The notes below the pieces were generated by a model. The model worked only from the letters and a program-made list of their open reading frames with translations. It had not been told where the DNA came from and did no database searches. A program made the position numbers and the translations under genes. DNA of 64,000 nucleotides from Flavobacteriales bacterium. GTDB taxonomy: Bacteria; Bacteroidota; Bacteroidia; Flavobacteriales_C; GCA-002722245. Of the stretch, positions 1-64,000 are shown in pieces. The stretch is taken from assembly GCA_023251095.1 (NCBI GenBank), contig JAHEZL010000014.1, positions 1 to 64,000 of the forward strand, in the 5' to 3' direction. How positions within the stretch are numbered: the stretch's first letter is position 1; each line of letters begins with the position of its first letter.

Positions 1-99
1 TTGACGTTACTTAATAAAACTCCCGTAAATCAACTATTTCAGCACTATCAAGCAAATGAAAAAGGGAAAGAAAATCACAATCAACTGATTCTCTTTTAA
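1..99 (+). CDS. possible 3' end of an upstream gene (partial)
   Basis: Frame 1 is open from the window edge to a TAA at 97-99, giving 32 codons with no recognisable domain and no membrane segment. It could be the tail of a gene lying mostly outside the window, or chance. In some Flavobacteria gldG precedes dnaN, but nothing in this tail identifies it. The remaining stretch up to dnaN (100-235) shows no gene or RNA that I recognise. Confidence 0.25.
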   Translation: MTLLNKTPVNQLFQHYQANEKGKENHNQLILF

Positions 100-235
100 T
101 TATGTTAGGACGCTAGTGCCACAAGGGTTACCCCTACCAATACCTATCGCCCCATAAATCACCAGCTGCCCACCTCTTTGATAACTTGTTAATAATTTGT
201 CTTTTTTTATGACCCATTAAGGCTGGCGAATAAGT

Positions 236-243
236 TATATTTG
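236..243 (+). promoter_or_regulatory. -7 promoter box of dnaN
   Basis: TATATTTG matches the Bacteroidota -7 consensus TAnnTTTG and ends 15 bases before the dnaN ATG. No clear -33 TTTG lies at the usual distance. The in-frame TTG at 241 lies inside this box, which argues for ATG 259 as the true start. A near-match to a DnaA box (TTATCCATA, 251-259) overlaps the start codon; whether it is functional cannot be seen. Confidence 0.5.
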
Positions 244-258
244 CTCAAAATTATCCAT

Positions 259-1380
259 ATGAAATTTATTGTATCAAGTGCCCCATTGCTAAAACAATTA
301 CAACTGATCAGCGGCGTATTAAATTCAAGTAACGCACTACCGATACTGGATAATTTCCTTTTCAACATCAACGAAGGAAACCTTACTATTTCTGCTTCCG
401 ACCTTGAAATCACAATGTCAACGCAGGTTCAAATCGAATCCAAAGAAAAAGGGAAAGTCGCAATTCCGGCGAAACTCCTTATAGATACTTTAAAAACTTT
501 TCCTGATCATCCTTTAACTTTCTCTATCAACAAAGACAATTTTGGCGTGGAGATTCTTTCTGATTACGGAAAATATAAACTGAGCGGATTCAACGGCGAA
601 GAATTTCCTAAAACGCCTGCTATTGAGCAATCTTCAACGGTTGAAATCAATGCTAAAGTTTTATTGAACGCCATCAACAAAACTCTTTTTGCGGCCGGCA
701 ACGATGAATTGCGTCCGGTAATGTCGGGAGTGTTTTGTGAGCTCTCTGCCGAAAACATCACTTTCGTTGCTACCGATGCACACAAATTAGTTCGTTACAG
801 AAGAAATGATTCAAAATCAGATAAAACGGCTTCTTTCATTTTACCTTCAAAACCGCTGACTATCTTAAGAAGTAACTTAGGCGGGAAGGACAGCATGGTG
901 AAAGTGGAATACAACCAATCGAATGCTTTTTTCACTTTCGATAATGTGAATTTGATTTGCCGTTTGATTGAAGGGAAATATCCGAACTACGAAGCGGTAA
1001 TCCCAAAAAAGAACCCGAATATTTTAACCATTGATAGATCTCTTTTCCTGAATTCAGTAAGAAGAGTATCCATCTTTGCCAATAAAACCACACATCAGGT
1101 ACGTTTAAAAATCAACGGAAGTGAATTGAATATTTCTGCCGAAGATTTGGATTTCTCTAACGAAGCCAGCGAAAGACTAACTTGTCAGTACGAAGGCGAC
1201 GCAATGGAAATAGGATTCAACTCCCGCTTCCTAATTGAAATGCTTAACAACATGGACAGCAATAGTATCAACATTGAAATGTCGGCGCCAAACCGTGCCG
1301 GAATCCTTGTTCCTGCTTCAGAAGAAAGAAAACAGGAAGAAGATATTTTGATGTTGGTGATGCCGGTAATGTTGAACTGA
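259..1380 (+). CDS. dnaN: DNA polymerase III sliding clamp (beta subunit)
   Basis: Product of 373 residues, normal for the family, which forms the ring-shaped dimer tethering replicative polymerase to DNA. The N-terminus (MKFIVSSAPLLKQLQLISG) and the run SNALPILDNFLF are typical, as are the central segment with AGNDELRPVMSGVF and TDAHKLVRYRR and the C-terminal VMPVML. ATG 259 is chosen over an upstream in-frame TTG at 241 because the latter sits in the -7 box. The gene stands alone and is followed by a long palindrome before a convergent gene. Confidence 0.97.
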   Translation: MKFIVSSAPLLKQLQLISGVLNSSNALPILDNFLFNINEGNLTISASDLEITMSTQVQIESKEKGKVAIPAKLLIDTLKTFPDHPLTFSINKDNFGVEILSDYGKYKLSGFNGEEFPKTPAIEQSSTVEINAKVLLNAINKTLFAAGNDELRPVMSGVFCELSAENITFVATDAHKLVRYRRNDSKSDKTASFILPSKPLTILRSNLGGKDSMVKVEYNQSNAFFTFDNVNLICRLIEGKYPNYEAVIPKKNPNILTIDRSLFLNSVRRVSIFANKTTHQVRLKINGSELNISAEDLDFSNEASERLTCQYEGDAMEIGFNSRFLIEMLNNMDSNSINIEMSAPNRAGILVPASEERKQEEDILMLVMPVMLN

Positions 1381-1403
1381 TAATTTCTTTTCCTCGCCCT
1401 GTA

Positions 1404-1525
1404 CGTCATTGCGAAATTTTTGTACTCAAAAATGAAGCAACCTCATTGTGAAATGAGGTTGCTTTTTTAGTTACTACCGATAATGAGGTTGCTTCATTTT
1501 TGAGTACAAAAATTTCGCAATGACG
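1404..1525. repeat. long palindromic interspersed repeat, copy 1
   Basis: Two 42-base arms (1404-1445 and 1484-1525) are exact or almost exact reverse complements, starting CGTCATTGCGAAATTTTTG and ending in its complement. Inside, a second hairpin (GCAACCTCAT / ATGAGGTTGC followed by six T, about 1438-1469) looks like a terminator. The element lies between the 3' ends of dnaN and the convergent lipoprotein gene. Related copies are at 39068-39167 and 40415-40554, with worn copies near 48810 and 52464. Confidence 0.85.
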
Positions 1526-1575
1526 CACTGGGGCATGACGCAGAGGGTGATGTAATATTTAGAGAGAGGAGAAAA

Positions 1576-1935
1576 CTACTGCTCAAAAGTCCCCGACACA
1601 GAAATCCTTGGTGGTTTAGAATCAGCATCATAAGAAGTAGCTTCTTTAATCAGCTTGTCGTCAATGTAAATCTTAAGGCTATACTTATGAGAAGTGTCGG
1701 AATCTGATATTCTTAATAGATAATCCAGTTTCTGCCCATACACTTCGTGAGAAACTTCAAAGGGAATATCAATAGTTGGGGAATCAAACTCGATTCCCGG
1801 TCCCATTTTACCGTAAAGATCAGTGGCTTTTGTTGAGTTCCCGGTAATTACATAATGGAAAACATGCCTGTCTTTCGTATTACTTGTACACGAAAACAAT
1901 AACAAGGCTCCTATGGCGAAAAACACTTTTTTCAT
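1576..1935 (-). CDS. small putative lipoprotein
   Basis: 119 residues with a lipoprotein-type signal peptide (MKKVFFAIGALLLFSC, lipobox cysteine at 16), so probably anchored to a membrane facing the periplasm or surface. The rest is polar and beta-rich with no motif that I recognise. It is convergent with dnaN across a palindromic repeat and stands alone. The ATG at 1935 is directly followed by the signal peptide. Function unknown. Confidence 0.7.
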   Translation of the reverse strand: MKKVFFAIGALLLFSCTSNTKDRHVFHYVITGNSTKATDLYGKMGPGIEFDSPTIDIPFEVSHEVYGQKLDYLLRISDSDTSHKYSLKIYIDDKLIKEATSYDADSKPPRISVSGTFEQ

Positions 1936-2025
1936 CTTGTCACTAAAGTAACACTGGATTTATCAGCCGGCAATATTATTTGGGAATTTTTATAACAAGT
2001 CGACAGTTAATTAGTTTTTTAAAAT

Positions 2026-2055
2026 AAAAACAGGCAGCTGTTCACTGCCTGTTTA
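2026..2055 (-). terminator. Rho-independent terminator of the 47-residue gene
   Basis: Hairpin with arms AAACAGGCAG and CTGCCTGTTT around a seven-base loop; read on the minus strand it is followed by a T-rich run. It lies 27 bases beyond the stop codon of the small minus-strand gene at 2083-2226. Confidence 0.75.
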
Positions 2056-2082
2056 AATAAGTAATCATTTTTTCATTAGGCC

Positions 2083-2226
2083 TTACTTGTGCTTAAGTTC
2101 CTCAACGTACTTTTTTTTCACTTGAGCGATTTTCAGGTCTAAAGCTTTGATCTTTCTTAAATCCGGATTGACTTTCATGAATTCCTCCACCTGTTGGCGT
2201 TGGTACTTCTTAATTAATTCTTGCAT
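2083..2226 (-). CDS. small basic protein of 47 residues
   Basis: An ATG at 2226 opens 47 codons ending with TAA at 2083. The product begins MQELIKKYQRQQVEEFM and ends YVEELKHK. It is rich in Lys, Glu and Gln and looks wholly alpha-helical, possibly a short coiled coil. Support for a real gene comes from codon use like the neighbours and the strong terminator just downstream. It is divergent from the dehydrogenase gene at 2312. I do not recognise the family and assign no function. Confidence 0.55.
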   Translation of the reverse strand: MQELIKKYQRQQVEEFMKVNPDLRKIKALDLKIAQVKKKYVEELKHK

Positions 2227-2311
2227 AATTAATCCGTTTTAGATTTGTATAGCTAAGACAATCTTCAAGCCATAAAGTTACAAGGCCCTTAATTTTTTCT
2301 ATTTTAGAGGG

Positions 2312-3199
2312 ATGGAAAACATAACAGTTATAGGCTGCGGCACAATGGGTAATGGGATTGCTCATTGTTTTGCCCAACATGGATATAAAGTATCATTGAT
2401 GGATGTTTCTGCTGAAGCTTTGCAAAAAGCGATGACTACTATTGATAAAAATTTGGATAAACAGGTAAAAAAGGAAACCATTAGCGAGCAACAAAAGTCG
2501 GCTACCCTTCAAAATATCACTACTTACACCAATTTAAAAGAAGCCGTTGCCACTGCCGATTTAGTAGTAGAAGCCGCATCGGAAAACGTTGACATCAAAC
2601 TCAACATCTTTAAAGAACTCGATCAGCTTTGTTTGCCCCACACCATACTGGCCTCCAACACTTCTTCCATCTCCCTCTCTAAAATTGCTGCTGTCACCAA
2701 AAGAGAAGACAAAGTGATAGGCATGCACTTCATGAATCCCGTTCCCCTAATGAAACTGGTGGAAGTCATCAACGGTAAAAAAACTTCCAAAGAAGTAAGC
2801 GATAAAATTGTGGAAATCTCCAAAAAACTGAATAAAATACCCGTGGTAGTGAATGATTTTCCGGGATTCATTGCCAACCGCATTTTAATGCCCATGATCA
2901 ATGAAGCTATTTACTCCTTACACGAAGGTGTTTCGGGTGTGGCAGAAATCGACACCATTATGAAACTGGGCATGGCCCATCCGATGGGACCGCTGCAACT
3001 GGCCGATTTTATTGGGCTGGACGTGTGCCTTTCCATCATTAATGTGTTGCACGAAGGCTTCAATAATCCGAAGTACGCCCCCTGCCCTCTTTTAGTGGAT
3101 ATGGTGAAAGCAAGAAAGCTCGGCGTTAAAAGCGGAGAAGGTTTTTATCAGTATTCGGCAGGAAATAAAGAGCTTGTTGTAGCGAAAGCGTTTCAATAG
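2312..3199 (+). CDS. 3-hydroxybutyryl-CoA dehydrogenase
   Basis: 295 residues, the usual single-unit length. It oxidises (S)-3-hydroxyacyl-CoA to 3-oxoacyl-CoA with NAD(P), in beta-oxidation or butyrate-type metabolism. The N-terminal Rossmann domain has GCGTMG at residues 8-13. The catalytic pair is His139 (GMHFMNPV) and Glu151, with the conserved NTSS segment near 116-119. The C-terminal dimerisation domain has the typical HPMGPLQLADFIGLD and GVKSGEGFYQY. The gene is not in an operon with other fatty-acid genes here; tRNA-Arg follows. Symbols hbd, paaH or mmgB are all used for such proteins, so none is assigned. Confidence 0.93.
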   Translation: MENITVIGCGTMGNGIAHCFAQHGYKVSLMDVSAEALQKAMTTIDKNLDKQVKKETISEQQKSATLQNITTYTNLKEAVATADLVVEAASENVDIKLNIFKELDQLCLPHTILASNTSSISLSKIAAVTKREDKVIGMHFMNPVPLMKLVEVINGKKTSKEVSDKIVEISKKLNKIPVVVNDFPGFIANRILMPMINEAIYSLHEGVSGVAEIDTIMKLGMAHPMGPLQLADFIGLDVCLSIINVLHEGFNNPKYAPCPLLVDMVKARKLGVKSGEGFYQYSAGNKELVVAKAFQ

Positions 3200-3213
3200 T
3201 AAACAAATAGTTA

Positions 3214-3221
3214 TATATTTG
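3214..3221 (+). promoter_or_regulatory. -7 promoter box of tRNA-Arg
   Basis: TATATTTG matches TAnnTTTG and ends 11 bases before the first base of the tRNA. No good -33 TTTG at the usual distance. Confidence 0.5.
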
Positions 3222-3232
3222 CAGCCGTTATT

Positions 3233-3306
3233 GGTCCCGTAGCTTAACTGGATAGAGCATCTGACTACGGATCAGAAGGTTGGGGGTTCGAATCTCTCCG
3301 GGACCA
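3233..3306 (+). tRNA. tRNA-Arg (anticodon ACG)
   Basis: A full cloverleaf can be folded: acceptor GGTCCCG / CGGGACC, D-arm with AACTGGATAGAGC, anticodon stem TCTGA / TCAGA around loop CTACGGA (anticodon ACG, read CGN after A34 to inosine editing), and T-arm GGGGG-TTCGAAT-CTCTC. The discriminator is A at 3306; the following bases (CA) mean the CCA end is not encoded exactly. The 3' end with its flank is repeated 3.5 kb downstream, which marks this tRNA as a probable integration site. Confidence 0.97.
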
Positions 3307-3327
3307 CAAAAATGTAGAAAAGTGTAG
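3304..3327 (+). repeat. direct repeat at the tRNA 3' end, left copy
   Basis: Beginning with the last bases of the tRNA, 24 bases match 6850-6873 at 22 positions, the final 16 being identical (ATGTAGAAAAGTGTAG). This is the arrangement expected of an attachment-site duplication left by an element that integrated at the tRNA 3' end. Weaker relatives of the GTGTAG part occur near 5317 and 5691. Confidence 0.6.
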
Positions 3328-3355
3328 AAAATTAAAGTTTTCTACACTTTTTTTA
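3318..3355 (+). terminator. terminator of tRNA-Arg
   Basis: Hairpin AAAGTGTAGAAAA / TTTTCTACACTTT around a six-base loop, followed by a T run. It begins 12 bases after the tRNA and overlaps the direct repeat at 3304-3327. Confidence 0.8.
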
Positions 3356-3476
3356 TTTTACACTAATGCCAGTTGATACATTTGTAACACAATTTGCCTC
3401 CATTTAAATACATAAAGCTACACCTAGTTCTGACAAATAATATGAATAATAAAAAATGTAAAGATCAGGACTGAGG

Positions 3477-4280
3477 TTAAAACTTCAAATGCCTTTTACT
3501 TTCTCTAAAGACATCATCAAACTTAGGCAAATCATTAATTTGATTCTGTAATTTATTCAACCAATCCTTTCGGAAAGATTGTTCTTTCTTCAATACTTTA
3601 TCAGCAAACTCTTCCGGCTTGTGTCCTTTGTGTTTTGCTTTACCGCTAAATTCAATATCGTGTTCTTTAATTTTCATTCTTTCAACTTCCATTAAATACC
3701 AAAAGTCATATAAATCACGAGGCTCAGTTCTGCCCATCAATGCAGCCATTTTTTCAATTAACACTTCCGACAAGGAATAACATTGCAATGAAAAAGAATC
3801 TTCCGGCACATCGGAATAAACATTGAAAACCTTTCTTTGCACCGGAGAGAATTCCATTTTCTCTCCACGGGTAATATCAACTTTTATATCTCTGCTGCCT
3901 ATGTTCCCTCCCAACGGACCAACATAATTGATGTAAAACTGAGAACTGCCGCTTGCATCGTGAGTATCATCGGCTTTATGACTTAAAGAAATATTCGCTT
4001 CTTCCTTCACCCATTCGTAAACTTCACGCAAATGAGATTTCAGCATTTCATGATCCAGTGATTCATTCAACAAAGTAAAATCAAGATCCTCTGAAAAACG
4101 ATAATTTTCAATATAACATTTCTTTAAAACCGTTCCTCCTTTGAAAACCAAAGCTTTGTTCAATACCTCATGATTGGAAATACCATACAACACCCATGTT
4201 AGAATGTAATCCTTTTCAATTTGCCTATCACTTACTTTATGTTGCGCGGCATATTTGTTTATCTCTTTTGACAAAATCAT
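3477..4280 (-). CDS. AbiEii/AbiGii-family nucleotidyltransferase toxin
   Basis: 267 residues from the ATG at 4280; a TTG two codons earlier is less likely. The family comprises the toxin halves of AbiE-type systems, nucleotidyltransferases that arrest growth, some by modifying tRNAs, and can abort phage infection. The polymerase-beta-like signature is visible: FKGGT at residues 46-50, then Arg61, Ser63, Asp65 and Asp67 (RFSEDLDF), preceded by the conserved KDYILTWVL near 23-31. The antitoxin gene lies immediately upstream with a 2-base gap, so the pair is co-transcribed. It is in the accessory region next to tRNA-Arg. Confidence 0.92.
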   Translation of the reverse strand: MILSKEINKYAAQHKVSDRQIEKDYILTWVLYGISNHEVLNKALVFKGGTVLKKCYIENYRFSEDLDFTLLNESLDHEMLKSHLREVYEWVKEEANISLSHKADDTHDASGSSQFYINYVGPLGGNIGSRDIKVDITRGEKMEFSPVQRKVFNVYSDVPEDSFSLQCYSLSEVLIEKMAALMGRTEPRDLYDFWYLMEVERMKIKEHDIEFSGKAKHKGHKPEEFADKVLKKEQSFRKDWLNKLQNQINDLPKFDDVFRESKRHLKF

Positions 4281-4282
4281 AA

Positions 4283-5110
4283 TCAAGTAAAAATTGGTGA
4301 CAGAATGGATTGTTTATCTATATTTTCCTGGATATTCCAATGAGAAATACTTTTACCCTGCTTAGGATGTGATGGCTCCAACAAGAAATATGAATTTGTT
4401 TTCATTTTTTGAAGTTTAGCAACAATGGAGGATTGAATTTCCAATAATTCTAATAAATAACCCATTCGTTTAGCTACTGCTAAAGAATCAAAATCTTTTA
4501 TGTAATCCAATAATTTTTTGAATTCAATTTGCTCACGGCTTTTGTAAATCGCTTTAGCAATTTCAGTAATACCCCCTGCATACTCAGGCTTAAATAATGC
4601 ATCAACAAAAGTTTTTTCAAGATCGGCACACATTACTTTATTGTGGCTATCTATCCAAGTTTTCTTTGCTCCAAAGAAATGCTTGTCGTTGTGATAAATG
4701 AATTGAAATGATGTATCCCTGATTTTCAACACAGAAGGTTTCATCTGCTTATTTACAACAATTTGTTCTTTCAATGCCGGCTGAGTAATTAGGCTATGAA
4801 CTTGCATTGCCGAATAATAACCGATGTAATATTTTGCATCACCTACTAAGTACTGAGCCAACAAATGCCAATCGGGCATAAATGTGTTTGAATCCTGTTC
4901 GTAAGGAATAATATAATAAACACCTTCCTTCACGCGCATTAACAAACCACGCTTAGTCATGTCACTTAAAAGCTCCAGTAAAGTACTTGAATTAGCATCA
5001 GGAAAGACCTTTTTAGCCTCTTCATTGGAAAAACATAATTTATTTTCATCACCGAAATGCGCCAATAATTGACTTGAACGACTAGAGATATTTTTATATT
5101 TCATATCCAT
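4283..5110 (-). CDS. AbiEi-family antitoxin / transcriptional repressor
   Basis: 275 residues counted from ATG 5110 (MDMKYKNISSRSSQLLAHF); ATG 5104 is equally possible and a GTG at 5161 would add 17 residues that look unlike the family. An N-terminal winged-helix domain (about residues 1-75, with the wing-like RGLLMRVKEGVYYI) is followed by the AbiEi C-terminal domain, including the YYIGYYSAMQVHSL segment. Members bind and repress their own promoter and neutralise the AbiEii toxin. It is first in a two-gene operon with the toxin, spaced by 2 bases. Confidence 0.9.
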   Translation of the reverse strand: MDMKYKNISSRSSQLLAHFGDENKLCFSNEEAKKVFPDANSSTLLELLSDMTKRGLLMRVKEGVYYIIPYEQDSNTFMPDWHLLAQYLVGDAKYYIGYYSAMQVHSLITQPALKEQIVVNKQMKPSVLKIRDTSFQFIYHNDKHFFGAKKTWIDSHNKVMCADLEKTFVDALFKPEYAGGITEIAKAIYKSREQIEFKKLLDYIKDFDSLAVAKRMGYLLELLEIQSSIVAKLQKMKTNSYFLLEPSHPKQGKSISHWNIQENIDKQSILSPIFT

Positions 5111-5391
5111 AAAATCAGCTTTAACCTGATTATAAAGATATGAAATATAAATAAATGGCACAACAAGATAGTTTTTGATAAATTTATTATTACCGTTCGA
5201 GGAATCAAAAGACCTAAAAATTGGGTCTTATCGTTCCGCGAAAGGTAAAAAGAGGAAATTATGTTTTGTGTTTAAATTACTGTTGTTTTTACTCTCAGAA
5301 AACCGAAATACAAAAAGTGTAGGAAAATGAAGGAACATGAAGTTTTTTCAACTTTCCTGAAGTATCTTGAAGTTTATTGACCCATCGCAAT
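5111..5391. other. spacer upstream of the AbiE pair
   Basis: Holds the presumed AbiE promoter region and a degenerate relative of the tRNA-flank repeat (AAAAGTGTAG at 5313-5322, followed by GAAAATGAAG). A TCTTGAAG/TCCTGAAG-type short repetition follows near 5350-5375. No other gene is evident. Confidence 0.4.
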
Positions 5392-5538
5392 ATGAATGAT
5401 ATTACCTTTGAAAACAACAACAAAACGCTCATTGAAATACCCTCTGCAATCTATGGTAATAGGGCTTTACTTAGGTTAACGAGAATATCAATTGACGAAT
5501 ACAAGGTGTTCGAACAAGCGTCGGTGGACTCCACATGA
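5392..5538 (+). CDS. possible 48-residue ORF carrying repeat X copy A
   Basis: ATG 5392 to TGA 5536-5538 encodes MNDITFENNNKTLIEIPSAI followed by YGNRALLRLTRISIDEYKV and FEQASVDST. The second half is conserved in the same frame at the two other repeat copies (near 6516-6596 and 11122-11193), although those lack starts. It may be a real small gene or the 3' remnant of a longer one. The hairpin terminator 4 bases after the stop supports transcription. I do not recognise the family. Confidence 0.35.
   Translation: MNDITFENNNKTLIEIPSAIYGNRALLRLTRISIDEYKVFEQASVDST
5464..5535 (+). repeat. cassette-end repeat X, copy A
   Basis: About 72 bases shared with 6524-6596 and 11122-11193. The first half is diverged. 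The last 36 bases (5500-5535, from TACAAGGTG to GGACTCCACA) differ by one base from copy C. The core contains the 10-base palindrome TGTTCGAACA and is followed by a terminator hairpin, as in the other copies. Confidence 0.85.
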
Positions 5539-5541
5539 GAC

Positions 5542-5575
5542 AAAAAGGCTCCTTTTTTAAGGAGCCTTTTTCTTT
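5542..5575. terminator. hairpin terminator after repeat X copy A
   Basis: AAAAAGGCTCC / GGAGCCTTTTT stem with a TTTTTTAA loop and T run; A and T runs on both sides mean it can work in either direction. The 164 bases from here to the HigA stop hold a faint GTGTAG repeat (5691) and nothing else recognisable. Confidence 0.85.
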
Positions 5576-5739
5576 TCCACACCTCTTATCTCCCTAGCAA
5601 ACCAAGTAATTGATGATTTCAAACTAAGGTGTTCGAGATTTTTTATCTTTTTGACATATTTTCAAGGGAGTCAGAAAAAAAATTAGGAAGGTGTAGGGAA
5701 TTTCAGGTTTGTGCAGATTTTTGCTGTCTCTCTTTTTGT

Positions 5740-6096
5740 TTACGCTGTATGCAAAAATATTTCAGCAGGAAGATGAAAGTAATCTCTTAAGCGTTGTGCC
5801 ATTTTAAGCGTGAGTTCACGTCTTCCCGAAAGGATAGATGAAACATGTCCTTTTGTACCTATGAGGGGTTCAAGATCTTTGTTTTTCATGCCGCGTTCAG
5901 ACATTTTTAGTTTTATTACTTCAATTGGATTTAATTCAGGCAAATGAATGTGTTTGTCCTCATAATCTTTTACCAAAACTAAAAGTAAAGCTAATTCGTC
6001 GGCTTCGGCAGTACCTTCTTCCGCATGAAAAATTGCCATTGTTCTTTTAATGGTTTTTTGATACGCTGCTTCTGTTTTTATTACTTTCCAATTCAT
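5740..6096 (-). CDS. higA: HigA-family antitoxin (XRE-type HTH)
   Basis: 118 residues. The C-terminal half (about 55-112) is a helix-turn-helix of the XRE/Cro type: IEVIKLKMSERGMKNKDLEP, then LIGTKGHVSSILSGRRELTL. The N-terminal half is the helical toxin-binding part. Such antitoxins bind HigB and autorepress the operon. It lies directly after higB on the same strand with one base between, the toxin-first order typical of higBA. The module sits between repeat X copies A and B. Confidence 0.9.
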   Translation of the reverse strand: MNWKVIKTEAAYQKTIKRTMAIFHAEEGTAEADELALLLVLVKDYEDKHIHLPELNPIEVIKLKMSERGMKNKDLEPLIGTKGHVSSILSGRRELTLKMAQRLRDYFHLPAEIFLHTA

Positions 6097-6097
6097 A

Positions 6098-6427
6098 TTA
6101 TTTTGCCTTATAGTTTAAAATCCTGATATCAAATTCAATCGTTTCTACATTTATTTTATCATATTCTTTATGTGTGCCAAACCAAATAATATACGCAGCC
6201 AATTGCTTAAAATTCACAGACACTACTAGTCTGTAATCGTTGCCTTTGATATTGAAAATAACTCTGTTTTTCCCAACTATACTGGCATTTCCATAGGTAG
6301 CTTTCAATTGATTGAAATTTTTAAATTCTTCTTTTAAAAATTCATTGTACCAAGTTAATAGCGGTGTTTGAGCCTGTGGATATTTATCCACATAATATAA
6401 GACCGCTCTTTTAACGATTACATTCAC
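6098..6427 (-). CDS. higB: HigB-family mRNA-interferase toxin
   Basis: 109 residues of the RelE/HigB2 fold; ribosome-dependent cleavage of mRNA is the known activity of the family. The start MNVIVKRAVLYYVDKYPQA matches the family closely and uses a GTG at 6427, as no in-frame ATG is available. Recognisable parts are the GKNRVIFNIKGNDYRLVV strand pair and the C-terminal YIIWFGTHKEYDKI, with the His-x-x-Tyr typical of this branch. First gene of the higBA pair. Confidence 0.9.
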   Translation of the reverse strand: MNVIVKRAVLYYVDKYPQAQTPLLTWYNEFLKEEFKNFNQLKATYGNASIVGKNRVIFNIKGNDYRLVVSVNFKQLAAYIIWFGTHKEYDKINVETIEFDIRILNYKAK

Positions 6428-6523
6428 TATATAAAAATATTAAAAATGTTTTCAAATTGCAAACTATTTGTGATTCTTTTTTCTTTTACAAAGCCACAAC
6501 CCCTATGAATCCCATGGTAACAA

Positions 6524-6596
6524 AGCCTTACTTAAATTCACAAAAGTGTCAATTGATCTATACAAGGTGTTCGAACAAGCATCGGCGGACTCCACA
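6524..6596 (+). repeat. cassette-end repeat X, copy B
   Basis: Second copy. The 36-base core at 6561-6596 differs by one base from copy C (A for G in AAGCATCGG). Upstream, the frame reading GNKALLKFTKVSIDLYKVF is conserved with copy A, but no start codon is available and a stop lies in frame at 6471. Confidence 0.85.
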
Positions 6597-6602
6597 TCCA
6601 AC

Positions 6603-6633
6603 GAAAAAGCCCCTAAAAACAGGGGCTTTTTTC
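6603..6633. terminator. hairpin terminator after repeat X copy B
   Basis: AAAAAGCCCCT / AGGGGCTTTTTT stem with a short A-rich loop and a T run, 7 bases after the repeat core. Sequence unrelated to the stems after copies A and C, but in the same position. Confidence 0.85.
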
Positions 6634-6849
6634 ATACTCAAAAACCTCCTGAATTCATTGTCATTAAAGGAAAGTAGACCAAAGTTAAAAAGCTTCCGGT
6701 CTATTTCATCAGTTTTTCGACGTTCTTTTGTGATTTTGAGGGCTATTTTCAACAAAACCATTGATACCACTAATTATTACGACAAAGGGAAAGGTTCGAC
6801 TCCCTCAGAGATCAAATCTTGCTTTTTTACAGAAAACACAATGAGAACA
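6634..6849. other. non-coding spacer with a tRNA-like scrap
   Basis: No convincing gene. GGTTCGACTCCCTCAGAGATCA (6791-6812 region) resembles the T-loop and 3' end of a tRNA, but its T-stem does not pair and no upstream arms can be found. It may be a relic of an earlier insertion. Confidence 0.3.
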
Positions 6850-6873
6850 CCATAAACATGTAGAAAAGTGTAG
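6850..6873 (+). repeat. direct repeat of the tRNA-Arg 3' flank, right copy
   Basis: 22 of 24 bases match 3304-3327, starting at the position of the tRNA CCA. It is followed by a weak hairpin (TGTAGAAA / TTTCTGCA) and T runs at 6891-6905, so the tRNA terminator seems to have been copied along. Together the copies bracket the AbiE and HigBA modules. Confidence 0.6.
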
Positions 6874-6940
6874 CGAAATGAAGTTTCTGCAGTTTTTTAT
6901 TTTTTACCCAAAGAGGGGGAATAGGGTTTTTATAACCTAA

Positions 6941-7747
6941 TTATTCTTTAATAAACTTAGTCGTTTGGATTATTTTATCCATTTGTAATTGCAAAAAGTA
7001 AATTCCTTCAGAAAGATCGCTAACATCTAATTCAAAATTTTTGGTTTGAATTGCGTTTTCCCGAAGAACTCGACCATTGAGATCTACTACTTTTACATTA
7101 ATTTTCGATCCATCTGTATTCAACGACAAAGATCCTGTAACAGGATTAGGAAAAATTGAAATTAAATTTACTTGATTATTTTCTTTGACTGACCATGAAA
7201 CAAGGTAATTTAATGTATCTGAACACCCATAAATACTTGTTGTAATTAAACTGCATTTATTTGATGCAGGCGAACCTGAGAATAAAATTAAAGGAGGTAT
7301 TTTACTTATAGAACTGTCTGGAGTACCATGATTAAATCTCCAATACCATGACTTTAAAGGATCTATTGAAGTTGTTTGATCAGTAAATTTTATTGAATCA
7401 CCCACAGATGTTAAAATGAAATTAGTTTTCGGAAAATCGTGAACAACGAGATCATTTATTATTGTATCTGTATCTCCACTCAGATTTTTAACAACAAGAG
7501 TAACTGGAAAAGTACCTAAACTATGATAAATATGACTAGGATTTTGAATACCACAACATTTTGTGTTCCCATCTCCAAAATTCCAACTCCAATAATTTAT
7601 CGTTCCATTTTTACTTACTGATGAATCTGAAAAATATGAGGGATTATGTAGACAATTTGAAGAATATGAAAACTTAGCAATGAGACTTTGCGCCTGAGCA
7701 AAGAAATTCAGTGTAGCAAAACATAACGTAATTAAAATTTTATTCAT
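6941..7747 (-). CDS. secreted PKD-domain protein with T9SS type A sorting domain
   Basis: 268 residues. Signal peptide about 1-19, then a PKD domain (about 25-105) with the characteristic WSWNFGDGN and the HIYHSLGTFPVTLVV strand pair. A second, PKD-like segment follows (about 105-185). The C-terminal T9SS type A domain (about 192-268) has FPNPVTGSLSL and ends in KFIKE. PKD domains are beta-sandwich binding or spacer modules; the protein is probably secreted or surface-bound. Its gene lies 56 bases downstream of the larger CARDB gene on the same strand, so the two may be co-transcribed. Confidence 0.88.
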   Translation of the reverse strand: MNKILITLCFATLNFFAQAQSLIAKFSYSSNCLHNPSYFSDSSVSKNGTINYWSWNFGDGNTKCCGIQNPSHIYHSLGTFPVTLVVKNLSGDTDTIINDLVVHDFPKTNFILTSVGDSIKFTDQTTSIDPLKSWYWRFNHGTPDSSISKIPPLILFSGSPASNKCSLITTSIYGCSDTLNYLVSWSVKENNQVNLISIFPNPVTGSLSLNTDGSKINVKVVDLNGRVLRENAIQTKNFELDVSDLSEGIYFLQLQMDKIIQTTKFIKE

Positions 7748-7803
7748 GCGTTCTTTGATTTATCGTATATGTAATACAATAAGCTGACTTGCAAGAGCCT
7801 TGC

Positions 7804-10800
7804 TCAATCCACTTTCATGATTTTTTTACTAAAAACCCCTTCTTGTCCATATATTCTAAGTTCATAAACTCCGGGCGAAAAATTTTCCAAGCTAAACACC
7901 TCCTGTCCGCCTCTACATACTTTCTCAAATAAAATTCTTCCGGAAATATCATATAGGATAATTGTAGCCAACTCCACAGTGTTTAATGATACATAGAGAT
8001 CTTTACTAACAGGATTAGGATAAACATTACATCGAATACCACTCATATCTTCCACCGATTCGGCTTTGCTGATGACAACCATTGTATAATACAGATTGTT
8101 CTTCTCATTGCTTTCAAAAGTTAGATTGGTATAATCAACACAATACAACATATAGTAATTGCCTGCAGGAATATTGGAAGGGAAATAAAAATCATTCGAA
8201 TCCGCCACTCCATAATACCAAGTATCCAGCACTCCAATATGAATATCATTTTCGCCGGGAATTGTGTCACCGGGAATCGTGTCTTTTGACAAGATGCAAG
8301 TTACATTACCTACGGCTTTCCCCCATCCTTTATTACCAACACTTGCCGATACTTTAGCAACTTGGGGAATGCTTATGCTAGATGGACATTTTCCATATTG
8401 GACATATAAATCATTAGGGGGATAAACTACATTCAAAGCACAGTGACCTACATTATTGGATTCATCTGCTTCGTTTTCCGACTGTGTATTGTCGGCATAT
8501 ACCAAAATATAATAAGTCCCTGTAGAGGCAGTATCCGGAATGGTTATGAATGAACATCCTGCAGCTCCCAAAGACGTATTAGGTATGCTACTTCCTTTTT
8601 TCGCCGCCAAAAGCAAGTCGAGACTATCCAAAATCGTATCTGTCGAAAAATAAAAAGCCATATCTGAAGACAATGAGGGTATGGTGCCCCGATTTGCCAG
8701 AGTAGCACACATCGTTTGTACTGAGCCGGCATATACTGAATTATTCATATTCCAAATCCCACCATTAGAGAATGTTAAATCAACATAACGTGGTAAAATC
8801 TTTATTTTAAGAATAGTTTGGTTATTTACCTCATTTGATTCCACTATTTTATCATAGCAGTCAGCACGATATATAAGATAATAATCGCCCGCCAAGGTAC
8901 TCATTGGAATGGTACTCGAAATATAACTAAACGAATATTTTTCGGGAGCAATGCCTTTAACAACTTGTTTCGCTAGCAATTGATCTGTATTGTCATAAAG
9001 GGAATCTGATGATAAGTAAAACCCTATGGAAGAGGTATCGGAATAAGTAGTTCCTAAATTATGCATATACACGCCCAAACCAACACTTTTACCAACCACA
9101 CAGGAATCTGAAAAGGAAGGGTACTCAGCAGCAATATCCGTTAACCTTGGAGTTACATCAATTGAAATTGGTAAAATATTATTTGTAAAATCAGATTCGT
9201 TTAGCACGTTTCCTTTATCAACATACATCAAAACACAGTATTTACCCGGAGATGTCACAGCGGGAATAAGTATGGAATCTGAAAATGATATCGATGCATT
9301 CAAATCAATATTCACTTGCTTAGAACCCAAAGAAACGTCCGACAAATCCCATGTAGAATCCTGAGAGAGATAATAATCAATCCCCGACTCAACCGCCACA
9401 TTTCCATTATTGCTTACTGCATATTTAATTGCAGTTTTATTTCCGGCCGGAACAACTATTTTTTTCACAGAAATAGGCTCTGCTTTCAGTTCATTGAGAG
9501 GGTTGATAACTGTAAATGGCAAAAATACAAGATTGTTATTTTCTTTATTTTCCAAATACTTGTTCGATGGATCGAGACGAAGTACAATAAAATTTTTACC
9601 TGCATTTATACCTGCAGGCAGTGTAAGTGTTTTTTCATTAAAAGCTTTAGGCACCACATAATTGATGTAATTATAATACGAAAGCTTAGTATCTGAAGCA
9701 TCAAATGCTGAATCGGTAGAAAAGTAAAAATTCAAGGTATCCAGGAAAAAACTATACTTGGAAATGGTTTCCAGATAATAATCTATAGTAATCGATTTAT
9801 TCGTCGCAGGATAAGAATAAACATCGCGAAAAATTGTCGCTCCGCTTATAAAAACATCAAAATACTTATTGGAAAAAATGGTGATTTCAGATACAAATAC
9901 ATTATTTTTTTCATTGGTTTCAGCTAAAGTAAAATTATTATCAGCCACTAAAATCAAATAATACGTCCCAACGGGAAAATCCAATGCAATAGGAGTAGAA
10001 ACAGAAAGGTTTTTAGATTTAGCACCTAAAAGATCAGTGATCACCTGAGTTGAAAGCAAACTATCGGAAGGATCAAAGATGCTATCCTTCGACAAATAGA
10101 ATCCTGTGTTGACTTTAGAAATACTGGAAGAGCCTCCATTCTGGATAGTGTAATTCAGCCAAAATGAGTTTCCTCCAAATAAATTGGATGGTGCCGATAT
10201 ATTAGTAGGATATATATCAACTCCCGGAGAACTTACTTCAATAGTAGCATACCAAACGTTATTGTTTTCTTTTGTCTCTTTTATCTTTTTGTCATAATCA
10301 GCAATCGCCATTAAATAATAGCCACCTCCAGGCACATCTGAAGGAATGATGCAATTGCTCCATTCTTTAGATATGGAGGAAGAAGAATTAACACTGCCCA
10401 AAGCTTGACTTCCTAAGAATATATCCGTGGAATCCATTTGTGTATCCTTAGACAAAAAAAGGCCCATCGATGATGCATAAGAAATTCCTTCTCCAATGTT
10501 TTTCAGAGTCGGATTAAAATAAATTTGTTGACCAGGATTAATGAAAGAATAGGAAGCGCCTAAATAACCCGTCACAATAAGATCAGGCAAGGGAAACTCC
10601 TGCACACACTCAAAACTCATTAAAAAACCACGATAACCTGAATAAGACGAAGTAGAATGCCTGAGCGTTAAGGATCCTGAAACTGAAGTGGCATATATAT
10701 CCTGAGGTATAGCAGAGCCAGAAAATTCTCCAATTAAAGGGGCAGTAGTATTTATTCCATCATATACATACAACCTTCCATAATCATGCATATTCAAATC

Positions 10801-11022
10801 TTGAAAAGAAATTTTAATATATTCTCCAGGAATGGCAGGCGAAATAACTAAAATGCCATCATTACTTTTATTATCATAACCACTCCCTGCAGGGTCGCTA
10901 ATTGTACCGGATACAACCACAATGGTATCAGTACTGAAATAAGGAACTTTATATTGGGAAAACAACTGAGTACAACAAAAAAGGCCAATAGTCGACAAAT
11001 AATATTTAAAAAATGATCTCAT
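7804..11022 (-). CDS. large secreted CUB and CARDB-repeat protein, T9SS cargo
   Basis: 1072 residues with a signal peptide (about 1-22). A CUB-like domain covers about 25-140 (GRLYVYDGINTTAPLIGEFS, SGSLTLRHSTSSYSGY). About seven CARDB-type beta-sandwich repeats follow, each with an FYLSxDS-like strand and a YYLILVADxxxxxxExNExNN turn. The C-terminal 80 residues form a T9SS type A domain (VYPNPVSKDLYVSL to the final KIMKVD). Such proteins are secreted across the outer membrane; adhesion is a likely but unproven role. Located between repeat X copies B and C, upstream of the PKD protein. Confidence 0.88.
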   Translation of the reverse strand: MRSFFKYYLSTIGLFCCTQLFSQYKVPYFSTDTIVVVSGTISDPAGSGYDNKSNDGILVISPAIPGEYIKISFQDLNMHDYGRLYVYDGINTTAPLIGEFSGSAIPQDIYATSVSGSLTLRHSTSSYSGYRGFLMSFECVQEFPLPDLIVTGYLGASYSFINPGQQIYFNPTLKNIGEGISYASSMGLFLSKDTQMDSTDIFLGSQALGSVNSSSSISKEWSNCIIPSDVPGGGYYLMAIADYDKKIKETKENNNVWYATIEVSSPGVDIYPTNISAPSNLFGGNSFWLNYTIQNGGSSSISKVNTGFYLSKDSIFDPSDSLLSTQVITDLLGAKSKNLSVSTPIALDFPVGTYYLILVADNNFTLAETNEKNNVFVSEITIFSNKYFDVFISGATIFRDVYSYPATNKSITIDYYLETISKYSFFLDTLNFYFSTDSAFDASDTKLSYYNYINYVVPKAFNEKTLTLPAGINAGKNFIVLRLDPSNKYLENKENNNLVFLPFTVINPLNELKAEPISVKKIVVPAGNKTAIKYAVSNNGNVAVESGIDYYLSQDSTWDLSDVSLGSKQVNIDLNASISFSDSILIPAVTSPGKYCVLMYVDKGNVLNESDFTNNILPISIDVTPRLTDIAAEYPSFSDSCVVGKSVGLGVYMHNLGTTYSDTSSIGFYLSSDSLYDNTDQLLAKQVVKGIAPEKYSFSYISSTIPMSTLAGDYYLIYRADCYDKIVESNEVNNQTILKIKILPRYVDLTFSNGGIWNMNNSVYAGSVQTMCATLANRGTIPSLSSDMAFYFSTDTILDSLDLLLAAKKGSSIPNTSLGAAGCSFITIPDTASTGTYYILVYADNTQSENEADESNNVGHCALNVVYPPNDLYVQYGKCPSSISIPQVAKVSASVGNKGWGKAVGNVTCILSKDTIPGDTIPGENDIHIGVLDTWYYGVADSNDFYFPSNIPAGNYYMLYCVDYTNLTFESNEKNNLYYTMVVISKAESVEDMSGIRCNVYPNPVSKDLYVSLNTVELATIILYDISGRILFEKVCRGGQEVFSLENFSPGVYELRIYGQEGVFSKKIMKVD

Positions 11023-11121
11023 CTTAAAAATTCTATCTAGTTAAACGCATGAAATTTACTGCAAAACAGTGAATAAATGAAATTATTATTTCTTCGCTAG
11101 GTAAATCATCAATCATATAAG

Positions 11122-11193
11122 GATTTACTCAGATTAACAAGAACATCGATTGATCGGTACAAGGTGTTCGAACAAGCGTCGGCGGACTCCACA
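11122..11193 (+). repeat. cassette-end repeat X, copy C
   Basis: Third copy, with core 11158-11193. The frame reads LLRLTRTSIDRYKVFEQ and runs on to KQKA before a stop; a TAG in frame at 11098 and lack of ATG make it a relic. Upstream, 11023-11121 is the presumed promoter region of the CARDB gene. No gene is visible in 11023-11353 apart from this repeat and its terminator. Confidence 0.85.
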
Positions 11194-11197
11194 AAAC

Positions 11198-11231
11198 AAA
11201 AGGCCTGAATCATTTGATTCGGGCCTTTTGC
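11198..11231. terminator. hairpin terminator after repeat X copy C
   Basis: AAAAGGCC-t-GAATC stem paired with GATTC-g-GGCCTTTT around ATTT. It lies 4 bases after the repeat core, the same position as in copies A and B. Confidence 0.8.
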
Positions 11232-11353
11232 GTATCAATATGTACCGTATTACAATCCTTTAGGACGAGTTTAATATCAATCACAAATACAATCCGACTT
11301 CCTATTTGTATTTTTATTCCGACCGGAATTTACTTTTGAACCAAAATCCTTCT

Positions 11354-12769
11354 ATGATGAAAAATCACATACTCCTGCTTTTTACTTTTCTAAGCTCCTT
11401 TTCTGCTTTTTCTCAAACGGTGACCATCGTCAATAAAAAATTTGTGATCAACGATAATGTGAGCTGTCCCATTTATTTCAACGGCGCCAATACGCCCTGG
11501 GAAAGCTGGAATGATTTCGGCGGAACTTACAACACCACAAAATGGGCGCAGAACATGGCTGATCTGAAAGCCAAAGGTATTAATGCTTCAAGAATCTGGT
11601 TCAGTTGCAATGGCGGCGGACAACCTACTATAGCCAACGATGGCACGTGCACGGTGAGTCCGGCTTTTTGGACCAACTGCGATCATTTATTCGCACAAGC
11701 ACAAACGAACGGCATTTATATCATGGCCACTATGATGTCTTTTGATCATACCAAACCCGCCAATCCCAATGCCACCAACTGGCAAAACATGCTGGCCGAT
11801 TCTGCCAAAACCCGCAAATTCATTGATGCCTTCCTTATTCCTTTTGTGAACAGATACAAAACCAACCCCTATTTATGGAGCATTGATTTGTGCAATGAAA
11901 TTGAATGGATTTATGAAAATGGCGGCAGCAGGGGCGGTGCCGATAATTGGAGCGCATCTTCTTATGCCATCCTTCAGCGCTACGTTGCCATGACTTCTGA
12001 AGCCCTACATAGCTCAGCCGCTGCAAGAAGCGACGGGTCTCATGTTTTAATCACTATGGGTTCAGCCGCAGTTAAGTGGAACGCTACAAAAATGCGCAAT
12101 GGCTACAACGGATCGGGATGGGTGAATAACTCCGACGGGAATAAATGGAGTGATGCTGCTTTGAAAGCACAATACAACAAAACCAACGTAGGATTGGATT
12201 TTTACTCTCCTCACTTTTACGGATGGATAGATGGCTGGTATTCTTCCATGTTTGTTAAATCGCCTACCGATTACGGAATGGACGATAAAGCGTGCATGGT
12301 TGGCGAAATGCCCTCACGTGATCCCATGCCTACTCCTACAATGAGCTTAACCACTGCTTTCGATAACCTTAAAACTTTGGGCTGGCAGGGACATATGCCC
12401 TGGACTTCCAATATCACCACCAATCTTAGTACTGAAGTAGGTTCACTGGCTGATTTCGGCGCAGCGGCTCTTGCCTTTAAAAACAACAATCCCTTACTGG
12501 TGGTTCCAACGAATTGTTTGCCGACAGAAGTTAATACTTCCGTAAATGCTTCCTTTAACTATTTCCCAAATCCTTCCGCTGATGGTTTTACTTTAAAATC
12601 CGACAAAGACTTTATTTACTCCATCACTGATTTAAATGGAAACACAATAGAAAGTGGTTTTTCTAAAGGAGAAACCATGGCGGGAAATCAACTCCCGGGC
12701 GGAATGTATCTGCTGAACATTAAAACTGAAAAAGAAACGCAAACCCTTAAGCTGATAAAAACTTTTTAG
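11354..12769 (+). CDS. secreted glycoside hydrolase, GH5/mannanase-like, with T9SS domain
   Basis: 471 residues from ATG 11354 (MMKNHILLLFTFLSSFSAF, signal peptide); an in-frame start at 11306 would bury the signal. A TIM-barrel of GH-A clan type follows: early NGANTPWESWNDFG and INASRIWFS, the acid/base in DLCNEIEW (Glu182) and the nucleophile probably Glu318 in CMVGEMPSRD. The last 75 residues form a T9SS type A domain (YFPNPSADGFTL, ending LKLIKTF). Likely substrate is a beta-mannan or beta-glucan, but specificity cannot be read. Single gene. Confidence 0.85.
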   Translation: MMKNHILLLFTFLSSFSAFSQTVTIVNKKFVINDNVSCPIYFNGANTPWESWNDFGGTYNTTKWAQNMADLKAKGINASRIWFSCNGGGQPTIANDGTCTVSPAFWTNCDHLFAQAQTNGIYIMATMMSFDHTKPANPNATNWQNMLADSAKTRKFIDAFLIPFVNRYKTNPYLWSIDLCNEIEWIYENGGSRGGADNWSASSYAILQRYVAMTSEALHSSAAARSDGSHVLITMGSAAVKWNATKMRNGYNGSGWVNNSDGNKWSDAALKAQYNKTNVGLDFYSPHFYGWIDGWYSSMFVKSPTDYGMDDKACMVGEMPSRDPMPTPTMSLTTAFDNLKTLGWQGHMPWTSNITTNLSTEVGSLADFGAAALAFKNNNPLLVVPTNCLPTEVNTSVNASFNYFPNPSADGFTLKSDKDFIYSITDLNGNTIESGFSKGETMAGNQLPGGMYLLNIKTEKETQTLKLIKTF

Positions 12770-12793
12770 TTATTAATTGAATGTGTGAATAAT

Positions 12794-12814
12794 ATAACTT
12801 TTCTCAAAAGTTAT
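12794..12814. repeat. short perfect inverted repeat upstream of the stress protein
   Basis: ATAACTTTT and AAAAGTTAT are exact reverse complements separated by CTC. It lies 24 bases after the glycosidase stop and about 135 bases before the universal stress gene. With no T tract it could be a weak terminator or an operator; neither is shown. Confidence 0.3.
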
Positions 12815-12947
12815 GTAACTCCCCTCCTGTTTTACTTAGTCATCTTTGTTGAATGAAAGATGATGGTAACTAAAATCATATTCTTTGTTGACTTCCGTCA
12901 TTCTGTTACAAGACTAAGTGCGCTATTTTTATTTCAAAACACACCTT

Positions 12948-13769
12948 ATGAAAACCATACTCATCCCAACCGATTTCTCCGATAGCGCCAAAAATGCCAC
13001 TGAATATGCTGTTGAGATAGCCAAACTCAGTCAGGCAAAAATCATTTTGTTTCACGCTTATAACTTACCAGCTGTTTCTTCGGAAGTAAACATAATGCTC
13101 CCTGTTGAAGATGTTGAAAAAGTAGTGATCATGGGATTAAAAAAAGCAGTGCGGGAAATTCAATTGAACCATGGCGTAGATTTAATTATTGAATATTCTT
13201 TTAAATGCGGCTTGGCCGTTGAAGAAATCAATCTCTTTGCCGAAGAAAACGTAGTAGATTTAATTGTAATGGGTGTAGAAGATTCAGGATATTTAAGTGA
13301 GAAAATTATTGGGAGCACTTCAACCTCTTTACTTAAAAAAACGAAATGCCCTGTTTTAATCATCGACAAAAAAGTAAAATACAAAAACATAAACAATATT
13401 GCCTTTGCGTGCGATTACAAACATCCGGGCAATAAATCATCCATAAAAAATTTAGAGGAATTTTGCCGGATATTCCAATCAAAATTACACCTGATCAATG
13501 TAGTGAACGAACTCGAAATGGTTCCAAGCATTGAGGAAGCAGCCGGAGGCATTCAAACAGAACACCTTTTGGAAGACTTTGATCACTCTTCTTTCTATAT
13601 CAAAAATGATGATGTAGTGGACGGCATCAATAAATTTGTAGACGAGAAACACATTGACATGGTGGTGATGATTCCTCATTTTCACTCCTTTATTCAAAAC
13701 ATATTTCACGAACCCAATACCAAACGAATGGCCTTTCATACGAAAGTCCCCTTACTTACTCTTCACTAA
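12948..13769 (+). CDS. universal stress protein, tandem UspA domains
   Basis: 273 residues from ATG 12948; the first ten codons of the longer frame are unlike the family. Domain 1 (about 1-142) starts MKTILIPTDFSDSAKNATEYA, with IVMGVEDSGYLSEKIIGSTS resembling the ATP-binding loop, although the usual first glycines are altered. Domain 2 (about 145-273) starts NINNIAFACDYKHPGNKSS and is more diverged, without the glycine loop. Such proteins accumulate under starvation or low oxygen. Ten bases separate it from the next membrane-protein gene, suggesting co-expression. Confidence 0.9.
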   Translation: MKTILIPTDFSDSAKNATEYAVEIAKLSQAKIILFHAYNLPAVSSEVNIMLPVEDVEKVVIMGLKKAVREIQLNHGVDLIIEYSFKCGLAVEEINLFAEENVVDLIVMGVEDSGYLSEKIIGSTSTSLLKKTKCPVLIIDKKVKYKNINNIAFACDYKHPGNKSSIKNLEEFCRIFQSKLHLINVVNELEMVPSIEEAAGGIQTEHLLEDFDHSSFYIKNDDVVDGINKFVDEKHIDMVVMIPHFHSFIQNIFHEPNTKRMAFHTKVPLLTLH

Positions 13770-13779
13770 AATAAATACC

Positions 13780-14448
13780 ATGTGTTTTTCAGCTACTGCC
13801 AGTTTGAGCGCAGGCATTGTCCTTACTGTAATTGGCATTGCCTCTATCAGAAAAGTAGAGTCGTCTTCACAAATTGTTTTCGCAAGTATTCCTTTGGTTT
13901 TTGCCATTCAGCAATTTACCGAAGGTTTGGTATGGCTATCTCTTTCACACACTGAATTCGAACCCATCCATGAAATAGCGATGTACGCTTTTTTAATTTT
14001 CGCACAAATCATTTGGCCCTTGTGGGTGCCTTTTGCCATGCTGATGCTGGAGAAAAATGCAACGCGAAAAAAATTACTTCAAATATTAATAGTGCTGGGA
14101 ATGATACTGGCCAGCTACACCGCTTTCGCCTTTTTATCTTATAAAGTAGAAGCAAAAATACAGGGACACCACATAGAATACCTGATAGATTACCCGCATG
14201 AATTCAATGATTTCATTGCAATTTTATATGTAATCTCAACCATTTTACCTCCTTTTTTATCGAGTGTAAAAAGAATGTGGATTTTGGGAATATTCATTTT
14301 GCTCACCGCAATAGTGACAGCAATATTTTATGAAGTTTACCTGATATCGGTATGGTGTTTTTTCGCTGCGCTGATGAGCGTGTTTGTGTTTGGGATCATG
14401 CGTGGAATAGAAAAACCTACTAAGGAATTCTCTACTATGAAAGTTTGA
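13780..14448 (+). CDS. DUF6629-like integral membrane protein
   Basis: 222 residues with about seven hydrophobic segments. The start MCFSATASLSAGIVLTVIG and the following SIPLVFAIQQFTEGLVWLSL are characteristic of the DUF6629 group as I remember it; function unknown. It follows the universal stress gene at 10 bases and is convergent with pstB 15 bases away. No soluble domain and no catalytic motif visible. Confidence 0.75.
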   Translation: MCFSATASLSAGIVLTVIGIASIRKVESSSQIVFASIPLVFAIQQFTEGLVWLSLSHTEFEPIHEIAMYAFLIFAQIIWPLWVPFAMLMLEKNATRKKLLQILIVLGMILASYTAFAFLSYKVEAKIQGHHIEYLIDYPHEFNDFIAILYVISTILPPFLSSVKRMWILGIFILLTAIVTAIFYEVYLISVWCFFAALMSVFVFGIMRGIEKPTKEFSTMKV

Positions 14449-14463
14449 ATTTATTCACATGTA

Positions 14464-15228
14464 CTAGGAAACAAATCCTTTCACATATTCCTGAGTCAGC
14501 TTTTGTTTCGGATTTAATAACAATTCTTCTGTTGGAGCAAATTCAATAATTTCCCCATTATTGATAAAGGCCACATAATCCGATACTCTTCGCGCCTGAC
14601 GTAAAATATGCGTTACCAAAACGATGGTGTATTTTTCCTTTAACTCAATAAATAGTTCTTCAATTTTTTGAGTGGATTTTGGATCCAAAGCTGACGTTGG
14701 TTCATCTCCCAAAATAATTTCAGGATTCACCGCCAGGCCACGCGCTAAGCATAAACGTTGTTGTTGTCCGATAGACAAACGCGAAGCCGGTGATTTCAAA
14801 CGATCTTTTACTTCGGGCCACAAAGCCACATCTTTTAAATGACGCTCCACAATTTCATCCAGCTTGTGGCGATCTCTCTCACCGTGAATACGAGGTCCGT
14901 AAGCAATGTTATCGTAAATCGACATTGGTAATGGGAATGGACGTTGCGACAACAAGCCCATCTTTTTACGAATGCTGGTTACTTCAGCGTTTTTGTCATA
15001 AATATTTTCGCCATCCAACAACACCTTCCCTTCCACTCTCACTTCCAAAGATGAATCGTGCAAACGATTGAACGTTTTCAATAAAGTAGTTTTTCCGCAA
15101 CCAGATGGTCCGATAAACGACGTTACTTTTTTATTGGGAATATCAATGTTGATATTTTTTAACGCATGATTGGCGCCATAATACAAGTTCAAATTTTGAA
15201 CACTGATATGAGGAGTTTCAAATGTCAT
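14464..15228 (-). CDS. pstB: phosphate ABC transporter ATP-binding protein
   Basis: 254 residues, normal for PstB, the ATPase that drives inorganic phosphate import. Walker A GPSGCGKTT lies at 40-48, followed by the PstB-typical KTFNRLHD. The signature is LSIGQQQRLCLARGLA (about 152-167), with Walker B EIILGDEPTSALDP and the switch His in VTHILRQARR. Overlaps pstA by 4 bases. Last gene of the operon. No phoU follows, unlike the common pstSCAB-phoU order; the next gene is convergent. Confidence 0.97.
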   Translation of the reverse strand: MTFETPHISVQNLNLYYGANHALKNINIDIPNKKVTSFIGPSGCGKTTLLKTFNRLHDSSLEVRVEGKVLLDGENIYDKNAEVTSIRKKMGLLSQRPFPLPMSIYDNIAYGPRIHGERDRHKLDEIVERHLKDVALWPEVKDRLKSPASRLSIGQQQRLCLARGLAVNPEIILGDEPTSALDPKSTQKIEELFIELKEKYTIVLVTHILRQARRVSDYVAFINNGEIIEFAPTEELLLNPKQKLTQEYVKGFVS

Positions 15229-16070
15229 ATTTTATTTTTTGAAAGTCGTTTACTTAATACTCTTGCTGAAATACTGATTAATAACACTACTATAGTCAAC
15301 ACCAACGCCGCAGCGTAAGCGCGAGACTGTACTTCTTCTACCGGACTGCTCAATTGATTGAACACTGCCAAAGGCAAAGTAGAGGCTGGATCTTCTAAAC
15401 TCTTTGGAATATCATTGCTGAATCCCGCCGTAAACATCACCGATGCCACATCACCAATTCCTCGTCCGAAAGCCAATAACACTGCAGTTAAAATTCCTGG
15501 AGCTACTTGTTTTAAAACCACTCTCGACGTTTCCAATCGCGTAGCGCCTAAAGAATATGACGCATCAAATAATTCCTTAGGAACTGTGCGAATCACCTCA
15601 TCCATTGTTCTAACCATGATGGGAATAATCAATAAAGTAACCGTAACAATACCACCCAATAAGGAAGCGCGCATGCCCAAATAAATCATCAATGTAAATC
15701 CGAAAGCACCATAAACAATCGATGGCATTCCAAACAAAACATCATAACCTAAACGCGTTAAATTTCCCATCCATGAACTTTTCTTCAAATACATATTGAT
15801 GTAAATCACAATTGGAACGCTGATAATCAGCGCCAACAGTGAGGAACCAGCAGCGATATAAAGTGAGCCCAAAATAGAATTTAAAATTCCACCTTCACCT
15901 CCCATGTAAAAATCACCCGATGGAATTTCACTCAGCATTTCCCAACTCAAAGCAGGAAATCCTTTAGAAACGATCGTTCCAACGATCAAGAAAAAGCTAC
16001 CAACAATGATCACCGTGGCAAAAACCATTAGCGCCTTAAATATATTTTCTTCAATTTTTTTCCAGTTCAT
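15225..16070 (-). CDS. pstA: phosphate ABC transporter permease PstA
   Basis: 281 residues, about six membrane segments. The EAA-type cytoplasmic loop contacting PstB is visible as DASYSLGATRLETSRVVL near 166-183. Typical PstA features include MPSIVYGAFGFTLMIYLGM and the late GRGIGDVASVMFTAGF. Starts 6 bases after the pstC stop and overlaps pstB by 4 bases, so translation is coupled. Confidence 0.95.
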   Translation of the reverse strand: MNWKKIEENIFKALMVFATVIIVGSFFLIVGTIVSKGFPALSWEMLSEIPSGDFYMGGEGGILNSILGSLYIAAGSSLLALIISVPIVIYINMYLKKSSWMGNLTRLGYDVLFGMPSIVYGAFGFTLMIYLGMRASLLGGIVTVTLLIIPIMVRTMDEVIRTVPKELFDASYSLGATRLETSRVVLKQVAPGILTAVLLAFGRGIGDVASVMFTAGFSNDIPKSLEDPASTLPLAVFNQLSSPVEEVQSRAYAAALVLTIVVLLISISARVLSKRLSKNKI

Positions 16071-16076
16071 AAACTA

Positions 16077-16967
16077 CTATTCAATTTTTCTTTTAATGCG
16101 TCCGAGCACAATTCGCGAAATGGCATTGAAAAGAAAAATAATTACAAAAAGTAAAAAGGCTGCGAATAACAAAGCCGATTCATATTCGGGAGCCGACAAC
16201 ATTTCGCCGTAATTATTGGCAATCAATGCCGGCAAAGGATAACCCGGATCAAACACTGATCCCGGCACCATAATTACACTGCCGCATACCATCAACACCG
16301 CAATGGTTTCTCCAAAAGCGCGAGAAACAGCCAACACCACCGAAACAATAATTCCAGGTTTAGATTTCCTCAGCAAAACAAATTTTACCGTTTGCCATTG
16401 TGTTGCACCCATGGATAATGAGGCATCGCGCATTTCCTTTGGCACCGCACTAAACACCTCTAACAACAAACTAATGATTAAAGGAAAAATCATCACACCC
16501 AAAACAATCCCACCCGCCAAAACACTATATCCCATCGGATAGTCAACAAAAACAGGTGCAATATAATCTTCAATTAAAGGCACAACAAATAACACACCCC
16601 ACACGCCAAATACTACAGGAGGAATTCCCGACAATAAATCAACAACCGGCACCACAATCTTTCGCAAACGCGGATGCGCATACTCAGAGATAAAAATGGC
16701 ACACAACAAACACAATGGAAGCGCTATCACAATTGCAATTCCTGTCACCCATAGTGTTCCCATGATAAAGGCAAAAAATCCAAATTCACCTTTTGAGGGT
16801 TTCCAAACGGATGACGACAAAAGATCCCATACCGAATTTTCTTCCAACAAAGGAAGAGATTTGTAGTACAGTCCCCAACCTACTAAAATCGCGAGAAATA
16901 CCGATGCCAATGTTAAAATCAGCATCGTACTTCCAGCGAGTTTATCTTTTATTAATCTGATATTCAT
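16077..16967 (-). CDS. pstC: phosphate ABC transporter permease PstC
   Basis: 296 residues, about six membrane segments. The EAA loop reads DASLSMGATQWQTVKFVL, and GIPPVVFGVWGVLFVVPL and SRAFGETIAVLMVCG are family hallmarks. It pairs with PstA to form the channel. Downstream of the peroxiredoxin gene by 13 bases and 6 bases before pstA. Confidence 0.95.
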   Translation of the reverse strand: MNIRLIKDKLAGSTMLILTLASVFLAILVGWGLYYKSLPLLEENSVWDLLSSSVWKPSKGEFGFFAFIMGTLWVTGIAIVIALPLCLLCAIFISEYAHPRLRKIVVPVVDLLSGIPPVVFGVWGVLFVVPLIEDYIAPVFVDYPMGYSVLAGGIVLGVMIFPLIISLLLEVFSAVPKEMRDASLSMGATQWQTVKFVLLRKSKPGIIVSVVLAVSRAFGETIAVLMVCGSVIMVPGSVFDPGYPLPALIANNYGEMLSAPEYESALLFAAFLLFVIIFLFNAISRIVLGRIKRKIE

Positions 16968-16980
16968 TTTAAAAACACTA

Positions 16981-17613
16981 CTAGTTTGGTTGTGGTGTAT
17001 ATCTCAAATAAGGTTTTACTTTGGTAAATCCTTTAGGGAATTTAGCCGCAATTTCTTCGTCTTTAATTGCCGGAGCGATGATCACATCTTGACCGTTAGT
17101 CCAGTTAGCAGGAGTAGCAACACTATACTGAGCAGTCAATTGCAATGAATCAATCACACGTAAAATTTCATCAAAATTTCTTCCTGTTGACGCAGGATAA
17201 GTGATGGTTAATTTTACTTTTTTATCTGGTCCGATAACAAACACTGAACGCACTGTAAAATTATCGTTAGCATTTGGATGAATCATGTCATACAAATTAG
17301 CCACCTTTCTTTCCGGATCGGCGATGATAGGATAATTCAAAGTCACTTTTTGAGTTTCATTGATATCCGGCACCCATAGTTGATGTGATTCCAAACTATC
17401 CACGCTAATGGCGATTGGCTTCACATTTCTTTTATCGAACTCACCTTTCAATCGGGCAACTGAACCCAATTCAGTGGTACAAACCGGTGTGAAATCTTTT
17501 GGATGAGAAAACAGGATACCCCATTTGTCGCCCAACCATTCGTGAAAATTAACAACTCCTTCTGTTGTTTCTACTGTAAAATCGGGAGCGATGTCCCCTA
17601 AACGAATTGCCAT
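16981..17613 (-). CDS. peroxiredoxin, 1-Cys Prx6 type, within the pst operon
   Basis: 210 residues, AhpC/TSA fold with the extended Prx6-type C-terminus (PYLRYTPQPN end). Peroxidatic Cys45 sits in DFTPVCTTELG. No resolving cysteine is seen later in the chain, as in 1-Cys enzymes. It reduces hydrogen peroxide or organic peroxides. It sits between pstS (22 bases) and pstC (13 bases), clearly in the same transcript, which is unusual and links peroxide defence to phosphate uptake in expression. Confidence 0.95.
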   Translation of the reverse strand: MAIRLGDIAPDFTVETTEGVVNFHEWLGDKWGILFSHPKDFTPVCTTELGSVARLKGEFDKRNVKPIAISVDSLESHQLWVPDINETQKVTLNYPIIADPERKVANLYDMIHPNANDNFTVRSVFVIGPDKKVKLTITYPASTGRNFDEILRVIDSLQLTAQYSVATPANWTNGQDVIIAPAIKDEEIAAKFPKGFTKVKPYLRYTPQPN

Positions 17614-17635
17614 AATTTTAATTTTTGTGGTTAGA

Positions 17636-18598
17636 TTATTTAAATTTTTGAATTTCCATTTCTAATTTCTCTTTATCAAAAGCAACATAGCCGCTGGATG
17701 TAACATACTGCTGACCTTCGGTTAACACCCATTGAATAAATTCAACAACTGCTTTGTCTTGCGGTTTTCCTTTTGTAACAAAATACAAATCGCGAGCAGG
17801 AGGCGACGGGAATTTCCCGCTTTTTATAGCTGCAGAAATCTGATCTGAATTGTTGTAAAAATTTTCATCGGCATCAATTTTTCCATTCCCGTTCAAATCA
17901 ATAGGCACCACAACAATTCCTTTATTGGGTTGACGGGTTTTGATGTTGTAAGCAAAACCGATGTTGTTGTAGCCAATACTGCGGATATCCTTTTTTACCG
18001 ATTGCAACAATCCCGGATCGCCAAATACTCCAATGCCCTGCAAGTCTTCTTGCTTTTTACCGAAGTACTTTGCCCACGATTCGGCAGCACCCGCCGCATC
18101 CGAGCGCGTGTAAACGTGCAAAGGCAATTCAACTGTAAAACCTAACTCTTTCCATGTATGATATTTTTGATCAATGAACATACTTTTAAATACAGCTGCA
18201 CTTATTCCTCTTTGTAAAATTTCTTGCAAGTTTGGATTTGTAGCACACACAACAGGAACAACAGCATCTTTAGTCACTGCAATGGTAAAAGCGCCCTTCT
18301 CCATTTCTGATGGATTCAATTCACGCGACACCATTCCAATATCAACCAATCCGCCCAAAGCATCCGAAATCCCTTTACCCGCGCCTCCTGCCGAAACATT
18401 GAATTTCACATTTGGGTGAATCTTTTTAAATTCTTCACTCCACTTCACCATTATCGGATACAACGCAAAAGCCCCCGACGCGTTGATAGTTCCCTGCAAA
18501 GGATCAGATGAATTTTGCACCACCTCAGGTGAAGAACACGCTGAAAAAGCAAGCAGAAAACTCAGTCCAATTAACGCTATTTTATTTTTTGTGATCAC
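17636..18598 (-). CDS. pstS: phosphate-binding lipoprotein of the PstSCAB transporter
   Basis: 320 residues from a GTG at 18598; a TTG at 18604, directly after the porin stop, is the alternative and no ATG is available. The lipoprotein signal ends LAFSACSS. The substrate-binding fold shows GTINASGAFALYPIMVKW and the GGAGKGISDALGG phosphate-loop region, then SRELNPSE and TRSDAAGAAESWAKY. It captures phosphate and delivers it to PstCA. The rare start codon is worth noting. Confidence 0.93.
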   Translation of the reverse strand: MITKNKIALIGLSFLLAFSACSSPEVVQNSSDPLQGTINASGAFALYPIMVKWSEEFKKIHPNVKFNVSAGGAGKGISDALGGLVDIGMVSRELNPSEMEKGAFTIAVTKDAVVPVVCATNPNLQEILQRGISAAVFKSMFIDQKYHTWKELGFTVELPLHVYTRSDAAGAAESWAKYFGKKQEDLQGIGVFGDPGLLQSVKKDIRSIGYNNIGFAYNIKTRQPNKGIVVVPIDLNGNGKIDADENFYNNSDQISAAIKSGKFPSPPARDLYFVTKGKPQDKAVVEFIQWVLTEGQQYVTSSGYVAFDKEKLEMEIQKFK

Positions 18599-18604
18599 GC
18601 TCAA

Positions 18605-19924
18605 TTAATTTTTTATAGAAAAAAGTTTTGGTGTAAAAGTAGCTTGCACATAGCTCCAATGAGGTATATAATCGCTATTTCCTCCCGATATCGCCTGCAG
18701 AGATTTAGTTGCAAGGAGCCACGAAAAACCTAAATCAATTTTAGTGTAGGAATTCGGACGATACACGAGCAACAAATCATTTTCAAAACCTAAATAAGTG
18801 CTCGACTGCAAGACTTTATTTGCATCACTTGGTCGCCATTGCGAGAAGAAAACATGATTTTGAATCAAAATTGAAAGCTTTGGCTTTATAGCTTGTTCAA
18901 TGAAAAAATATGGATCAACCAATCCCACATCTCTTGCAGAACCAGGATATCCATTGGCAAAATATTCCATCGTTCCGTTGTAGCGATGCGCCAATCCGTA
19001 TGGAAATTGAAAAGCATGATCTGTTGCATTGTAGTTTGCATCAGCGCTTGATGTATTGTTACCGCTTTTAATTTCGGCGCCCAATTTTAAAATGGTTCCT
19101 TTATTTATGTAGCGCAACTCAGGTTGAAAGTAAAAGGCAGAAACTGTTTTGCCGACAGCATTATGTCCGTGCTGAATATAGGCGCTCAACGCCAACCACC
19201 ATTTTGAAGCTCCATACTCCACTTTTGCTCCATCGGTATATCTGAAATTTTGTTTTTCTGAGCCAATATTTTTTGTCACTTGCTGAAATCCTTCAAAGTA
19301 ATTAATAGAAGTAACGACAAGCTTTTTAGAAAGCGAAGTCCATTTGAAATAATTTACTCCAAGTGTTTTATAAGAAGTAAATCCTGTTGGAGCGAAGTTG
19401 GTAAACCAATTGCTTTCGGCCGATTGGTTGAAAGCAAAAACCAATTCATTTTCAAAGCGAGGTGCATAATAACGTAAGTTCAAAGCATCATGTGTACCTC
19501 CATTTTGACGCCAATCGTTTTGCGCGAAAAATCGCTGATTGTCGTACATGATCCTTTGTTTTCCAATTCGTAACGATAATCTGCTATTGAAATATGGCTC
19601 AACAAAAGCTTCAAAAATTTGCACACTTGCAGCTGTTGATTTAGGATCGGCAGCTCCCCAAGTGCGCACATCCTGCAAAGACAAAACGGCTGCGAATTTT
19701 TCTTTTTTGAAATTTAAATTGAGTCGACTTCTTTGTGAAGTAAAAAATGCAGCCTGACCTGTATCGCTTCTTAACTGACGGAAACCGTTGCGGTATTCGG
19801 TACGCGGACGAATCTCCAAATCAGCTGTAAACAAATCCTTTTTAGCAGAATCACTTTGAGCCTGAATTTGAAATCCTGTTGAAATAAGAAGAAAAAATAT
19901 TGAAATTGATTTTAATGAATGCAT
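18605..19924 (-). CDS. outer-membrane beta-barrel porin, alginate-export-like
   Basis: 439 residues from ATG 19924 (MHSLKSISIFFLLISTGFQI, signal peptide); the upstream in-frame ATG at 19966 would add 14 unlikely residues. The body alternates in beta strands with many Tyr, Phe and Asn, including RPRTEYRNGFRQ and RIGKQRIMYDNQRFF, typical of alginate-export/porin barrels. It is the first gene of the pst operon, so it is probably the phosphate entry pore in the outer membrane; that is inference from position. Confidence 0.85.
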   Translation of the reverse strand: MHSLKSISIFFLLISTGFQIQAQSDSAKKDLFTADLEIRPRTEYRNGFRQLRSDTGQAAFFTSQRSRLNLNFKKEKFAAVLSLQDVRTWGAADPKSTAASVQIFEAFVEPYFNSRLSLRIGKQRIMYDNQRFFAQNDWRQNGGTHDALNLRYYAPRFENELVFAFNQSAESNWFTNFAPTGFTSYKTLGVNYFKWTSLSKKLVVTSINYFEGFQQVTKNIGSEKQNFRYTDGAKVEYGASKWWLALSAYIQHGHNAVGKTVSAFYFQPELRYINKGTILKLGAEIKSGNNTSSADANYNATDHAFQFPYGLAHRYNGTMEYFANGYPGSARDVGLVDPYFFIEQAIKPKLSILIQNHVFFSQWRPSDANKVLQSSTYLGFENDLLLVYRPNSYTKIDLGFSWLLATKSLQAISGGNSDYIPHWSYVQATFTPKLFSIKN

Positions 19925-20070
19925 AAAAAAAAGATGAAATAGATTACTTAAAAAACTAGCGAGCAAGTAAACTACAACAACAGCAATAACTCAAACCTGA
20001 ATCTTTGGCGAATCGAGAATGTTTGAAATTTAAAGTGTTCATTTTTTTATGATCTAAATTTATTGTGGAG

Positions 20071-20078
20071 CAAATGTA
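20071..20078 (-). promoter_or_regulatory. -7 promoter box of the porin-pst operon
   Basis: Read on the minus strand, TACATTTG fits TAnnTTTG, with a TTG 15 bases upstream. It leaves a 5' leader of about 140 bases before the porin ATG, room for regulation. I could not identify a PhoB-like box. Confidence 0.4.
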
Positions 20079-20151
20079 CACAACAATTCCTATCAATTTA
20101 GTAGGGTATTAAAAAATAAAATGCAAATATCTGATTTTCAATAATATAAAT

Positions 20152-20565
20152 TTAATGCGGAAGTTTATTTTTAACGATTCCGTACAAGTAAACGCCTAAA
20201 ATAGCGCTTAACAATGCAATGCCAATCGACCAATACCCGGCTCCAACCAAAGCGTAAAGTGGTCCGGGGCAAGCACCTGTGAAAGCCCAGCCAATGCCAA
20301 ACATCACACCGCCAATCATTACTCCTTTGGTGAATTTTTTAGGCACAATCTTTATTTCTTCGCCATCAATGGTTTTAATATTTTTCTTTTTTATGATCAT
20401 AACAGAAATCATCCCTGTTACCACTGCACCGCCAATAACGCCATACATATGAAAACTCTGGAAATGAAACATTTCCTGAATGCGAAACCAACTGATGACT
20501 TCGGCTTTGTAAAGTATGAGTCCGAAAATCGTCCCGAAAAGCAAGTATTTTAAATTTTTCATCAT
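20152..20565 (-). CDS. YeeE/YedE-type membrane protein (C-terminal half partner)
   Basis: 137 residues from ATG 20565 (or 20562). Four hydrophobic segments and the motif FTGACPGPLYALVGAG with a conserved Cys, as in the thiosulfate transporter family TsuA/YeeE. It overlaps the preceding gene by 4 bases. The two short proteins together probably equal one full-length YeeE unit, the usual split in Bacteroidota. Likely role is uptake of thiosulfate or another sulfur compound; the substrate is inferred. Confidence 0.85.
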   Translation of the reverse strand: MMKNLKYLLFGTIFGLILYKAEVISWFRIQEMFHFQSFHMYGVIGGAVVTGMISVMIIKKKNIKTIDGEEIKIVPKKFTKGVMIGGVMFGIGWAFTGACPGPLYALVGAGYWSIGIALLSAILGVYLYGIVKNKLPH

Positions 20566-21119
20566 CCTAGTATTAATGGTAATATGATCCATGAGGCCAA
20601 CAAGCCGCCAATAAAAAACCCAATGGTTGCCACTAGAGATACCCAATTCAGTATCGACAAACCAAAGATGCTGTGACCTGATGTACAGCCGTCAGCATAT
20701 CGAGTGCCGAATCCAATGAGCAATCCGCCACCGATGAGTAAAACCAACGACGAAAATCCAATATTCTCCCAGGCAAACAAATCAGAAGGAACATATCCTT
20801 CAAAATTTTGAATTCCTAGTTGATTTAAATCTGATTTAGTCTCAGTGGAAATGGCTATAGGTTCAGGATTTTTAAAAACAGTGCTTCCCAGCAGTCCGCC
20901 CAAAGCAATTCCAGTAACGAACAAAAGATTCCATGTTTTTTCTTTCCAGTTGTATTTAAAATAGTCGGTGACTTTGGGCAAAGTAGCTGCACAAATATCT
21001 CTTAAGGTAGAAGAAACGCCAAACGGTTTGTTGCCCACAATTAATAGCAATGGTATTAACAACCCAATTAAAGGTCCGGCCACATACCACGGCCAGGGTT
21101 GAGATAAGAATTCAATCAT
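20562..21119 (-). CDS. YeeE/YedE-type membrane protein (N-terminal half partner)
   Basis: 185 residues, about five membrane segments. The family motif is seen in GFGTRYADGCTSGHSIFGLS with its Cys, and the N-terminus GPLIGLLIPLLLI fits. First gene of the pair, overlapping the second by 4 bases. No sulfur-transfer (TusA-like or rhodanese) gene is adjacent. Confidence 0.88.
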   Translation of the reverse strand: MIEFLSQPWPWYVAGPLIGLLIPLLLIVGNKPFGVSSTLRDICAATLPKVTDYFKYNWKEKTWNLLFVTGIALGGLLGSTVFKNPEPIAISTETKSDLNQLGIQNFEGYVPSDLFAWENIGFSSLVLLIGGGLLIGFGTRYADGCTSGHSIFGLSILNWVSLVATIGFFIGGLLASWIILPLILG

Positions 21120-21294
21120 AAAAGTAAGTTATCATTTTAATTCACGAAATTCAAATTTATGATATTTACTCTATAGATTTAGTATGCTAAATAATTGACT
21201 TTTTGGAAAATTAAATGATGACGTTTAAAATAAGTTGATCAATACGCATTGCTTTGGAAAAAGCAATTATGACCATCAGCAAATTATAAATTGG

Positions 21295-21933
21295 TCAAGA
21301 AAACGACCAATCAAAGGATTTTACTAATTTTTGATTTAGAAGAAAATTGTTGAATTGGTCGTTTTTTATCCTACTCCCATACACAGTGTAAAAAACAACA
21401 ATATCCTCCTTTGATTTTATTTCTCTTTTCTTGTCGTAGCGGAGATTTAATTCTTTTAATATATCAAGCAAAGCACTTTCATCATTGATATTTTCAAGCA
21501 CTATTTTATAAGATCTTATCTGATGAAATTTATCTATTCTCTTTTGAATAATTTCAAATCCAAGCAAAACAACAAGCACTAAAAACAACCCTTCTCCCGC
21601 CAACAAAAAATACCCTGAACCTATGGCCATTCCTAATGCTGCTGTTGCCCAGATTGCAGCCGCAGTGGTAATGCCACTGATGGAAAGTGAATCTTTAAAA
21701 ATTATTCCAGCGCCAATAAATCCGATACCACTAATGATATTTGCAGCAATGCGATCGGCATTAGATCCACCAATTTTTATTGACAAAATTGTGAAGATGG
21801 TTGCACCAACACAAATCAAGGTCATCGTTCTGAATCCCGCTGCCTTACTGCTGTACTCCCGTTCAATACCAATAAGACTTCCGGCAACAACCGACAAAAG
21901 TAGCTTAAGCGAATCATCGAAAGGAATTTGCAT
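21295..21933 (-). CDS. MgtC/SapB-family membrane protein
   Basis: 212 residues. Hydrophobic N-terminal domain of about five segments with the hallmark SLIGIEREYSSKAAGFRTM and IGFIGAGIIFK. The C-terminal cytosolic domain (about 145-212) is ACT-like in character. MgtC proteins aid growth at low magnesium and inhibit F-ATPase in some pathogens; SapB-type homologues are mostly uncharacterised. Preceded at 2 bases by a small acidic-protein gene on the same strand. Confidence 0.88.
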   Translation of the reverse strand: MQIPFDDSLKLLLSVVAGSLIGIEREYSSKAAGFRTMTLICVGATIFTILSIKIGGSNADRIAANIISGIGFIGAGIIFKDSLSISGITTAAAIWATAALGMAIGSGYFLLAGEGLFLVLVVLLGFEIIQKRIDKFHQIRSYKIVLENINDESALLDILKELNLRYDKKREIKSKEDIVVFYTVYGSRIKNDQFNNFLLNQKLVKSFDWSFS

Positions 21934-21935
21934 TT

Positions 21936-22223
21936 TTATTTATTTTTTTCCTCCTGAATTTCATTAGCGAAGCCGTAGTAGTCAGTGTCCTCATCTTCAT
22001 TTCCAATGCTTTCATGGATTTCGTTTTGGTCGGACTGCGATACAACTCGCTCTTCTTTGCTTGGATTTTCCGGTTTTTTAGCTGAGGTATTTTCAGTCTG
22101 TAGTACTTTTCCCTCTTTGTCAGTGCTGCAATTGTCCGCATTGACAGGAGGAATAGGATATGCAGAAAGCCCCTCTTTGCTTGCGTTTGCCAGATAGTCC
22201 ATAACGATAAGTTTAATATTCAT
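21936..22223 (-). CDS. small acidic protein upstream of the MgtC gene
   Basis: 95 residues from ATG 22223 (MNIKLIVMDYLANASKEGLS); ATGs at 22253 and 22202 are also possible. After the first 20 residues it is hydrophilic, rich in Glu, Asp, Ser and Asn (ESIGNEDEDTDYYGF) and probably disordered. Two bases separate its stop from the MgtC start, so the genes are likely co-translated. I do not recognise the family; a second frame over the same DNA (21914-22141) is less plausible. Confidence 0.5.
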   Translation of the reverse strand: MNIKLIVMDYLANASKEGLSAYPIPPVNADNCSTDKEGKVLQTENTSAKKPENPSKEERVVSQSDQNEIHESIGNEDEDTDYYGFANEIQEEKNK

Positions 22224-22356
22224 ATACTTCAAAGATGCTGACTTTACATGCATTCATTCTTACATAATTCTTTAAAACACTTGCAAAATTCTTTCTTAAG
22301 GTAGGAATGATACAAGGGTGTAAAAAAATTATGAAACTTTTGAAAAGATGAGTTCT

Positions 22357-22815
22357 TTATTTCTTCTTTGATTTTTTTGCTTTGGCAATCAACTTCGCTT
22401 CTCTTTCTACAATATCGGCAATGCTTGTATTGGTGAGCACTTCTAAACTAGCGTCTCTAACTTTTAAAGCTACTTCTCTTAAACCACAGGTCAACTCATC
22501 CTTGCACTCTTCACATTTTTCGTAAAAATTTAAACTCACACAGGGAATCAAGGCTATAGGTCCGTCTGTAATGCGAATCACATTACTTAATACTACTTCT
22601 TTTGGATCTTTAATTAAATAATACCCGCCATGCACTCCTTTTTTACTTCCTAAAATGCCATGTTTGCGGAGCTCCAATAAAATGGTTTCTAAAAATTTAC
22701 CGGGAATTTTTTCCTTATCTGCAATTTCAGAAATACGCAAAGGGCCTTCCGTTTCGTAATGTCGGGCCAAAGCAACTAATGCTTTAATGGCGTATTTGGA
22801 TTTTTTGGTGAGCAT
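22357..22815 (-). CDS. Rrf2-family transcriptional regulator
   Basis: 152 residues. Winged-helix DNA-binding domain in the first 85 (YAIKALVALARHY, ISEIADKEKIPGKFLETILL, HGGYYL wing). Cysteines at 92, 101, 104 and 110 match the region that binds an iron-sulfur cluster in IscR/NsrR-like members; CEECKDELTC is dense in thiols. Targets unknown. The thiosulfate-type transporter genes are 1.2 kb downstream. A basic lysine-rich tail ends the protein. Confidence 0.92.
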   Translation of the reverse strand: MLTKKSKYAIKALVALARHYETEGPLRISEIADKEKIPGKFLETILLELRKHGILGSKKGVHGGYYLIKDPKEVVLSNVIRITDGPIALIPCVSLNFYEKCEECKDELTCGLREVALKVRDASLEVLTNTSIADIVEREAKLIAKAKKSKKK

Positions 22816-22835
22816 GCTTCAAAGATAAATTAAGT

Positions 22836-22905
22836 TTCCCACAGATTTCACAGATCTACACAGATTTGAAATGCTTCTGTGCAGATCTGTGAAATCTGTG
22901 GGAAA
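22836..22905. repeat. palindromic repeat between lon and the Rrf2 gene
   Basis: TTTCCCACAGATTTCACAGATC is repeated in reverse complement at the other end (GATCTGTGAAATCTGTGGGAAA), with an imperfect centre. It begins just after the lon stop on the minus strand, so it could end lon transcripts, yet it lacks a T run. It is unrelated to the other palindromes in the window. Confidence 0.8.
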
Positions 22906-22908
22906 ATT

Positions 22909-25341
22909 CTACTTTCCTTTTTTTAATAACGAAAGGGCCAAAACCTCACCTGCATTTTTAACATAATGGAATTTTAAACCCTGTACATATTTAGAATTTA
23001 TTTCCTCTATGTCTTTTTTATTTTCTTCCGATAAAATAATCTCTTTAATGTTGGCTCTTCTGGCAGCAAGGATTTTTTCTTTAATTCCTCCAACAGGCAA
23101 TACTCTTCCGCGAAGCGTGATTTCACCCGTCATCGCCAATTTATTTTTTACTTTTCTTCCGCTGAAAACAGAAGCCAATGCTGTTAACATCGTGATACCT
23201 GCCGATGGCCCGTCTTTAGGCGTTGCACCTTCAGGAACGTGAACATGCACATTATTATTTTCAAACATTTCCGGATCAATTCCTAATGCAGAAGAATGTG
23301 ATTTTAAATATTCCAAAGCGAGCACAGCCGACTCTTTCATTACATCGCCCAAATTTCCTGTGAGGGTTAATTTCCCTTTCCCTTTGCTTAAACTCACTTC
23401 AATAAACAAAATATCTCCACCTACGGCAGTCCATGCTAAACCGGTAACAACACCAATGTGATCATTGCCTTCATACTTATCTTTCATGCGTGCCGGTCCG
23501 AGTATTTTTTGCAAACCGGCCACAGAAACTTTTTTCTCCACCTTCTCTCCTATCACTATATTTTTGGCCTGATTGCGGACTACCTTAGCAATTTTCTTTT
23601 CCAAAGAACGCACACCTGATTCGCGGGTATAACCTTCAATGATAGCTTCAATCACTTCTTTGTCAAAAGTGATTTGAGTTTCTTTCAAACCGTGTTCTTT
23701 AATTTGTTTAGGAATCAAATGTTTTTTAGAAATTTCAATTTTCTCTTCTTCCGTATAACCAGTCACATCAATGATTTCCAAACGATCTCGCAGTGCAGGT
23801 TGAATACTGCTCAAGGAATTTGCGGTAGCGATGAAAAGGATTTTTGATAAATCGTAATCCATTTCCACATAGTTGTCATAAAACTTATCGTTTTGCTCAG
23901 GATCCAAAACTTCTAATAAAGCAGAAGAAGGATCTCCGTGATTGTCGCGTGTTACCTTATCAATTTCATCCAGCACAAAAACAGGATTAGATGATTTTGA
24001 TTTTTTTAAATTCTGAATAATTCTGCCCGGCATCGCGCCGATGTAGGTTTTTCGGTGACCGCGTATTTCCGCTTCATCGCGGATACCACCCAAACTCATC
24101 CGCACGTATTTTCTGCCTAAAGCCTCAGCAATAGATTTCCCTAAAGAAGTTTTACCCACGCCGGGAGGTCCGTACAAACAAAGAATAGGAGCCTTCATGT
24201 CTTTTTTCAAAGACAGTACAGCTAAGTGTTCCAGGATTCTTTCTTTCACCTCATCCAAACCGTAATGATCGCGGTTCAATATTTTTTTGGCTTTCTTTAA
24301 ATCGAAATCATCTTCGGTAAACTCGTTCCACGGTAGATCAGTCAGCACTTCCAGGTAATTCAAACTCACCGAATATTCGGAAGCCTGCGGATTCATTCTT
24401 TGTAATTTCTGAATTTCTTTATCGAAATGAAGCTGAACTTCCTTGCCCCATTTTTTCAATTTCGCTTTTTCTTTTATCGCCTCAACTTCACGATCGTTAG
24501 AATTAACGCCCAGTTCCTCTTGTATGGTTTTTAATTGCTGATTTAAAAAATATTCGCGTTGTTGTTCATCAATACCCACTTTTACTTTGGATTGAATTTG
24601 GTTTTTCAACTCCAACATCTGTAGTTCCTTAGTCAGATGCCCCAAAGCAGCCGTTGCTCTTTCGGAAAGATCACTGATCTCCAGCATTTTTTGTTTTTCC
24701 TGAACAGGAAGATTCATGTTGGAGGCAATGAAATTCACCAGAAATGACGGACTCTCAATGTTCTTGATCGCAAAGGCCGCATCGGAAGGAATATTGGGTG
24801 ATTGCTTGATAATCTGCAAAGCCAGATCTTTCAATGAAGAAACCGTTGCAGAGAAATTTTTATCGTTCGCTTTCGGACGTGTTTCCGTCAATTGCTTAAC
24901 CTTCCCCATGATGTAAGGATCCTCTTTCGCAACGCCTGTAATTTCAAAGCGGCGTTTTCCCTGAATGATCACGGTAGTATTTCCATCGGGCATTCTCAAT
25001 ACTTTCATGATAAGAGCCACCGAACCGATTTTATTCAAATCGTTGAATCCGGGCTCTTCTACTTCAGTATCTTTTTGAGAAATCACACCAATGATCTTGT
25101 CTTTTCTGTAGGATTCCTGAATGAGTTTAATGGATTTATCGCGGCTCACCGTAATTGGAATCACCACGCCCGGGAACAAAACCGTGTTGCGCAAAGGCAA
25201 AATCGGTAATTCGGCAGGAACCTGAAAAGTGTTGGAATTGTCGTCTTCATCAGTAGTCATTAACGGAATGAATTCCGTTTCATCATCCAGAATATTGGTG
25301 ACTATCATTGGATTTATTTCAAATTTATCGTCGTTCTTCAT
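22909..25341 (-). CDS. lon: ATP-dependent Lon protease
   Basis: 810 residues, family length. N-terminal substrate-binding LON domain (about 45-240, LPILPLRNTVLFPGVVIP), coiled region, AAA+ module with Walker A GPPGVGKTS at about 391-399, and a C-terminal serine-lysine protease domain with the catalytic Ser near 713 (DGPSAG) and Lys near 754 (GGIKEKILAARR). It degrades misfolded and regulatory proteins in the cytoplasm. Single gene; no clear heat-shock promoter recognised upstream. Confidence 0.98.
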   Translation of the reverse strand: MKNDDKFEINPMIVTNILDDETEFIPLMTTDEDDNSNTFQVPAELPILPLRNTVLFPGVVIPITVSRDKSIKLIQESYRKDKIIGVISQKDTEVEEPGFNDLNKIGSVALIMKVLRMPDGNTTVIIQGKRRFEITGVAKEDPYIMGKVKQLTETRPKANDKNFSATVSSLKDLALQIIKQSPNIPSDAAFAIKNIESPSFLVNFIASNMNLPVQEKQKMLEISDLSERATAALGHLTKELQMLELKNQIQSKVKVGIDEQQREYFLNQQLKTIQEELGVNSNDREVEAIKEKAKLKKWGKEVQLHFDKEIQKLQRMNPQASEYSVSLNYLEVLTDLPWNEFTEDDFDLKKAKKILNRDHYGLDEVKERILEHLAVLSLKKDMKAPILCLYGPPGVGKTSLGKSIAEALGRKYVRMSLGGIRDEAEIRGHRKTYIGAMPGRIIQNLKKSKSSNPVFVLDEIDKVTRDNHGDPSSALLEVLDPEQNDKFYDNYVEMDYDLSKILFIATANSLSSIQPALRDRLEIIDVTGYTEEEKIEISKKHLIPKQIKEHGLKETQITFDKEVIEAIIEGYTRESGVRSLEKKIAKVVRNQAKNIVIGEKVEKKVSVAGLQKILGPARMKDKYEGNDHIGVVTGLAWTAVGGDILFIEVSLSKGKGKLTLTGNLGDVMKESAVLALEYLKSHSSALGIDPEMFENNNVHVHVPEGATPKDGPSAGITMLTALASVFSGRKVKNKLAMTGEITLRGRVLPVGGIKEKILAARRANIKEIILSEENKKDIEEINSKYVQGLKFHYVKNAGEVLALSLLKKGK

Positions 25342-25456
25342 AAGTCAAATTGTCATTAAATTATTATCTCCCGTCTCATCTTTCTCTCAATCTTTCTATT
25401 GAAAGCTTATTTTGCAAGGTAATCCTTACGGTTCAAGGCTTGTGCCAAGGGGGAAT

Positions 25457-26590
25457 TTACGACAATATGGCGTGCAAATGATTTAATATTTTTTGATCAG
25501 CGGCGGAATATCCTTCGTTTTTCAGTTGCGCCAGGCGACTATTGGAAAGATGTATTTTTTCTATTTCAGCTATTTTATGTTCTCCCCATGAAAACGAAGG
25601 AAGATAATTGATCACTGGAGCATTTTCAAAAACATTGGTAGCAACACCTATGATACTTCCGGTATTCAAGCGGGTACTGATAGCAGTACGTACATAATCC
25701 CCCATAAATATTCCACAGAAAGTTTGCTGACTATTCACTTCTTTATTTTGAGCAATGCTCCACACTTTTATTTCTCCCAAAGTATTTTTCATATTGGAGC
25801 AATTGGTGTCGGCGCCGAGATTGCACCACTCGCCAATCACTGAATTACCAATATATCCGTCGTGACCTTTGTTGGAATAACCAATAAAAATGGAGTTTTT
25901 AATTTCACCTCCTACCGTGCATTTCGGACCAATAGTAGTTCCTCCGTAAATTTTAGCTCCCATTTTAATTACAGCTCCGTCGCTGATAGCCAGTGGTCCG
26001 CGCAAGAGAGAACCTTCCATGATGGTAACATTATTACCAATAACAATCGGCCCATCGGTAGTATTAAAAGAAACACCTTGCGCTTTTAAATTTTCTCCGA
26101 TATAAATTTTTCCATTACCGATAAGGAAATTATTTTCCGACGGAGATTTCACTTTCAAGTTCATTAAATCCGCATCATTGATAATTTCGGGAGCATTCAG
26201 CAAAAACAAATCCCACAGCTGATTAATTGAAGTAACTTCTATTTCAGAAAATTTTATGGTACTTGTGTTTCCAATTACTCCTTTGCTTTTATAAGCGATG
26301 ATTTTATCTCCTTGCTTAAAGCCTTCACCAAGCGATAATTTTTTAATTTTTTCCACCAAAGTTGGATCAGGCAATACACTTGAATTGATGGCAATATATT
26401 CCCCGGAAACTTTGCTGCCGAATTTCTCCATCAAGTATTCTTCACAAAAAACCGAACAGGAAAGGCCTAAACTTTTCTCCCACTTCTCAATAATTTTTAA
26501 AGCACCTATTCTTAAATGAGAAACGGGCTTGGTATAGCTTAGCGGCAATAAATTATCGCGGGTTTTATCGTCGAATAAAATTACGTTCAT
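25457..26590 (-). CDS. alternative bacterial GlmU-type sugar nucleotidyltransferase/acyltransferase
   Basis: 377 residues. N-terminal half (about 1-180) begins MNVILFDDKTRDNLLPLSYT and lacks the classical LxxGxGTRM loop. C-terminal left-handed beta-helix repeats start near 185 (IVIGNNVTIMEGSLLRGPLA). This matches the Bacteroidota group annotated as alternative GlmU, proposed to make UDP-GlcNAc from glucosamine-1-phosphate. Divergent from the phosphatase gene with 27 bases between starts, so the promoters overlap. Confidence 0.85.
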   Translation of the reverse strand: MNVILFDDKTRDNLLPLSYTKPVSHLRIGALKIIEKWEKSLGLSCSVFCEEYLMEKFGSKVSGEYIAINSSVLPDPTLVEKIKKLSLGEGFKQGDKIIAYKSKGVIGNTSTIKFSEIEVTSINQLWDLFLLNAPEIINDADLMNLKVKSPSENNFLIGNGKIYIGENLKAQGVSFNTTDGPIVIGNNVTIMEGSLLRGPLAISDGAVIKMGAKIYGGTTIGPKCTVGGEIKNSIFIGYSNKGHDGYIGNSVIGEWCNLGADTNCSNMKNTLGEIKVWSIAQNKEVNSQQTFCGIFMGDYVRTAISTRLNTGSIIGVATNVFENAPVINYLPSFSWGEHKIAEIEKIHLSNSRLAQLKNEGYSAADQKILNHLHAILS

Positions 26591-26617
26591 AGTGGAAAGT
26601 TACTTAATTTAGGGGCC

Positions 26618-27082
26618 ATGAAAAAAATATTAATGGTTTGCCTCGGAAATATTTGTCGCTCCCCAGTTGCGGAAGGAGTAATGAAGCATCACGCACAAAA
26701 ACACAAATTAGAGGTACAGGTGGCTTCCGCAGGAACATCGGGTTTTCACGAAGGAGAACGCCCTGATAAGCGATCCACTTCTAACGCTATGTTGCATGGC
26801 GTTGACATCACCAATCAACGATCGCGCCCGGTGCGCAAAGATGATTTTGAAAGATTTGATTTGGTGTTTGCGATGGATCATTCCAATTATGAACACTTAA
26901 TAGCGCTTGCTGATCCGGCACATCACCACAAAATAAAAATGATTTTGAACGAATCGCATCCCGGAAAAAACCTTCCGGTGCCCGATCCATATTTTGGCAA
27001 CGACGGCTTTGAAGAAGTATTTCAATTGATCAATGCTGCCTGCGAAGTGTTGGCGCAAAAAATAAAAAACAATGAATACTAA
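26618..27082 (+). CDS. low-molecular-weight protein tyrosine phosphatase
   Basis: 154 residues. P-loop CLGNICRS with nucleophile Cys8, Arg14 and Ser15; general acid Asp123 in PDPYFG. Dephosphorylates tyrosine residues, often on kinases for exopolysaccharide export, although no such kinase is nearby. Its 3' end overlaps the methyltransferase gene by 11 bases, a tight operon. Confidence 0.95.
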   Translation: MKKILMVCLGNICRSPVAEGVMKHHAQKHKLEVQVASAGTSGFHEGERPDKRSTSNAMLHGVDITNQRSRPVRKDDFERFDLVFAMDHSNYEHLIALADPAHHHKIKMILNESHPGKNLPVPDPYFGNDGFEEVFQLINAACEVLAQKIKNNEY

Positions 27083-27785
27083 GGGCCAGCTTTTCCTTTT
27101 CCCTACGTTGCTGGGCGAAAATCATTTTGAAGAAGTGCTTCCTTTGAAAACATTGGAAATGATGCGCTCAACAAAATACTTTATTGTTGAAAATGAACGC
27201 ACGGCGCGACGATTTTTATCATCCATCAAAAGTAACTTTCCTATTCCCGAACTGGTTTTCTGGAGCATTGACAAACACGATGCAACAACTGATTTCAGCG
27301 CAGCTTTTAAATTAATGGAAGGCGGAGAAAACGTAGGCTTGTTATCGGAAGCGGGTTGTCCGGCCATTGCCGATCCGGGAAATAATATTGTGGTAACAGC
27401 CCATCAAAAAGGAATTCGCGTGGTTCCGTTTACCGGTCCGAGTTCCATTTTACTAGCCCTTATGGCGAGCGGATTCAACGGTCAGGATTTTCATTTTCAC
27501 GGTTATTTACCACTCGAAAAAGGATTATTGAGCGCTAAATTAAAAGCGCTGGAAAGCGAATCCCGCAAAAATAAAACCGCACAAATTTTTATTGAAACAC
27601 CTTACCGCAACCAAGCGATGCTGGATGAAATACTTTCGGCCTGTCAGCCACAAACCATGTTATGCGTGGCTGTTGACCTTACTTTAGCAACAGAAGAAAT
27701 TGTGGCACTTCCTTTGAGTTTCTGGAAAAAGACGACGATCAACTTCAACAAAAGACCAGCAATTTTTCTGTTGCAAGTAAATTAA
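27072..27785 (+). CDS. tetrapyrrole-type SAM methyltransferase, RsmI-like
   Basis: 237 residues. TP-methylase fold with GLLSEAGCPAIADPGN and VPFTGPSSILLALMASGF, motifs of the RsmI family, which 2'-O-methylates C1402 of 16S rRNA. It lacks the C-terminal extension of true RsmI and starts differently, so it is the short second paralogue common in Bacteroidota; target unproven. Overlaps the phosphatase gene by 11 bases. Confidence 0.88.
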   Translation: MNTKGQLFLFPTLLGENHFEEVLPLKTLEMMRSTKYFIVENERTARRFLSSIKSNFPIPELVFWSIDKHDATTDFSAAFKLMEGGENVGLLSEAGCPAIADPGNNIVVTAHQKGIRVVPFTGPSSILLALMASGFNGQDFHFHGYLPLEKGLLSAKLKALESESRKNKTAQIFIETPYRNQAMLDEILSACQPQTMLCVAVDLTLATEEIVALPLSFWKKTTINFNKRPAIFLLQVN

Positions 27786-27802
27786 TTTATTATCTTTCAA
27801 TT

Positions 27803-28315
27803 ATGAGAAAGTATTTATTTATCGCACTTGTTTTCAGCTTCCACTTGTTTTTCGCACAAGACAACAACCTCATCAGCTCTACATCAAAAGACGGTAAATA
27901 CTCCATCAAGCACATGAAAAACTGGAACGTTGTTTTTCAAAACGACGGGAAAGAAATTTACATCTCTGTTCCGCTTAAAAATCTGGAAAATATTCCGGCA
28001 AAAATTTCTGTAACCAAAGAAGAAAATCTTCCCAAAGATTTTAACATGGAAATGCTTGCCACGAGAAATACACTGTTGATTACAAAATTTTTAAAAGCAA
28101 GTACGATTGAAGTCGGAGATGCCATATTTAATGGAATAGTTGCTCAGTGGGTTACTTATGCCTATGAAGTCAACGAAACTCCTTTTAAGGGACTTTCTTA
28201 TTTTTTCATCCACAATAACATTGCTTATCAACTGACGATAGTTTCGCCTGAAAAAGAGTTTATGATTAACGAGGTGTTGTTCCGACAGGTAGCGGAATCG
28301 TTGACGGTGAAATAA
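27803..28315 (+). CDS. small secreted protein of unknown function
   Basis: 170 residues with a signal peptide (MRKYLFIALVFSFHLFF, cleavage near residue 19). The mature part resembles PsbP/MOG1-like small folds by its alternation of short strands and the repeated Lys-rich turns, but I cannot place it firmly. It follows the methyltransferase by 17 bases and is probably co-transcribed. TATCTTTC upstream (27791-27798) is close to a -7 box. Abuts the convergent glycosyltransferase. Confidence 0.75.
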   Translation: MRKYLFIALVFSFHLFFAQDNNLISSTSKDGKYSIKHMKNWNVVFQNDGKEIYISVPLKNLENIPAKISVTKEENLPKDFNMEMLATRNTLLITKFLKASTIEVGDAIFNGIVAQWVTYAYEVNETPFKGLSYFFIHNNIAYQLTIVSPEKEFMINEVLFRQVAESLTVK

Positions 28316-29305
28316 TTATTCCTGCAAAGCTTTCAACACCTCTTCTTGTCCGATCTCTTTTACCAGAGCATCCAGTTCATCATCCGTAGCGCCCACTTTA
28401 TTTTTGCTCAGCACAATTACATTTTTTCCTATAGGCGCCCATCTGCCGGGATAAATTGGTTTTCTTTCCGAATATATACCGATGGCTCTTTTACCTAAGG
28501 CAGCCGCTATATGTAAGGGGCCGGTACTGGCCGCCACCAAAGCATCACAATGATCAATTAAAACCATGAGTTCATCCAAACTCAATTTCCCCATAGCATC
28601 AATAACACCGGGATGTTTAAACAAAGAAGATGTTGCAATGGCTTCTTTTTCTTTGGCGGTACCCGTGATGATGATCTGAAAACCTTTTTTCAAAAGGAGT
28701 TCTGCCAAAAGTTCAAAATTTTTGATTCCCCACTCTACTGCGCTACCCTGTGATTTAGGATGCAATATCACTTTCTTTTTGGTAACGGAAAGAACGAGTC
28801 CTTTGGATAATTCACCTCCCACAACAAAGCCGTAATATTCGGCCAGTTCCTGTATACTGGGAATGAGCATAATACCCAGAGGAGCCAGTAATTTAAAATT
28901 CAGCTGAGCCTCATGCAAGTCACTGTTTTTGCGCGAAAATGCTACAGGATGTGTACAGGATATCCAATGATAAAAACGGTGACTGGTACCTATTCTGTAT
29001 TTTATTTCGGCTTTACGTGCAATATGAGCGAGGTCTTTTCTGGGGAAAACATGAATGAAAACATCGGCCTTTTGTTTTTTAATTTCTTCCACTTGTTGAT
29101 CCCGATCCAGTTTTTGAAGTTCATCATAATCGATAAACTCATCAATATGATGGCAGCATTTTAATACAGGCAAGGTATAAGTGCGACCTAAAAAAACAAG
29201 AGTCGCCGTTGGAAAAGTTTTTCTTAAATAACCCACCATCGGTAAAGTGAGCATAACATCGCCAATGCTATCGGTTCTGCTGATTATAATTTTCTTAATT
29301 TCCAT
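28316..29305 (-). CDS. family 9 glycosyltransferase (heptosyltransferase-like)
   Basis: 329 residues. GT-B fold: N-terminal RTDSIGDVMLTLPMVGYLRK and C-terminal ILHPKSQGSAVEWG with the GPLHIAAALGKRAIGIY nucleotide-sugar site. Such enzymes add heptose or other sugars to LPS core. Alone on its strand and convergent with the small secreted protein with no gap, so there is no room for a dedicated terminator. Confidence 0.9.
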   Translation of the reverse strand: MEIKKIIISRTDSIGDVMLTLPMVGYLRKTFPTATLVFLGRTYTLPVLKCCHHIDEFIDYDELQKLDRDQQVEEIKKQKADVFIHVFPRKDLAHIARKAEIKYRIGTSHRFYHWISCTHPVAFSRKNSDLHEAQLNFKLLAPLGIMLIPSIQELAEYYGFVVGGELSKGLVLSVTKKKVILHPKSQGSAVEWGIKNFELLAELLLKKGFQIIITGTAKEKEAIATSSLFKHPGVIDAMGKLSLDELMVLIDHCDALVAASTGPLHIAAALGKRAIGIYSERKPIYPGRWAPIGKNVIVLSKNKVGATDDELDALVKEIGQEEVLKALQE

Positions 29306-29849
29306 GTGCTTAAATCCCGGCTAAATATAAAGCTTTATAAAATAGCTGTCCATAGAAAAATACAGATTTAATAAAAAAAATAAATCAATTGACGGATTGA
29401 AGTTTAACATGCATTTTGAATAAAAAACAGAAAAGCACCAACTTACGAAAGCTCCTGTAAAACAACCCTTTCGGACAGTATTACTATTATTCGGGACGAT
29501 TTCTATATTAATATGAATTCATCTCAGAAAAAGCATTATAAAAAATGAGAAAAAGCACTTATCTTAGCTACAAGGGTTAATACAATTTTAAAACAACAAA
29601 AATCGAAAGACTGTAACTTTTCAGTTGGTCAATTGTTTTAGAATTGGGGAAGGGTAAAAATGCTGAAACAGAAAAGGATTTCAAACTCTTTTAATGTTAA
29701 AGCAAGTATCAACGCAAGCATTCCAAATGCTGATTACGAAATGAGAATAAAACTCATTTTCGCTGACTAATTTTAATCGGGTTCCATTCAGAACTTTGAT
29801 CTTCATCAGATAATTTTACATTATTAAAACTTTATCAATAAAAATCAGT
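29306..29849. other. 544-base spacer before the giant surface protein
   Basis: AT-rich, presumably holding promoters for both divergent neighbours. A 36-codon reading frame (29660-29770, MLKQKRISNSFNVKASINAS) exists but has no supporting features. I see no RNA gene, hairpin terminator or clear TAnnTTTG box with a -33 partner. Confidence 0.5.
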
Positions 29850-32800
29850 ATGATTTATAAATTACATACATCTACTTCAGGCATGCTAAAAAAGGCTTTA
29901 TTTATTTTCATTGCTGTGCTTGGTTTTAATCAGGCGTTCGCACAGGCAGATCAAGTGATATCAGGCGGTAATACCGTATCGAGCTTTGTGTGCGGAAACA
30001 AAAAAGCTTATACCTGGGGAGCCGGTTCAGGCACTCCTACTCAAATTAATTTTCCGGGCGGAGTGGATATCCGCCAAATCAATTCAGGATCGGGATCAAC
30101 CTTTGTTGCTCTGGATTGTAACGGTGATATCTGGGCATGGGGAAATAATAAATTCGGACAAGTGGGTAACGGATCAACAGGCGCCAATGTTGCCAGTCCG
30201 GTGAGAGTAAAAGCTGATCCAAGCATTGCCGCCTCCAACAGAAACGGAAGCGGCGAATTAACCAATGTTGCCGTTGTGTATGGAGGAAACAACAATAGCT
30301 ACGCAATTTTAACTGACGGAAAATTAGTGGGCTGGGGACACAACAGCACCAGCGGATCAGGCGGTGCATGGGATGACAATACAGGACAATTGGGTGACGG
30401 AACCAATACCGACAGAACATCTGCTGTTTACGTGATCGACGGAACAACAGGATTACCCATCAAAGGTGTTACTCAGATATTTGCCGGTGACAACGTATCG
30501 TATTGCCTTGCAGGCGGCGTGGTATATTCATGGGGACATGGACTAAACGGAACTTTAGCAAGAGACGCAACAAGCACAAGCAATCCTGCCAGTGCCGGTC
30601 TTGTTGAAAGCAACAAGGCTTATCCTGTAAGATATGGCAATGGAAGCATCATGAACAACATCACCGATATTTCCTGTGGTGACGTATTTGGAATGGCACT
30701 GGATGTAGACGGTTATGTGTGGACATGGGGAAATGGTGCATGGAACAATTCAACAGGAAACACAACAACCAACTATTCAGGATCAGATCCGAGAAGAGTA
30801 CTGAAAGGTACAACTACCGGAGCAAGCAACGACGGAACTTATTTATTAGCAAAATCAATTGGTGGCGGACAAGGTTTCGGTATGGCCGTAACCATTGATG
30901 GCAAACCTGTTGCATGGGGCGGTGGCGGATGTGCCGGCGGCGGTGCTACAGGAAACGGAACCTTAACCGGTTCAGGAGCTACCGGCGTTGGCTATGTTCA
31001 GCGTACAGGAGGTATTGTAGACAACAACGCCATCTCTGTGAGTCGCGGGGATTTATGGGGATACTACCGAACTACAAACAATGATATTTATGCATGGGGC
31101 TGTAACAGCGCCGGACAATTAGGTTTAGGAAACACCACCGATCAGGCTTATGCTGTGAAAATGACTCCTCCTGCAGGTTGCGGATTGAGAGATCCTGAAC
31201 CAGATGCCAAGATGTCTCCGAAGGATACTGTCGTTTGTCAATCTAAATTCACCAGTCTTTTATTGAACTCAGGATTTACCCCACAAACCGGATTAGGTGC
31301 ATCTTATGAAGTGAAATGGTTTCAAGACGATGTGCTTAAAAAAACAGGAACTGCTGCAACCGACTTAACTTATACCGTATCAACAAAAGGAGAATGGAAA
31401 GTTGAAATCAAATACATAGGAAGCAACGCAGGATGTATGGTTTATCCGGTAGCGAAAGATTCTATGATCCTTGATTTCTTCCCGCAAACATTCACGGTGC
31501 CTACCAACCTTACTTATTGCGGAACTACAGCTACAGTAAATGTTACTTCCACAGCAACTACAAATCCGGGATACGACTGGTTCCCTACGGCAATAAGCAC
31601 TACCTCTCTGGGTACTTCTTACGCAAGCGGAAATACTTCTATTGATATCTCGGGAATAACTGCAGCGGGTAATGGCGATAAATGTGTTTATGTAGAAGAA
31701 AAAGCCTACGCAAGCGGTACTGTATTTAAGAAAACACAGGGGAAAGATGGTGCTTGGAGTTCTATGGATTTTTTAAATAACGGAGCTCAAACCAATACTT
31801 TCGAATCAGGATTCACTGTCACTGAACCTGTTACACTCACCACTACTAATATTCATATCTCCGATGAATTATACAATGTAGGCAACAGCCAGTCGGTAAC
31901 CATGACTTTTGGAATTTACGGTTCTAAAACAAATAATGGCGGATTGGTAGCCGACGATGCAAACAAAATCGGAAGTTTTACTTTTTCATTCACCAGAACA
32001 AGAGCTGCCGGTAATCCGCAGGTTTACGACAGAGATGAACTCGTTACCATCAACAAACTACTACCAAGCGCCGGAGTATACTTTTTATCTCTTGATAATT
32101 TAACCGGTGTTACCGGTAACGTGAAAATAGGAAAAGGAAGCAGCGGCGGCCAATCTACACCTATTGTAGATGATGTTACCGGAAACTTCATTCAGTTCAC
32201 CAACTCCAGCGTTAACAACAATCCGCAAACAGGTGGGAACTTAAACCAGGGAAATTTCTTCAATGTTAAATTCAAAACCGATCAACACTATTGCGACAGA
32301 GTGCAAGTATGCCTTAAACAACAATGTCCTTGTCAGCAACCGGCTTCAGTAACTACCAATTCAGTACCTGCTCACGTTTCAAAAGTGGTTACCGTTTGTC
32401 CGGGAACAGCCATCAGCTTAACAGGTACTTATGTTGCAGGTTCTAATCCTTTAACTGATGCCATCAGATTTGTATGGTATAAAAAAGGAACTACTCCGGG
32501 CGCCTACTCTTTGGCTCCGGTAACAGCAAAAAACTTAACAGGTATTGCTGCTGATGCAGGAACATGGGTATTGCGTGTAGAGGACGGAAGTATTGGAAGT
32601 TCCAGCTGTTATAAAGAAGATACTATTAAAGTAGTTTTCAGTCCGGTACCTGCTGTAACAGCAATGACCTCTACAATATGCAGCGGTTCGGCATTTACCG
32701 TAACTCCGGTAGACGTTACCAATGGTACTGTTCCGGCCGGAACAAAATATACATGGACTGCTCCAACAGGAACAGGTTTCACCGGCGGATCGGCGCAGGC

Positions 32801-35800
32801 AACAGCTCAAACATCTATCAGTCAAACTTTAACCAATACCACCGGAAGCCCTGTAACAGCCGTATATTCAGTTACTCCGATAACAGGAACCTGTTCCGGT
32901 ACTCCGTTCAATGTAACCGTTACAGTAGAAAATACAGTGAGCGCTGCGGTAGCCGGAAATAATGCATCTACCTGCGCTAACAGCTATCAGCTTGGCGCCA
33001 CGGCAGTAACTAGTGGTATCGGTACATGGACTTCTGTTCCGGCAGGATTAACTTTTACACCAAATGCCAATGACCCTGCTGCAGTAGCTGCAACCCTTAC
33101 AGCAAGTACTGCTTATACTTTCACATGGACAGTAAGTAATGGCGCCGGACATGTTTGTCCGGATAAAACAAGCACAGTAACCATCACTCAGGCGGGAAGT
33201 ATTACTTCCGCCACTCCTGTATCAACACAATCGGCAACCATTTGTGCCAATGCAGCCGCTCCTCTTTTAAACCTTACTGCGGTAGGAGCTTTAAAAGGAA
33301 CAGAATCAGGAGTATGGAGTGCAGTGGCTCCGGCTTCTATCACTGTAGGTGGACAAACAAGTAATTTACAATTGGGTGTCGACACCTTTAAATATACCAT
33401 TACCAGCACCGTTCCTGGATGTGCCCCTTCAGTGGGTAAAGTAGTAATAACCGTACTTCCATTGCCTGGCCCTGCCGGACCTATTACGGGAACCTTAACT
33501 GTTTGTGCCGGCGCAACAGGTGTTACTTACTCTGTACCTGCGGTATCGGGAGTTAACTTCAACTGGAAACGACCTGCAGGTTCAGTTATCACTGCTGCTA
33601 CATCCGATTCCAGCAGCATTACGGTTACCTTTGGAAATACGGCAGGAAGCTTTGGTTTCGAAGCTACGCCAAAAAACTCTTGCGGAACAGGAACTCCTTC
33701 TAAGCTCACCGTAACTGTAAAACCAAACCTTACTCCTACTTTAACTATTGATGGATCCGACACTATTTGCGCAGGAAGTAATGCTTTGTTTTTCCTTACT
33801 GCCGCAACTGATTCGGGGGCTACACCAAGCTATAAATGGTTTGTAAATGCAATTCAGCAGGCGAGCACAGGAACTTCTTTTAACTCCACAACACTGGTTG
33901 ACGGAGACAAAATAAAATTAGTAATGACGTCGAGCGAAACCTGCGCAACCAGTCCGACAGCCACTTCCAACATCATGACCATTGTTGTGGTAGGAATGGT
34001 TACTCCTAAAGTTACCTTAACACCAAGTTTTGCCTGTGCCGGAATTGCACAAACCATTACCGCTCAAGGGCAGAATGCGGGAGCTGCAGGTACAGCTACC
34101 TTCGATTGGACTTTAAACGGGAATCCGGTACAAACAGGAACTTCCACAACTTATACCAGCAGCACTTTTGCTAAAGGAGATGTATTAGCAGTTACCATGA
34201 CTTCTACTTTATCCTGTGCCGGACCGAGTAAAATTGCAACAACATCGGTGACCATAGATGTTAAACCTATTCCAACAGCTACCTCTTCTTCTGTTGTGGT
34301 TTGCAGCGGAACAAAAGCTGTTATTCAGCTGAGCTCGAATACCAGCGGAACAACATTTAACTGGACTGCTTCTGCCCCTCTGGGTATTTTAGGATACAAC
34401 GGAGGAACAAGCACTCCTACCGACAGTACTATTTCACAAAACCTTACCTCTAGTTTAAGTGCCGCGGGTGATGTTACTTATACCGTTACTGCTTCTACTA
34501 CATTTTGTACAGGAACCCCTTTCACCGTAAAAGCAACAGTTAATCCTTTGCCATCGGTAATTGCTTCCAACGATTCTATTTGTGTAGGAGAAACTACCAA
34601 CATTCCTTTGACTTCAGATGTTACGGGAGCTACCTTTACATGGACTGCTTCTGCAGGCGGCGCAACAGGATATGCTGCCGATAATACAGGAACACTTACC
34701 AACATCGCTCAGGCATTGGGTAATGCGGGAAGCACTCTTGTTACCGCTACTTACGTGGTAACTGCTACTTACGCTACTTGTCCGGGAAACACCAAAACAA
34801 TCACTGCTTTTGTTAAACCTACTCCAACTGTAGGCAACGTTACTCCTCCTGCTATTTGCAGCGGCGACAAAACAGGTATTAATTTAAGTACTAATGTTAG
34901 CGCTGCCACTACTTTCGGTTGGATTGCAGCAGCAACAGGTGTTACAGGATTTGTCACTCCGAATACGGGAAATAAAATTGATGATGTGCTGATGAACAAT
35001 GGTACTGCCGACGGAAATGTGAAATACACCGTAATCGCTAACAGCTTAGGCTGCGTGGGACCAACAACCGACATCACCATTATCGTTCATCCTATTCCTG
35101 TTCTTACCGTAACGGCTACCAATACTACCATCTGCGGAGGAAATGACCCGGCAATTGATGTTCAATCGAATGTTGCAGGATCAACTTTCAACTGGACGAT
35201 GTTGACCAGCGGTTCAGGAACTGTTACCAAAACAGGAGCTACTTCAGGAACTGCAATTCCTACAGGAGCTTTAGCGGCCGTTTTAAACAACACCAGCAAC
35301 GCCGCAGGAATAGTTACTTTCACTATGACTCCTAAAGCAAACGGATGTACCGGCGGACCGAAACAAATTGCCATCACAGTGAATCCTTCGCCCGATGCTA
35401 AATTGAATTCAGGTACACTTTCTATATGTACCGGAACTACAACCGATTTGAAAATAGGAACAAGTATTTCAGGTGTGCCGGTTACTTTCGATTGGACTGC
35501 TGCAGGCAGCTCATTAAATGTTACAGGCTTTGCTGCAACAGGAACCTCTACTACTATTCCTACTTCTATCTCCGAAACATTAGTGAATTCGGGAACTGCT
35601 AATGAAATGGTAACTTATACCATCACTCCTTCTGGAGGCGGATGCAGCGGTCAGCCTTTAATAGTGGTTGACACTGTTAAACCAAAACCTGTTGCTACAG
35701 CAGTGAACAATGACCTTGACTCTGCTTTCTGTAGCGGCGGTACAACTTCTATCGATTTAAGTTCAGCAACAGCAGGAACTACTTTCTCTGTAACAGCTGT

Positions 35801-36728
35801 TTCTATCTTAGGAACTGTATCGGGAATTGCACCAATGACAGGAGCATCTATTGCACAAATTCTTACAGCAAGTACTACCAGCAAAGCGAAATACACCATC
35901 ACTCCTAGCGCTTTTGGTTGTGCGGGTGCTGCAATAACAAAAGAAGTTACGGTGTATGAAATTCCTAAATCTGATGCGGGTACAGATGCTCCGTATTGCG
36001 TTGGCGACAGCACATCAATTGGTACCAATGACAACGCGGCTTACTCTTATTCATGGACACCTAACACAGGCCTGAGCAATGATACACTTGCCGCTCCAAT
36101 GAGTGCTGCCATAGTAACTACCAACTATGTGGTGACAACAAGTTTAAGAGCTTACTCCTCTTGTACCACTACCGATACTGTTGTGATTACAGTGTCTCCT
36201 AAATTTACCATCGATGCAGGTTTGGATGTTTTAACCTGTGCCAATGAATTGACTCCTTTGTCTGCGAGTCCGGCCGGATTGGCAAGCTACATCTGGACCG
36301 ACAGTATAGAAGGACAGGTTTATCAGGGACAAAACATTCAAATTCAAACCAACAATAACAACAAGTACTATCTCATTGCTATGAACGCTGCAAAAGGAGG
36401 ATGTACAGCTACTGATTCTGTATCGGTAAATATCAAAAATGATTTCAAACCTACTTTATTCTTCCCTAATGCCTTTACACCAAACGGCGATGGCGTGAAT
36501 GAAAAATTCTTTGCTTCAGGTTATGGAGTGGAAGAATTTGAAGGAATGATTTTCAACAGATGGGGAGAACAAATTTACAAATGGAACGATGTTAATGGCG
36601 CGTGGGATGGAACCATTCACGGACACATGGCTCAGGAAGATGTATACATTGTTGCCATCAGAGTTAAAAATATTTGCGATAAAGATTTCAATGACTACCA
36701 ACGCGGAACAGTGACGGTAATCAGATAA
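29850..36728 (+). CDS. giant secreted RCC1/Ig-PKD repeat protein, T9SS type B cargo
   Basis: 2292 residues with a signal peptide ending near 34 (NQAFAQ). About seven RCC1-type propeller repeats lie at about 50-440, each with a WAWGxN-like strand (DIWAWGNNKFGQVGNG, DIYAWGCNSAGQLGLGN). A lectin-like or unassigned stretch covers about 450-840. Then roughly a dozen Ig/PKD-like repeats follow, each with VCSG or ICSG and FNWTAS. The final 90 residues are the gliding-motility-associated CHU C-terminal domain (FFPNAFTPNGDGVNEKF, NRWGEQIYKWND). Probably surface-displayed; an adhesive role is plausible. Followed by a strong terminator. Confidence 0.92.
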   Translation: MIYKLHTSTSGMLKKALFIFIAVLGFNQAFAQADQVISGGNTVSSFVCGNKKAYTWGAGSGTPTQINFPGGVDIRQINSGSGSTFVALDCNGDIWAWGNNKFGQVGNGSTGANVASPVRVKADPSIAASNRNGSGELTNVAVVYGGNNNSYAILTDGKLVGWGHNSTSGSGGAWDDNTGQLGDGTNTDRTSAVYVIDGTTGLPIKGVTQIFAGDNVSYCLAGGVVYSWGHGLNGTLARDATSTSNPASAGLVESNKAYPVRYGNGSIMNNITDISCGDVFGMALDVDGYVWTWGNGAWNNSTGNTTTNYSGSDPRRVLKGTTTGASNDGTYLLAKSIGGGQGFGMAVTIDGKPVAWGGGGCAGGGATGNGTLTGSGATGVGYVQRTGGIVDNNAISVSRGDLWGYYRTTNNDIYAWGCNSAGQLGLGNTTDQAYAVKMTPPAGCGLRDPEPDAKMSPKDTVVCQSKFTSLLLNSGFTPQTGLGASYEVKWFQDDVLKKTGTAATDLTYTVSTKGEWKVEIKYIGSNAGCMVYPVAKDSMILDFFPQTFTVPTNLTYCGTTATVNVTSTATTNPGYDWFPTAISTTSLGTSYASGNTSIDISGITAAGNGDKCVYVEEKAYASGTVFKKTQGKDGAWSSMDFLNNGAQTNTFESGFTVTEPVTLTTTNIHISDELYNVGNSQSVTMTFGIYGSKTNNGGLVADDANKIGSFTFSFTRTRAAGNPQVYDRDELVTINKLLPSAGVYFLSLDNLTGVTGNVKIGKGSSGGQSTPIVDDVTGNFIQFTNSSVNNNPQTGGNLNQGNFFNVKFKTDQHYCDRVQVCLKQQCPCQQPASVTTNSVPAHVSKVVTVCPGTAISLTGTYVAGSNPLTDAIRFVWYKKGTTPGAYSLAPVTAKNLTGIAADAGTWVLRVEDGSIGSSSCYKEDTIKVVFSPVPAVTAMTSTICSGSAFTVTPVDVTNGTVPAGTKYTWTAPTGTGFTGGSAQATAQTSISQTLTNTTGSPVTAVYSVTPITGTCSGTPFNVTVTVENTVSAAVAGNNASTCANSYQLGATAVTSGIGTWTSVPAGLTFTPNANDPAAVAATLTASTAYTFTWTVSNGAGHVCPDKTSTVTITQAGSITSATPVSTQSATICANAAAPLLNLTAVGALKGTESGVWSAVAPASITVGGQTSNLQLGVDTFKYTITSTVPGCAPSVGKVVITVLPLPGPAGPITGTLTVCAGATGVTYSVPAVSGVNFNWKRPAGSVITAATSDSSSITVTFGNTAGSFGFEATPKNSCGTGTPSKLTVTVKPNLTPTLTIDGSDTICAGSNALFFLTAATDSGATPSYKWFVNAIQQASTGTSFNSTTLVDGDKIKLVMTSSETCATSPTATSNIMTIVVVGMVTPKVTLTPSFACAGIAQTITAQGQNAGAAGTATFDWTLNGNPVQTGTSTTYTSSTFAKGDVLAVTMTSTLSCAGPSKIATTSVTIDVKPIPTATSSSVVVCSGTKAVIQLSSNTSGTTFNWTASAPLGILGYNGGTSTPTDSTISQNLTSSLSAAGDVTYTVTASTTFCTGTPFTVKATVNPLPSVIASNDSICVGETTNIPLTSDVTGATFTWTASAGGATGYAADNTGTLTNIAQALGNAGSTLVTATYVVTATYATCPGNTKTITAFVKPTPTVGNVTPPAICSGDKTGINLSTNVSAATTFGWIAAATGVTGFVTPNTGNKIDDVLMNNGTADGNVKYTVIANSLGCVGPTTDITIIVHPIPVLTVTATNTTICGGNDPAIDVQSNVAGSTFNWTMLTSGSGTVTKTGATSGTAIPTGALAAVLNNTSNAAGIVTFTMTPKANGCTGGPKQIAITVNPSPDAKLNSGTLSICTGTTTDLKIGTSISGVPVTFDWTAAGSSLNVTGFAATGTSTTIPTSISETLVNSGTANEMVTYTITPSGGGCSGQPLIVVDTVKPKPVATAVNNDLDSAFCSGGTTSIDLSSATAGTTFSVTAVSILGTVSGIAPMTGASIAQILTASTTSKAKYTITPSAFGCAGAAITKEVTVYEIPKSDAGTDAPYCVGDSTSIGTNDNAAYSYSWTPNTGLSNDTLAAPMSAAIVTTNYVVTTSLRAYSSCTTTDTVVITVSPKFTIDAGLDVLTCANELTPLSASPAGLASYIWTDSIEGQVYQGQNIQIQTNNNNKYYLIAMNAAKGGCTATDSVSVNIKNDFKPTLFFPNAFTPNGDGVNEKFFASGYGVEEFEGMIFNRWGEQIYKWNDVNGAWDGTIHGHMAQEDVYIVAIRVKNICDKDFNDYQRGTVTVIR

Positions 36729-36750
36729 CAAATAAAGTGTGTGAAAAGAA

Positions 36751-36787
36751 AAAGCCCTCTCCGAAAAATCGGAGAGGGCTTTTTTTA
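36751..36787. terminator. bidirectional terminator between convergent genes
   Basis: AAAGCCCTCTCCGA / TCGGAGAGGGCTTT stem around AAAA with T runs on both strands, between the giant surface gene and the Mpl-like gene. Confidence 0.9.
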
Positions 36788-36802
36788 TCTCTGTTATTTT
36801 AA

Positions 36803-38152
36803 TCACACCAACTGCTTGCCAAACTCATTCACATTTATCCCGTCAAAATCACCGCTGCTCATCAATAGGAAATTGGTGCTGGCTGATTTTTTCGACAATA
36901 AATATTTTTTCAATTCTTCACTGGTAGTGATCACTTTGAGTTTTTCGTTTTTGAAAGAAGCCTTCACCTGATCGGGGGTGATGGCTTTTAGTTTTTTATG
37001 TTCGATGGCATGCGGACTGAAATATACAATTGCGTCATCGGTAGTATCCATAGAGCCTTCATACTGTTTCAAAAAATCTTCATTCAGGGAACTGAAAGTG
37101 TGTAACTCCATACAGGCCACTAATTTTCTGTTCGGAAACTGATCTTTCACCGCCTTTGTTGTTGCTTTTAATTTACTTGGCGAATGCGCAAAGTCTTTGT
37201 ACACATCACAAGTATCGTTGCCTGCTATCCACTCCAATCTTTTTGCAGCTCCTTTGAAAGTGGCGATGGCCGTATAAAATTGCTCATCTGTTAATCCGAG
37301 TTCCTTGCAGATCAGCATCGCACCACTTAAATTTTGCAGATTATGTTGTCCAAAAATCTTCAATGCAATTTCTTTTCCCTTACTGAGTAAAAAAGTTTTT
37401 CCGTCGCGCACCACATTCGGATGTGAAGAATACGGCGTTTTATTCACTTGCTTTTTAGTAACTATTTCTACAATGTTTTCATCGCCTTCGAAATAAATTA
37501 AGCTACCGTCCTTCTCCATCAAATCTATCAGCAATTCAAACTGGTGGCAGTATTCCGGAAAAGTTGGAAACACGTTGATGTGATCCCAGGCTATCCCGCT
37601 CATCAAAACAACATGAGGTAAATAATGCAGAAATTTCGGTCGGCGGTCTATCGGCGAACTCAAATATTCATCCCCTTCTAAAATAATTACCGGCGCTTCT
37701 TTTGTGAGCTTCACCATGGTATCAAAACCTTCCAGCTTCGCTCCCACCATATAATCACAATCTATTTTATTGAAATGCAAAGCATGCAACACCATTGCTG
37801 TAATAGTTGTTTTACCATGACTTCCCGAGATCACTACTCTTTTTTTGTCTTTCGATTGCTCGTAAATATATTCGGGATAAGAATAAATTTTCATTCCCAA
37901 TTCCTGAGCTCTTAGCAATTCCGGATTGTCTTTGCGCGCATGCATTCCAAGAATAATAACATCAATGTCGGATGTGATTCGGGAAGCATCCCAACCCATA
38001 GTTTCAGGCAACAATCCTTTTTCTTTGAGGCGGGTTTTCGACGGCTCAAAAATTTCATCGTCGGATCCTGTTATCGTAAATCCTTTCTTGTGTAGAGCCA
38101 GCGCCATGTTGTGCATTGCACTTCCTCCAATGGCTATAAGATGTATGCGCAT
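36803..38152 (-). CDS. Mur ligase, Mpl-like (murein peptide ligase)
   Basis: 449 residues. N-terminal Rossmann-like domain (MRIHLIAIGGSAMHNMALAL), central ATPase with ISGSHGKTTITAMVLHAL near 109-126, EGDEYLSS and the C-terminal ADP-binding domain (DFAHSPSKLKATTKAV). Order and length agree with Mpl, which joins the recycled tripeptide to UDP-MurNAc, rather than with MurC, whose N-terminus has a different glycine loop. No other recycling gene is adjacent, though a NamZ muramidase lies at 48.9 kb. Confidence 0.87.
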   Translation of the reverse strand: MRIHLIAIGGSAMHNMALALHKKGFTITGSDDEIFEPSKTRLKEKGLLPETMGWDASRITSDIDVIILGMHARKDNPELLRAQELGMKIYSYPEYIYEQSKDKKRVVISGSHGKTTITAMVLHALHFNKIDCDYMVGAKLEGFDTMVKLTKEAPVIILEGDEYLSSPIDRRPKFLHYLPHVVLMSGIAWDHINVFPTFPEYCHQFELLIDLMEKDGSLIYFEGDENIVEIVTKKQVNKTPYSSHPNVVRDGKTFLLSKGKEIALKIFGQHNLQNLSGAMLICKELGLTDEQFYTAIATFKGAAKRLEWIAGNDTCDVYKDFAHSPSKLKATTKAVKDQFPNRKLVACMELHTFSSLNEDFLKQYEGSMDTTDDAIVYFSPHAIEHKKLKAITPDQVKASFKNEKLKVITTSEELKKYLLSKKSASTNFLLMSSGDFDGINVNEFGKQLV

Positions 38153-38218
38153 AGTTGTAAAAGTTTGAATCTAAATTATCTTTTTACTTACTTTTAAACT
38201 TCATTAAAAGATAAACTT

Positions 38219-39049
38219 ATGAACTTATATCCTGTTAATACCGGTTACTTCAAATTGGATGGAGGCGCGATGTTTGGCGTGGTACCAAAAACCATTTGGA
38301 GTCGCACCAATGCTGCCGACAGTAACAATATGTGTTCATGGGCCATGCGCTCATTATTGATTGAAGACGGTAAAAGATTGATTCTCATCGATACCGGAAT
38401 GGGCACCAAACAGGACGCTAAATTTTTTGGCTATTATGATTTACATGGCGATGATTCTCTCACAAAATCGTTAAACAAACATGGTTTCACTGAAGACGAC
38501 ATCACCGATGTTTTTTTAACGCATTTGCATTTTGATCATTGCGGCGGTGCCATCAAAAAAAATGAAAACGGAATTTTGGTTCCTGCTTTTAAAAATGCGC
38601 GTTTCTGGAGCAATTCACAACATTGGGATTGGGCCGTAAATCCTAATCCACGGGAGAAAGCTTCTTTCCTGAAAGAAAATATTTTACCGATTCAGGAAAG
38701 CGGACAGCTGGTTTTTATTGATCAAACGAAAGAAATTTTTCATCCCGAAATTGATATACTTACAGTGAACGGACACACCGAAGCGCAAATGATTCCGCAC
38801 ATTAAACACAAAGGAACAACGGTGGTTTTCGCAGCGGATTTACTTCCTTCTATAGGACATATTCCTCTCGCTTACGTAATGGGCTATGATACGCGTCCGC
38901 TTTTAACCATGGAAGAAAAAGCAAAATTTTTAAATGACGCCGCCGATAAAAATCACACTTTGTTTTTACAGCATGATCCTAAAAACGAAACGTGTTTTGT
39001 GCAACATACTGAAAAAGGTGTGAGACTGAAAGAGGTTGCTCCTTTTTAG
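38219..39049 (+). CDS. MBL-fold metallo-hydrolase
   Basis: 276 residues. Metal site HLHFDH at 102-107 (His102, His104, Asp106, His107), later VNGHTEAQMIPH and AADLLPS (third and fourth ligands). Similar to quorum-quenching lactonases and AttM/YtnP-like hydrolases in length and order, but the substrate cannot be told. No signal peptide. Single gene; a long palindrome follows before the convergent gene. Confidence 0.9.
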   Translation: MNLYPVNTGYFKLDGGAMFGVVPKTIWSRTNAADSNNMCSWAMRSLLIEDGKRLILIDTGMGTKQDAKFFGYYDLHGDDSLTKSLNKHGFTEDDITDVFLTHLHFDHCGGAIKKNENGILVPAFKNARFWSNSQHWDWAVNPNPREKASFLKENILPIQESGQLVFIDQTKEIFHPEIDILTVNGHTEAQMIPHIKHKGTTVVFAADLLPSIGHIPLAYVMGYDTRPLLTMEEKAKFLNDAADKNHTLFLQHDPKNETCFVQHTEKGVRLKEVAPF

Positions 39050-39067
39050 CACTCCCCTCATTGCGCC

Positions 39068-39167
39068 CTCTACGTCATTGCAAGGAGTGTACTCACGACG
39101 AAGCAACCTCATCATCAAAATGAGGTTGCTTCATTTTTGAGTACAAAAATTTCGCAATGACGTAGAG
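39068..39167. repeat. long palindromic interspersed repeat, copy 2
   Basis: The outer arms CTCTACGTCATTGC and GCAATGACGTAGAG are perfect complements; the right arm (from 39121) equals copy 1, while the left arm has a variant centre (GGAGTGTACTCACGACG). Between the 3' ends of the MBL and DUF4197 genes. Confidence 0.85.
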
Positions 39168-39194
39168 AGTGTAATGTCGAAGTGAAAAAGATGA

Positions 39195-39926
39195 CTATCT
39201 TTTATCCGCCTCAGCAAACACCTTCTTCAACAAATCAGAAGTCCTGGCATTTACATCTTTACGGATTTTTAATTCCTCTTGCGCTACTAATTTGAACAAA
39301 CCTTCAATGGCTTTTTTAGTGGCGTAATCTTCCAAATCGGGATTTACTTTTTCCACCAGAGGAATGCTGTTGTACTTGGTTACCAAAGGACTCCAGTATT
39401 TTGTTACCTCCACCTGTTTCAAAGCCGCTACAACAATAGGCTTAAATTTATCATACAATTGCTGATAGGTTTGAGTGTGTAAATACTGAGTGGCCGCATC
39501 GTCTTTTCCTTTTAAAATATTCATTCCGTCGGTCACCGTCATATTTTTAATAGCAGTTAAAAAAATATCTCCTACCTGCTTGCTCGCCAGCTCGGCCGCC
39601 TCATTCAAAGTACTTACAAATTTATCCACCTGCGCTCCCATTCCTATAGCTCTCAATTTGGTTTCCATTTTTTTGGCATCTTCCGGAAAAGGAATGTGAA
39701 TTAAACTATTGTTATTAAATCCTCCCACAGCAGATGCAAGTTGACCGGCTTTACCTGAACCTTTCGATAAAGCTTCTTTCAAACCATCAATTATTTCCTG
39801 CTGAGACAAACCTGCCGGAGCAGTTTTAACAACTTTCGTTGCCTGATTTTTTAAAGTATTTAAATTGATTTGTGCCGAAAGCGTTGTTGCTCCTGCCAAA
39901 CATGTGATTAAAAGTATTTTTTTCAT
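39195..39926 (-). CDS. DUF4197-family secreted protein
   Basis: 243 residues from ATG 39926, where a signal peptide starts (MKKILLITCLAGATTLSAQ); an upstream ATG at 39971 would place 15 residues before it. Segments such as GLSQQEIIDGLKEALSKG, the NMTVTDGMNILKG stretch and the C-terminal DYATKKAIEGLFKL are those of DUF4197. Mostly helical, exported, function unknown. Single gene. Confidence 0.88.
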   Translation of the reverse strand: MKKILLITCLAGATTLSAQINLNTLKNQATKVVKTAPAGLSQQEIIDGLKEALSKGSGKAGQLASAVGGFNNNSLIHIPFPEDAKKMETKLRAIGMGAQVDKFVSTLNEAAELASKQVGDIFLTAIKNMTVTDGMNILKGKDDAATQYLHTQTYQQLYDKFKPIVVAALKQVEVTKYWSPLVTKYNSIPLVEKVNPDLEDYATKKAIEGLFKLVAQEELKIRKDVNARTSDLLKKVFAEADKR

Positions 39927-40033
39927 AGAAGGGATTATTTTATTTTTAAAAAACGACAACGATTGTGCCACCCTTCTAAATTAAAGATTTATTTTAGCTG
40001 TCAGTCTTAATTTTTCAAAAATATCCGTGAACC

Positions 40034-40393
40034 ATGAAAACAGTTTTAGTAATTGACGACGCAGGCTTCGACAGAACCATTATCAGCGCAATATTGACAC
40101 AATCGGGATACAACGTGATTGGTGAAGCAGAAAACGGAAAAGAAGGATTAGAGCTGGCGCGTGAATTAAAACCTGAACTGATTACTTTAGATAAGCTGAT
40201 GCCCGACATGGACGGAATGGAAGTGCTGGAAATATTACACAAAGAAAATTTCCCGGGTAAAATCGTTTTGGTGAGTGGTGATGATTTAAGTCCCGTGAAA
40301 GAAAAAGCAATGGCAATGGGCGCAGCAGATTTTTTTAAAAAACCTATAAGTAAAGGGGATTTGAAGTTGAGGCTGGATGCGTTGTTTGGGTAA
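40034..40393 (+). CDS. single-domain response regulator (CheY-like)
   Basis: 119 residues comprising only a receiver domain. Acid pocket Asp8-Asp9, phosphorylated Asp53 in LITLDKLMPDMDG, Ser81 in VLVSGDD and Lys103-Pro104. No DNA-binding or output domain, so it acts by protein contact. The cognate kinase is not nearby. The gene is short and alone; the 3' side is a palindromic repeat. Confidence 0.95.
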   Translation: MKTVLVIDDAGFDRTIISAILTQSGYNVIGEAENGKEGLELARELKPELITLDKLMPDMDGMEVLEILHKENFPGKIVLVSGDDLSPVKEKAMAMGAADFFKKPISKGDLKLRLDALFG

Positions 40394-40414
40394 TTAGCCT
40401 CAATCGGTTCTTGC

Positions 40415-40554
40415 CACCCAGAGTTCGTCATTGCGAAATTTTTGTACTCAAAAATGAAGCAACCTCACTATACTCTTAATGTTTTAATTACTATATCAAT
40501 ATAAGGTTGCTTCATTTTTGAGTACAAAAATTTCGCAATGACGAACTCTGGGTG
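40415..40554. repeat. long palindromic interspersed repeat, copy 3
   Basis: Longest stem: about 50 bases from CACCCAGAGTTCGTCATTGC pair with the right end GAACTCTGGGTG, with few or no mismatches. The centre of about 35 bases is AT-rich and unrelated to copy 1. Between the 3' ends of the response regulator and the GreA-like gene. Confidence 0.9.
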
Positions 40555-40579
40555 ATGACGAACACATCCAACAACTCTT

Positions 40580-41029
40580 CTACCTCACCTCCTCCACCAA
40601 ATACTCCACTCCGTTAAACTGAATTTTATCTTTTTGTTTTGCGCCTGCTAACTTAACAGCAATAGGTGCCTGCGGTGAAACCGCAAAATACTCTTTACTA
40701 TCTATATTGATTTTCCCTGCACTGATAGCAATGTAAAAAGATCCTCGATTGGTGATTACCAAAGAACCCAAAGCTACTTTATCAGAAGCAATGGAGGGAT
40801 CAATTTTCTCCATTGCTTTTAATAATTCATTGGCTTTAGTAAGTTGTTCGGCATTTTTTTCCTGCTCGAGCTGCATCATAGCTCTGCCGGTTTCATGCTT
40901 GTCGCCGGCAGAGCTTTTAGATTCAGAACCTGCATCTTCGCTCAATTCTTTCTGAGCATCATTCAATGCTTTTATCCTTTGCGAAGCAAAATCGAAACAG
41001 GCCCGGTATAATTTTTCTTTGATGCTCAC
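40580..41029 (-). CDS. GreA/GreB C-terminal-like protein
   Basis: 149 residues beginning at a GTG (41029) whose G is shared with the TAG of the upstream gene; no in-frame ATG until residue 50. N-terminal coiled helices (about 1-80, KALNDAQKELSEDAG, MMQLEQEKNAEQLTKANELL), then a domain resembling the FKBP-like C-terminal fold of Gre factors (VALGSLVITNRGSFYIAISA, VSPQAPIAVKLAGAKQKD). It may bind RNA polymerase. Similar proteins are sometimes misnamed 3-oxoacyl-ACP synthase. Last in the PPIase operon. Confidence 0.7.
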   Translation of the reverse strand: MSIKEKLYRACFDFASQRIKALNDAQKELSEDAGSESKSSAGDKHETGRAMMQLEQEKNAEQLTKANELLKAMEKIDPSIASDKVALGSLVITNRGSFYIAISAGKINIDSKEYFAVSPQAPIAVKLAGAKQKDKIQFNGVEYLVEEVR

Positions 41030-41877
41030 TACTGAATTTTAATCAACTCCACATCAAAAACCAAAGTCGCTTTTTGAGGAATCACCGGCGGATAACCTTG
41101 TTCTCCGTAACCCAATTGATAAGGAACAAAGAAACGGAACTTATCACCTTCTTTCATCAAAGCAACACCTTCATCCCATCCCTGAATCACCTGACCTTGT
41201 CCCAAAGGAAAAACAAAAGGATCGCCACGCTCTACAGAAGAATCGAATTTTTTTCCGTCCAGTAAATATCCTGTATAATGAACTGTTGCCATTTTTCCGG
41301 CAGTAGCCTGAGTTCCTTTTCCGCTGTGTACTACAACATACTCCAATCCGCTTGCAGTTTTAAGTACCGTTTTTCCTTTAACATCATAAGGAACAGGAAC
41401 AACAGGTTTTTTAGTATCGATCACCATTACATCAAAAATTAAAGTAGAGTTGGCAGGAATTCCGCCACGGGCCATGCTGCCATAACCCAATTCAGAAGGA
41501 ATAATTAGTTGCGCAGTATCACCCACATTCAACATAGTAACACCTTCATCCCATCCTTTGATCACTTGTCCGACACCGATTTTTGTTTGAAAAGGCTGAC
41601 CGCGTTTCACCGATGAATCGAAAAATTTTCCGTCCGGAAAATATCCGTCATAGTGAATCGTCACCTGATCGCCGCTATCCACTTTAACTCCCGTTCCTTT
41701 TCCTTTTAAAATAATTTTCAATCCGCTTTTTGTAGTTACGGTTTCCCCTACTTTATTGAGCACTCTCATATGTTTTACTTTTTTAGTGGTTGTGGTTTTT
41801 TTTGTTGCTTCCTTTTGCGCCTCTAAGCTGCAAGCCGAGAGCAATGCGGCCAAAGAGAGAATAAATAACTTTTTCAT
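41029..41877 (-). CDS. FKBP-type prolyl isomerase with two tandem domains
   Basis: 282 residues with a lipoprotein signal (ALLSACSLEAQ). Two FKBP domains at about 55-155 and 180-282, each with the VxIHYDGYFPDGKFFDSS or VHYTGYLLDGKKFDSS segment and the GWDEGV and GYG loops. It catalyses cis-trans isomerisation of proline bonds, assisting folding in the periplasm or at the outer membrane. Twelve bases after the previous PPIase gene. The duplicated domain within one chain suggests internal gene duplication. Confidence 0.93.
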   Translation of the reverse strand: MKKLFILSLAALLSACSLEAQKEATKKTTTTKKVKHMRVLNKVGETVTTKSGLKIILKGKGTGVKVDSGDQVTIHYDGYFPDGKFFDSSVKRGQPFQTKIGVGQVIKGWDEGVTMLNVGDTAQLIIPSELGYGSMARGGIPANSTLIFDVMVIDTKKPVVPVPYDVKGKTVLKTASGLEYVVVHSGKGTQATAGKMATVHYTGYLLDGKKFDSSVERGDPFVFPLGQGQVIQGWDEGVALMKEGDKFRFFVPYQLGYGEQGYPPVIPQKATLVFDVELIKIQ

Positions 41878-41889
41878 AATTGTTTTTAT

Positions 41890-42846
41890 TTAATTAACTG
41901 ATACTAACTCTAATTCATAATACACAGGCGTATTCGGCGGAACAATTCCCGAACTTGAACCTGAACTTCCGAACGCTAATTTAGACGGAATTATCATTCC
42001 CACCATATCTCCTTCGTTCATTTGTAACAACATTTGCTCAATCCCTTGTATCACCTGCATTTCCTGACCGATGATAAAATCCTGCGGAACCCCGGCAATG
42101 TGCGTGGAATTAAATTCCTGTCCGTCCAGAAATCTTCCGCTGTAATGAATGTTCACCGTTTTGCCGTAAGCAGGTTTTTTTTGTGTGGCGGATTGTTTGA
42201 TGAAAAAATATTTCAGACCCGAAGGCAGCACTTCCATTTTAAATTGATAAGACGCCAGAAACTCGGCTATCCTTGCATTTTCAGTGCTTGCCGAAGTATC
42301 CATCACCACCGACTCTATTCGATTTTTAAATTCCAGTCGGTTTTTTTCAAATTGCAAATCCGATAAAATATCCACTACTTCCACTTCCACATTTAATTTC
42401 TGATCTATAAATTGTTTAGGCGTTGGCGCCTCCATATAAGTATTGTAAAAATCGCTGGCCGAAATAATAAAATTCGCTTTGTCTTCTTTTTTCATCATCC
42501 CCAATCCTTCTTCCAGCTCTCCGTTTGTTTTGAGTTGCAGCAACTGCACTATCATTCGGGAAGAAGCAATTAAAGAATCGTTGGTGGTTTTCAGCACGTA
42601 TTTAAATTTAATATAATCATCAACAGCAGGTTTTTCTCCATCTCCGATGAAGGTAAACCTGTAAACCAATCCCGATTTGGTATGCGAATAACCTTCGGGA
42701 TCACTGTTACATGAAATGAGCAATAAAGCGTTTGCGAAGCAAACACCGATGAAAAAAAGGCGAATTCCATTTGACTTAAAAAATAAATTTTTCACAAATG
42801 AAAACAAAAAGAGCGCCACAAATAAAAAGAGGATTATTTGTTTCAT
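41890..42846 (-). CDS. FKBP-type prolyl isomerase, putative lipoprotein
   Basis: 318 residues. N-terminus has two hydrophobic stretches; the second ends LLLISCNSD (Cys 46), so the lipobox comes unusually late and the first stretch may be an extra membrane segment or an overlong start. The FKBP domain is near the C-terminus (about 220-318, NIHYSGRFLDGQEFNST, GSSGIVPPNTPVYYELELV). A second, degenerate FKBP-like region covers about 50-150. Overlaps the GldI-like gene by 4 bases. Confidence 0.88.
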   Translation of the reverse strand: MKQIILFLFVALFLFSFVKNLFFKSNGIRLFFIGVCFANALLLISCNSDPEGYSHTKSGLVYRFTFIGDGEKPAVDDYIKFKYVLKTTNDSLIASSRMIVQLLQLKTNGELEEGLGMMKKEDKANFIISASDFYNTYMEAPTPKQFIDQKLNVEVEVVDILSDLQFEKNRLEFKNRIESVVMDTSASTENARIAEFLASYQFKMEVLPSGLKYFFIKQSATQKKPAYGKTVNIHYSGRFLDGQEFNSTHIAGVPQDFIIGQEMQVIQGIEQMLLQMNEGDMVGMIIPSKLAFGSSGSSSGIVPPNTPVYYELELVSVN

Positions 42847-43385
42847 TTCAGCACGTCGAGAATTTGAATATCGTAAATCACTGTGGACAACGGCGGAATT
42901 TTTTCCTGATCACCCAGCAAGCCGTGCGCGCGGTGTGATGGAATTAAAATAATGGCCTTATCTCCTTTTCGCAAATGCGTGAGCGCTTCGTGCAAACCAC
43001 TTTCCACATCGGCTTTCTCTACTACAATTTCCAGCTGTTCCTGTTCGGTATCTTCTGTGGTGTAGCATAAAGTTCCATCAAGCAGCGATACTGTAAAAGT
43101 CACGCGGGCCGCGTCACCGGGCTGCATTAAACTATCATCGGATTTTCCGGTTTCATATTTCACAATGTAAACACCTGTTCCGGTTTCTTCAGATGTCCAA
43201 TTTCTTCTTTTGATGTAATTTTTGATGTCTTCTTCTTCACGAAGCGTTTTTACCTTATTACTGTTTTCCAGAATAGTTTTGTATTCCTCTTTGGTATAAG
43301 CTTTTTCAGTTTCCTTTGTTTCACCGCAGGCAAACAGAAAAAACAAAAGCAAAACAGTTAAACTATTTATTAAGCGACTGCTCAT
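42843..43385 (-). CDS. gldI: GldI-like FKBP-type lipoprotein
   Basis: 180 residues, lipoprotein signal (LLLFFLFACGETKE). The N-terminal helical KTLREEEDIKNYIKRRNW, followed by a single compact FKBP domain with ARVTFTVSLLDGTLCY and AHGLLGDQEKIPPLSTVIYD, agrees with GldI, a lipoprotein needed for gliding motility in Flavobacterium johnsoniae. Several catalytic FKBP aromatic residues are replaced. Its start lies 23 bases inside the nrnA end. Family identity is by memory of GldI sequence; confirm by alignment. Confidence 0.72.
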   Translation of the reverse strand: MSSRLINSLTVLLLFFLFACGETKETEKAYTKEEYKTILENSNKVKTLREEEDIKNYIKRRNWTSEETGTGVYIVKYETGKSDDSLMQPGDAARVTFTVSLLDGTLCYTTEDTEQEQLEIVVEKADVESGLHEALTHLRKGDKAIILIPSHRAHGLLGDQEKIPPLSTVIYDIQILDVLK

Positions 43386-44373
43386 ATTCGGGTAAAATGT
43401 CTTTTAGTTTCTGAACCGCTTTGTCCAAACCTTCGGTAAAAATTCCTCCTGCAGCGTTGATGTGTCCGCCTCCGCCAAAATGTTTTCGAGCAATGGCATT
43501 CACATCAAAATCACCTTTTGAACGGAAGGAAATTTTCACCAGATCCTTGTCTTCTCTCATGAAAACAGAGAGATGAATATCTTTAACCGACAAAGGATAA
43601 TTCACAATTCCTTCCGAATCTCCTCTTTGGATATTGAAGGTATAATGGTCTTTTTTAGAAACTTTGATGATGGCTGTTTTGTATTTCGCCAGAACTTCCA
43701 TGTGGTTTAAACAATGGCCGATTAAATATAATCTGTCCAGACTTTGCGTATCGTAAACCCTCTGATGAATTTCGGCATTGTTGGCTCCGGCAGCAATCAG
43801 TTCACCCACCACCCGGTGTGTGGTAGCCGTGGTAGAAGGAAATTTAAATGAACCCGTATCCGTCATGATGCCGCAATACAAAGCACCTGCCGCACCGGCA
43901 TCCATCAGTTCTTTTTTGCCTAAGGCCTCAATGATTTCAAAAACCATTTGTGAAGTGGAACAGGCCGTAACATCCGAAAAAGTAATATCGGGAAAAGCAT
44001 CCGGTTGCTGATGGTGATCAATCAAAACCTTTTTTCCTTTGGCCGTTGCAATCAACTCCCCTATTTCATCAATGCGGTGCAAGGCGTTAAAATCCAAACA
44101 GAAAATAGCATCGGCTTCGGCAAGAGCCGCTTTAATTTTGTCGGCATGAAGCGTCCACAAAAGCACTTCGGAGCTGCCTTCAATCCAATATAAAAAATCA
44201 GGAAATTCATTGGGAACGGTCATCGTAACTTCGTGTCCCATTTTCATGAGAAATCTGCCCCAGCCCACTTCCGATCCGATGGCGTCTCCATCGGGGTTTT
44301 TATGTGTAACGATAAATATTTTCTTTTTCCCTGTGAGCAAGTCGCCCAGTTGTGCTATAGCTGAAGAATTCAA
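43363..44373 (-). CDS. nrnA: DHH-family phosphoesterase, NrnA-like
   Basis: 336 residues. DHH motif LIDHH and N-terminal IVTHKNPDGDAIGS; DHHA1 domain ends with FGGGGHINAAGG. NrnA degrades short oligoribonucleotides and dephosphorylates 3'-phosphoadenosine-5'-phosphate. It starts with TTG at 44373; no ATG occurs between the in-frame stop upstream and the conserved domain. First of the gldI-FKBP operon, overlapping the next gene by 23 bases. Shares the intergenic region with ndk. Confidence 0.93.
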   Translation of the reverse strand: MNSSAIAQLGDLLTGKKKIFIVTHKNPDGDAIGSEVGWGRFLMKMGHEVTMTVPNEFPDFLYWIEGSSEVLLWTLHADKIKAALAEADAIFCLDFNALHRIDEIGELIATAKGKKVLIDHHQQPDAFPDITFSDVTACSTSQMVFEIIEALGKKELMDAGAAGALYCGIMTDTGSFKFPSTTATTHRVVGELIAAGANNAEIHQRVYDTQSLDRLYLIGHCLNHMEVLAKYKTAIIKVSKKDHYTFNIQRGDSEGIVNYPLSVKDIHLSVFMREDKDLVKISFRSKGDFDVNAIARKHFGGGGHINAAGGIFTEGLDKAVQKLKDILPEYEQSLNK

Positions 44374-44404
44374 ATTGGCAATTTTAGGCTTCTAAGATAT
44401 GATT

Positions 44405-44435
44405 TTTGTGATTGTTTTTCGAATCCTTATGTTTG
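44405..44435 (+). promoter_or_regulatory. ndk promoter, -33 and -7 boxes
   Basis: TTTG at 44405-44408 and TATGTTTG at 44428-44435 with 19 bases between: the best match to the Bacteroidota consensus TTTG-N19-TAnnTTTG in the window. The ndk ATG follows 23 bases later. Confidence 0.7.
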
Positions 44436-44458
44436 CATAAAATCAACACTTACTAAAC

Positions 44459-44881
44459 ATGGCCGGAAACAGAACATTTACAATGATTAAACCTGAAGCG
44501 GTAGCTAAAGGATATGCTGGAAAAATACTGGATCACATCATCACAGGTGGATTCAAAGTAATAGCAATGAAGTTCACACATCTTACCTTACAACAAGCAC
44601 AGGCTTTTTATGCTGTTCATAAAGAGCGACCATTTTACGTGGAGCTGACGGAGTACATGTCGGAATCGCCTATCGTGGTTATCGCCCTTGAAAAAGACAA
44701 TGCAGTAGCCGATTTCAGAACACTGGTTGGTTCAACCGATCCAAACGAAGCCAACGAAGGAACTATCCGCAAACGTTTTGCCGAATCAAAAGCGAAAAAT
44801 GCAGTACACGGAAGTGATTCTGATGAAAATGCAGCAGTTGAAATAAAATTCCATTTCAAAGACAACGAGATTTTCGCTTAA
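44459..44881 (+). CDS. ndk: nucleoside diphosphate kinase
   Basis: 140 residues. Active-site His117 in NAVHGSDS; start [18 protein letters not shown] and the [15 protein letters not shown] segment are standard. It transfers phosphate from ATP to nucleoside diphosphates via phosphohistidine. Clear promoter upstream. One base separates it from the hotdog gene. Confidence 0.98.
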
Positions 44882-44882
44882 C

Positions 44883-45302
44883 ATGCTTTGGTTCCAACCA
44901 TACACGCTCGAAGATCTTAAAGTATTTGTTCCGAATACCATCATGGAGCACATCGGTATTGAAATTACCGAACTCACCGATACATCTATTTCAGGCACTA
45001 TGCCTGTTGACAAACGAACGCATCAGCCTGCAGGAATCCTGCATGGCGGTGCTTCTGTTGTATTGGCCGAAACATTGGGAAGCTTAGCTTCCGTTTTAGT
45101 ACTCGATAGAAACAAACACATTTGCGTTGGTTTAGAAATCAACGCCAACCACATCCGCCCCATCAGCAGCGGAACCGTTACCGGAACCGCAACAGCTATT
45201 CACATTGGTGGAAAAACCCACATTTGGGAAATTAAAATTGTGAGTGATAAAGGGAAGTTGGTTTGCATTAGCAGGTTGACGATGGCGATTTTACCGAAGT
45301 AA
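44883..45302 (+). CDS. hotdog-fold acyl-CoA thioesterase
   Basis: 139 residues, PaaI/MenI-type hotdog: GILHGGASVVLAETLGSLAS with the catalytic Glu63, and late CVGLEINANHIRP and IWEIKIVSDKGKLVCISR. Releases CoA from aromatic or isoprenoid acyl-CoA; a menaquinone-pathway MenI role is possible for this organism. Translated with ndk; the physiological link is unknown. Confidence 0.9.
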   Translation: MLWFQPYTLEDLKVFVPNTIMEHIGIEITELTDTSISGTMPVDKRTHQPAGILHGGASVVLAETLGSLASVLVLDRNKHICVGLEINANHIRPISSGTVTGTATAIHIGGKTHIWEIKIVSDKGKLVCISRLTMAILPK

Positions 45303-45310
45303 AATCATTA

Positions 45311-46108
45311 TTATTTTATTCCCCTACTCGTACACACCACTTCATAAGCCTGCTGTACTTTCTGGAATTTTTCAGTAGCTGATTTTACGTGGGCTTCACC
45401 CAAACTTGCCACTTTATCGGGATGGTATTTAATCGCCATTTTACGATAAGCTTTTTTCAGTTCGTCATCCGACACTGAGGATTCGGTTTCCAGAATAGTA
45501 TACGCCGAAGCGAGATCCATTCCCTGGGAACGCGGACGGGCACCAGCTCCTCCTCCTGCATCACCCGAAGAAGAATATCCGTTGTAGCCGCCAAACATGA
45601 ACATGGCTTTCAGAGATTCATAATCCTTAAAGTTGATGCCCATGAATTGTGAAATCTGCTGAATGGTATCCATTTCCTGATTGCTCAGGGTGTCATCCGA
45701 TTTTGCGAGTCCGAACAAATAATGCAGCAATTGCAAACGCAAATGGTAATCCATATGGTTTTGAATTTCCTGACAAACCTCGCGCAAACGAATTTCCTGT
45801 TTCAACAGTTCGCGCAGCTCCAGCATTTGCTTTTGCGCGTAATCCAATCCGAATTGTTCTGTGTAAAATTTGCGGACATAATCCAATTCGGATTTCATCA
45901 CTTTGCCATCCGACTTCATTACCGCCGCCGACAATAACAATAAACTTGCGCTGAAATCCTCCGCAGTGGTTCTGCCGGTTGAAGTTTTTATTTTAACCCG
46001 GGTGGAATTATCCAAAAAAGCCCCGATGATAAATCCTACCAAAGCCCCCTTCCAGTTGCCTCCCGTTAAAACCCATCCTAAAATTGCGCCGAATATTTTT
46101 CCAAACAT
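45311..46108 (-). CDS. TerB-like and J-domain protein
   Basis: 265 residues. Short hydrophobic glycine-rich N-terminus (about 1-36, FGKIFGAILGWVLTGGNWKG), TerB-like helical domain (about 50-175) and a C-terminal J domain (about 200-262) with the HPD motif in IKYHPDKVA. The layout matches DjlA, a membrane-anchored DnaK co-chaperone. Convergent with the thioesterase gene, 8 bases apart. Confidence 0.9.
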   Translation of the reverse strand: MFGKIFGAILGWVLTGGNWKGALVGFIIGAFLDNSTRVKIKTSTGRTTAEDFSASLLLLSAAVMKSDGKVMKSELDYVRKFYTEQFGLDYAQKQMLELRELLKQEIRLREVCQEIQNHMDYHLRLQLLHYLFGLAKSDDTLSNQEMDTIQQISQFMGINFKDYESLKAMFMFGGYNGYSSSGDAGGGAGARPRSQGMDLASAYTILETESSVSDDELKKAYRKMAIKYHPDKVASLGEAHVKSATEKFQKVQQAYEVVCTSRGIK

Positions 46109-46201
46109 TGATTACCTCTTAATTGTGTTGCCCTGCAAATGACGGTGATTTTAACATAATCTTCAAATTTATACATAATATTGTGCGCAAAATTATTTCA
46201 G

Positions 46202-46837
46202 GTGAAAATTGTATTATTCGATTTAGACGGGACCATTACTGATTCTTCCGAAGGCATTGTGAACTCTATTAAATATGCACTTTCGCGATTGGGCTTCCCT
46301 GACGAACCTGCAGAGAAAATTCAAACTTATATCGGTCCGGCATTACACGATACATTTAAGAATCATTATGAAATAGAAGACACTGCAGGCGCTGTAGCCA
46401 TCTACAGAGAGTACTATTCCACCAAAGGAATTTTTGAAAATAAATTATACGAAGGCATCGAAGAAGTACTGGAAATGTTGAAATACCAAGGATATACTTT
46501 AGCACTTGCCACAGGAAAACCAACTTACTACTCTGAAATCATTTTAAAACATTTTGAAATCGATCATTATTTTTCTGCTGTAGTGGGCAGCAATATGGAT
46601 GGATCTCGCAGCGATAAAAAAGAAATTATTGCCGAGGTTTTCGCCCAGCTGAAATACAATCCTGAAGTGCACGAAGCCACTATGATAGGCGACCGCTTTC
46701 ATGATGTGAATGGCGCCAAACACCACAATATTCCATGCATTGGCGTGAGTTACGGTTATTCGGAAGGCGATGAATTGATACAGGCCGGAGCCATTAAAGT
46801 GATTGATCATCCGATGGAAATCATTGTACTTTTTTAA
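46202..46837 (+). CDS. HAD-superfamily phosphatase, phosphoglycolate-phosphatase-like
   Basis: 211 residues from GTG 46202, giving MKIVLFDLDGTITDSSEG (Asp7 nucleophile, Asp9). A TTG at 46181 is in frame but adds unconserved residues; no ATG is available. C1-type helical cap, LALATGKP motif and the second acidic pair MIGDRFHDVNGAK. Similar to Gph/PpaX-type enzymes; substrate not determined. Convergent with the T9SS protein, with a hairpin in between. Confidence 0.88.
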   Translation: MKIVLFDLDGTITDSSEGIVNSIKYALSRLGFPDEPAEKIQTYIGPALHDTFKNHYEIEDTAGAVAIYREYYSTKGIFENKLYEGIEEVLEMLKYQGYTLALATGKPTYYSEIILKHFEIDHYFSAVVGSNMDGSRSDKKEIIAEVFAQLKYNPEVHEATMIGDRFHDVNGAKHHNIPCIGVSYGYSEGDELIQAGAIKVIDHPMEIIVLF

Positions 46838-46860
46838 AGACGCAAAATTTTGCGTCTCTA
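46837..46860. terminator. short palindrome between convergent genes
   Basis: AGACGCAAAATTTTGCGTCT is perfectly palindromic, 1 base after the HAD stop. Such elements are common between convergent genes in Bacteroidota. No T tract, so termination is a guess. Confidence 0.5.
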
Positions 46861-46865
46861 CGAAC

Positions 46866-48509
46866 CTACTTTTTCAAAAATCTTTTTTGAAATACTTCCG
46901 GATTTACTGCTGAAGTAATGCGAACATTGTAGTATCCCGTTTCATAAGAAGCAACAGGTAAATCCAAGGCGTTGGCTCCCTCATTAACAGATAAAGAAGA
47001 ATGATACAATTCTTTTCCGCTCTGATCAAAAATCTGCAAAAGGAAAATTTCCGCTTTTTTTGCAGTGAGCACAATGTGCGCCAGATCCTCTGTTTCGGTT
47101 GGAAAAACTTCCACCTGAGTTAAGGAAGTTCCATCTGTGAGATCCACCATTACAACATGAAAGAGCGCATACTGCCCGTCGTTATCAATTTGCTTGAGGC
47201 GATAATAATTTTTTCCGGCAGCAGGATTTTCATCTGTGTAGCTGTAGTTCACCAATGAAGAACTATTGCCTGCAGATTCCACCAAATCTATCGGATCAAA
47301 ATTAATTCCGTCGGAAGAACGCTCTACCATAAAATAATCCGAATTGATTTCGGCAGCCGTTTGCCAGAATAATTTAACGGAAGAATTTTCTTTTTCGCCG
47401 TAAAAATAAGTGAGCTTCACCGGCAAGGTAACACCACCTCCCATTGCAAAATACTGAAAAGTGCTGCCACCGTTGGTTTCTCCACCTGCCCCTAGTGTAA
47501 AGCCTGTGGAAGTGAATTTTTTAATGTTAGTAGTATTGGCCACATCGGTAAATTTATAAGAAGAATCGGGGCCCATCATTTCCGATTTAAACCATGGATT
47601 TTGTCCGCCGTTAACATCTTTCACCAAAATAAATGTAGGATTGATAGACGCTACTATCGTTCGTGGAGCAGAATTTCCTGCATAGGTGGTAGAGGCTATA
47701 TTGGCAGTAGATTTTATAGCTACGTAATTGTATTTTGTAGAATTGTGAAAGCCTGTAGAATTTGCCGTTCCAACCTGAACTGCCTTGGTTGTAAAACCTG
47801 TTGCGGAAAGATCAGCCACCACCACATCGGAACCAGCCAAAGCGCCTCCCGAATTAAAATGCCAGGCCTTGTTGGAGTATGATCCATCCATAATGAATTG
47901 TCCGGGGGTAAGATTGTACCATTGTGTTCCTTCTCCATAAACAAAAAGCATAGCCGGACGGTAACCACTACCCACCGTTACGGCAGTACCGAAAGCTGAA
48001 CAAGCACCATTATCGGTCCAATACGTTGCGTTGGGTGCCGCATGATTTGATCCTGCCAAAATAGAAGTGTAATTGTGTCCACCACTCGACATGATATCTC
48101 CTATATTGTACCAGGTTGCATTGCTCCATGCAGTTTCACAATCATTGGCTGTAAAACTTCCAACGTCTACATTGGTGGCATCCCACACTACAAAATAATA
48201 AACAACACCACTTGTATTTGAGTTCGCAGAGCTGCCAACAGTAAATCCGTCGGCATCTAAAGAATTGATATAGCCTGTGGCCGGAGCAGCTGTTCCTGTT
48301 GTTAACTTGGCATAACCTGCAGTCATTGTAGAAGTTGCAAACCAGGCTGTTTGCGTTGTTGCACCTTTTACTAAAACACAAGACGGACTGAAACCTACTC
48401 CCGTTATCGACTTACTTGCACCGCCGTTTCCCGTGTATCTTCCGCACACATAGCCCGCACTTGCATGGAATGCAATTAGCGACAACAATATCATCATGAT
48501 GTTTTTCAT
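46866..48509 (-). CDS. secreted protein with three tail-fibre-like repeats and T9SS domain
   Basis: 547 residues from ATG 48509 (signal peptide MKNIMMILLSLIAFHASAG); the frame extends 3 codons upstream to a TTG. Three repeats of about 90-110 residues share SPSCVLVKGATTQTAWF- and ADGFTVGS-like strands and a YVAIK/YFVVW end (about 25-120, 175-265, 270-355), resembling the DUF7483 type seen in phage tail proteins. An Ig-like strand region (about 360-460, KLTYFYGEKENSSVKLFW) and a T9SS type A domain (to FQKRFLKK) follow. Probably surface-exposed; role unknown. Confidence 0.8.
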   Translation of the reverse strand: MKNIMMILLSLIAFHASAGYVCGRYTGNGGASKSITGVGFSPSCVLVKGATTQTAWFATSTMTAGYAKLTTGTAAPATGYINSLDADGFTVGSSANSNTSGVVYYFVVWDATNVDVGSFTANDCETAWSNATWYNIGDIMSSGGHNYTSILAGSNHAAPNATYWTDNGACSAFGTAVTVGSGYRPAMLFVYGEGTQWYNLTPGQFIMDGSYSNKAWHFNSGGALAGSDVVVADLSATGFTTKAVQVGTANSTGFHNSTKYNYVAIKSTANIASTTYAGNSAPRTIVASINPTFILVKDVNGGQNPWFKSEMMGPDSSYKFTDVANTTNIKKFTSTGFTLGAGGETNGGSTFQYFAMGGGVTLPVKLTYFYGEKENSSVKLFWQTAAEINSDYFMVERSSDGINFDPIDLVESAGNSSSLVNYSYTDENPAAGKNYYRLKQIDNDGQYALFHVVMVDLTDGTSLTQVEVFPTETEDLAHIVLTAKKAEIFLLQIFDQSGKELYHSSLSVNEGANALDLPVASYETGYYNVRITSAVNPEVFQKRFLKK

Positions 48510-48857
48510 ACCCAACAATTTTACTCGGTAAAAATCTGTGAAACACTTAAACTGCGCCCGTTTGAGCTGCAGAAAAGAAAAATGATTTTTTCTTTTTAAT
48601 GACAGTTAGTCTTTGGTGAGAATTGAAACAAAATCTGCTTTAAAAATCAGCAGAGATAAGTAGTGAAGGCAAAGTAGAATTATAAAGAAGACCGGTCAAT
48701 AATAATTGAAATAAAACTAGATGCTTTTTATCATATTAAAATCATTTAAATAATTGTATTTAAATGATTTACAACAAACAAATATTACATCTCGATGGGT
48801 AATAATGGGATTGCTTCAATTTTTGAGCACAAAAATTATCGCAACGACTTAAGGGGA
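48510..48857. other. 348-base spacer with a worn palindromic element
   Basis: Contains the presumed promoter of the T9SS protein on the minus strand. At 48810-48851 a single degraded arm of the long repeat family (TTGCTTCAATTTTTGAGCAC, then AAAAATTATCGCAACGACTT) remains; no partner arm was found. AT-rich inverted stretch ATCATTTAAATAATTGTATT / AAATGATTT near 48741-48769. No gene seen. Confidence 0.6.
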
Positions 48858-50099
48858 TCAAGGATACATCAAATACATTTTTCTCACTTCTTTAAAAGCC
48901 TTCAATTCCTCCTGCCAGCTTGCACGAATCTCTGCTTCCGATTTCCCTTCAATAATCTGTTTGCGCAATCTATCGCTACCGGCGAGATTATCGAAGAACT
49001 TGGAAAAGGCAAAAAAGTTTTCGGATTTTGTGTTTTTATAAGCGTCGATCAGATAAGATAAATCCAATCCTTTTGCACGAAGAGAATCAAGAGAAATTCC
49101 GCGCAAATCTTTTCCAAAACATTTTTCACCTTTCAACAACGGATCCATACTTTTTCCTTTTATAGGAACAGGAGTGAATGAAAAACTTTTGTCGCTGTAA
49201 TTCGGATGGCCGTAGGTTTCAAAAGGGAATTCGGTTCCGCGTCCGACACTGACAATCGTTCCTTCAAAAAAACAAAGCGATGGATACAAATAAATCGCTC
49301 TCATCGTTGTGAGATTTGGCGAAGGATGCGCCGGTAAATTATAAATCATGTTGTGATTGTAGTTTTCCATTTTAATCACCGTAAGCGGACAATTTAAATC
49401 CAGCGAATCACTCAGCCATTTTTCACCATTCACCATTTGCGCATATTCTCCAATGGTCATTCCGTGTACTACAGGAATGGGATGCATGCCCACAAAGGAT
49501 TTGTATTTTTTTTGCAGTACCGGTCCGTCTACATAGTTTCCGTTGGGGTTGGGACGATCGAGAACAACCAACTCTTTATGATACTCCGCACAAGCCTGCA
49601 TTACATAATGCAATGTAGATATATAAGTATAAAATCGCGCACCTACATCCTGAATATCAAAAACCAAAACATCCAGTGAATCCATCCATGCTTTGGAAGG
49701 TTTTTTATTTTTTCCGTAGAGTGAAAAAACCGGTAAACCTGTTTTGGTATCGACACCGTCTTTCACTTCAGCACCTGCATCGGCATCACCACGGAAACCA
49801 TGCTCGGGCGCAAAAACATATTTGATATTGATGCCCTTTTCCAGTAAAATATCCACTAAATGTTTGCCTTCATTGATGGCGGTGTGATTGGCCACTACTC
49901 CTACCCTTTTTCCTTTTAATAATGGAAGATATTCGGCACTGCGTTGAATTCCCAAATGAAAAACCGGAGTATCGGCTTTTTTTTCAGCCAACACTTCCTC
50001 CTGAACAGGTGAAACCACAACTGTTTTAGAAGCACAGGCCACTACAATTAATACACTAAAAACCAAAACAATTCTTTTTAACAGTCGGGAGCTCGGCAT
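48858..50099 (-). CDS. namZ: DUF1343 protein, NamZ-like exo-beta-N-acetylmuramidase
   Basis: 413 residues, lipoprotein signal (VLIVVACASKTV). The body has the DUF1343 order: LKGKRVGVVANHTAI, EHGFRGDADAGAEV, VLDRPNPNGNYVDGP, GRGTEFPFETYGHP and SLRAKGLDL. NamZ removes N-acetylmuramic acid from the non-reducing ends of peptidoglycan fragments. It may feed cell-wall recycling, as would the Mpl-like ligase 11 kb away. Its start codon shares CATG with the divergent frame's upstream ATG at 50098. Confidence 0.88.
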   Translation of the reverse strand: MPSSRLLKRIVLVFSVLIVVACASKTVVVSPVQEEVLAEKKADTPVFHLGIQRSAEYLPLLKGKRVGVVANHTAINEGKHLVDILLEKGINIKYVFAPEHGFRGDADAGAEVKDGVDTKTGLPVFSLYGKNKKPSKAWMDSLDVLVFDIQDVGARFYTYISTLHYVMQACAEYHKELVVLDRPNPNGNYVDGPVLQKKYKSFVGMHPIPVVHGMTIGEYAQMVNGEKWLSDSLDLNCPLTVIKMENYNHNMIYNLPAHPSPNLTTMRAIYLYPSLCFFEGTIVSVGRGTEFPFETYGHPNYSDKSFSFTPVPIKGKSMDPLLKGEKCFGKDLRGISLDSLRAKGLDLSYLIDAYKNTKSENFFAFSKFFDNLAGSDRLRKQIIEGKSEAEIRASWQEELKAFKEVRKMYLMYP

Positions 50100-50106
50100 G
50101 AATTCT

Positions 50107-50114
50107 TATTTTTG
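50107..50114 (+). promoter_or_regulatory. -7 promoter box of the permease gene
   Basis: TATTTTTG fits TAnnTTTG and lies 8 bases before the TTG at 50122. If used, the ATG at 50098 cannot be the start. No TTTG at the -33 position. Confidence 0.35.
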
Positions 50115-50121
50115 TTTTAAG

Positions 50122-51429
50122 TTGAATTTAGAATTTTTCATAGCAAAACGGATTATACTGGGGAAGAAACACCAATCTTCGCTCACTAAATCGATCGCGA
50201 ATATAGCCATTATAGGAATATCTCTCGGGGTGGCCGTAATGATTTTAACTTTTGCGGTCACCACAGGATTTCAAAAGGAAGTGAAGGAGAAAATCTCAAG
50301 TTTCAGTTCTGATATTGTTATCTCTTCCAACGAAGGCGATTATTCTTTTGAAAATACGCCCATTTCAAACAAACAAAATTTTTATCCCAATATCACCGTC
50401 GATCCTGAGTTTTCACACATTCAGGTTTTTGCTACAAAACCCGGTATCATCAAAACAAAGGAAAACATGCAGGGCATAGTGCTTAAAGGCGTGGGCACCG
50501 ATTTCAACTGGGATTTATTTAAAAACAACATTAAAGAAGGATCGGCACTTTCTCTTTCCGATACCTCCAAATCGAAAGACGCATTGATCTCCAAAAAAAT
50601 TGCACAAAATTTAAAATTAAAAATCGGCGATAAATTTGTGATTCACTTTGTTTCCAAAGCCACCAAAGAAGACGACCTTTTTCAATTCAAACCCACCAAA
50701 TATGCTTTTTTTGTAAAAGGAATTTATGAAACCGGAATGCTGGAAGAAATCGACAGTCGTTTTGTGTTAATCGACATCAAACACATCCGTAAAATCAACG
50801 GCTGGAAAGACGATCAGGTAGGAGGCTTTGAAGTTTTCATGAACAAAGGCGGAATAAGCAGCGACATCAAAAACATTGTTATTCCTGAGCAAATTCAAAT
50901 GAAAGAAACGGAAAACAAAATTTTTGACGACTTCTTTTTCCTGGGTTCCAACCTCAAAGCCGAAAGTTTATACTCCCGCTACCCTTCTATGATGAACTGG
51001 CTGGAATACCTGAACGGACTCGTAGCCATTGTGATTGTGATTATTTTAATTGTGTCGATCATCAACATGTCGTCGGCCCTGCTGATTTTAATTCTGGAAA
51101 AAACACAAATGATAGGCATCCTCAAAGGAATGGGCATGAGTCAGAAAGGCATCCGTAAAATATTTGTGTACCAATCGGTTTTCCTCATCGGTAAAGGAAT
51201 TTTGTGGGGAAATATCATCGGCATCAGCTTGTGTTTACTGCAACAGTATTTTCAATTCGTGCCTATGGACCCTAAAATGTATTACCTCAGCAGCGTGCCT
51301 ATTAACCTCAGTATTTTACATTTGCTGATAGTGAATGGCATTACGCTGATCTTCTGTTTGGCGGTAATGATTTTACCTTCTTATCTGGCCGCAAAAATTC
51401 AGCCGGTGAAGGCGATAAGGTTCAATTAA
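50122..51429 (+). CDS. LolC/LolE-type ABC transporter permease
   Basis: 435 residues if begun at TTG 50122, giving MNLEFFIAKRIILGKKHQ, the usual start for this group; an ATG at 50098 would add eight residues. One N-terminal membrane helix (about 25-47), a large periplasmic MacB-PCD-like domain (about 50-275), then three helices with the FtsX fold (LIVSIINMSSALLILILEKT; GILKGMGMSQKGIRKIF). It probably moves lipoproteins or other lipids; the ATPase partner is not adjacent. Confidence 0.88.
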   Translation: MNLEFFIAKRIILGKKHQSSLTKSIANIAIIGISLGVAVMILTFAVTTGFQKEVKEKISSFSSDIVISSNEGDYSFENTPISNKQNFYPNITVDPEFSHIQVFATKPGIIKTKENMQGIVLKGVGTDFNWDLFKNNIKEGSALSLSDTSKSKDALISKKIAQNLKLKIGDKFVIHFVSKATKEDDLFQFKPTKYAFFVKGIYETGMLEEIDSRFVLIDIKHIRKINGWKDDQVGGFEVFMNKGGISSDIKNIVIPEQIQMKETENKIFDDFFFLGSNLKAESLYSRYPSMMNWLEYLNGLVAIVIVIILIVSIINMSSALLILILEKTQMIGILKGMGMSQKGIRKIFVYQSVFLIGKGILWGNIIGISLCLLQQYFQFVPMDPKMYYLSSVPINLSILHLLIVNGITLIFCLAVMILPSYLAAKIQPVKAIRFN

Positions 51430-51433
51430 TTTA

Positions 51434-51441
51434 TACTTTTG
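51434..51441 (+). promoter_or_regulatory. -7 promoter box of the secreted-protein gene
   Basis: TACTTTTG fits TAnnTTTG, 53 bases before the ATG at 51495. No TTTG at the -33 distance. Confidence 0.35.
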
Positions 51442-51494
51442 CTTCGGAGTTAGGATTTACTGAATTTCCAAACTCATAACTAAAGCTGTTATAC

Positions 51495-52445
51495 ATGAAA
51501 AAAGCACATCCGCTACTGCTTCTTCTAATCCTGCTATGCACTGAAAGTATCGCGCAAAAAAAGCAAAACAACTTATCGTACTCTGATACCACCATCTCCG
51601 TTGTAACAAATGCCGACGACTTATTTGAAAAATACGGAGAAGAAATTTCATTCGTCGACAACAAAAAAGTAAGCATCCTAATATTGAAAAACGATCCTTC
51701 TCTCCGACCAAGATTTACAGGCTATATCGCCATGCACGGCGCCATAATAATAATGCCCATCGGACTAGAACTGAATTTCACATATGACGATAACAACCAT
51801 CATAAATTCAGCATTTCAGGAGAGGCTGCCACCACCGGCCTCTACAATAATTTATACTCCTCCCGCTACAACCAAACCTTCTTTTGGTACAAGAAAGATC
51901 TCGTTGGAAAAAAACGATACCTCAACGTCACCAAAGAAATAGACTCTCCAGCTTACAACACTTTATACAACATCGAATACAACCGAAAAACCCGCTACAG
52001 AGCCGGAAATTACGGCGGGATTGAATTCAAGCAAATGGGTTATCTGGAAGATCCTAGTGTACACATGTCGGGAGTGGTAGCGCACGTCGGTTTCAGTTTC
52101 GATTGGTATTCCGACTTCCGATGTATGTTCAAAAGCAACAAGGGGAAAATTCACAGATACTCCCGCGAAGAAACTTTTTACTTCGGCTATCAGCACTCCT
52201 TTCTCACGGAGAACACCAACCTGAAGCTCACTACTTACAACGACTATCCAGGTGCATATTTCGCTACCGACGGCGGAACGGTGGGCTACCTCTGCAAATT
52301 TTATGGCGGAAAATATTCTGTATCCAACACCAATCCCATCCCCCACTTTTTAGTCTTGGGTTTTGAAGGTGGCTACAACGCAGGCCCCATTATGGATGTG
52401 AGCAATGTAGTGGCTGGAGGCGTTAGATTTGGGTATGGGTTTTAG
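51495..52445 (+). CDS. secreted protein of unknown function
   Basis: 316 residues with a signal peptide (MKKAHPLLLLLILLCTESIA). The mature part is aromatic-rich with alternating short strands and a cluster of Tyr, Ser and Asn (SRYNQTFFWYKKDLVGKKRY), ending in VVAGGVRFGYGF. The closing aromatic residue and the pattern suggest an outer-membrane beta-barrel, but I do not recognise the family. Flanked by the permease gene and cystathionine beta-synthase; a palindrome remnant follows. Confidence 0.75.
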   Translation: MKKAHPLLLLLILLCTESIAQKKQNNLSYSDTTISVVTNADDLFEKYGEEISFVDNKKVSILILKNDPSLRPRFTGYIAMHGAIIIMPIGLELNFTYDDNNHHKFSISGEAATTGLYNNLYSSRYNQTFFWYKKDLVGKKRYLNVTKEIDSPAYNTLYNIEYNRKTRYRAGNYGGIEFKQMGYLEDPSVHMSGVVAHVGFSFDWYSDFRCMFKSNKGKIHRYSREETFYFGYQHSFLTENTNLKLTTYNDYPGAYFATDGGTVGYLCKFYGGKYSVSNTNPIPHFLVLGFEGGYNAGPIMDVSNVVAGGVRFGYGF

Positions 52446-52463
52446 AATGAGGTAAAAAGGGAT

Positions 52464-52503
52464 TACGTCAATTCTTAAGGATGAAAATTTTCGCAATGAC
52501 GTA
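52464..52503. repeat. degraded palindromic interspersed repeat
   Basis: TACGTCA at 52464-52470 and TGACGTA at 52497-52503 enclose a shortened and altered centre (AAGGATGAAAATTTTCGCAA), related to the ends of copies 1 to 3. Between two genes on the same strand. Confidence 0.5.
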
Positions 52504-52554
52504 GTAGCGATCATGGCCTAAAAGTTTATCTTTACCTAGTTAACATTTACAATT

Positions 52555-53919
52555 ATGTGGTACAACAACATCCTTGAAACCATTGGTAACACACCCATGG
52601 TGAAACTCAATAAAGTGGTTGCGGGAGTTCCCGGAACCATCCTCGCCAAAGTAGAAACCTTCAATCCGGGTAACTCCGTGAAAGATCGAATGGCCCTGCA
52701 AATGGTGATAGATGCTGAAGAAGCAGGATTGCTTCAACCCGGCGGAACCATTATTGAATGTACCAGCGGAAATACTGGAATGGGACTCGCTATTGCTGCC
52801 GTGGTAAAAGGCTACAAACTCATTTGCACCATGCCCGACAAGCAATCCAAAGAAAAAATGGACATGCTCCGCGCCATGGGTGCCGAAGTGGTGGTTACCC
52901 CTACCAACGTTACACCCGATGATCCCCGCTCTTACTACTCTGTAGCGAAACGCCTGAGTCAGGAAATTCCAAACAGTTATTACCCTAATCAATACGATAA
53001 TCCGTCGAATTCAAAAGCGCATTACCTTACTACAGGTCCTGAGATCTGGGAACAAACCGAAGGTAAAATCACTCACTTGTTGGTTTGCGTTGGAACAGGC
53101 GGTACCATCTCGGGAACAGCGAAATACCTGAAAGAAAAAAATCCCAACATCAAAGTTTGGGGAATTGATACTTACGGTTCGGTATTTAAAAAATACCACG
53201 AAACCGGAATCTTCGATCCAAATGAAATATACTCTTACTTAACCGAAGGTTTTGGTGAAGATATTCTTCCGGCAAACGTTGATTTTAAAATCATTGATTT
53301 GTTTGAAAAAGTAACCGATAAAGACGGAATGCTGATGTGTCGCCGCATTGCGCGCGAAGAAGGAATTTTTCTGGGCAACTCGGCAGGTTCTGCAGTGCAA
53401 GGTTTAATTCAACTGAAAGACAAATTGAAACAGGAAGACGTAGTGGTGATTGTGATGCACGACAGCGGTACGCGCTACATCGGTAAAATTTTCAACGACG
53501 ACTGGATGCGTGAGCGCGGTTTTCTGGAAAAACAAAAAGTAACTGCAGCTGATCTGATTAAAAGTCACAACGACAAAGCCCTGATTACTGTTAACGGCAA
53601 AGACAAAGTAACCGACGCCATTAAAAAAATCACACAACTCAATATCTCGCAAATTCCGGTAGTAGATGACAACGGGAAATTCATAGGATCCATAAGTGAT
53701 TCCGATATTTTCAACGAAATCATCAAAGATGAAAAGGTAAAATCAAACGCGGTTTCTACCATCATGAAAGAAGCTTTTCAAATTGTGGACGCCACTACCG
53801 AACTGGATTATGTATTGAAAACCATAGGAAAAAGCTCGGGCGCTATTTTGGTGAAACTGCAAAACGGCGAATACCGAATGGTGACCAAACATGATATTAT
53901 TGAGGCTGTAGCGAAGTAA
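52555..53919 (+). CDS. cystathionine beta-synthase (PLP enzyme with CBS domains)
   Basis: 454 residues. PLP Lys43 in NPGNSVKDRMAL, substrate loop TSGNTGMGLAIA (about 70-81), GTGGTISGTAKYL near 182 and GNSAGSAVQG. A pair of CBS domains occupies about 335-454 (VTDAIKKITQLNISQIPVVD, SDSDIFNEII). Condenses serine and homocysteine to cystathionine or acts as cysteine synthase; the CBS domains suggest control by an adenosyl ligand. Single gene. Confidence 0.94.
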   Translation: MWYNNILETIGNTPMVKLNKVVAGVPGTILAKVETFNPGNSVKDRMALQMVIDAEEAGLLQPGGTIIECTSGNTGMGLAIAAVVKGYKLICTMPDKQSKEKMDMLRAMGAEVVVTPTNVTPDDPRSYYSVAKRLSQEIPNSYYPNQYDNPSNSKAHYLTTGPEIWEQTEGKITHLLVCVGTGGTISGTAKYLKEKNPNIKVWGIDTYGSVFKKYHETGIFDPNEIYSYLTEGFGEDILPANVDFKIIDLFEKVTDKDGMLMCRRIAREEGIFLGNSAGSAVQGLIQLKDKLKQEDVVVIVMHDSGTRYIGKIFNDDWMRERGFLEKQKVTAADLIKSHNDKALITVNGKDKVTDAIKKITQLNISQIPVVDDNGKFIGSISDSDIFNEIIKDEKVKSNAVSTIMKEAFQIVDATTELDYVLKTIGKSSGAILVKLQNGEYRMVTKHDIIEAVAK

Positions 53920-53957
53920 AACACAATTTTATATCTTTAGGCAAGTAAATCGCCTGG

Positions 53958-56876
53958 ATGAAAAAATTATTTTTAGTTATACTTATTGCCCAATGTTGCA
54001 TTGGCTATTCCCAAAGTTTAAAAGCAGACAGCACTTTTATTAAAGGCAAAAAACACCTTGTTTATCCTTATCGCTTTGAATGGGAGGAAAATTACACCGG
54101 CAAGGATTATTACATTAATGATAATATCCCGCCGATTTTCGACAGTCTGCCATCGGGCGAATACCTCATGTATTTCGGAATTCATCCAAAAAAAATATTC
54201 GCTAAAAAGAAACAGGTCGGAGCGCGATTTTCGGTAAGCAAGGGCAAGATCAACGGCAAAGTTATTTTTTACAACACAGGGGGAAAGATAGGTGAAGAAT
54301 GCGATTTTAAAAATGGAATCCGCCACGGAGAACGCAAACTATTTGCCTACAAAAAAAACACTTTGTGGAAAATTGAACATTACGAAGACGGTGTATTAAA
54401 AGGGCTCTCGAAGGATTTTTACGAAGATGGAACACTAATGAAAGAGTGCACTTATAGTGGCATTAAAGGCAACTATATCAATATATCTGTGATTGGAGAT
54501 TTCAAAGAATATTATCCTGATGGAAAACTCAGGATGTTTTTCACAACCAAAACGCCTGTAACACTTTTCTTTAACTCCTTACCTCTCTCTGCGGTAGATC
54601 GATTTATTTTTGAAAAACCGGAAATTCACTACAAATACCTACCTTTTAATTATCCTTACTCTATATATCATTCCACAGGAAAGTTTCTGGGCAAAATCTC
54701 TTCCAGTCAAGGTGAATGGGGTGGCGGTCGTAACTCGGAAATTCATTTCGACACACTGTTCAATGCATCAGGAAAAATAGCTGTACTTAAATTAGCAATG
54801 ACCGACACCCTCGGTATGCCTCGCTTTCGTTATGATTGTTTCGATAGTACCGGCAAACTAAGCGAACAACAATTTTATGTTATTGATGAACAGATCGGCA
54901 TTCTGAACTACAAAACCAACAAACTCAATTCAAAAGGAGAATTGTATACTTCTTCTCTCGATTATCAATTTATGAGATACCATTTGAAACACAAAAATGA
55001 AAATGAACTCACTCTCTTGGCCTTATCAAAGGATGAACATTCCTGGGACTCCACGCTCATCTCTCCAAAATTTCCGGAGAAAACTTTATACAAATATTAT
55101 AAAGCACCCGACAACAAAAAGAACTTTAGCATTTTAAAAAATGATTATTTGTACAGTGTAGTGGATACCATTGAATACAAAAATCTGAAAGTCATTTCTT
55201 ATTCTTACAAAGACACCATTTATCCCGAAGGATTTTATGATTTAGACGCGGCCTTCATCAGTGTGTATTCACAATTGGATATGGCCGTTTTTAGTTCCAA
55301 TCTTGCTTACATGGAATTTGATTCTATTCAGGTCTTCTATAAGAACAAACCTTTTAATGGTAAAATTCATTGCATCCGTAACAAAAGTAAAGGCTTTATC
55401 ACTTTACATCAACACAAAATAATTTTTGATATTGATAACGCCGATGAATACAACAAGCGAAAAAAAGAAATTGCTGTCATCACTGTGGAAAATGGCAGCA
55501 TTTCAAAAATAGTTCAACCTCATATAGCTGAAGACGACAACTATTTCTCCATGGTTACACCAATAAAAAACAATGTAATTCACGGCATTGAATACGGATA
55601 TGATGTAAAGAAAAATCCTTTTATTCCGAGAAGCAAAAAAATACATTTCGAAAACCCTTATGAAAACGGATTTCTTCACGGAAAATCACTTCGTTTTCGC
55701 CATGGAAAACCCGAAGAGGAAATCACCTATGAACACGGAATACAAGTTGACACTTCTTTTTATTACAATTCCAACGGAAAGCCCGAAAGCATTATCATAT
55801 ATGGGAAAAACGGCAAAAAACAAAAAGAGATTGAATATCATTCCAACGGGAAAATAGCCAAAGAAGAAAATTTTTTAAATGATAACAATCACGGTATAAA
55901 ATATGAATTAAGTGAACAGGGGGATACCCTGGAAAAAATGTACTACAACAATGATACTCTGGAAGGATGTATAATAAACAACAAACCCAATTTAGAAAAG
56001 CTCTCCTATATTGCCTGCTTTGAAAACGGACAAATGAAAACCTTTGATCAAAAAGATGAAAGCGGTGTATTAAGAGTAAAAGTACGGGCCGATAGTTCCA
56101 GAATAAAACGACCGATTTATTTCACGGATTTTTTAGACAATTCCTGGGAATATTCTTTGCAATTTACAGGCAACATTGAAATTTATCATCCCAACGGAAG
56201 ATTGTATTTTAAAGGACATGCCCTCACCAAAAACTACGAACAATTCAACCAAACCTGGAGCGTCACACTAAAAACAGGTATCTGGAATTACTACAATTCC
56301 ATGGAAAGAAAAATCATAGAAATCAATTACGGCAAAGGAAATTATAAAGATTCTTTGAATAATTACAACACCACTCAACCTGCCGATTACAAAGAATATT
56401 ACGACAATGGACAACTCAAGTACTCAGGAACATTGACAGGTGAAGAAGATCTTAAAGACTGTACTTCTGATGTTGCTATTCCATCTTTCCAAATCAAATG
56501 CTATTATTATTTCTCACCTAACGGCGATACCCTGGTAAATCAAGGCAACGGAAAACTACAACGCTTTTACGCCAACGGCGACATCCATTTTGAAGTGAAT
56601 TTAAAAGATGCTTTAATGGAGGGCTGGTACAAAGAATACAACCGTGAAAAAAAATTAATTGCTGTGGGACAATACCTCAACGGCAAAAAACACGGACGAT
56701 GGTTACACGGAGATCTCACTGGAATCAACTATCTCGATGAAAATTGTTTTTTATCCGAACAAGAAAAGAAAAAAGAATTTGAGGAAAATAAAATGCAAAT
56801 CAGCATAGATGAAATCTTCTATGACAATAATGTTTTAGTAAATACCATTAATCACAATTTTACCCGTAGCAAATAA
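53958..56876 (+). CDS. giant MORN-variant (YwqK-type) repeat protein 1
   Basis: 972 residues with a signal peptide (MKKLFLVILIAQCCIGYSQ). N-terminal KHLVYPYRFEWEENYTGKDY, IPPIFDSLPSGEYLMYF, then many short MORN-variant units such as GKIGEECDFKNGIRHGERKL, SNGKPESIIIYGKNGKKQKE and GDIHFEVNLKDALMEGWYKE. The C-terminus ends with HGRWLHGDLTGINYLDENCF. Repeats of this type give long beta-hairpin ladders; function is unknown, although toxin-antitoxin names are attached to similar proteins. Abuts the BtuF-like gene with no gap. Confidence 0.85.
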   Translation: MKKLFLVILIAQCCIGYSQSLKADSTFIKGKKHLVYPYRFEWEENYTGKDYYINDNIPPIFDSLPSGEYLMYFGIHPKKIFAKKKQVGARFSVSKGKINGKVIFYNTGGKIGEECDFKNGIRHGERKLFAYKKNTLWKIEHYEDGVLKGLSKDFYEDGTLMKECTYSGIKGNYINISVIGDFKEYYPDGKLRMFFTTKTPVTLFFNSLPLSAVDRFIFEKPEIHYKYLPFNYPYSIYHSTGKFLGKISSSQGEWGGGRNSEIHFDTLFNASGKIAVLKLAMTDTLGMPRFRYDCFDSTGKLSEQQFYVIDEQIGILNYKTNKLNSKGELYTSSLDYQFMRYHLKHKNENELTLLALSKDEHSWDSTLISPKFPEKTLYKYYKAPDNKKNFSILKNDYLYSVVDTIEYKNLKVISYSYKDTIYPEGFYDLDAAFISVYSQLDMAVFSSNLAYMEFDSIQVFYKNKPFNGKIHCIRNKSKGFITLHQHKIIFDIDNADEYNKRKKEIAVITVENGSISKIVQPHIAEDDNYFSMVTPIKNNVIHGIEYGYDVKKNPFIPRSKKIHFENPYENGFLHGKSLRFRHGKPEEEITYEHGIQVDTSFYYNSNGKPESIIIYGKNGKKQKEIEYHSNGKIAKEENFLNDNNHGIKYELSEQGDTLEKMYYNNDTLEGCIINNKPNLEKLSYIACFENGQMKTFDQKDESGVLRVKVRADSSRIKRPIYFTDFLDNSWEYSLQFTGNIEIYHPNGRLYFKGHALTKNYEQFNQTWSVTLKTGIWNYYNSMERKIIEINYGKGNYKDSLNNYNTTQPADYKEYYDNGQLKYSGTLTGEEDLKDCTSDVAIPSFQIKCYYYFSPNGDTLVNQGNGKLQRFYANGDIHFEVNLKDALMEGWYKEYNREKKLIAVGQYLNGKKHGRWLHGDLTGINYLDENCFLSEQEKKKEFEENKMQISIDEIFYDNNVLVNTINHNFTRSK

Positions 56877-57650
56877 ATGCTTCATTATACTACCTCTTCT
56901 TTAAACGAAAAATACACCAGAATCATTTCTGTGGTTCCTTCTTTAACGGAACTGTTGTTTGATTTGGGAGTGGACGAAGAAGTTGTTGGCATCACTAAAT
57001 TTTGCATTCATCCCGATGAATGGTTCCGCAGTAAAACCAGAATTGGCGGAACAAAGCTACTCAACATAGCTGCCATCCGAAAACTGAATCCCGATTTGAT
57101 TATCGCCAACAAAGAAGAAAATGAAAAAGCTCAGATTCTGGAATTAGCAAAGGAATTCAATGTTTTTGTTACAGATATAAAAAAGCTGGAAGATGCTTTG
57201 ATTGCGATTTTCGATATTGGGAAATTAGTGGGCAAAGAAAAGGAATCTCTTTCGCTTAACCGGGAAATACAACAACAAGCAGATACCCTTACTCAAAAAA
57301 GCAATTTAAAAGTTGCTTACCTCATCTGGAGAAAGCCCTACATGACCATCAACAGCGATACTTTCATTCACCATCTGATTATGATGAACGGCTGGACAAA
57401 TGTTTTTGCCGATCATGCAGATCGTTATCCCATGATTGAAATTGAAAACCTTCAGGAGAAAAATCCTGATGTGATTTTTCTTTCTTCCGAGCCCTTTCCC
57501 TTCTCGCAAAAGCACGTGGAGGAACTGCTTCCACATTTTCCAAACAGCAAAATAATATTAGTAGATGGTGAAGCGTTCTCGTGGTACGGGTCGCGATTAA
57601 AACATGCATTTGCTTATTTCAAGGGATTGCAAATAACTTTAAACCAATAA
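56877..57650 (+). CDS. BtuF-like helical-backbone metal receptor without a signal peptide
   Basis: 257 residues. Class III binding-protein fold: IISVVPSLTELLFDLGVDEE, then VGITKFCIHPDEWF, IGGTKLLNIAAIRKLNPDLI, a long linking helix, and VAYLIWRKPYMTINSDTFIH. Related proteins bind cobalamin or metal chelates and are usually exported, but this N-terminus has no signal, so it may work in the cytoplasm or be mis-annotated. Its start is 0 bases after the first MORN gene and its end 10 bases before the second, so all three are probably co-translated. Confidence 0.85.
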   Translation: MLHYTTSSLNEKYTRIISVVPSLTELLFDLGVDEEVVGITKFCIHPDEWFRSKTRIGGTKLLNIAAIRKLNPDLIIANKEENEKAQILELAKEFNVFVTDIKKLEDALIAIFDIGKLVGKEKESLSLNREIQQQADTLTQKSNLKVAYLIWRKPYMTINSDTFIHHLIMMNGWTNVFADHADRYPMIEIENLQEKNPDVIFLSSEPFPFSQKHVEELLPHFPNSKIILVDGEAFSWYGSRLKHAFAYFKGLQITLNQ

Positions 57651-57660
57651 AATTCTAAGG

Positions 57661-60600
57661 ATGAAGAAATTATTTTTTTTATTGTTCATGGCTGTTGTCG
57701 TGCAAAACCAGCTGAATGCACAACATTCTAATTTAAAAGACACTGTACTGAACGGAAAAAAATATCTGGTGTATCCTTATAAAATGATGTATGCCAGATA
57801 TGAATCTAACATAGCCGACATTCCTCCCATTCTGGATTCCTTACCCGACGGAGAATATGTGCTCATCAAAAAGAAAAAGAAAAAAGAAATTCCGCGTGCT
57901 TACTTTTCAATCCAAAGAGGCAAACTCAACGGTAAAGCAACCTTTTATTCGCACAAAGGAATTTTAATGAAACAAGGCGCTTACAAAGATGGATTGCAGG
58001 ATGGCCAATGGTTGAAATACTATTTGAACGGACAGATTGATCTGGAAGAAAATTTTTCTTCCGGTGTAGAAAACGGTCCTTATAAAGCCAATTATTATCT
58101 CACTGGAAAACTAGCAAAAGAGGGCATTTATTCCATGGGAAAAAAAGAAGGAGAATGGAAAATTTATTTCGACAACGGAGACATTAAATCCTCAGAAACT
58201 TTTAAAAACGGAAAAGTAAACGGACCATCCCTCACCTACGACTATGCCCACTTAAAGAAAAAAGTAACTAAACATTACCTGAAAAAAGAAGTCAACTATG
58301 TGTATGGAAAATGCAATGGCTTGGTTAAATTATACGACTACGACGATACTCATACTTTTTTAAAGGAGGAGTTTTATGTTGACAACAACTCCACCGGCTT
58401 CCCTTACGAAGACAATGATTACAACTATCATTACAAAAAACTATCTTCTTTCCATAAATATTACAAAAGCTATTATCCCAATGGCAATATTCAATTGGAA
58501 GCTTATTCAGATAGCATCACCACTCTTTTATACCAAGACGATTACTACGAATACGATGTGGAAAACGACCCCGGGTTACAAAAACTCATCCCTTCATATG
58601 TTCCTTATACTATCTATTATCCCAACGGAAAGTTATTCGGGAAATTCAAAAACAAGACTGCTGTTTCCTTCGATTTTTTAATTAAAAATGATTTCGACAG
58701 TATTTTTTATTCCGACGGAAAAATCATGAACACTAAGTTTAACATCAACGACAGTGTTGGCAAAAAACGCTTTGTGCTAAATTACTACGACACCAATGCC
58801 GTGCTTGAACAAACAGAGTATTACGCCATTGACACTACATACAAATGTATAAGAACCAAAGCTATTAAGTGCTCAAAAAATGGTTGCGAAATCTTTCATA
58901 TCAACAATGAATTCTTTTTAAAGGAACAACTTCCTTTCTTAAAACACGATTCAATTTATTTACTCGAATACCAAAAAACAAAAGGCAGAAAGAACACCAG
59001 CATTACCAAAAAATACCTTTCTCCTATTTCAAGCAACTTCGTACTCATTCAAAAAGAAGACGGCGACAGAAGCATTGATTTTGAAATATTGCAATACGAC
59101 AGCATCTTTCGGGTGAAGAAAACAGCACGCTTCGGTGACTTAACATTTGTAGGTTATCACAATAAGAACAATGCTGATTACAATCCCAACCTGATGAACG
59201 TGGGAGAGATTTTTTTTGAAGATCCTTTTGAGGAACTGGGAAAAGAAATGGCTTTTGCCGACTCTGTTTTTGTGTACTATAAAAACCAACCTTTTACCGG
59301 AAAAATAAAAATTAAGGGAAATATCAGGAATAAGAAAATACAAGTGATGGGGCACCACATCACTTTTAATGTAAACCCCGATTATGACGGTAGGGAAAAG
59401 GCCGAACTCCTTTGCGAAAAAGGACAAATCATAAAATCAAAAGTCACTGAATATGATTTTTTTGAAAGTACTTCATCTGAATTTAATTTCTCCAATCAGC
59501 TGGCTGACGGACCCTACACCTACCATTACCAAATATTCCTCGAAGAAGATGATTTAGAAAAAAGCACTTTTTCAAAAGGATTGAAAAATGGCGAATGCAC
59601 CGAATGGACAGGTGATTTTAAAAAATATATTTCACGTCAATGTACTTACGTTAATGGTATTATAGTGGGAATTGACCGCAGCTTTTACCAAAAAAACATC
59701 CCCGAAGAAACCATCACTTATGATGAAGAAGGAGTAAAAAACGGACCCGAAATAACGTATTTTGAAAACGGAAAGATTGATAAGTTTACAATGAATAAAA
59801 ACAATATTGCTCACGGCTTGTCATACACGCTCACTGAATGGAATAGTGACACCATCACTTCTATTGCATTTTCGGAAGGGGTTCATCACGGCAGATATTT
59901 CAAGATAATTCCTCCATACAACAGCATATATAGCTGGAAAGATGCTGCAAAAAAAGGCTTGCCTGTAAAACTGCAAACGCTAACTGCTTCCTTCAATAAA
60001 GGTCAGCTACAAAACCTTCAATATTATGATCATTTTAAAGTATGTCGCTTAAAAATAGTTGCAGATTCCTCTTCCGACAATATTTCAGTGGCTAGCTTCT
60101 ATGATTTTAATAAATGGGACGATATCGCGGTCAAAGGAGAAGTAAAACTATTTCACCCCAACGGAAATTTATACGCTACAGGTAAAACAAAAATAAAACC
60201 CGCACACATGCCCCAACAACTCTCCGGCAAAGCTAAAGACAAGGAATTGTATCACGGAATGTACGATGATTATTATACCAAATACCATTTGGAAAAATCG
60301 GAAAAAACCGGCCTTTGGACTTACTACAACTCCGCCGGACGGAAAATAAATGAAGTGGATTATAGTACTCCTCAAAAAATTATTGGAAAGGACACCATCC
60401 GCTTTGATGCTTATTACAAAGAATTTTATCCGTCGGGGGCTTTGAAATACATGGGATTATTATATGATGAAGCTGAAAAAACCGACTGTGAAAGCGATTT
60501 AAAAGAATTGCGTTTTGATTTTTTAGTGGAATATTACCTCTCCGAAAACGGAGATACATTGGTGAAAAACGGCAACGGTAAAATGAAACACTTTTTCAAA

Positions 60601-60903
60601 AACGGAAAACTGGAGTCGGAATATGAAATTGAAAACGGCAATAAAAACGGCTGGTACAAACAATACAACGAAGAAGGAAAACTGGTGAAAGTGGGCAAAT
60701 ATGTTTCAAACGACAAAGAAGGACGCTGGCTTTCGGGTGATCTTACCGGCATTCACTACCTCGACGAGCAATGCTTCTCTTCACCTGAATTCAAACAAGC
60801 CCAGCAACAAAAAGTAATGAATGAAATTAAAATTGAAGAAACTGTTTTTTCCAAGGGACTGCAAATAAGTTATAAAACCTATTACTTCACCAGAACTTAT
60901 TAG
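57661..60903 (+). CDS. giant MORN-variant (YwqK-type) repeat protein 2
   Basis: 1080 residues, signal peptide (FLLFMAVVVQNQLNAQ). Same plan as the protein at 53958: KKYLVYPYKMMYARYES, IPPILDSLPDGEYVLI, MORN units (GKLNGKATFYSHKGILMKQG, GLQDGQWLKYYLNGQIDLEE, YSMGKKEGEWKIYFDNGDIK), and the C-terminal GRWLSGDLTGIHYLDEQCF. The two are clear paralogues, though with differing unit numbers and linkers. A strong terminator follows, which closes the three-gene operon. Confidence 0.85.
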   Translation: MKKLFFLLFMAVVVQNQLNAQHSNLKDTVLNGKKYLVYPYKMMYARYESNIADIPPILDSLPDGEYVLIKKKKKKEIPRAYFSIQRGKLNGKATFYSHKGILMKQGAYKDGLQDGQWLKYYLNGQIDLEENFSSGVENGPYKANYYLTGKLAKEGIYSMGKKEGEWKIYFDNGDIKSSETFKNGKVNGPSLTYDYAHLKKKVTKHYLKKEVNYVYGKCNGLVKLYDYDDTHTFLKEEFYVDNNSTGFPYEDNDYNYHYKKLSSFHKYYKSYYPNGNIQLEAYSDSITTLLYQDDYYEYDVENDPGLQKLIPSYVPYTIYYPNGKLFGKFKNKTAVSFDFLIKNDFDSIFYSDGKIMNTKFNINDSVGKKRFVLNYYDTNAVLEQTEYYAIDTTYKCIRTKAIKCSKNGCEIFHINNEFFLKEQLPFLKHDSIYLLEYQKTKGRKNTSITKKYLSPISSNFVLIQKEDGDRSIDFEILQYDSIFRVKKTARFGDLTFVGYHNKNNADYNPNLMNVGEIFFEDPFEELGKEMAFADSVFVYYKNQPFTGKIKIKGNIRNKKIQVMGHHITFNVNPDYDGREKAELLCEKGQIIKSKVTEYDFFESTSSEFNFSNQLADGPYTYHYQIFLEEDDLEKSTFSKGLKNGECTEWTGDFKKYISRQCTYVNGIIVGIDRSFYQKNIPEETITYDEEGVKNGPEITYFENGKIDKFTMNKNNIAHGLSYTLTEWNSDTITSIAFSEGVHHGRYFKIIPPYNSIYSWKDAAKKGLPVKLQTLTASFNKGQLQNLQYYDHFKVCRLKIVADSSSDNISVASFYDFNKWDDIAVKGEVKLFHPNGNLYATGKTKIKPAHMPQQLSGKAKDKELYHGMYDDYYTKYHLEKSEKTGLWTYYNSAGRKINEVDYSTPQKIIGKDTIRFDAYYKEFYPSGALKYMGLLYDEAEKTDCESDLKELRFDFLVEYYLSENGDTLVKNGNGKMKHFFKNGKLESEYEIENGNKNGWYKQYNEEGKLVKVGKYVSNDKEGRWLSGDLTGIHYLDEQCFSSPEFKQAQQQKVMNEIKIEETVFSKGLQISYKTYYFTRTY

Positions 60904-60978
60904 ACAAATCTATAATTTCAATTTAAAATTGAGAGGCTGGGAAAAAGGAAGCATGTATCGCCTTCTACTTCATAAAAC

Positions 60979-61009
60979 AAAAAAAGCGGCTGATGCCGCT
61001 TTTTTTTTT
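60979..61009. terminator. bidirectional terminator
   Basis: AAAAAAAGCGGC / GCCGCTTTTTTT stem with TGAT loop and a run of at least nine T; ends the MORN operon and the sucD gene from the other strand. Confidence 0.92.
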
Positions 61010-61022
61010 CAACATTATAGAC

Positions 61023-61904
61023 TTATGCCGTTACTTTCGCTAACTCCTCAGCCATTGCTTTTCCAATCTCAGCCGGAGAATCAACTACTCTGATTCCGCA
61101 CTCTCTCAAAATTCTTTTTTTCGCTTCAGCTGTATCGTTCTCACCACCTACAATTGCACCAGCGTGACCCATTGTTCTTCCTTTAGGAGCGGTTTCACCT
61201 GCGATGAATCCTACTACCGGTTTTGTTCCGTTGGCTTTTACCCATTCAGCAGCTAATGCTTCCAGGTTACCACCAATTTCACCAATCATAACGATACCTT
61301 CAGTTTCTTTATCACCCATCAACAATTTAACGGCATCTCTGGTAGTAGTACCAATGATTGGATCTCCACCGATACCGATTGCTGTTGTGATACCTAATCC
61401 TGCTTTTACAATTTGGTCAGCAGCTTCATATGTTAATGTTCCTGATTTAGAAACGATACCTACATTTCCTTTTTTGAAGATGAAGCCCGGCATGATACCA
61501 ATTTTAGCTTCACCTGCAGTGATCACTCCCGGACAGTTTGGACCGATCAAAGTACAAGACTTGTCTTTGATATAATCTTTCACTTTCACCATGTCGCTCA
61601 CCGGAATTCCTTCCGTGATGGTTACAATCACTTTGATTCCCGCTTCAGCAGCCTCCATAATCGCATCGGCAGCAAAAGCCGGTGGAACGAAAATGATAGT
61701 TACATCAGCACCTGTTCCTTTAACAGCATCAGCTACTGTGTTGAAAACCGGTCTGTCTAAATGTTTTTGTCCACCTTTACCCGGAGTAACGCCACCAACT
61801 ACATTGGTTCCGTATTCAATCATTTGTCCGGCGTGGAAAGTTCCTTCGCTTCCTGTGAAGCCTTGCACTATTACTTTTGAGTTTTTGTTTACTAATACTG
61901 ACAT
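61023..61904 (-). CDS. sucD: succinyl-CoA synthetase alpha subunit
   Basis: 293 residues. CoA-binding N-terminus (GFTGSEGTFHAGQMIEYGTN, VVGGVTPGKGG), phosphohistidine His247 in MGHAGAIVGG and GPNCPGVIT. Forms succinyl-CoA ligase with SucC; the sucC gene is not in this window, so the pair is unlinked here. The YceI-like gene lies upstream by 25 bases on the same strand. Confidence 0.97.
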   Translation of the reverse strand: MSVLVNKNSKVIVQGFTGSEGTFHAGQMIEYGTNVVGGVTPGKGGQKHLDRPVFNTVADAVKGTGADVTIIFVPPAFAADAIMEAAEAGIKVIVTITEGIPVSDMVKVKDYIKDKSCTLIGPNCPGVITAGEAKIGIMPGFIFKKGNVGIVSKSGTLTYEAADQIVKAGLGITTAIGIGGDPIIGTTTRDAVKLLMGDKETEGIVMIGEIGGNLEALAAEWVKANGTKPVVGFIAGETAPKGRTMGHAGAIVGGENDTAEAKKRILRECGIRVVDSPAEIGKAMAEELAKVTA

Positions 61905-61929
61905 ATTTATTCTGTTTTAAAATTCTATA

Positions 61930-62607
61930 TTATTTGCAGCTGTTTTTGAGTTTTGTGCTTACGTAAATATTGACTTCATTCCATGTTTTTGAAACTCCGT
62001 CGGGACCTTTGTGTAAGTCTTTGCAGGTTTTGTTGAGAGAGGTTAAAGCTTTTTGTGCTTTGAAATCGTCGAGGTTAATGGTTCCGTCTAAAGTCAATAC
62101 ATCACCATCTAAAGAAAGGTGCAATGTATCATCTCTTTCAATACCATTCATCTTTATTGAAACGATGGCAGGAATGCTTGTCGCTTTGTATTGAGGCATG
62201 GTAGAAACAAACTCATACATAAGTCTTTTAATTTTTCCTGTTATAAAAGAAGTGCTGTCCATCTTTGCAAAGAAGGAAGATTTGATATTCATATCTCTAG
62301 CCGGGTCTTTCGTATTTAAACCTTCGATATCAATTTTAAAAGTAGCTTCTGCAACAACATTGTAAGCAATAGTGTCGTCTTTTGTTCCATCAACAGCAAA
62401 CTTCAAAAAGCTTCCCTTCACCTCTTTCTTCTCTGTAAACTTAAAAGCGCCAAAGCCAATCTCGGTAGCAGATGAATCATAAGAGTAAATACAAACGGGA
62501 GGAACTACAGTATCTTGTTTCGGTGTTTCAGCAACAGGACTTGTTTCATTTCCTCCGCAAGAAGCCAACACCACCGCAGCACTAAGAGCAAATATAATTT
62601 TCTTCAT
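61930..62607 (-). CDS. YceI-like domain lipoprotein
   Basis: 225 residues, lipoprotein signal (SAAVVLASCGGNE). The remainder has the lipocalin-like YceI pattern: YSYDSSATEIGFGAFKFTEK, repeated TFKIDIEGLNTKDPARDMNI and a conserved final section (LTLDGTINLDDFKAQKALT). YceI proteins may bind isoprenoid or amphiphilic ligands. It starts near a TAGATTTG -7 box on the minus strand (62625-62632). Confidence 0.82.
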   Translation of the reverse strand: MKKIIFALSAAVVLASCGGNETSPVAETPKQDTVVPPVCIYSYDSSATEIGFGAFKFTEKKEVKGSFLKFAVDGTKDDTIAYNVVAEATFKIDIEGLNTKDPARDMNIKSSFFAKMDSTSFITGKIKRLMYEFVSTMPQYKATSIPAIVSIKMNGIERDDTLHLSLDGDVLTLDGTINLDDFKAQKALTSLNKTCKDLHKGPDGVSKTWNEVNIYVSTKLKNSCK

Positions 62608-62624
62608 AAATTTTCAAGAATGCA

Positions 62625-62632
62625 CAAATCTA
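62625..62632 (-). promoter_or_regulatory. -7 promoter box of the YceI-sucD pair
   Basis: On the minus strand TAGATTTG fits TAnnTTTG, 17 bases upstream of the YceI-like ATG (62607). No TTTG at -33. Confidence 0.4.
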
Positions 62633-62677
62633 ATAAATTTATGTTGGCTACTATGCTTTTTGACTAACTTTACTTTC

Positions 62678-63529
62678 ATGCTTAAACTGTACACGATATT
62701 TTTTGCCGCAATGGCACTCCAATTCTCGTCGTGTAAGCAAGAAGCCCCGGCTCCCAGCTATATTAAAATTGAAGAATTCAAACTCAGCACCAACTATATC
62801 AATGAAGGCAGTTCATCCGCCAAAGTAAGTGATGCGTGGATCTATGTAAACGATCAGCTCATTGGTGCGTATGAATTGCCCTGCGAAATTCCTGTATCAA
62901 CGAGTGGCTCCAGCAAAATAAGTGTAGTGGCGGGAATTAAAAATACCGGGCAGGTGGCTAACCGACAAGAATATCCTTTTTACAAATGGTTCGACACAAC
63001 TGTAGTTTTAAATGGCGGCAGCAGAACCATCCTTCCACAGATTAGTTACATCGACTCCCTTAACTTTTTATGGAATTTTGACTTCGAAGGAAATAGCATT
63101 CCGCTGACCATGGATGAAAATTCCGACACCTCCATGTACCTCGTAAAAAGTACCGCTGATGTCTTAGAAGGAAATGGAATGGGCGAAGTCAAAGTGGATC
63201 AGCAACACCCTCTCGCCTTTTTAAAAAGCAACCTGAATTTAAATATTCCGGCTGCGGTAAAAGCTACTTTTTTAGAAATGAATTACGCTTGTAATACAGA
63301 AACAGAGATCGGCGTAATCACCTATGTGTCAAATAGTAAAATTATATTACCTATTGTAACACTTAAGTCGACTGATTTAAAATGGAACAAGATATATATC
63401 GACCTCAGCAATACCCTCGGGACTTATGCGTTGCAAGGTAAATTTGAAATTTATTGTCAAATTCATCAACTTAGCAACGACATATTAACCCTACGCTTCG
63501 ACAACTTTAAGATCATCAGTCAGAAATGA
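62678..63529 (+). CDS. putative lipoprotein of unknown function
   Basis: 283 residues from ATG 62678 (MLKLYTIFFAAMALQFSSC); a TTG at 62660 in frame is not preferred. Lipobox cysteine near 19. Beta-rich body with repeated YVNDQLIGAYELP-type strands and no named domain. Its stop overlaps the start of the sugar-transferase gene by 4 bases (ATGA), hence an operon, and it may be connected with envelope polysaccharide work. Confidence 0.75.
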   Translation: MLKLYTIFFAAMALQFSSCKQEAPAPSYIKIEEFKLSTNYINEGSSSAKVSDAWIYVNDQLIGAYELPCEIPVSTSGSSKISVVAGIKNTGQVANRQEYPFYKWFDTTVVLNGGSRTILPQISYIDSLNFLWNFDFEGNSIPLTMDENSDTSMYLVKSTADVLEGNGMGEVKVDQQHPLAFLKSNLNLNIPAAVKATFLEMNYACNTETEIGVITYVSNSKIILPIVTLKSTDLKWNKIYIDLSNTLGTYALQGKFEIYCQIHQLSNDILTLRFDNFKIISQK

Positions 63530-64000
63530 ATTCCAAAAAACAAGCACTCAAGTACATTGTTAGCGACTGGCTGATGGCAACAATTGCCTGGGGTACTTTC
63601 TTTATATACAGAAAAAAGAGACTTGACAAAGCCGATTACCTTTTAGAGGAAGTTCTACACGACCCTAAACTACACGCAGGCTTGCTGGTCATTCCGTTTT
63701 TCTGGTTCTGCCTTTACCTGCTGCAGGGCCAATACGGCAATGTTTACCGCAAATCCCGACTAAAAGAAACGGGGCAAACCCTGTTAATAAGCGCTTTCGG
63801 GGTAATCATTATTTTCTTCACCCTTCTCCTCAACGACTACAAACCTTCTTACAACTCCTACTACAAAGCGATCACGACTTTGTTTTTTATTCACTTTTCA
63901 TTAACCGCCATCAGTCGGTTTATCATCACCTCCCAATCGGCTTACAAAATTCACAACCGCATTATCGGCTTTAAAACCTTAATTATTGGCAGTGATAAAA
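63526..64000 (+). CDS. polyprenyl sugar-phosphate transferase, N-terminal part (runs off the window)
   Basis: At least 158 codons are visible, from ATG 63526. The N-terminus (MNSKKQALKYIVSDWLMATI) and four or so membrane segments with YLLQGQYGNVYRKSRLKETG and FKTLIIGSDK at the edge fit the N-terminal half of WbaP/WcaJ-type glycosyl-1-phosphate transferases, which begin polysaccharide repeat synthesis on undecaprenyl phosphate. The catalytic C-terminus lies beyond the window. Confidence 0.75.
   Translation, partial: MNSKKQALKYIVSDWLMATIAWGTFFIYRKKRLDKADYLLEEVLHDPKLHAGLLVIPFFWFCLYLLQGQYGNVYRKSRLKETGQTLLISAFGVIIIFFTLLLNDYKPSYNSYYKAITTLFFIHFSLTAISRFIITSQSAYKIHNRIIGFKTLIIGSDK

Follow-up and report, generated by a model that had tools for sequence, protein, structure and literature searches.

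The window (the whole 64,000-nucleotide stretch of DNA that we analysed) holds a tRNA-Arg(acg) gene followed by three short gene blocks, each closed by a copy of one repeat. The first-pass annotation had placed the copies at 5464–5535, 6524–6596 and 11122–11193, with an AbiE pair, a HigBA pair and a two-gene T9SS block as the intervening blocks and a hairpin terminator of unrelated sequence around 4–7 bases after each copy; all of this was borne out. As it had also reported, 34 of the final 36 bases are invariant across the three copies, and just 2 positions vary in the core consensus TACAAGGTGTTCGAACAAGC[A/G]TCGG[C/T]GGACTCCACA (last 36 bases of the three window copies). The boundary that matters functionally is a CAC whose last base is the penultimate base of each core. 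The terminator that follows is part either of the chromosome or of the next left end, which would explain why the terminators are unrelated. The features are listed here, in order of position, with labels (left end, right end and LSR, for large serine recombinase) that follow the reading developed below.

3233–3307, plus strand: tRNA-Arg(acg), attachment target; the 3′ end GGGACCACA contains the junction CAC (ARAGORN; the same tRNA is found in congener G004 without the AbiE block)
3308–3360, no strand assigned: left end of element 1; hairpin AAAAGTGTAGAAAA..TTTTCTACACTTTT immediately after the tRNA CACA (common to contigs C3 and C27 and to G001, G003, G106, L031 and L034)
3477–5161, minus strand: cargo 1, AbiEii (3477–4286) and AbiEi (4283–5161) (Pfam PF08843; PADLOC AbiEii/AbiEi)
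5454–5535, minus strand: right end 1, LSR tail coding from the GTG at 5534 (VESTDACSNTLYSSIDILVNLSKALLP, stop); conserved core; junction CAC at 5532–5534
5536–5680, minus strand: left end of element 2, with the hairpin AAAAAGGCTCC..GGAGCCTTTTT and the heavily degraded remnant of an LSR-like C terminus (aligns with the sequence behind the G004 tRNA-Arg)
5740–6427, minus strand: cargo 2, HigA antitoxin (5740–6096) and HigB toxin (6098–6427) (PADLOC PD-Lambda-2)
6506–6596, minus strand: right end 2, LSR tail coding from the GTG at 6595 (VESADACSNTLYRSIDTFVNLSKALLPWDS, stop)
6849–6890, no strand assigned: probable left end of element 3; diverged GTGTAG-type hairpin (aligned, 84% identity to the left end behind tRNA-Arg)
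6941–11022, minus strand: cargo 3, two T9SS-sorted proteins, PKD (6941–7747) and CARDB/CUB (7804–11022)
11112–11193, minus strand: right end 3, LSR tail coding from the GTG at 11192 (VESADACSNTLYRSIDVLVNLSKSLYD, stop)

The blocks are recombinase-less or decayed elements in a tandem array. Element 1 spans 3308–5535, with AbiE as cargo and a left end that lacks a recombinase; its left-end hairpin is probably the new terminator of the tRNA-Arg gene. Element 2 runs from 5536 (hairpin and weak LSR-like remnant) through HigBA to right end 2, closing at 6596. Element 3 comprises the probable left end at 6849, the T9SS block and right end 3, closing at 11193; this assignment leaves 6597–6848 outside elements 2 and 3. 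The LSR match of the element 2 left end is weak in the window, and weak but in place in G004. No intact recombinase lies within the window, in agreement with the first-pass annotation, and this weak remnant is the only LSR-like trace.

Five matches to the core were found in this genome at ≤1 mismatch and none with a reversed-pattern control, so the core is not a product of chance. Beyond the three window copies, two further copies lie on contigs C3 and C27, and a sixth, diverged copy also lies on C27. At ≤3 mismatches the core occurs in this genome alone among 60 genomes, which indicates that conservation at the DNA level is local, with wider conservation at the protein level. A profile of the tail peptide encoded at the right ends (see below), searched against 395 genomes of the class, detected right ends with E values of about 1e-5 or better in 15 genomes from at least seven families, with varied cargos; the matches are short frames only, with several copies in some genomes. 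Several of these relatives adjoin tRNA-Arg or ssrA, each after a different short cargo. Most genomes compared are metagenome assemblies. The first-pass annotation had named as support a find of single or multiple copies in many related genomes, behind varied cargos; this is what the search gave.

The right-end peptide and serine recombinase genes

Read inward on the minus strand from the CAC (GTG, Val), the right ends encode one peptide family, open in all 11 copies first collected (examples are VESADACSNTLYRSIDVLVNLSKSLYD and VDFTDKISNQLLKDIEVLSELKRYISNH). The peptide is 26–30 residues in length, and its first codon coincides with the recombination point. For the VDFTDK group, pN/pS was 0.16 in the tail frame versus 0.40–4.1 in the five other frames; the contrast is weaker in the window's own genus (0.61 versus 0.65–1.42). 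The tail frame is open over 72 nt in 31 of 35 copies, compared with 19% for shuffled sequence, and 2 of the 4 non-open copies should be the G003 copies, which were scored out of register (a re-read G003 copy is open in the right register). Selection acts on the tail frame at the protein level. A forward-strand protein reading of the core (YKVFEQASADST) was plausible within one genome, and was dropped because it meets stops in G001 and G003.

Judged by sequence, the right-end peptide is the C-terminal tail of LSRs. Intact LSR genes (PF00239, PF07508) are located at ssrA and tRNA-Arg in genomes with right ends, reading toward the RNA gene; in this genome, an LSR of 522 amino acids is encoded at ssrA on contig C38, for which no right end was identified. 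Four right-end genomes have no PF07508 match. The LSR frames pass the CAC/GTG and continue into the antisense strand of the RNA gene (for example, ...DFSVSSLG followed by VEPEGVEPSSKKGNC and a stop, and ...IEVLSHG followed by VASERFEPPTF and a stop). By manual count, 21 of 28 LSR open reading frames in the genomes sampled for right ends cross in this way, into tRNA-Asn, tRNA-Leu, tRNA-Ser, tRNA-Met, tRNA-Phe, tRNA-Val, tRNA-Arg and tmRNA genes. In a phylum-wide sample that was not chosen for right ends, around 16 of 30 LSRs were flagged as crossing, an approximate figure as a few of the flags are loose.

The two parts of the gene are found rejoined in several genomes. On contig C114 of G004, the last ~58 residues of an LSR (...TIVSSTFPEKLFFDREKYRTPRINEIILRALNADKGFRKSKSGLTPQNLVLSAL) run into VDFTDIFSNSFLLDLQNLSALTNLIVKSI and a stop, with a frame break just upstream, near the contig end. 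An LSR at ssrA in G001 matches this sequence through the junction Val and then continues with EPEGVEPSSKKGN from ssrA. Rejoining of LSR and tail also occurs on G172 C144, G168 C94, G001 C2 and G106 C4, where stops lie further upstream. A right end that abuts an LSR left end therefore restores the C terminus in frame, which places attP within the LSR gene itself, in its 3′ coding end. In G106, two-ended LSR elements extend from tRNA-Met (66177–66251) to a right end near 103050 on contig C8, and from tRNA-Leu (24452–24534) to a right end near 49.3 kb on contig C4. The base that precedes CAC matches between target and right end, even where it is other than C (GCAC at tRNA-Leu, TCAC at tRNA-Arg(tct)); the short core common to both is thus NCAC, and the insertion point is defined. 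Rejoining, the two-ended G106 elements and the agreement of this base together indicate that the core in the window is the recombinase-tail end of the system.

No intact full-length LSR bearing the tail was found in the 395 genomes; although negative evidence, this accords with a tail-bearing form confined to the circle. The tail peptide was absent from the phages and plasmids searched, which held only distant LSRs (<60% identity). Viral contigs yielded no LSR and no match to the left-end pattern; the core pattern gave 27 matches there that lacked the second end, which we read as chance. The tail profile detected no convincing right end in five LSR elements from other families, the tails of which must therefore differ or lie elsewhere.

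Left ends, cargos and a congener without AbiE

Each element has two unlike ends, one of attL type and one of attR type, and the recombinase family is that of the LSRs. The second end type consists of CAC and then a hairpin, mostly of the GTGTAGAAAA type, directly behind a tRNA gene or another core. In this genome, the hairpin left end of the AAAAGTGTAGAAAA..TTTTCTACACTTTT type occurs behind the tRNA-Arg of the window, behind a core copy on C3 and behind a degenerate core on C27. It is also located behind tRNA-Arg(tct) in congener G003, behind tRNA-Arg(cct) and tRNA-Arg(ccg) in two other metagenome-assembled genomes, behind ssrA in G106 and at a non-tRNA site in G001. A core-like right end lies downstream of nearly all of these hairpins (none was found behind the C3 copy), and the cargos in between are AbiE, SoFic-type Fic, HipBA, a zeta/AAA protein, DUF3800, Bro-N and an AbiEii-type nucleotidyltransferase: mostly toxin–antitoxin or phage-defence genes. 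The GTGTAG left end is not LSR coding sequence; we infer that it is an LSR half-site.

In congener G004, tRNA-Arg(acg) is preceded by the same gene as in the window and is immediately followed by a hairpin (AAAAAAGCTCC..GGAGCTTTTTT), the counterpart of which in the window stands behind right end 1. When the window sequences flanking 3308–5535 are joined, they form one continuous alignment to G004 through this hairpin. The AbiE block has therefore been inserted between the tRNA CAC(A) and the hairpin, as judged from a presence/absence comparison of one pair (window and G004), which supplies the empty site called for by the first-pass annotation. The terminator after right end 1 had been taken as the native terminator of the tRNA; this was revised, as it looks like an older LSR-type left-end hairpin that is also found in G004.

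The initial proposal that the repeats are recombination-site ends of accessory elements accumulating beside the tRNA gene thus stood, whereas the elements are not single-site, integron-like cassettes. The opposing possibility raised at that stage, a decayed gene family, is half right: the core does form the end of the LSR coding sequence (3′), yet it persists because this coding end doubles as an attachment site.

Proposed mechanism and rival explanations

We consider it highly probable that integrative elements of an LSR system, targeted to tRNA and tmRNA genes at their 3′ ends, have these repeats as their right ends (attR type). Crossover would take place within NCAC at these 3′ ends. In autonomous elements, attP would lie within the LSR coding sequence at its 3′ end: the LSR up to the Val codon (GTG, which is CAC on the other strand) would be on the left end, and the last 26–30 codons would be on the right end. 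Integration would split the gene: the tail would stay at the right end, and the LSR would continue in frame into the antisense tRNA or ssrA. The array in the window would then comprise AbiE, whose left end is the alternative GTGTAG hairpin, HigBA, which lies behind a decayed left end of LSR type, and the T9SS block; every insertion would bring a hairpin able to replace the tRNA terminator. Elements without a recombinase would be mobilised in trans by resident LSRs, such as the ssrA LSR on contig C38. The core of 33–36 bp is conserved at both the DNA and the protein level, which is what a half-site bound by an LSR should show, and the abrupt step from diverged sequence to near-perfect core would fit such a half-site beside the crossover.

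Two-ended elements, NCAC insertion behind tRNA genes and ssrA, a tail that is LSR coding sequence and its in-frame, tRNA-coded replacement are read directly from the sequences. We infer in addition that the exchange of tails alters LSR behaviour or has a regulatory role, and the LSR may stay active after trading its short C-terminal tail for a tRNA-coded one. A more tentative idea, possible rather than probable, is that the C-terminus swap is a built-in directionality switch and that arrays of very small defence elements without a recombinase are moved by LSRs residing at ssrA and tRNA genes, which would make the system a serine-recombinase counterpart of the integron.

The right ends could instead be mere relics: dead LSR elements that have lost recombinase and interior, with adjoining cargo that was never mobilised as a unit afterwards. 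The HigBA block behind a decayed LSR-type left end would fit this, as would the several right ends that adjoin broken LSR remnants; however, the AbiE element is precisely missing from G004, and one non-LSR left end is associated with different cargos across several genera and targets. We regard the relic explanation as rather unlikely, although not far-fetched. That the core is instead an independent gene for a small protein, or a small RNA, together with its terminator is suggested by the terminator behind it and by a conserved frame of 26–30 codons that opens with GTG. Yet there is no Rfam match above threshold except to the tRNA, the frame points inward from the junction with no conservation of the sequence outside, and in several genomes it is directly joined to LSR coding sequence, which makes this highly improbable.

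Tyrosine-integrase islands, in which the GTGTAGAAAA repeats at both ends would be arm sites and the core a tRNA-like att site, would account for the ten-base GTGTAGAAAA repeats near both ends, for tRNA and ssrA as targets and for an integrase N-terminus remnant on G003 C119. Against this, no Phage_integrase match was found on any right-end contig, only 4–6 bases are common to attL and attR, and the right end is in-frame LSR coding sequence; the identity of the LSR tail largely refutes this reading, and we consider it very unlikely. Integron-like cassettes with one attC-like site each would explain the tandem short cargos, each closed by the same core, and the inverted repeat TGTTCGAACA; two unlike ends per element refute this, the left ends adjoin tRNA genes or ssrA, and the right end is LSR coding, leaving the idea scarcely credible. 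The early judgement that the repeats are not attC sites agrees with the two-ended elements and the lack of attC structure.

Significance and comparison with known systems

A layout in which a recombinase splits its own gene on integration has been held to be exclusively archaeal (PMC8371274), and is found here in bacterial LSRs, widely in Bacteroidota. Here it probably operates without destroying the enzyme, as the tail is traded for a tRNA-coded one. Chromosomal sequences of such LSRs would be without the native C terminus and bear a tRNA-antisense one instead. This leads to a directly testable idea of how LSR direction is controlled, which is of practical interest for LSR-based genome-engineering tools, and offers an exact way of delimiting many small defence islands. 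In the literature searched (preprints and most subscription journals lay outside it), we found no report of attP inside a bacterial serine recombinase gene.

SCC and pseudo-SCC islands with Ccr resemble these elements in their use of a large serine recombinase and their targeting of a conserved gene at its 3′ end, as well as in recombinase-less members, tandem accretion and defence cargo such as type I restriction–modification (PMC10581047). Their target is rlmH, their recombinases are CcrA, CcrB and CcrC, and att is not described as part of the recombinase gene (PMC10581047); here, by contrast, the targets are tRNA-Arg, other tRNAs and ssrA, with no rlmH and Ccr complex, and the right end is LSR coding sequence. 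The 2021 review that describes self-splitting recombinases as exclusively archaeal covers those of tyrosine type (PMC8371274). SSV1-type ‘suicidal’ integrases likewise have attP inside the recombinase gene, which integration splits, as is found here; theirs are tyrosine recombinases in which the split separates the catalytic domain (PMC8371274), whereas here a serine recombinase (PF00239, PF07508) gives up only a short C-terminal tail, which a tRNA-coded one replaces. In the integration-dependent immunity of mycobacteriophage BPs, attP also lies in a coding sequence and integration changes the C terminus of the product, but the gene is a repressor (PMC4557955) and here it is a recombinase.

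Integron cassettes with attC share the short, varied, tandem cargos; they differ from the elements described here, which have two ends each, a serine recombinase, no attC structure and no tyrosine integrase on right-end contigs. CIMEs are att-flanked derivatives of ICEs, with the order attL–cargo–attR, no recombinase and tandem accretion at tRNA genes. The window elements, which hold no intact LSR of their own, are likewise att-flanked and recombinase-less; the related autonomous elements here are LSR elements, as on contigs C8 and C4 of G106, where an LSR gene is found with the same ends.

Element ends on other contigs and at other tRNA genes

On a second contig of the genome that contains the window (C3), a GTGTAG-type left end abuts a right-end core without a gap (L006:6059-6180; GGACTCCAC directly followed by CAAAAATGAAGAAAAGTGTAG), forming a junction that is attP-like. 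It is preceded by a glucosidase-like gene and followed by a Fic gene, behind which no right end was found. A GTGTAG-type hairpin also follows tRNA-Val(gac) in another Bacteroidetes metagenome-assembled genome (L036:170-285). In the congener G003, near-identical copies of the right end form a pair on contig C119, spaced by about 2 kb (L028:5855-7984); between them lie a fragment resembling the N terminus of a tyrosine integrase and a complete-looking transposase gene.

Other stretches of the window

The stretch 6597-6848, which separates right end 2 from the probable left end 3, contains a piece resembling a tRNA 3′ end, GGTTCGACTCCCTCAGAGATCA, near 6796. Behind a DNA polymerase clamp-like gene, a long inverted repeat at 1395-1530 (CGTCATTGCGAAATTTTTGTACTCAAAAATGAAGCAACCTCA and its complement) may represent a REP-like element or a small one of transposon origin.

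Large serine recombinase genes and elements

Immediately upstream of the large serine recombinase (LSR) gene at ssrA, the window's genome and G003 alike carry a small ORF (L156:2130-2320 and L157:2320-2510), a candidate that might encode a recombination directionality factor. Another genome, G106, contains two large LSR elements:

C4, 24.5-49.3 kb (L196-L197): large LSR element 1
C8, 66.2-103 kb (L194-L195): large LSR element 2

By appearance, the cargo of the C4 element includes restriction-modification-like and other defence-like genes; the C8 element appears to be of phage or plasmid type.
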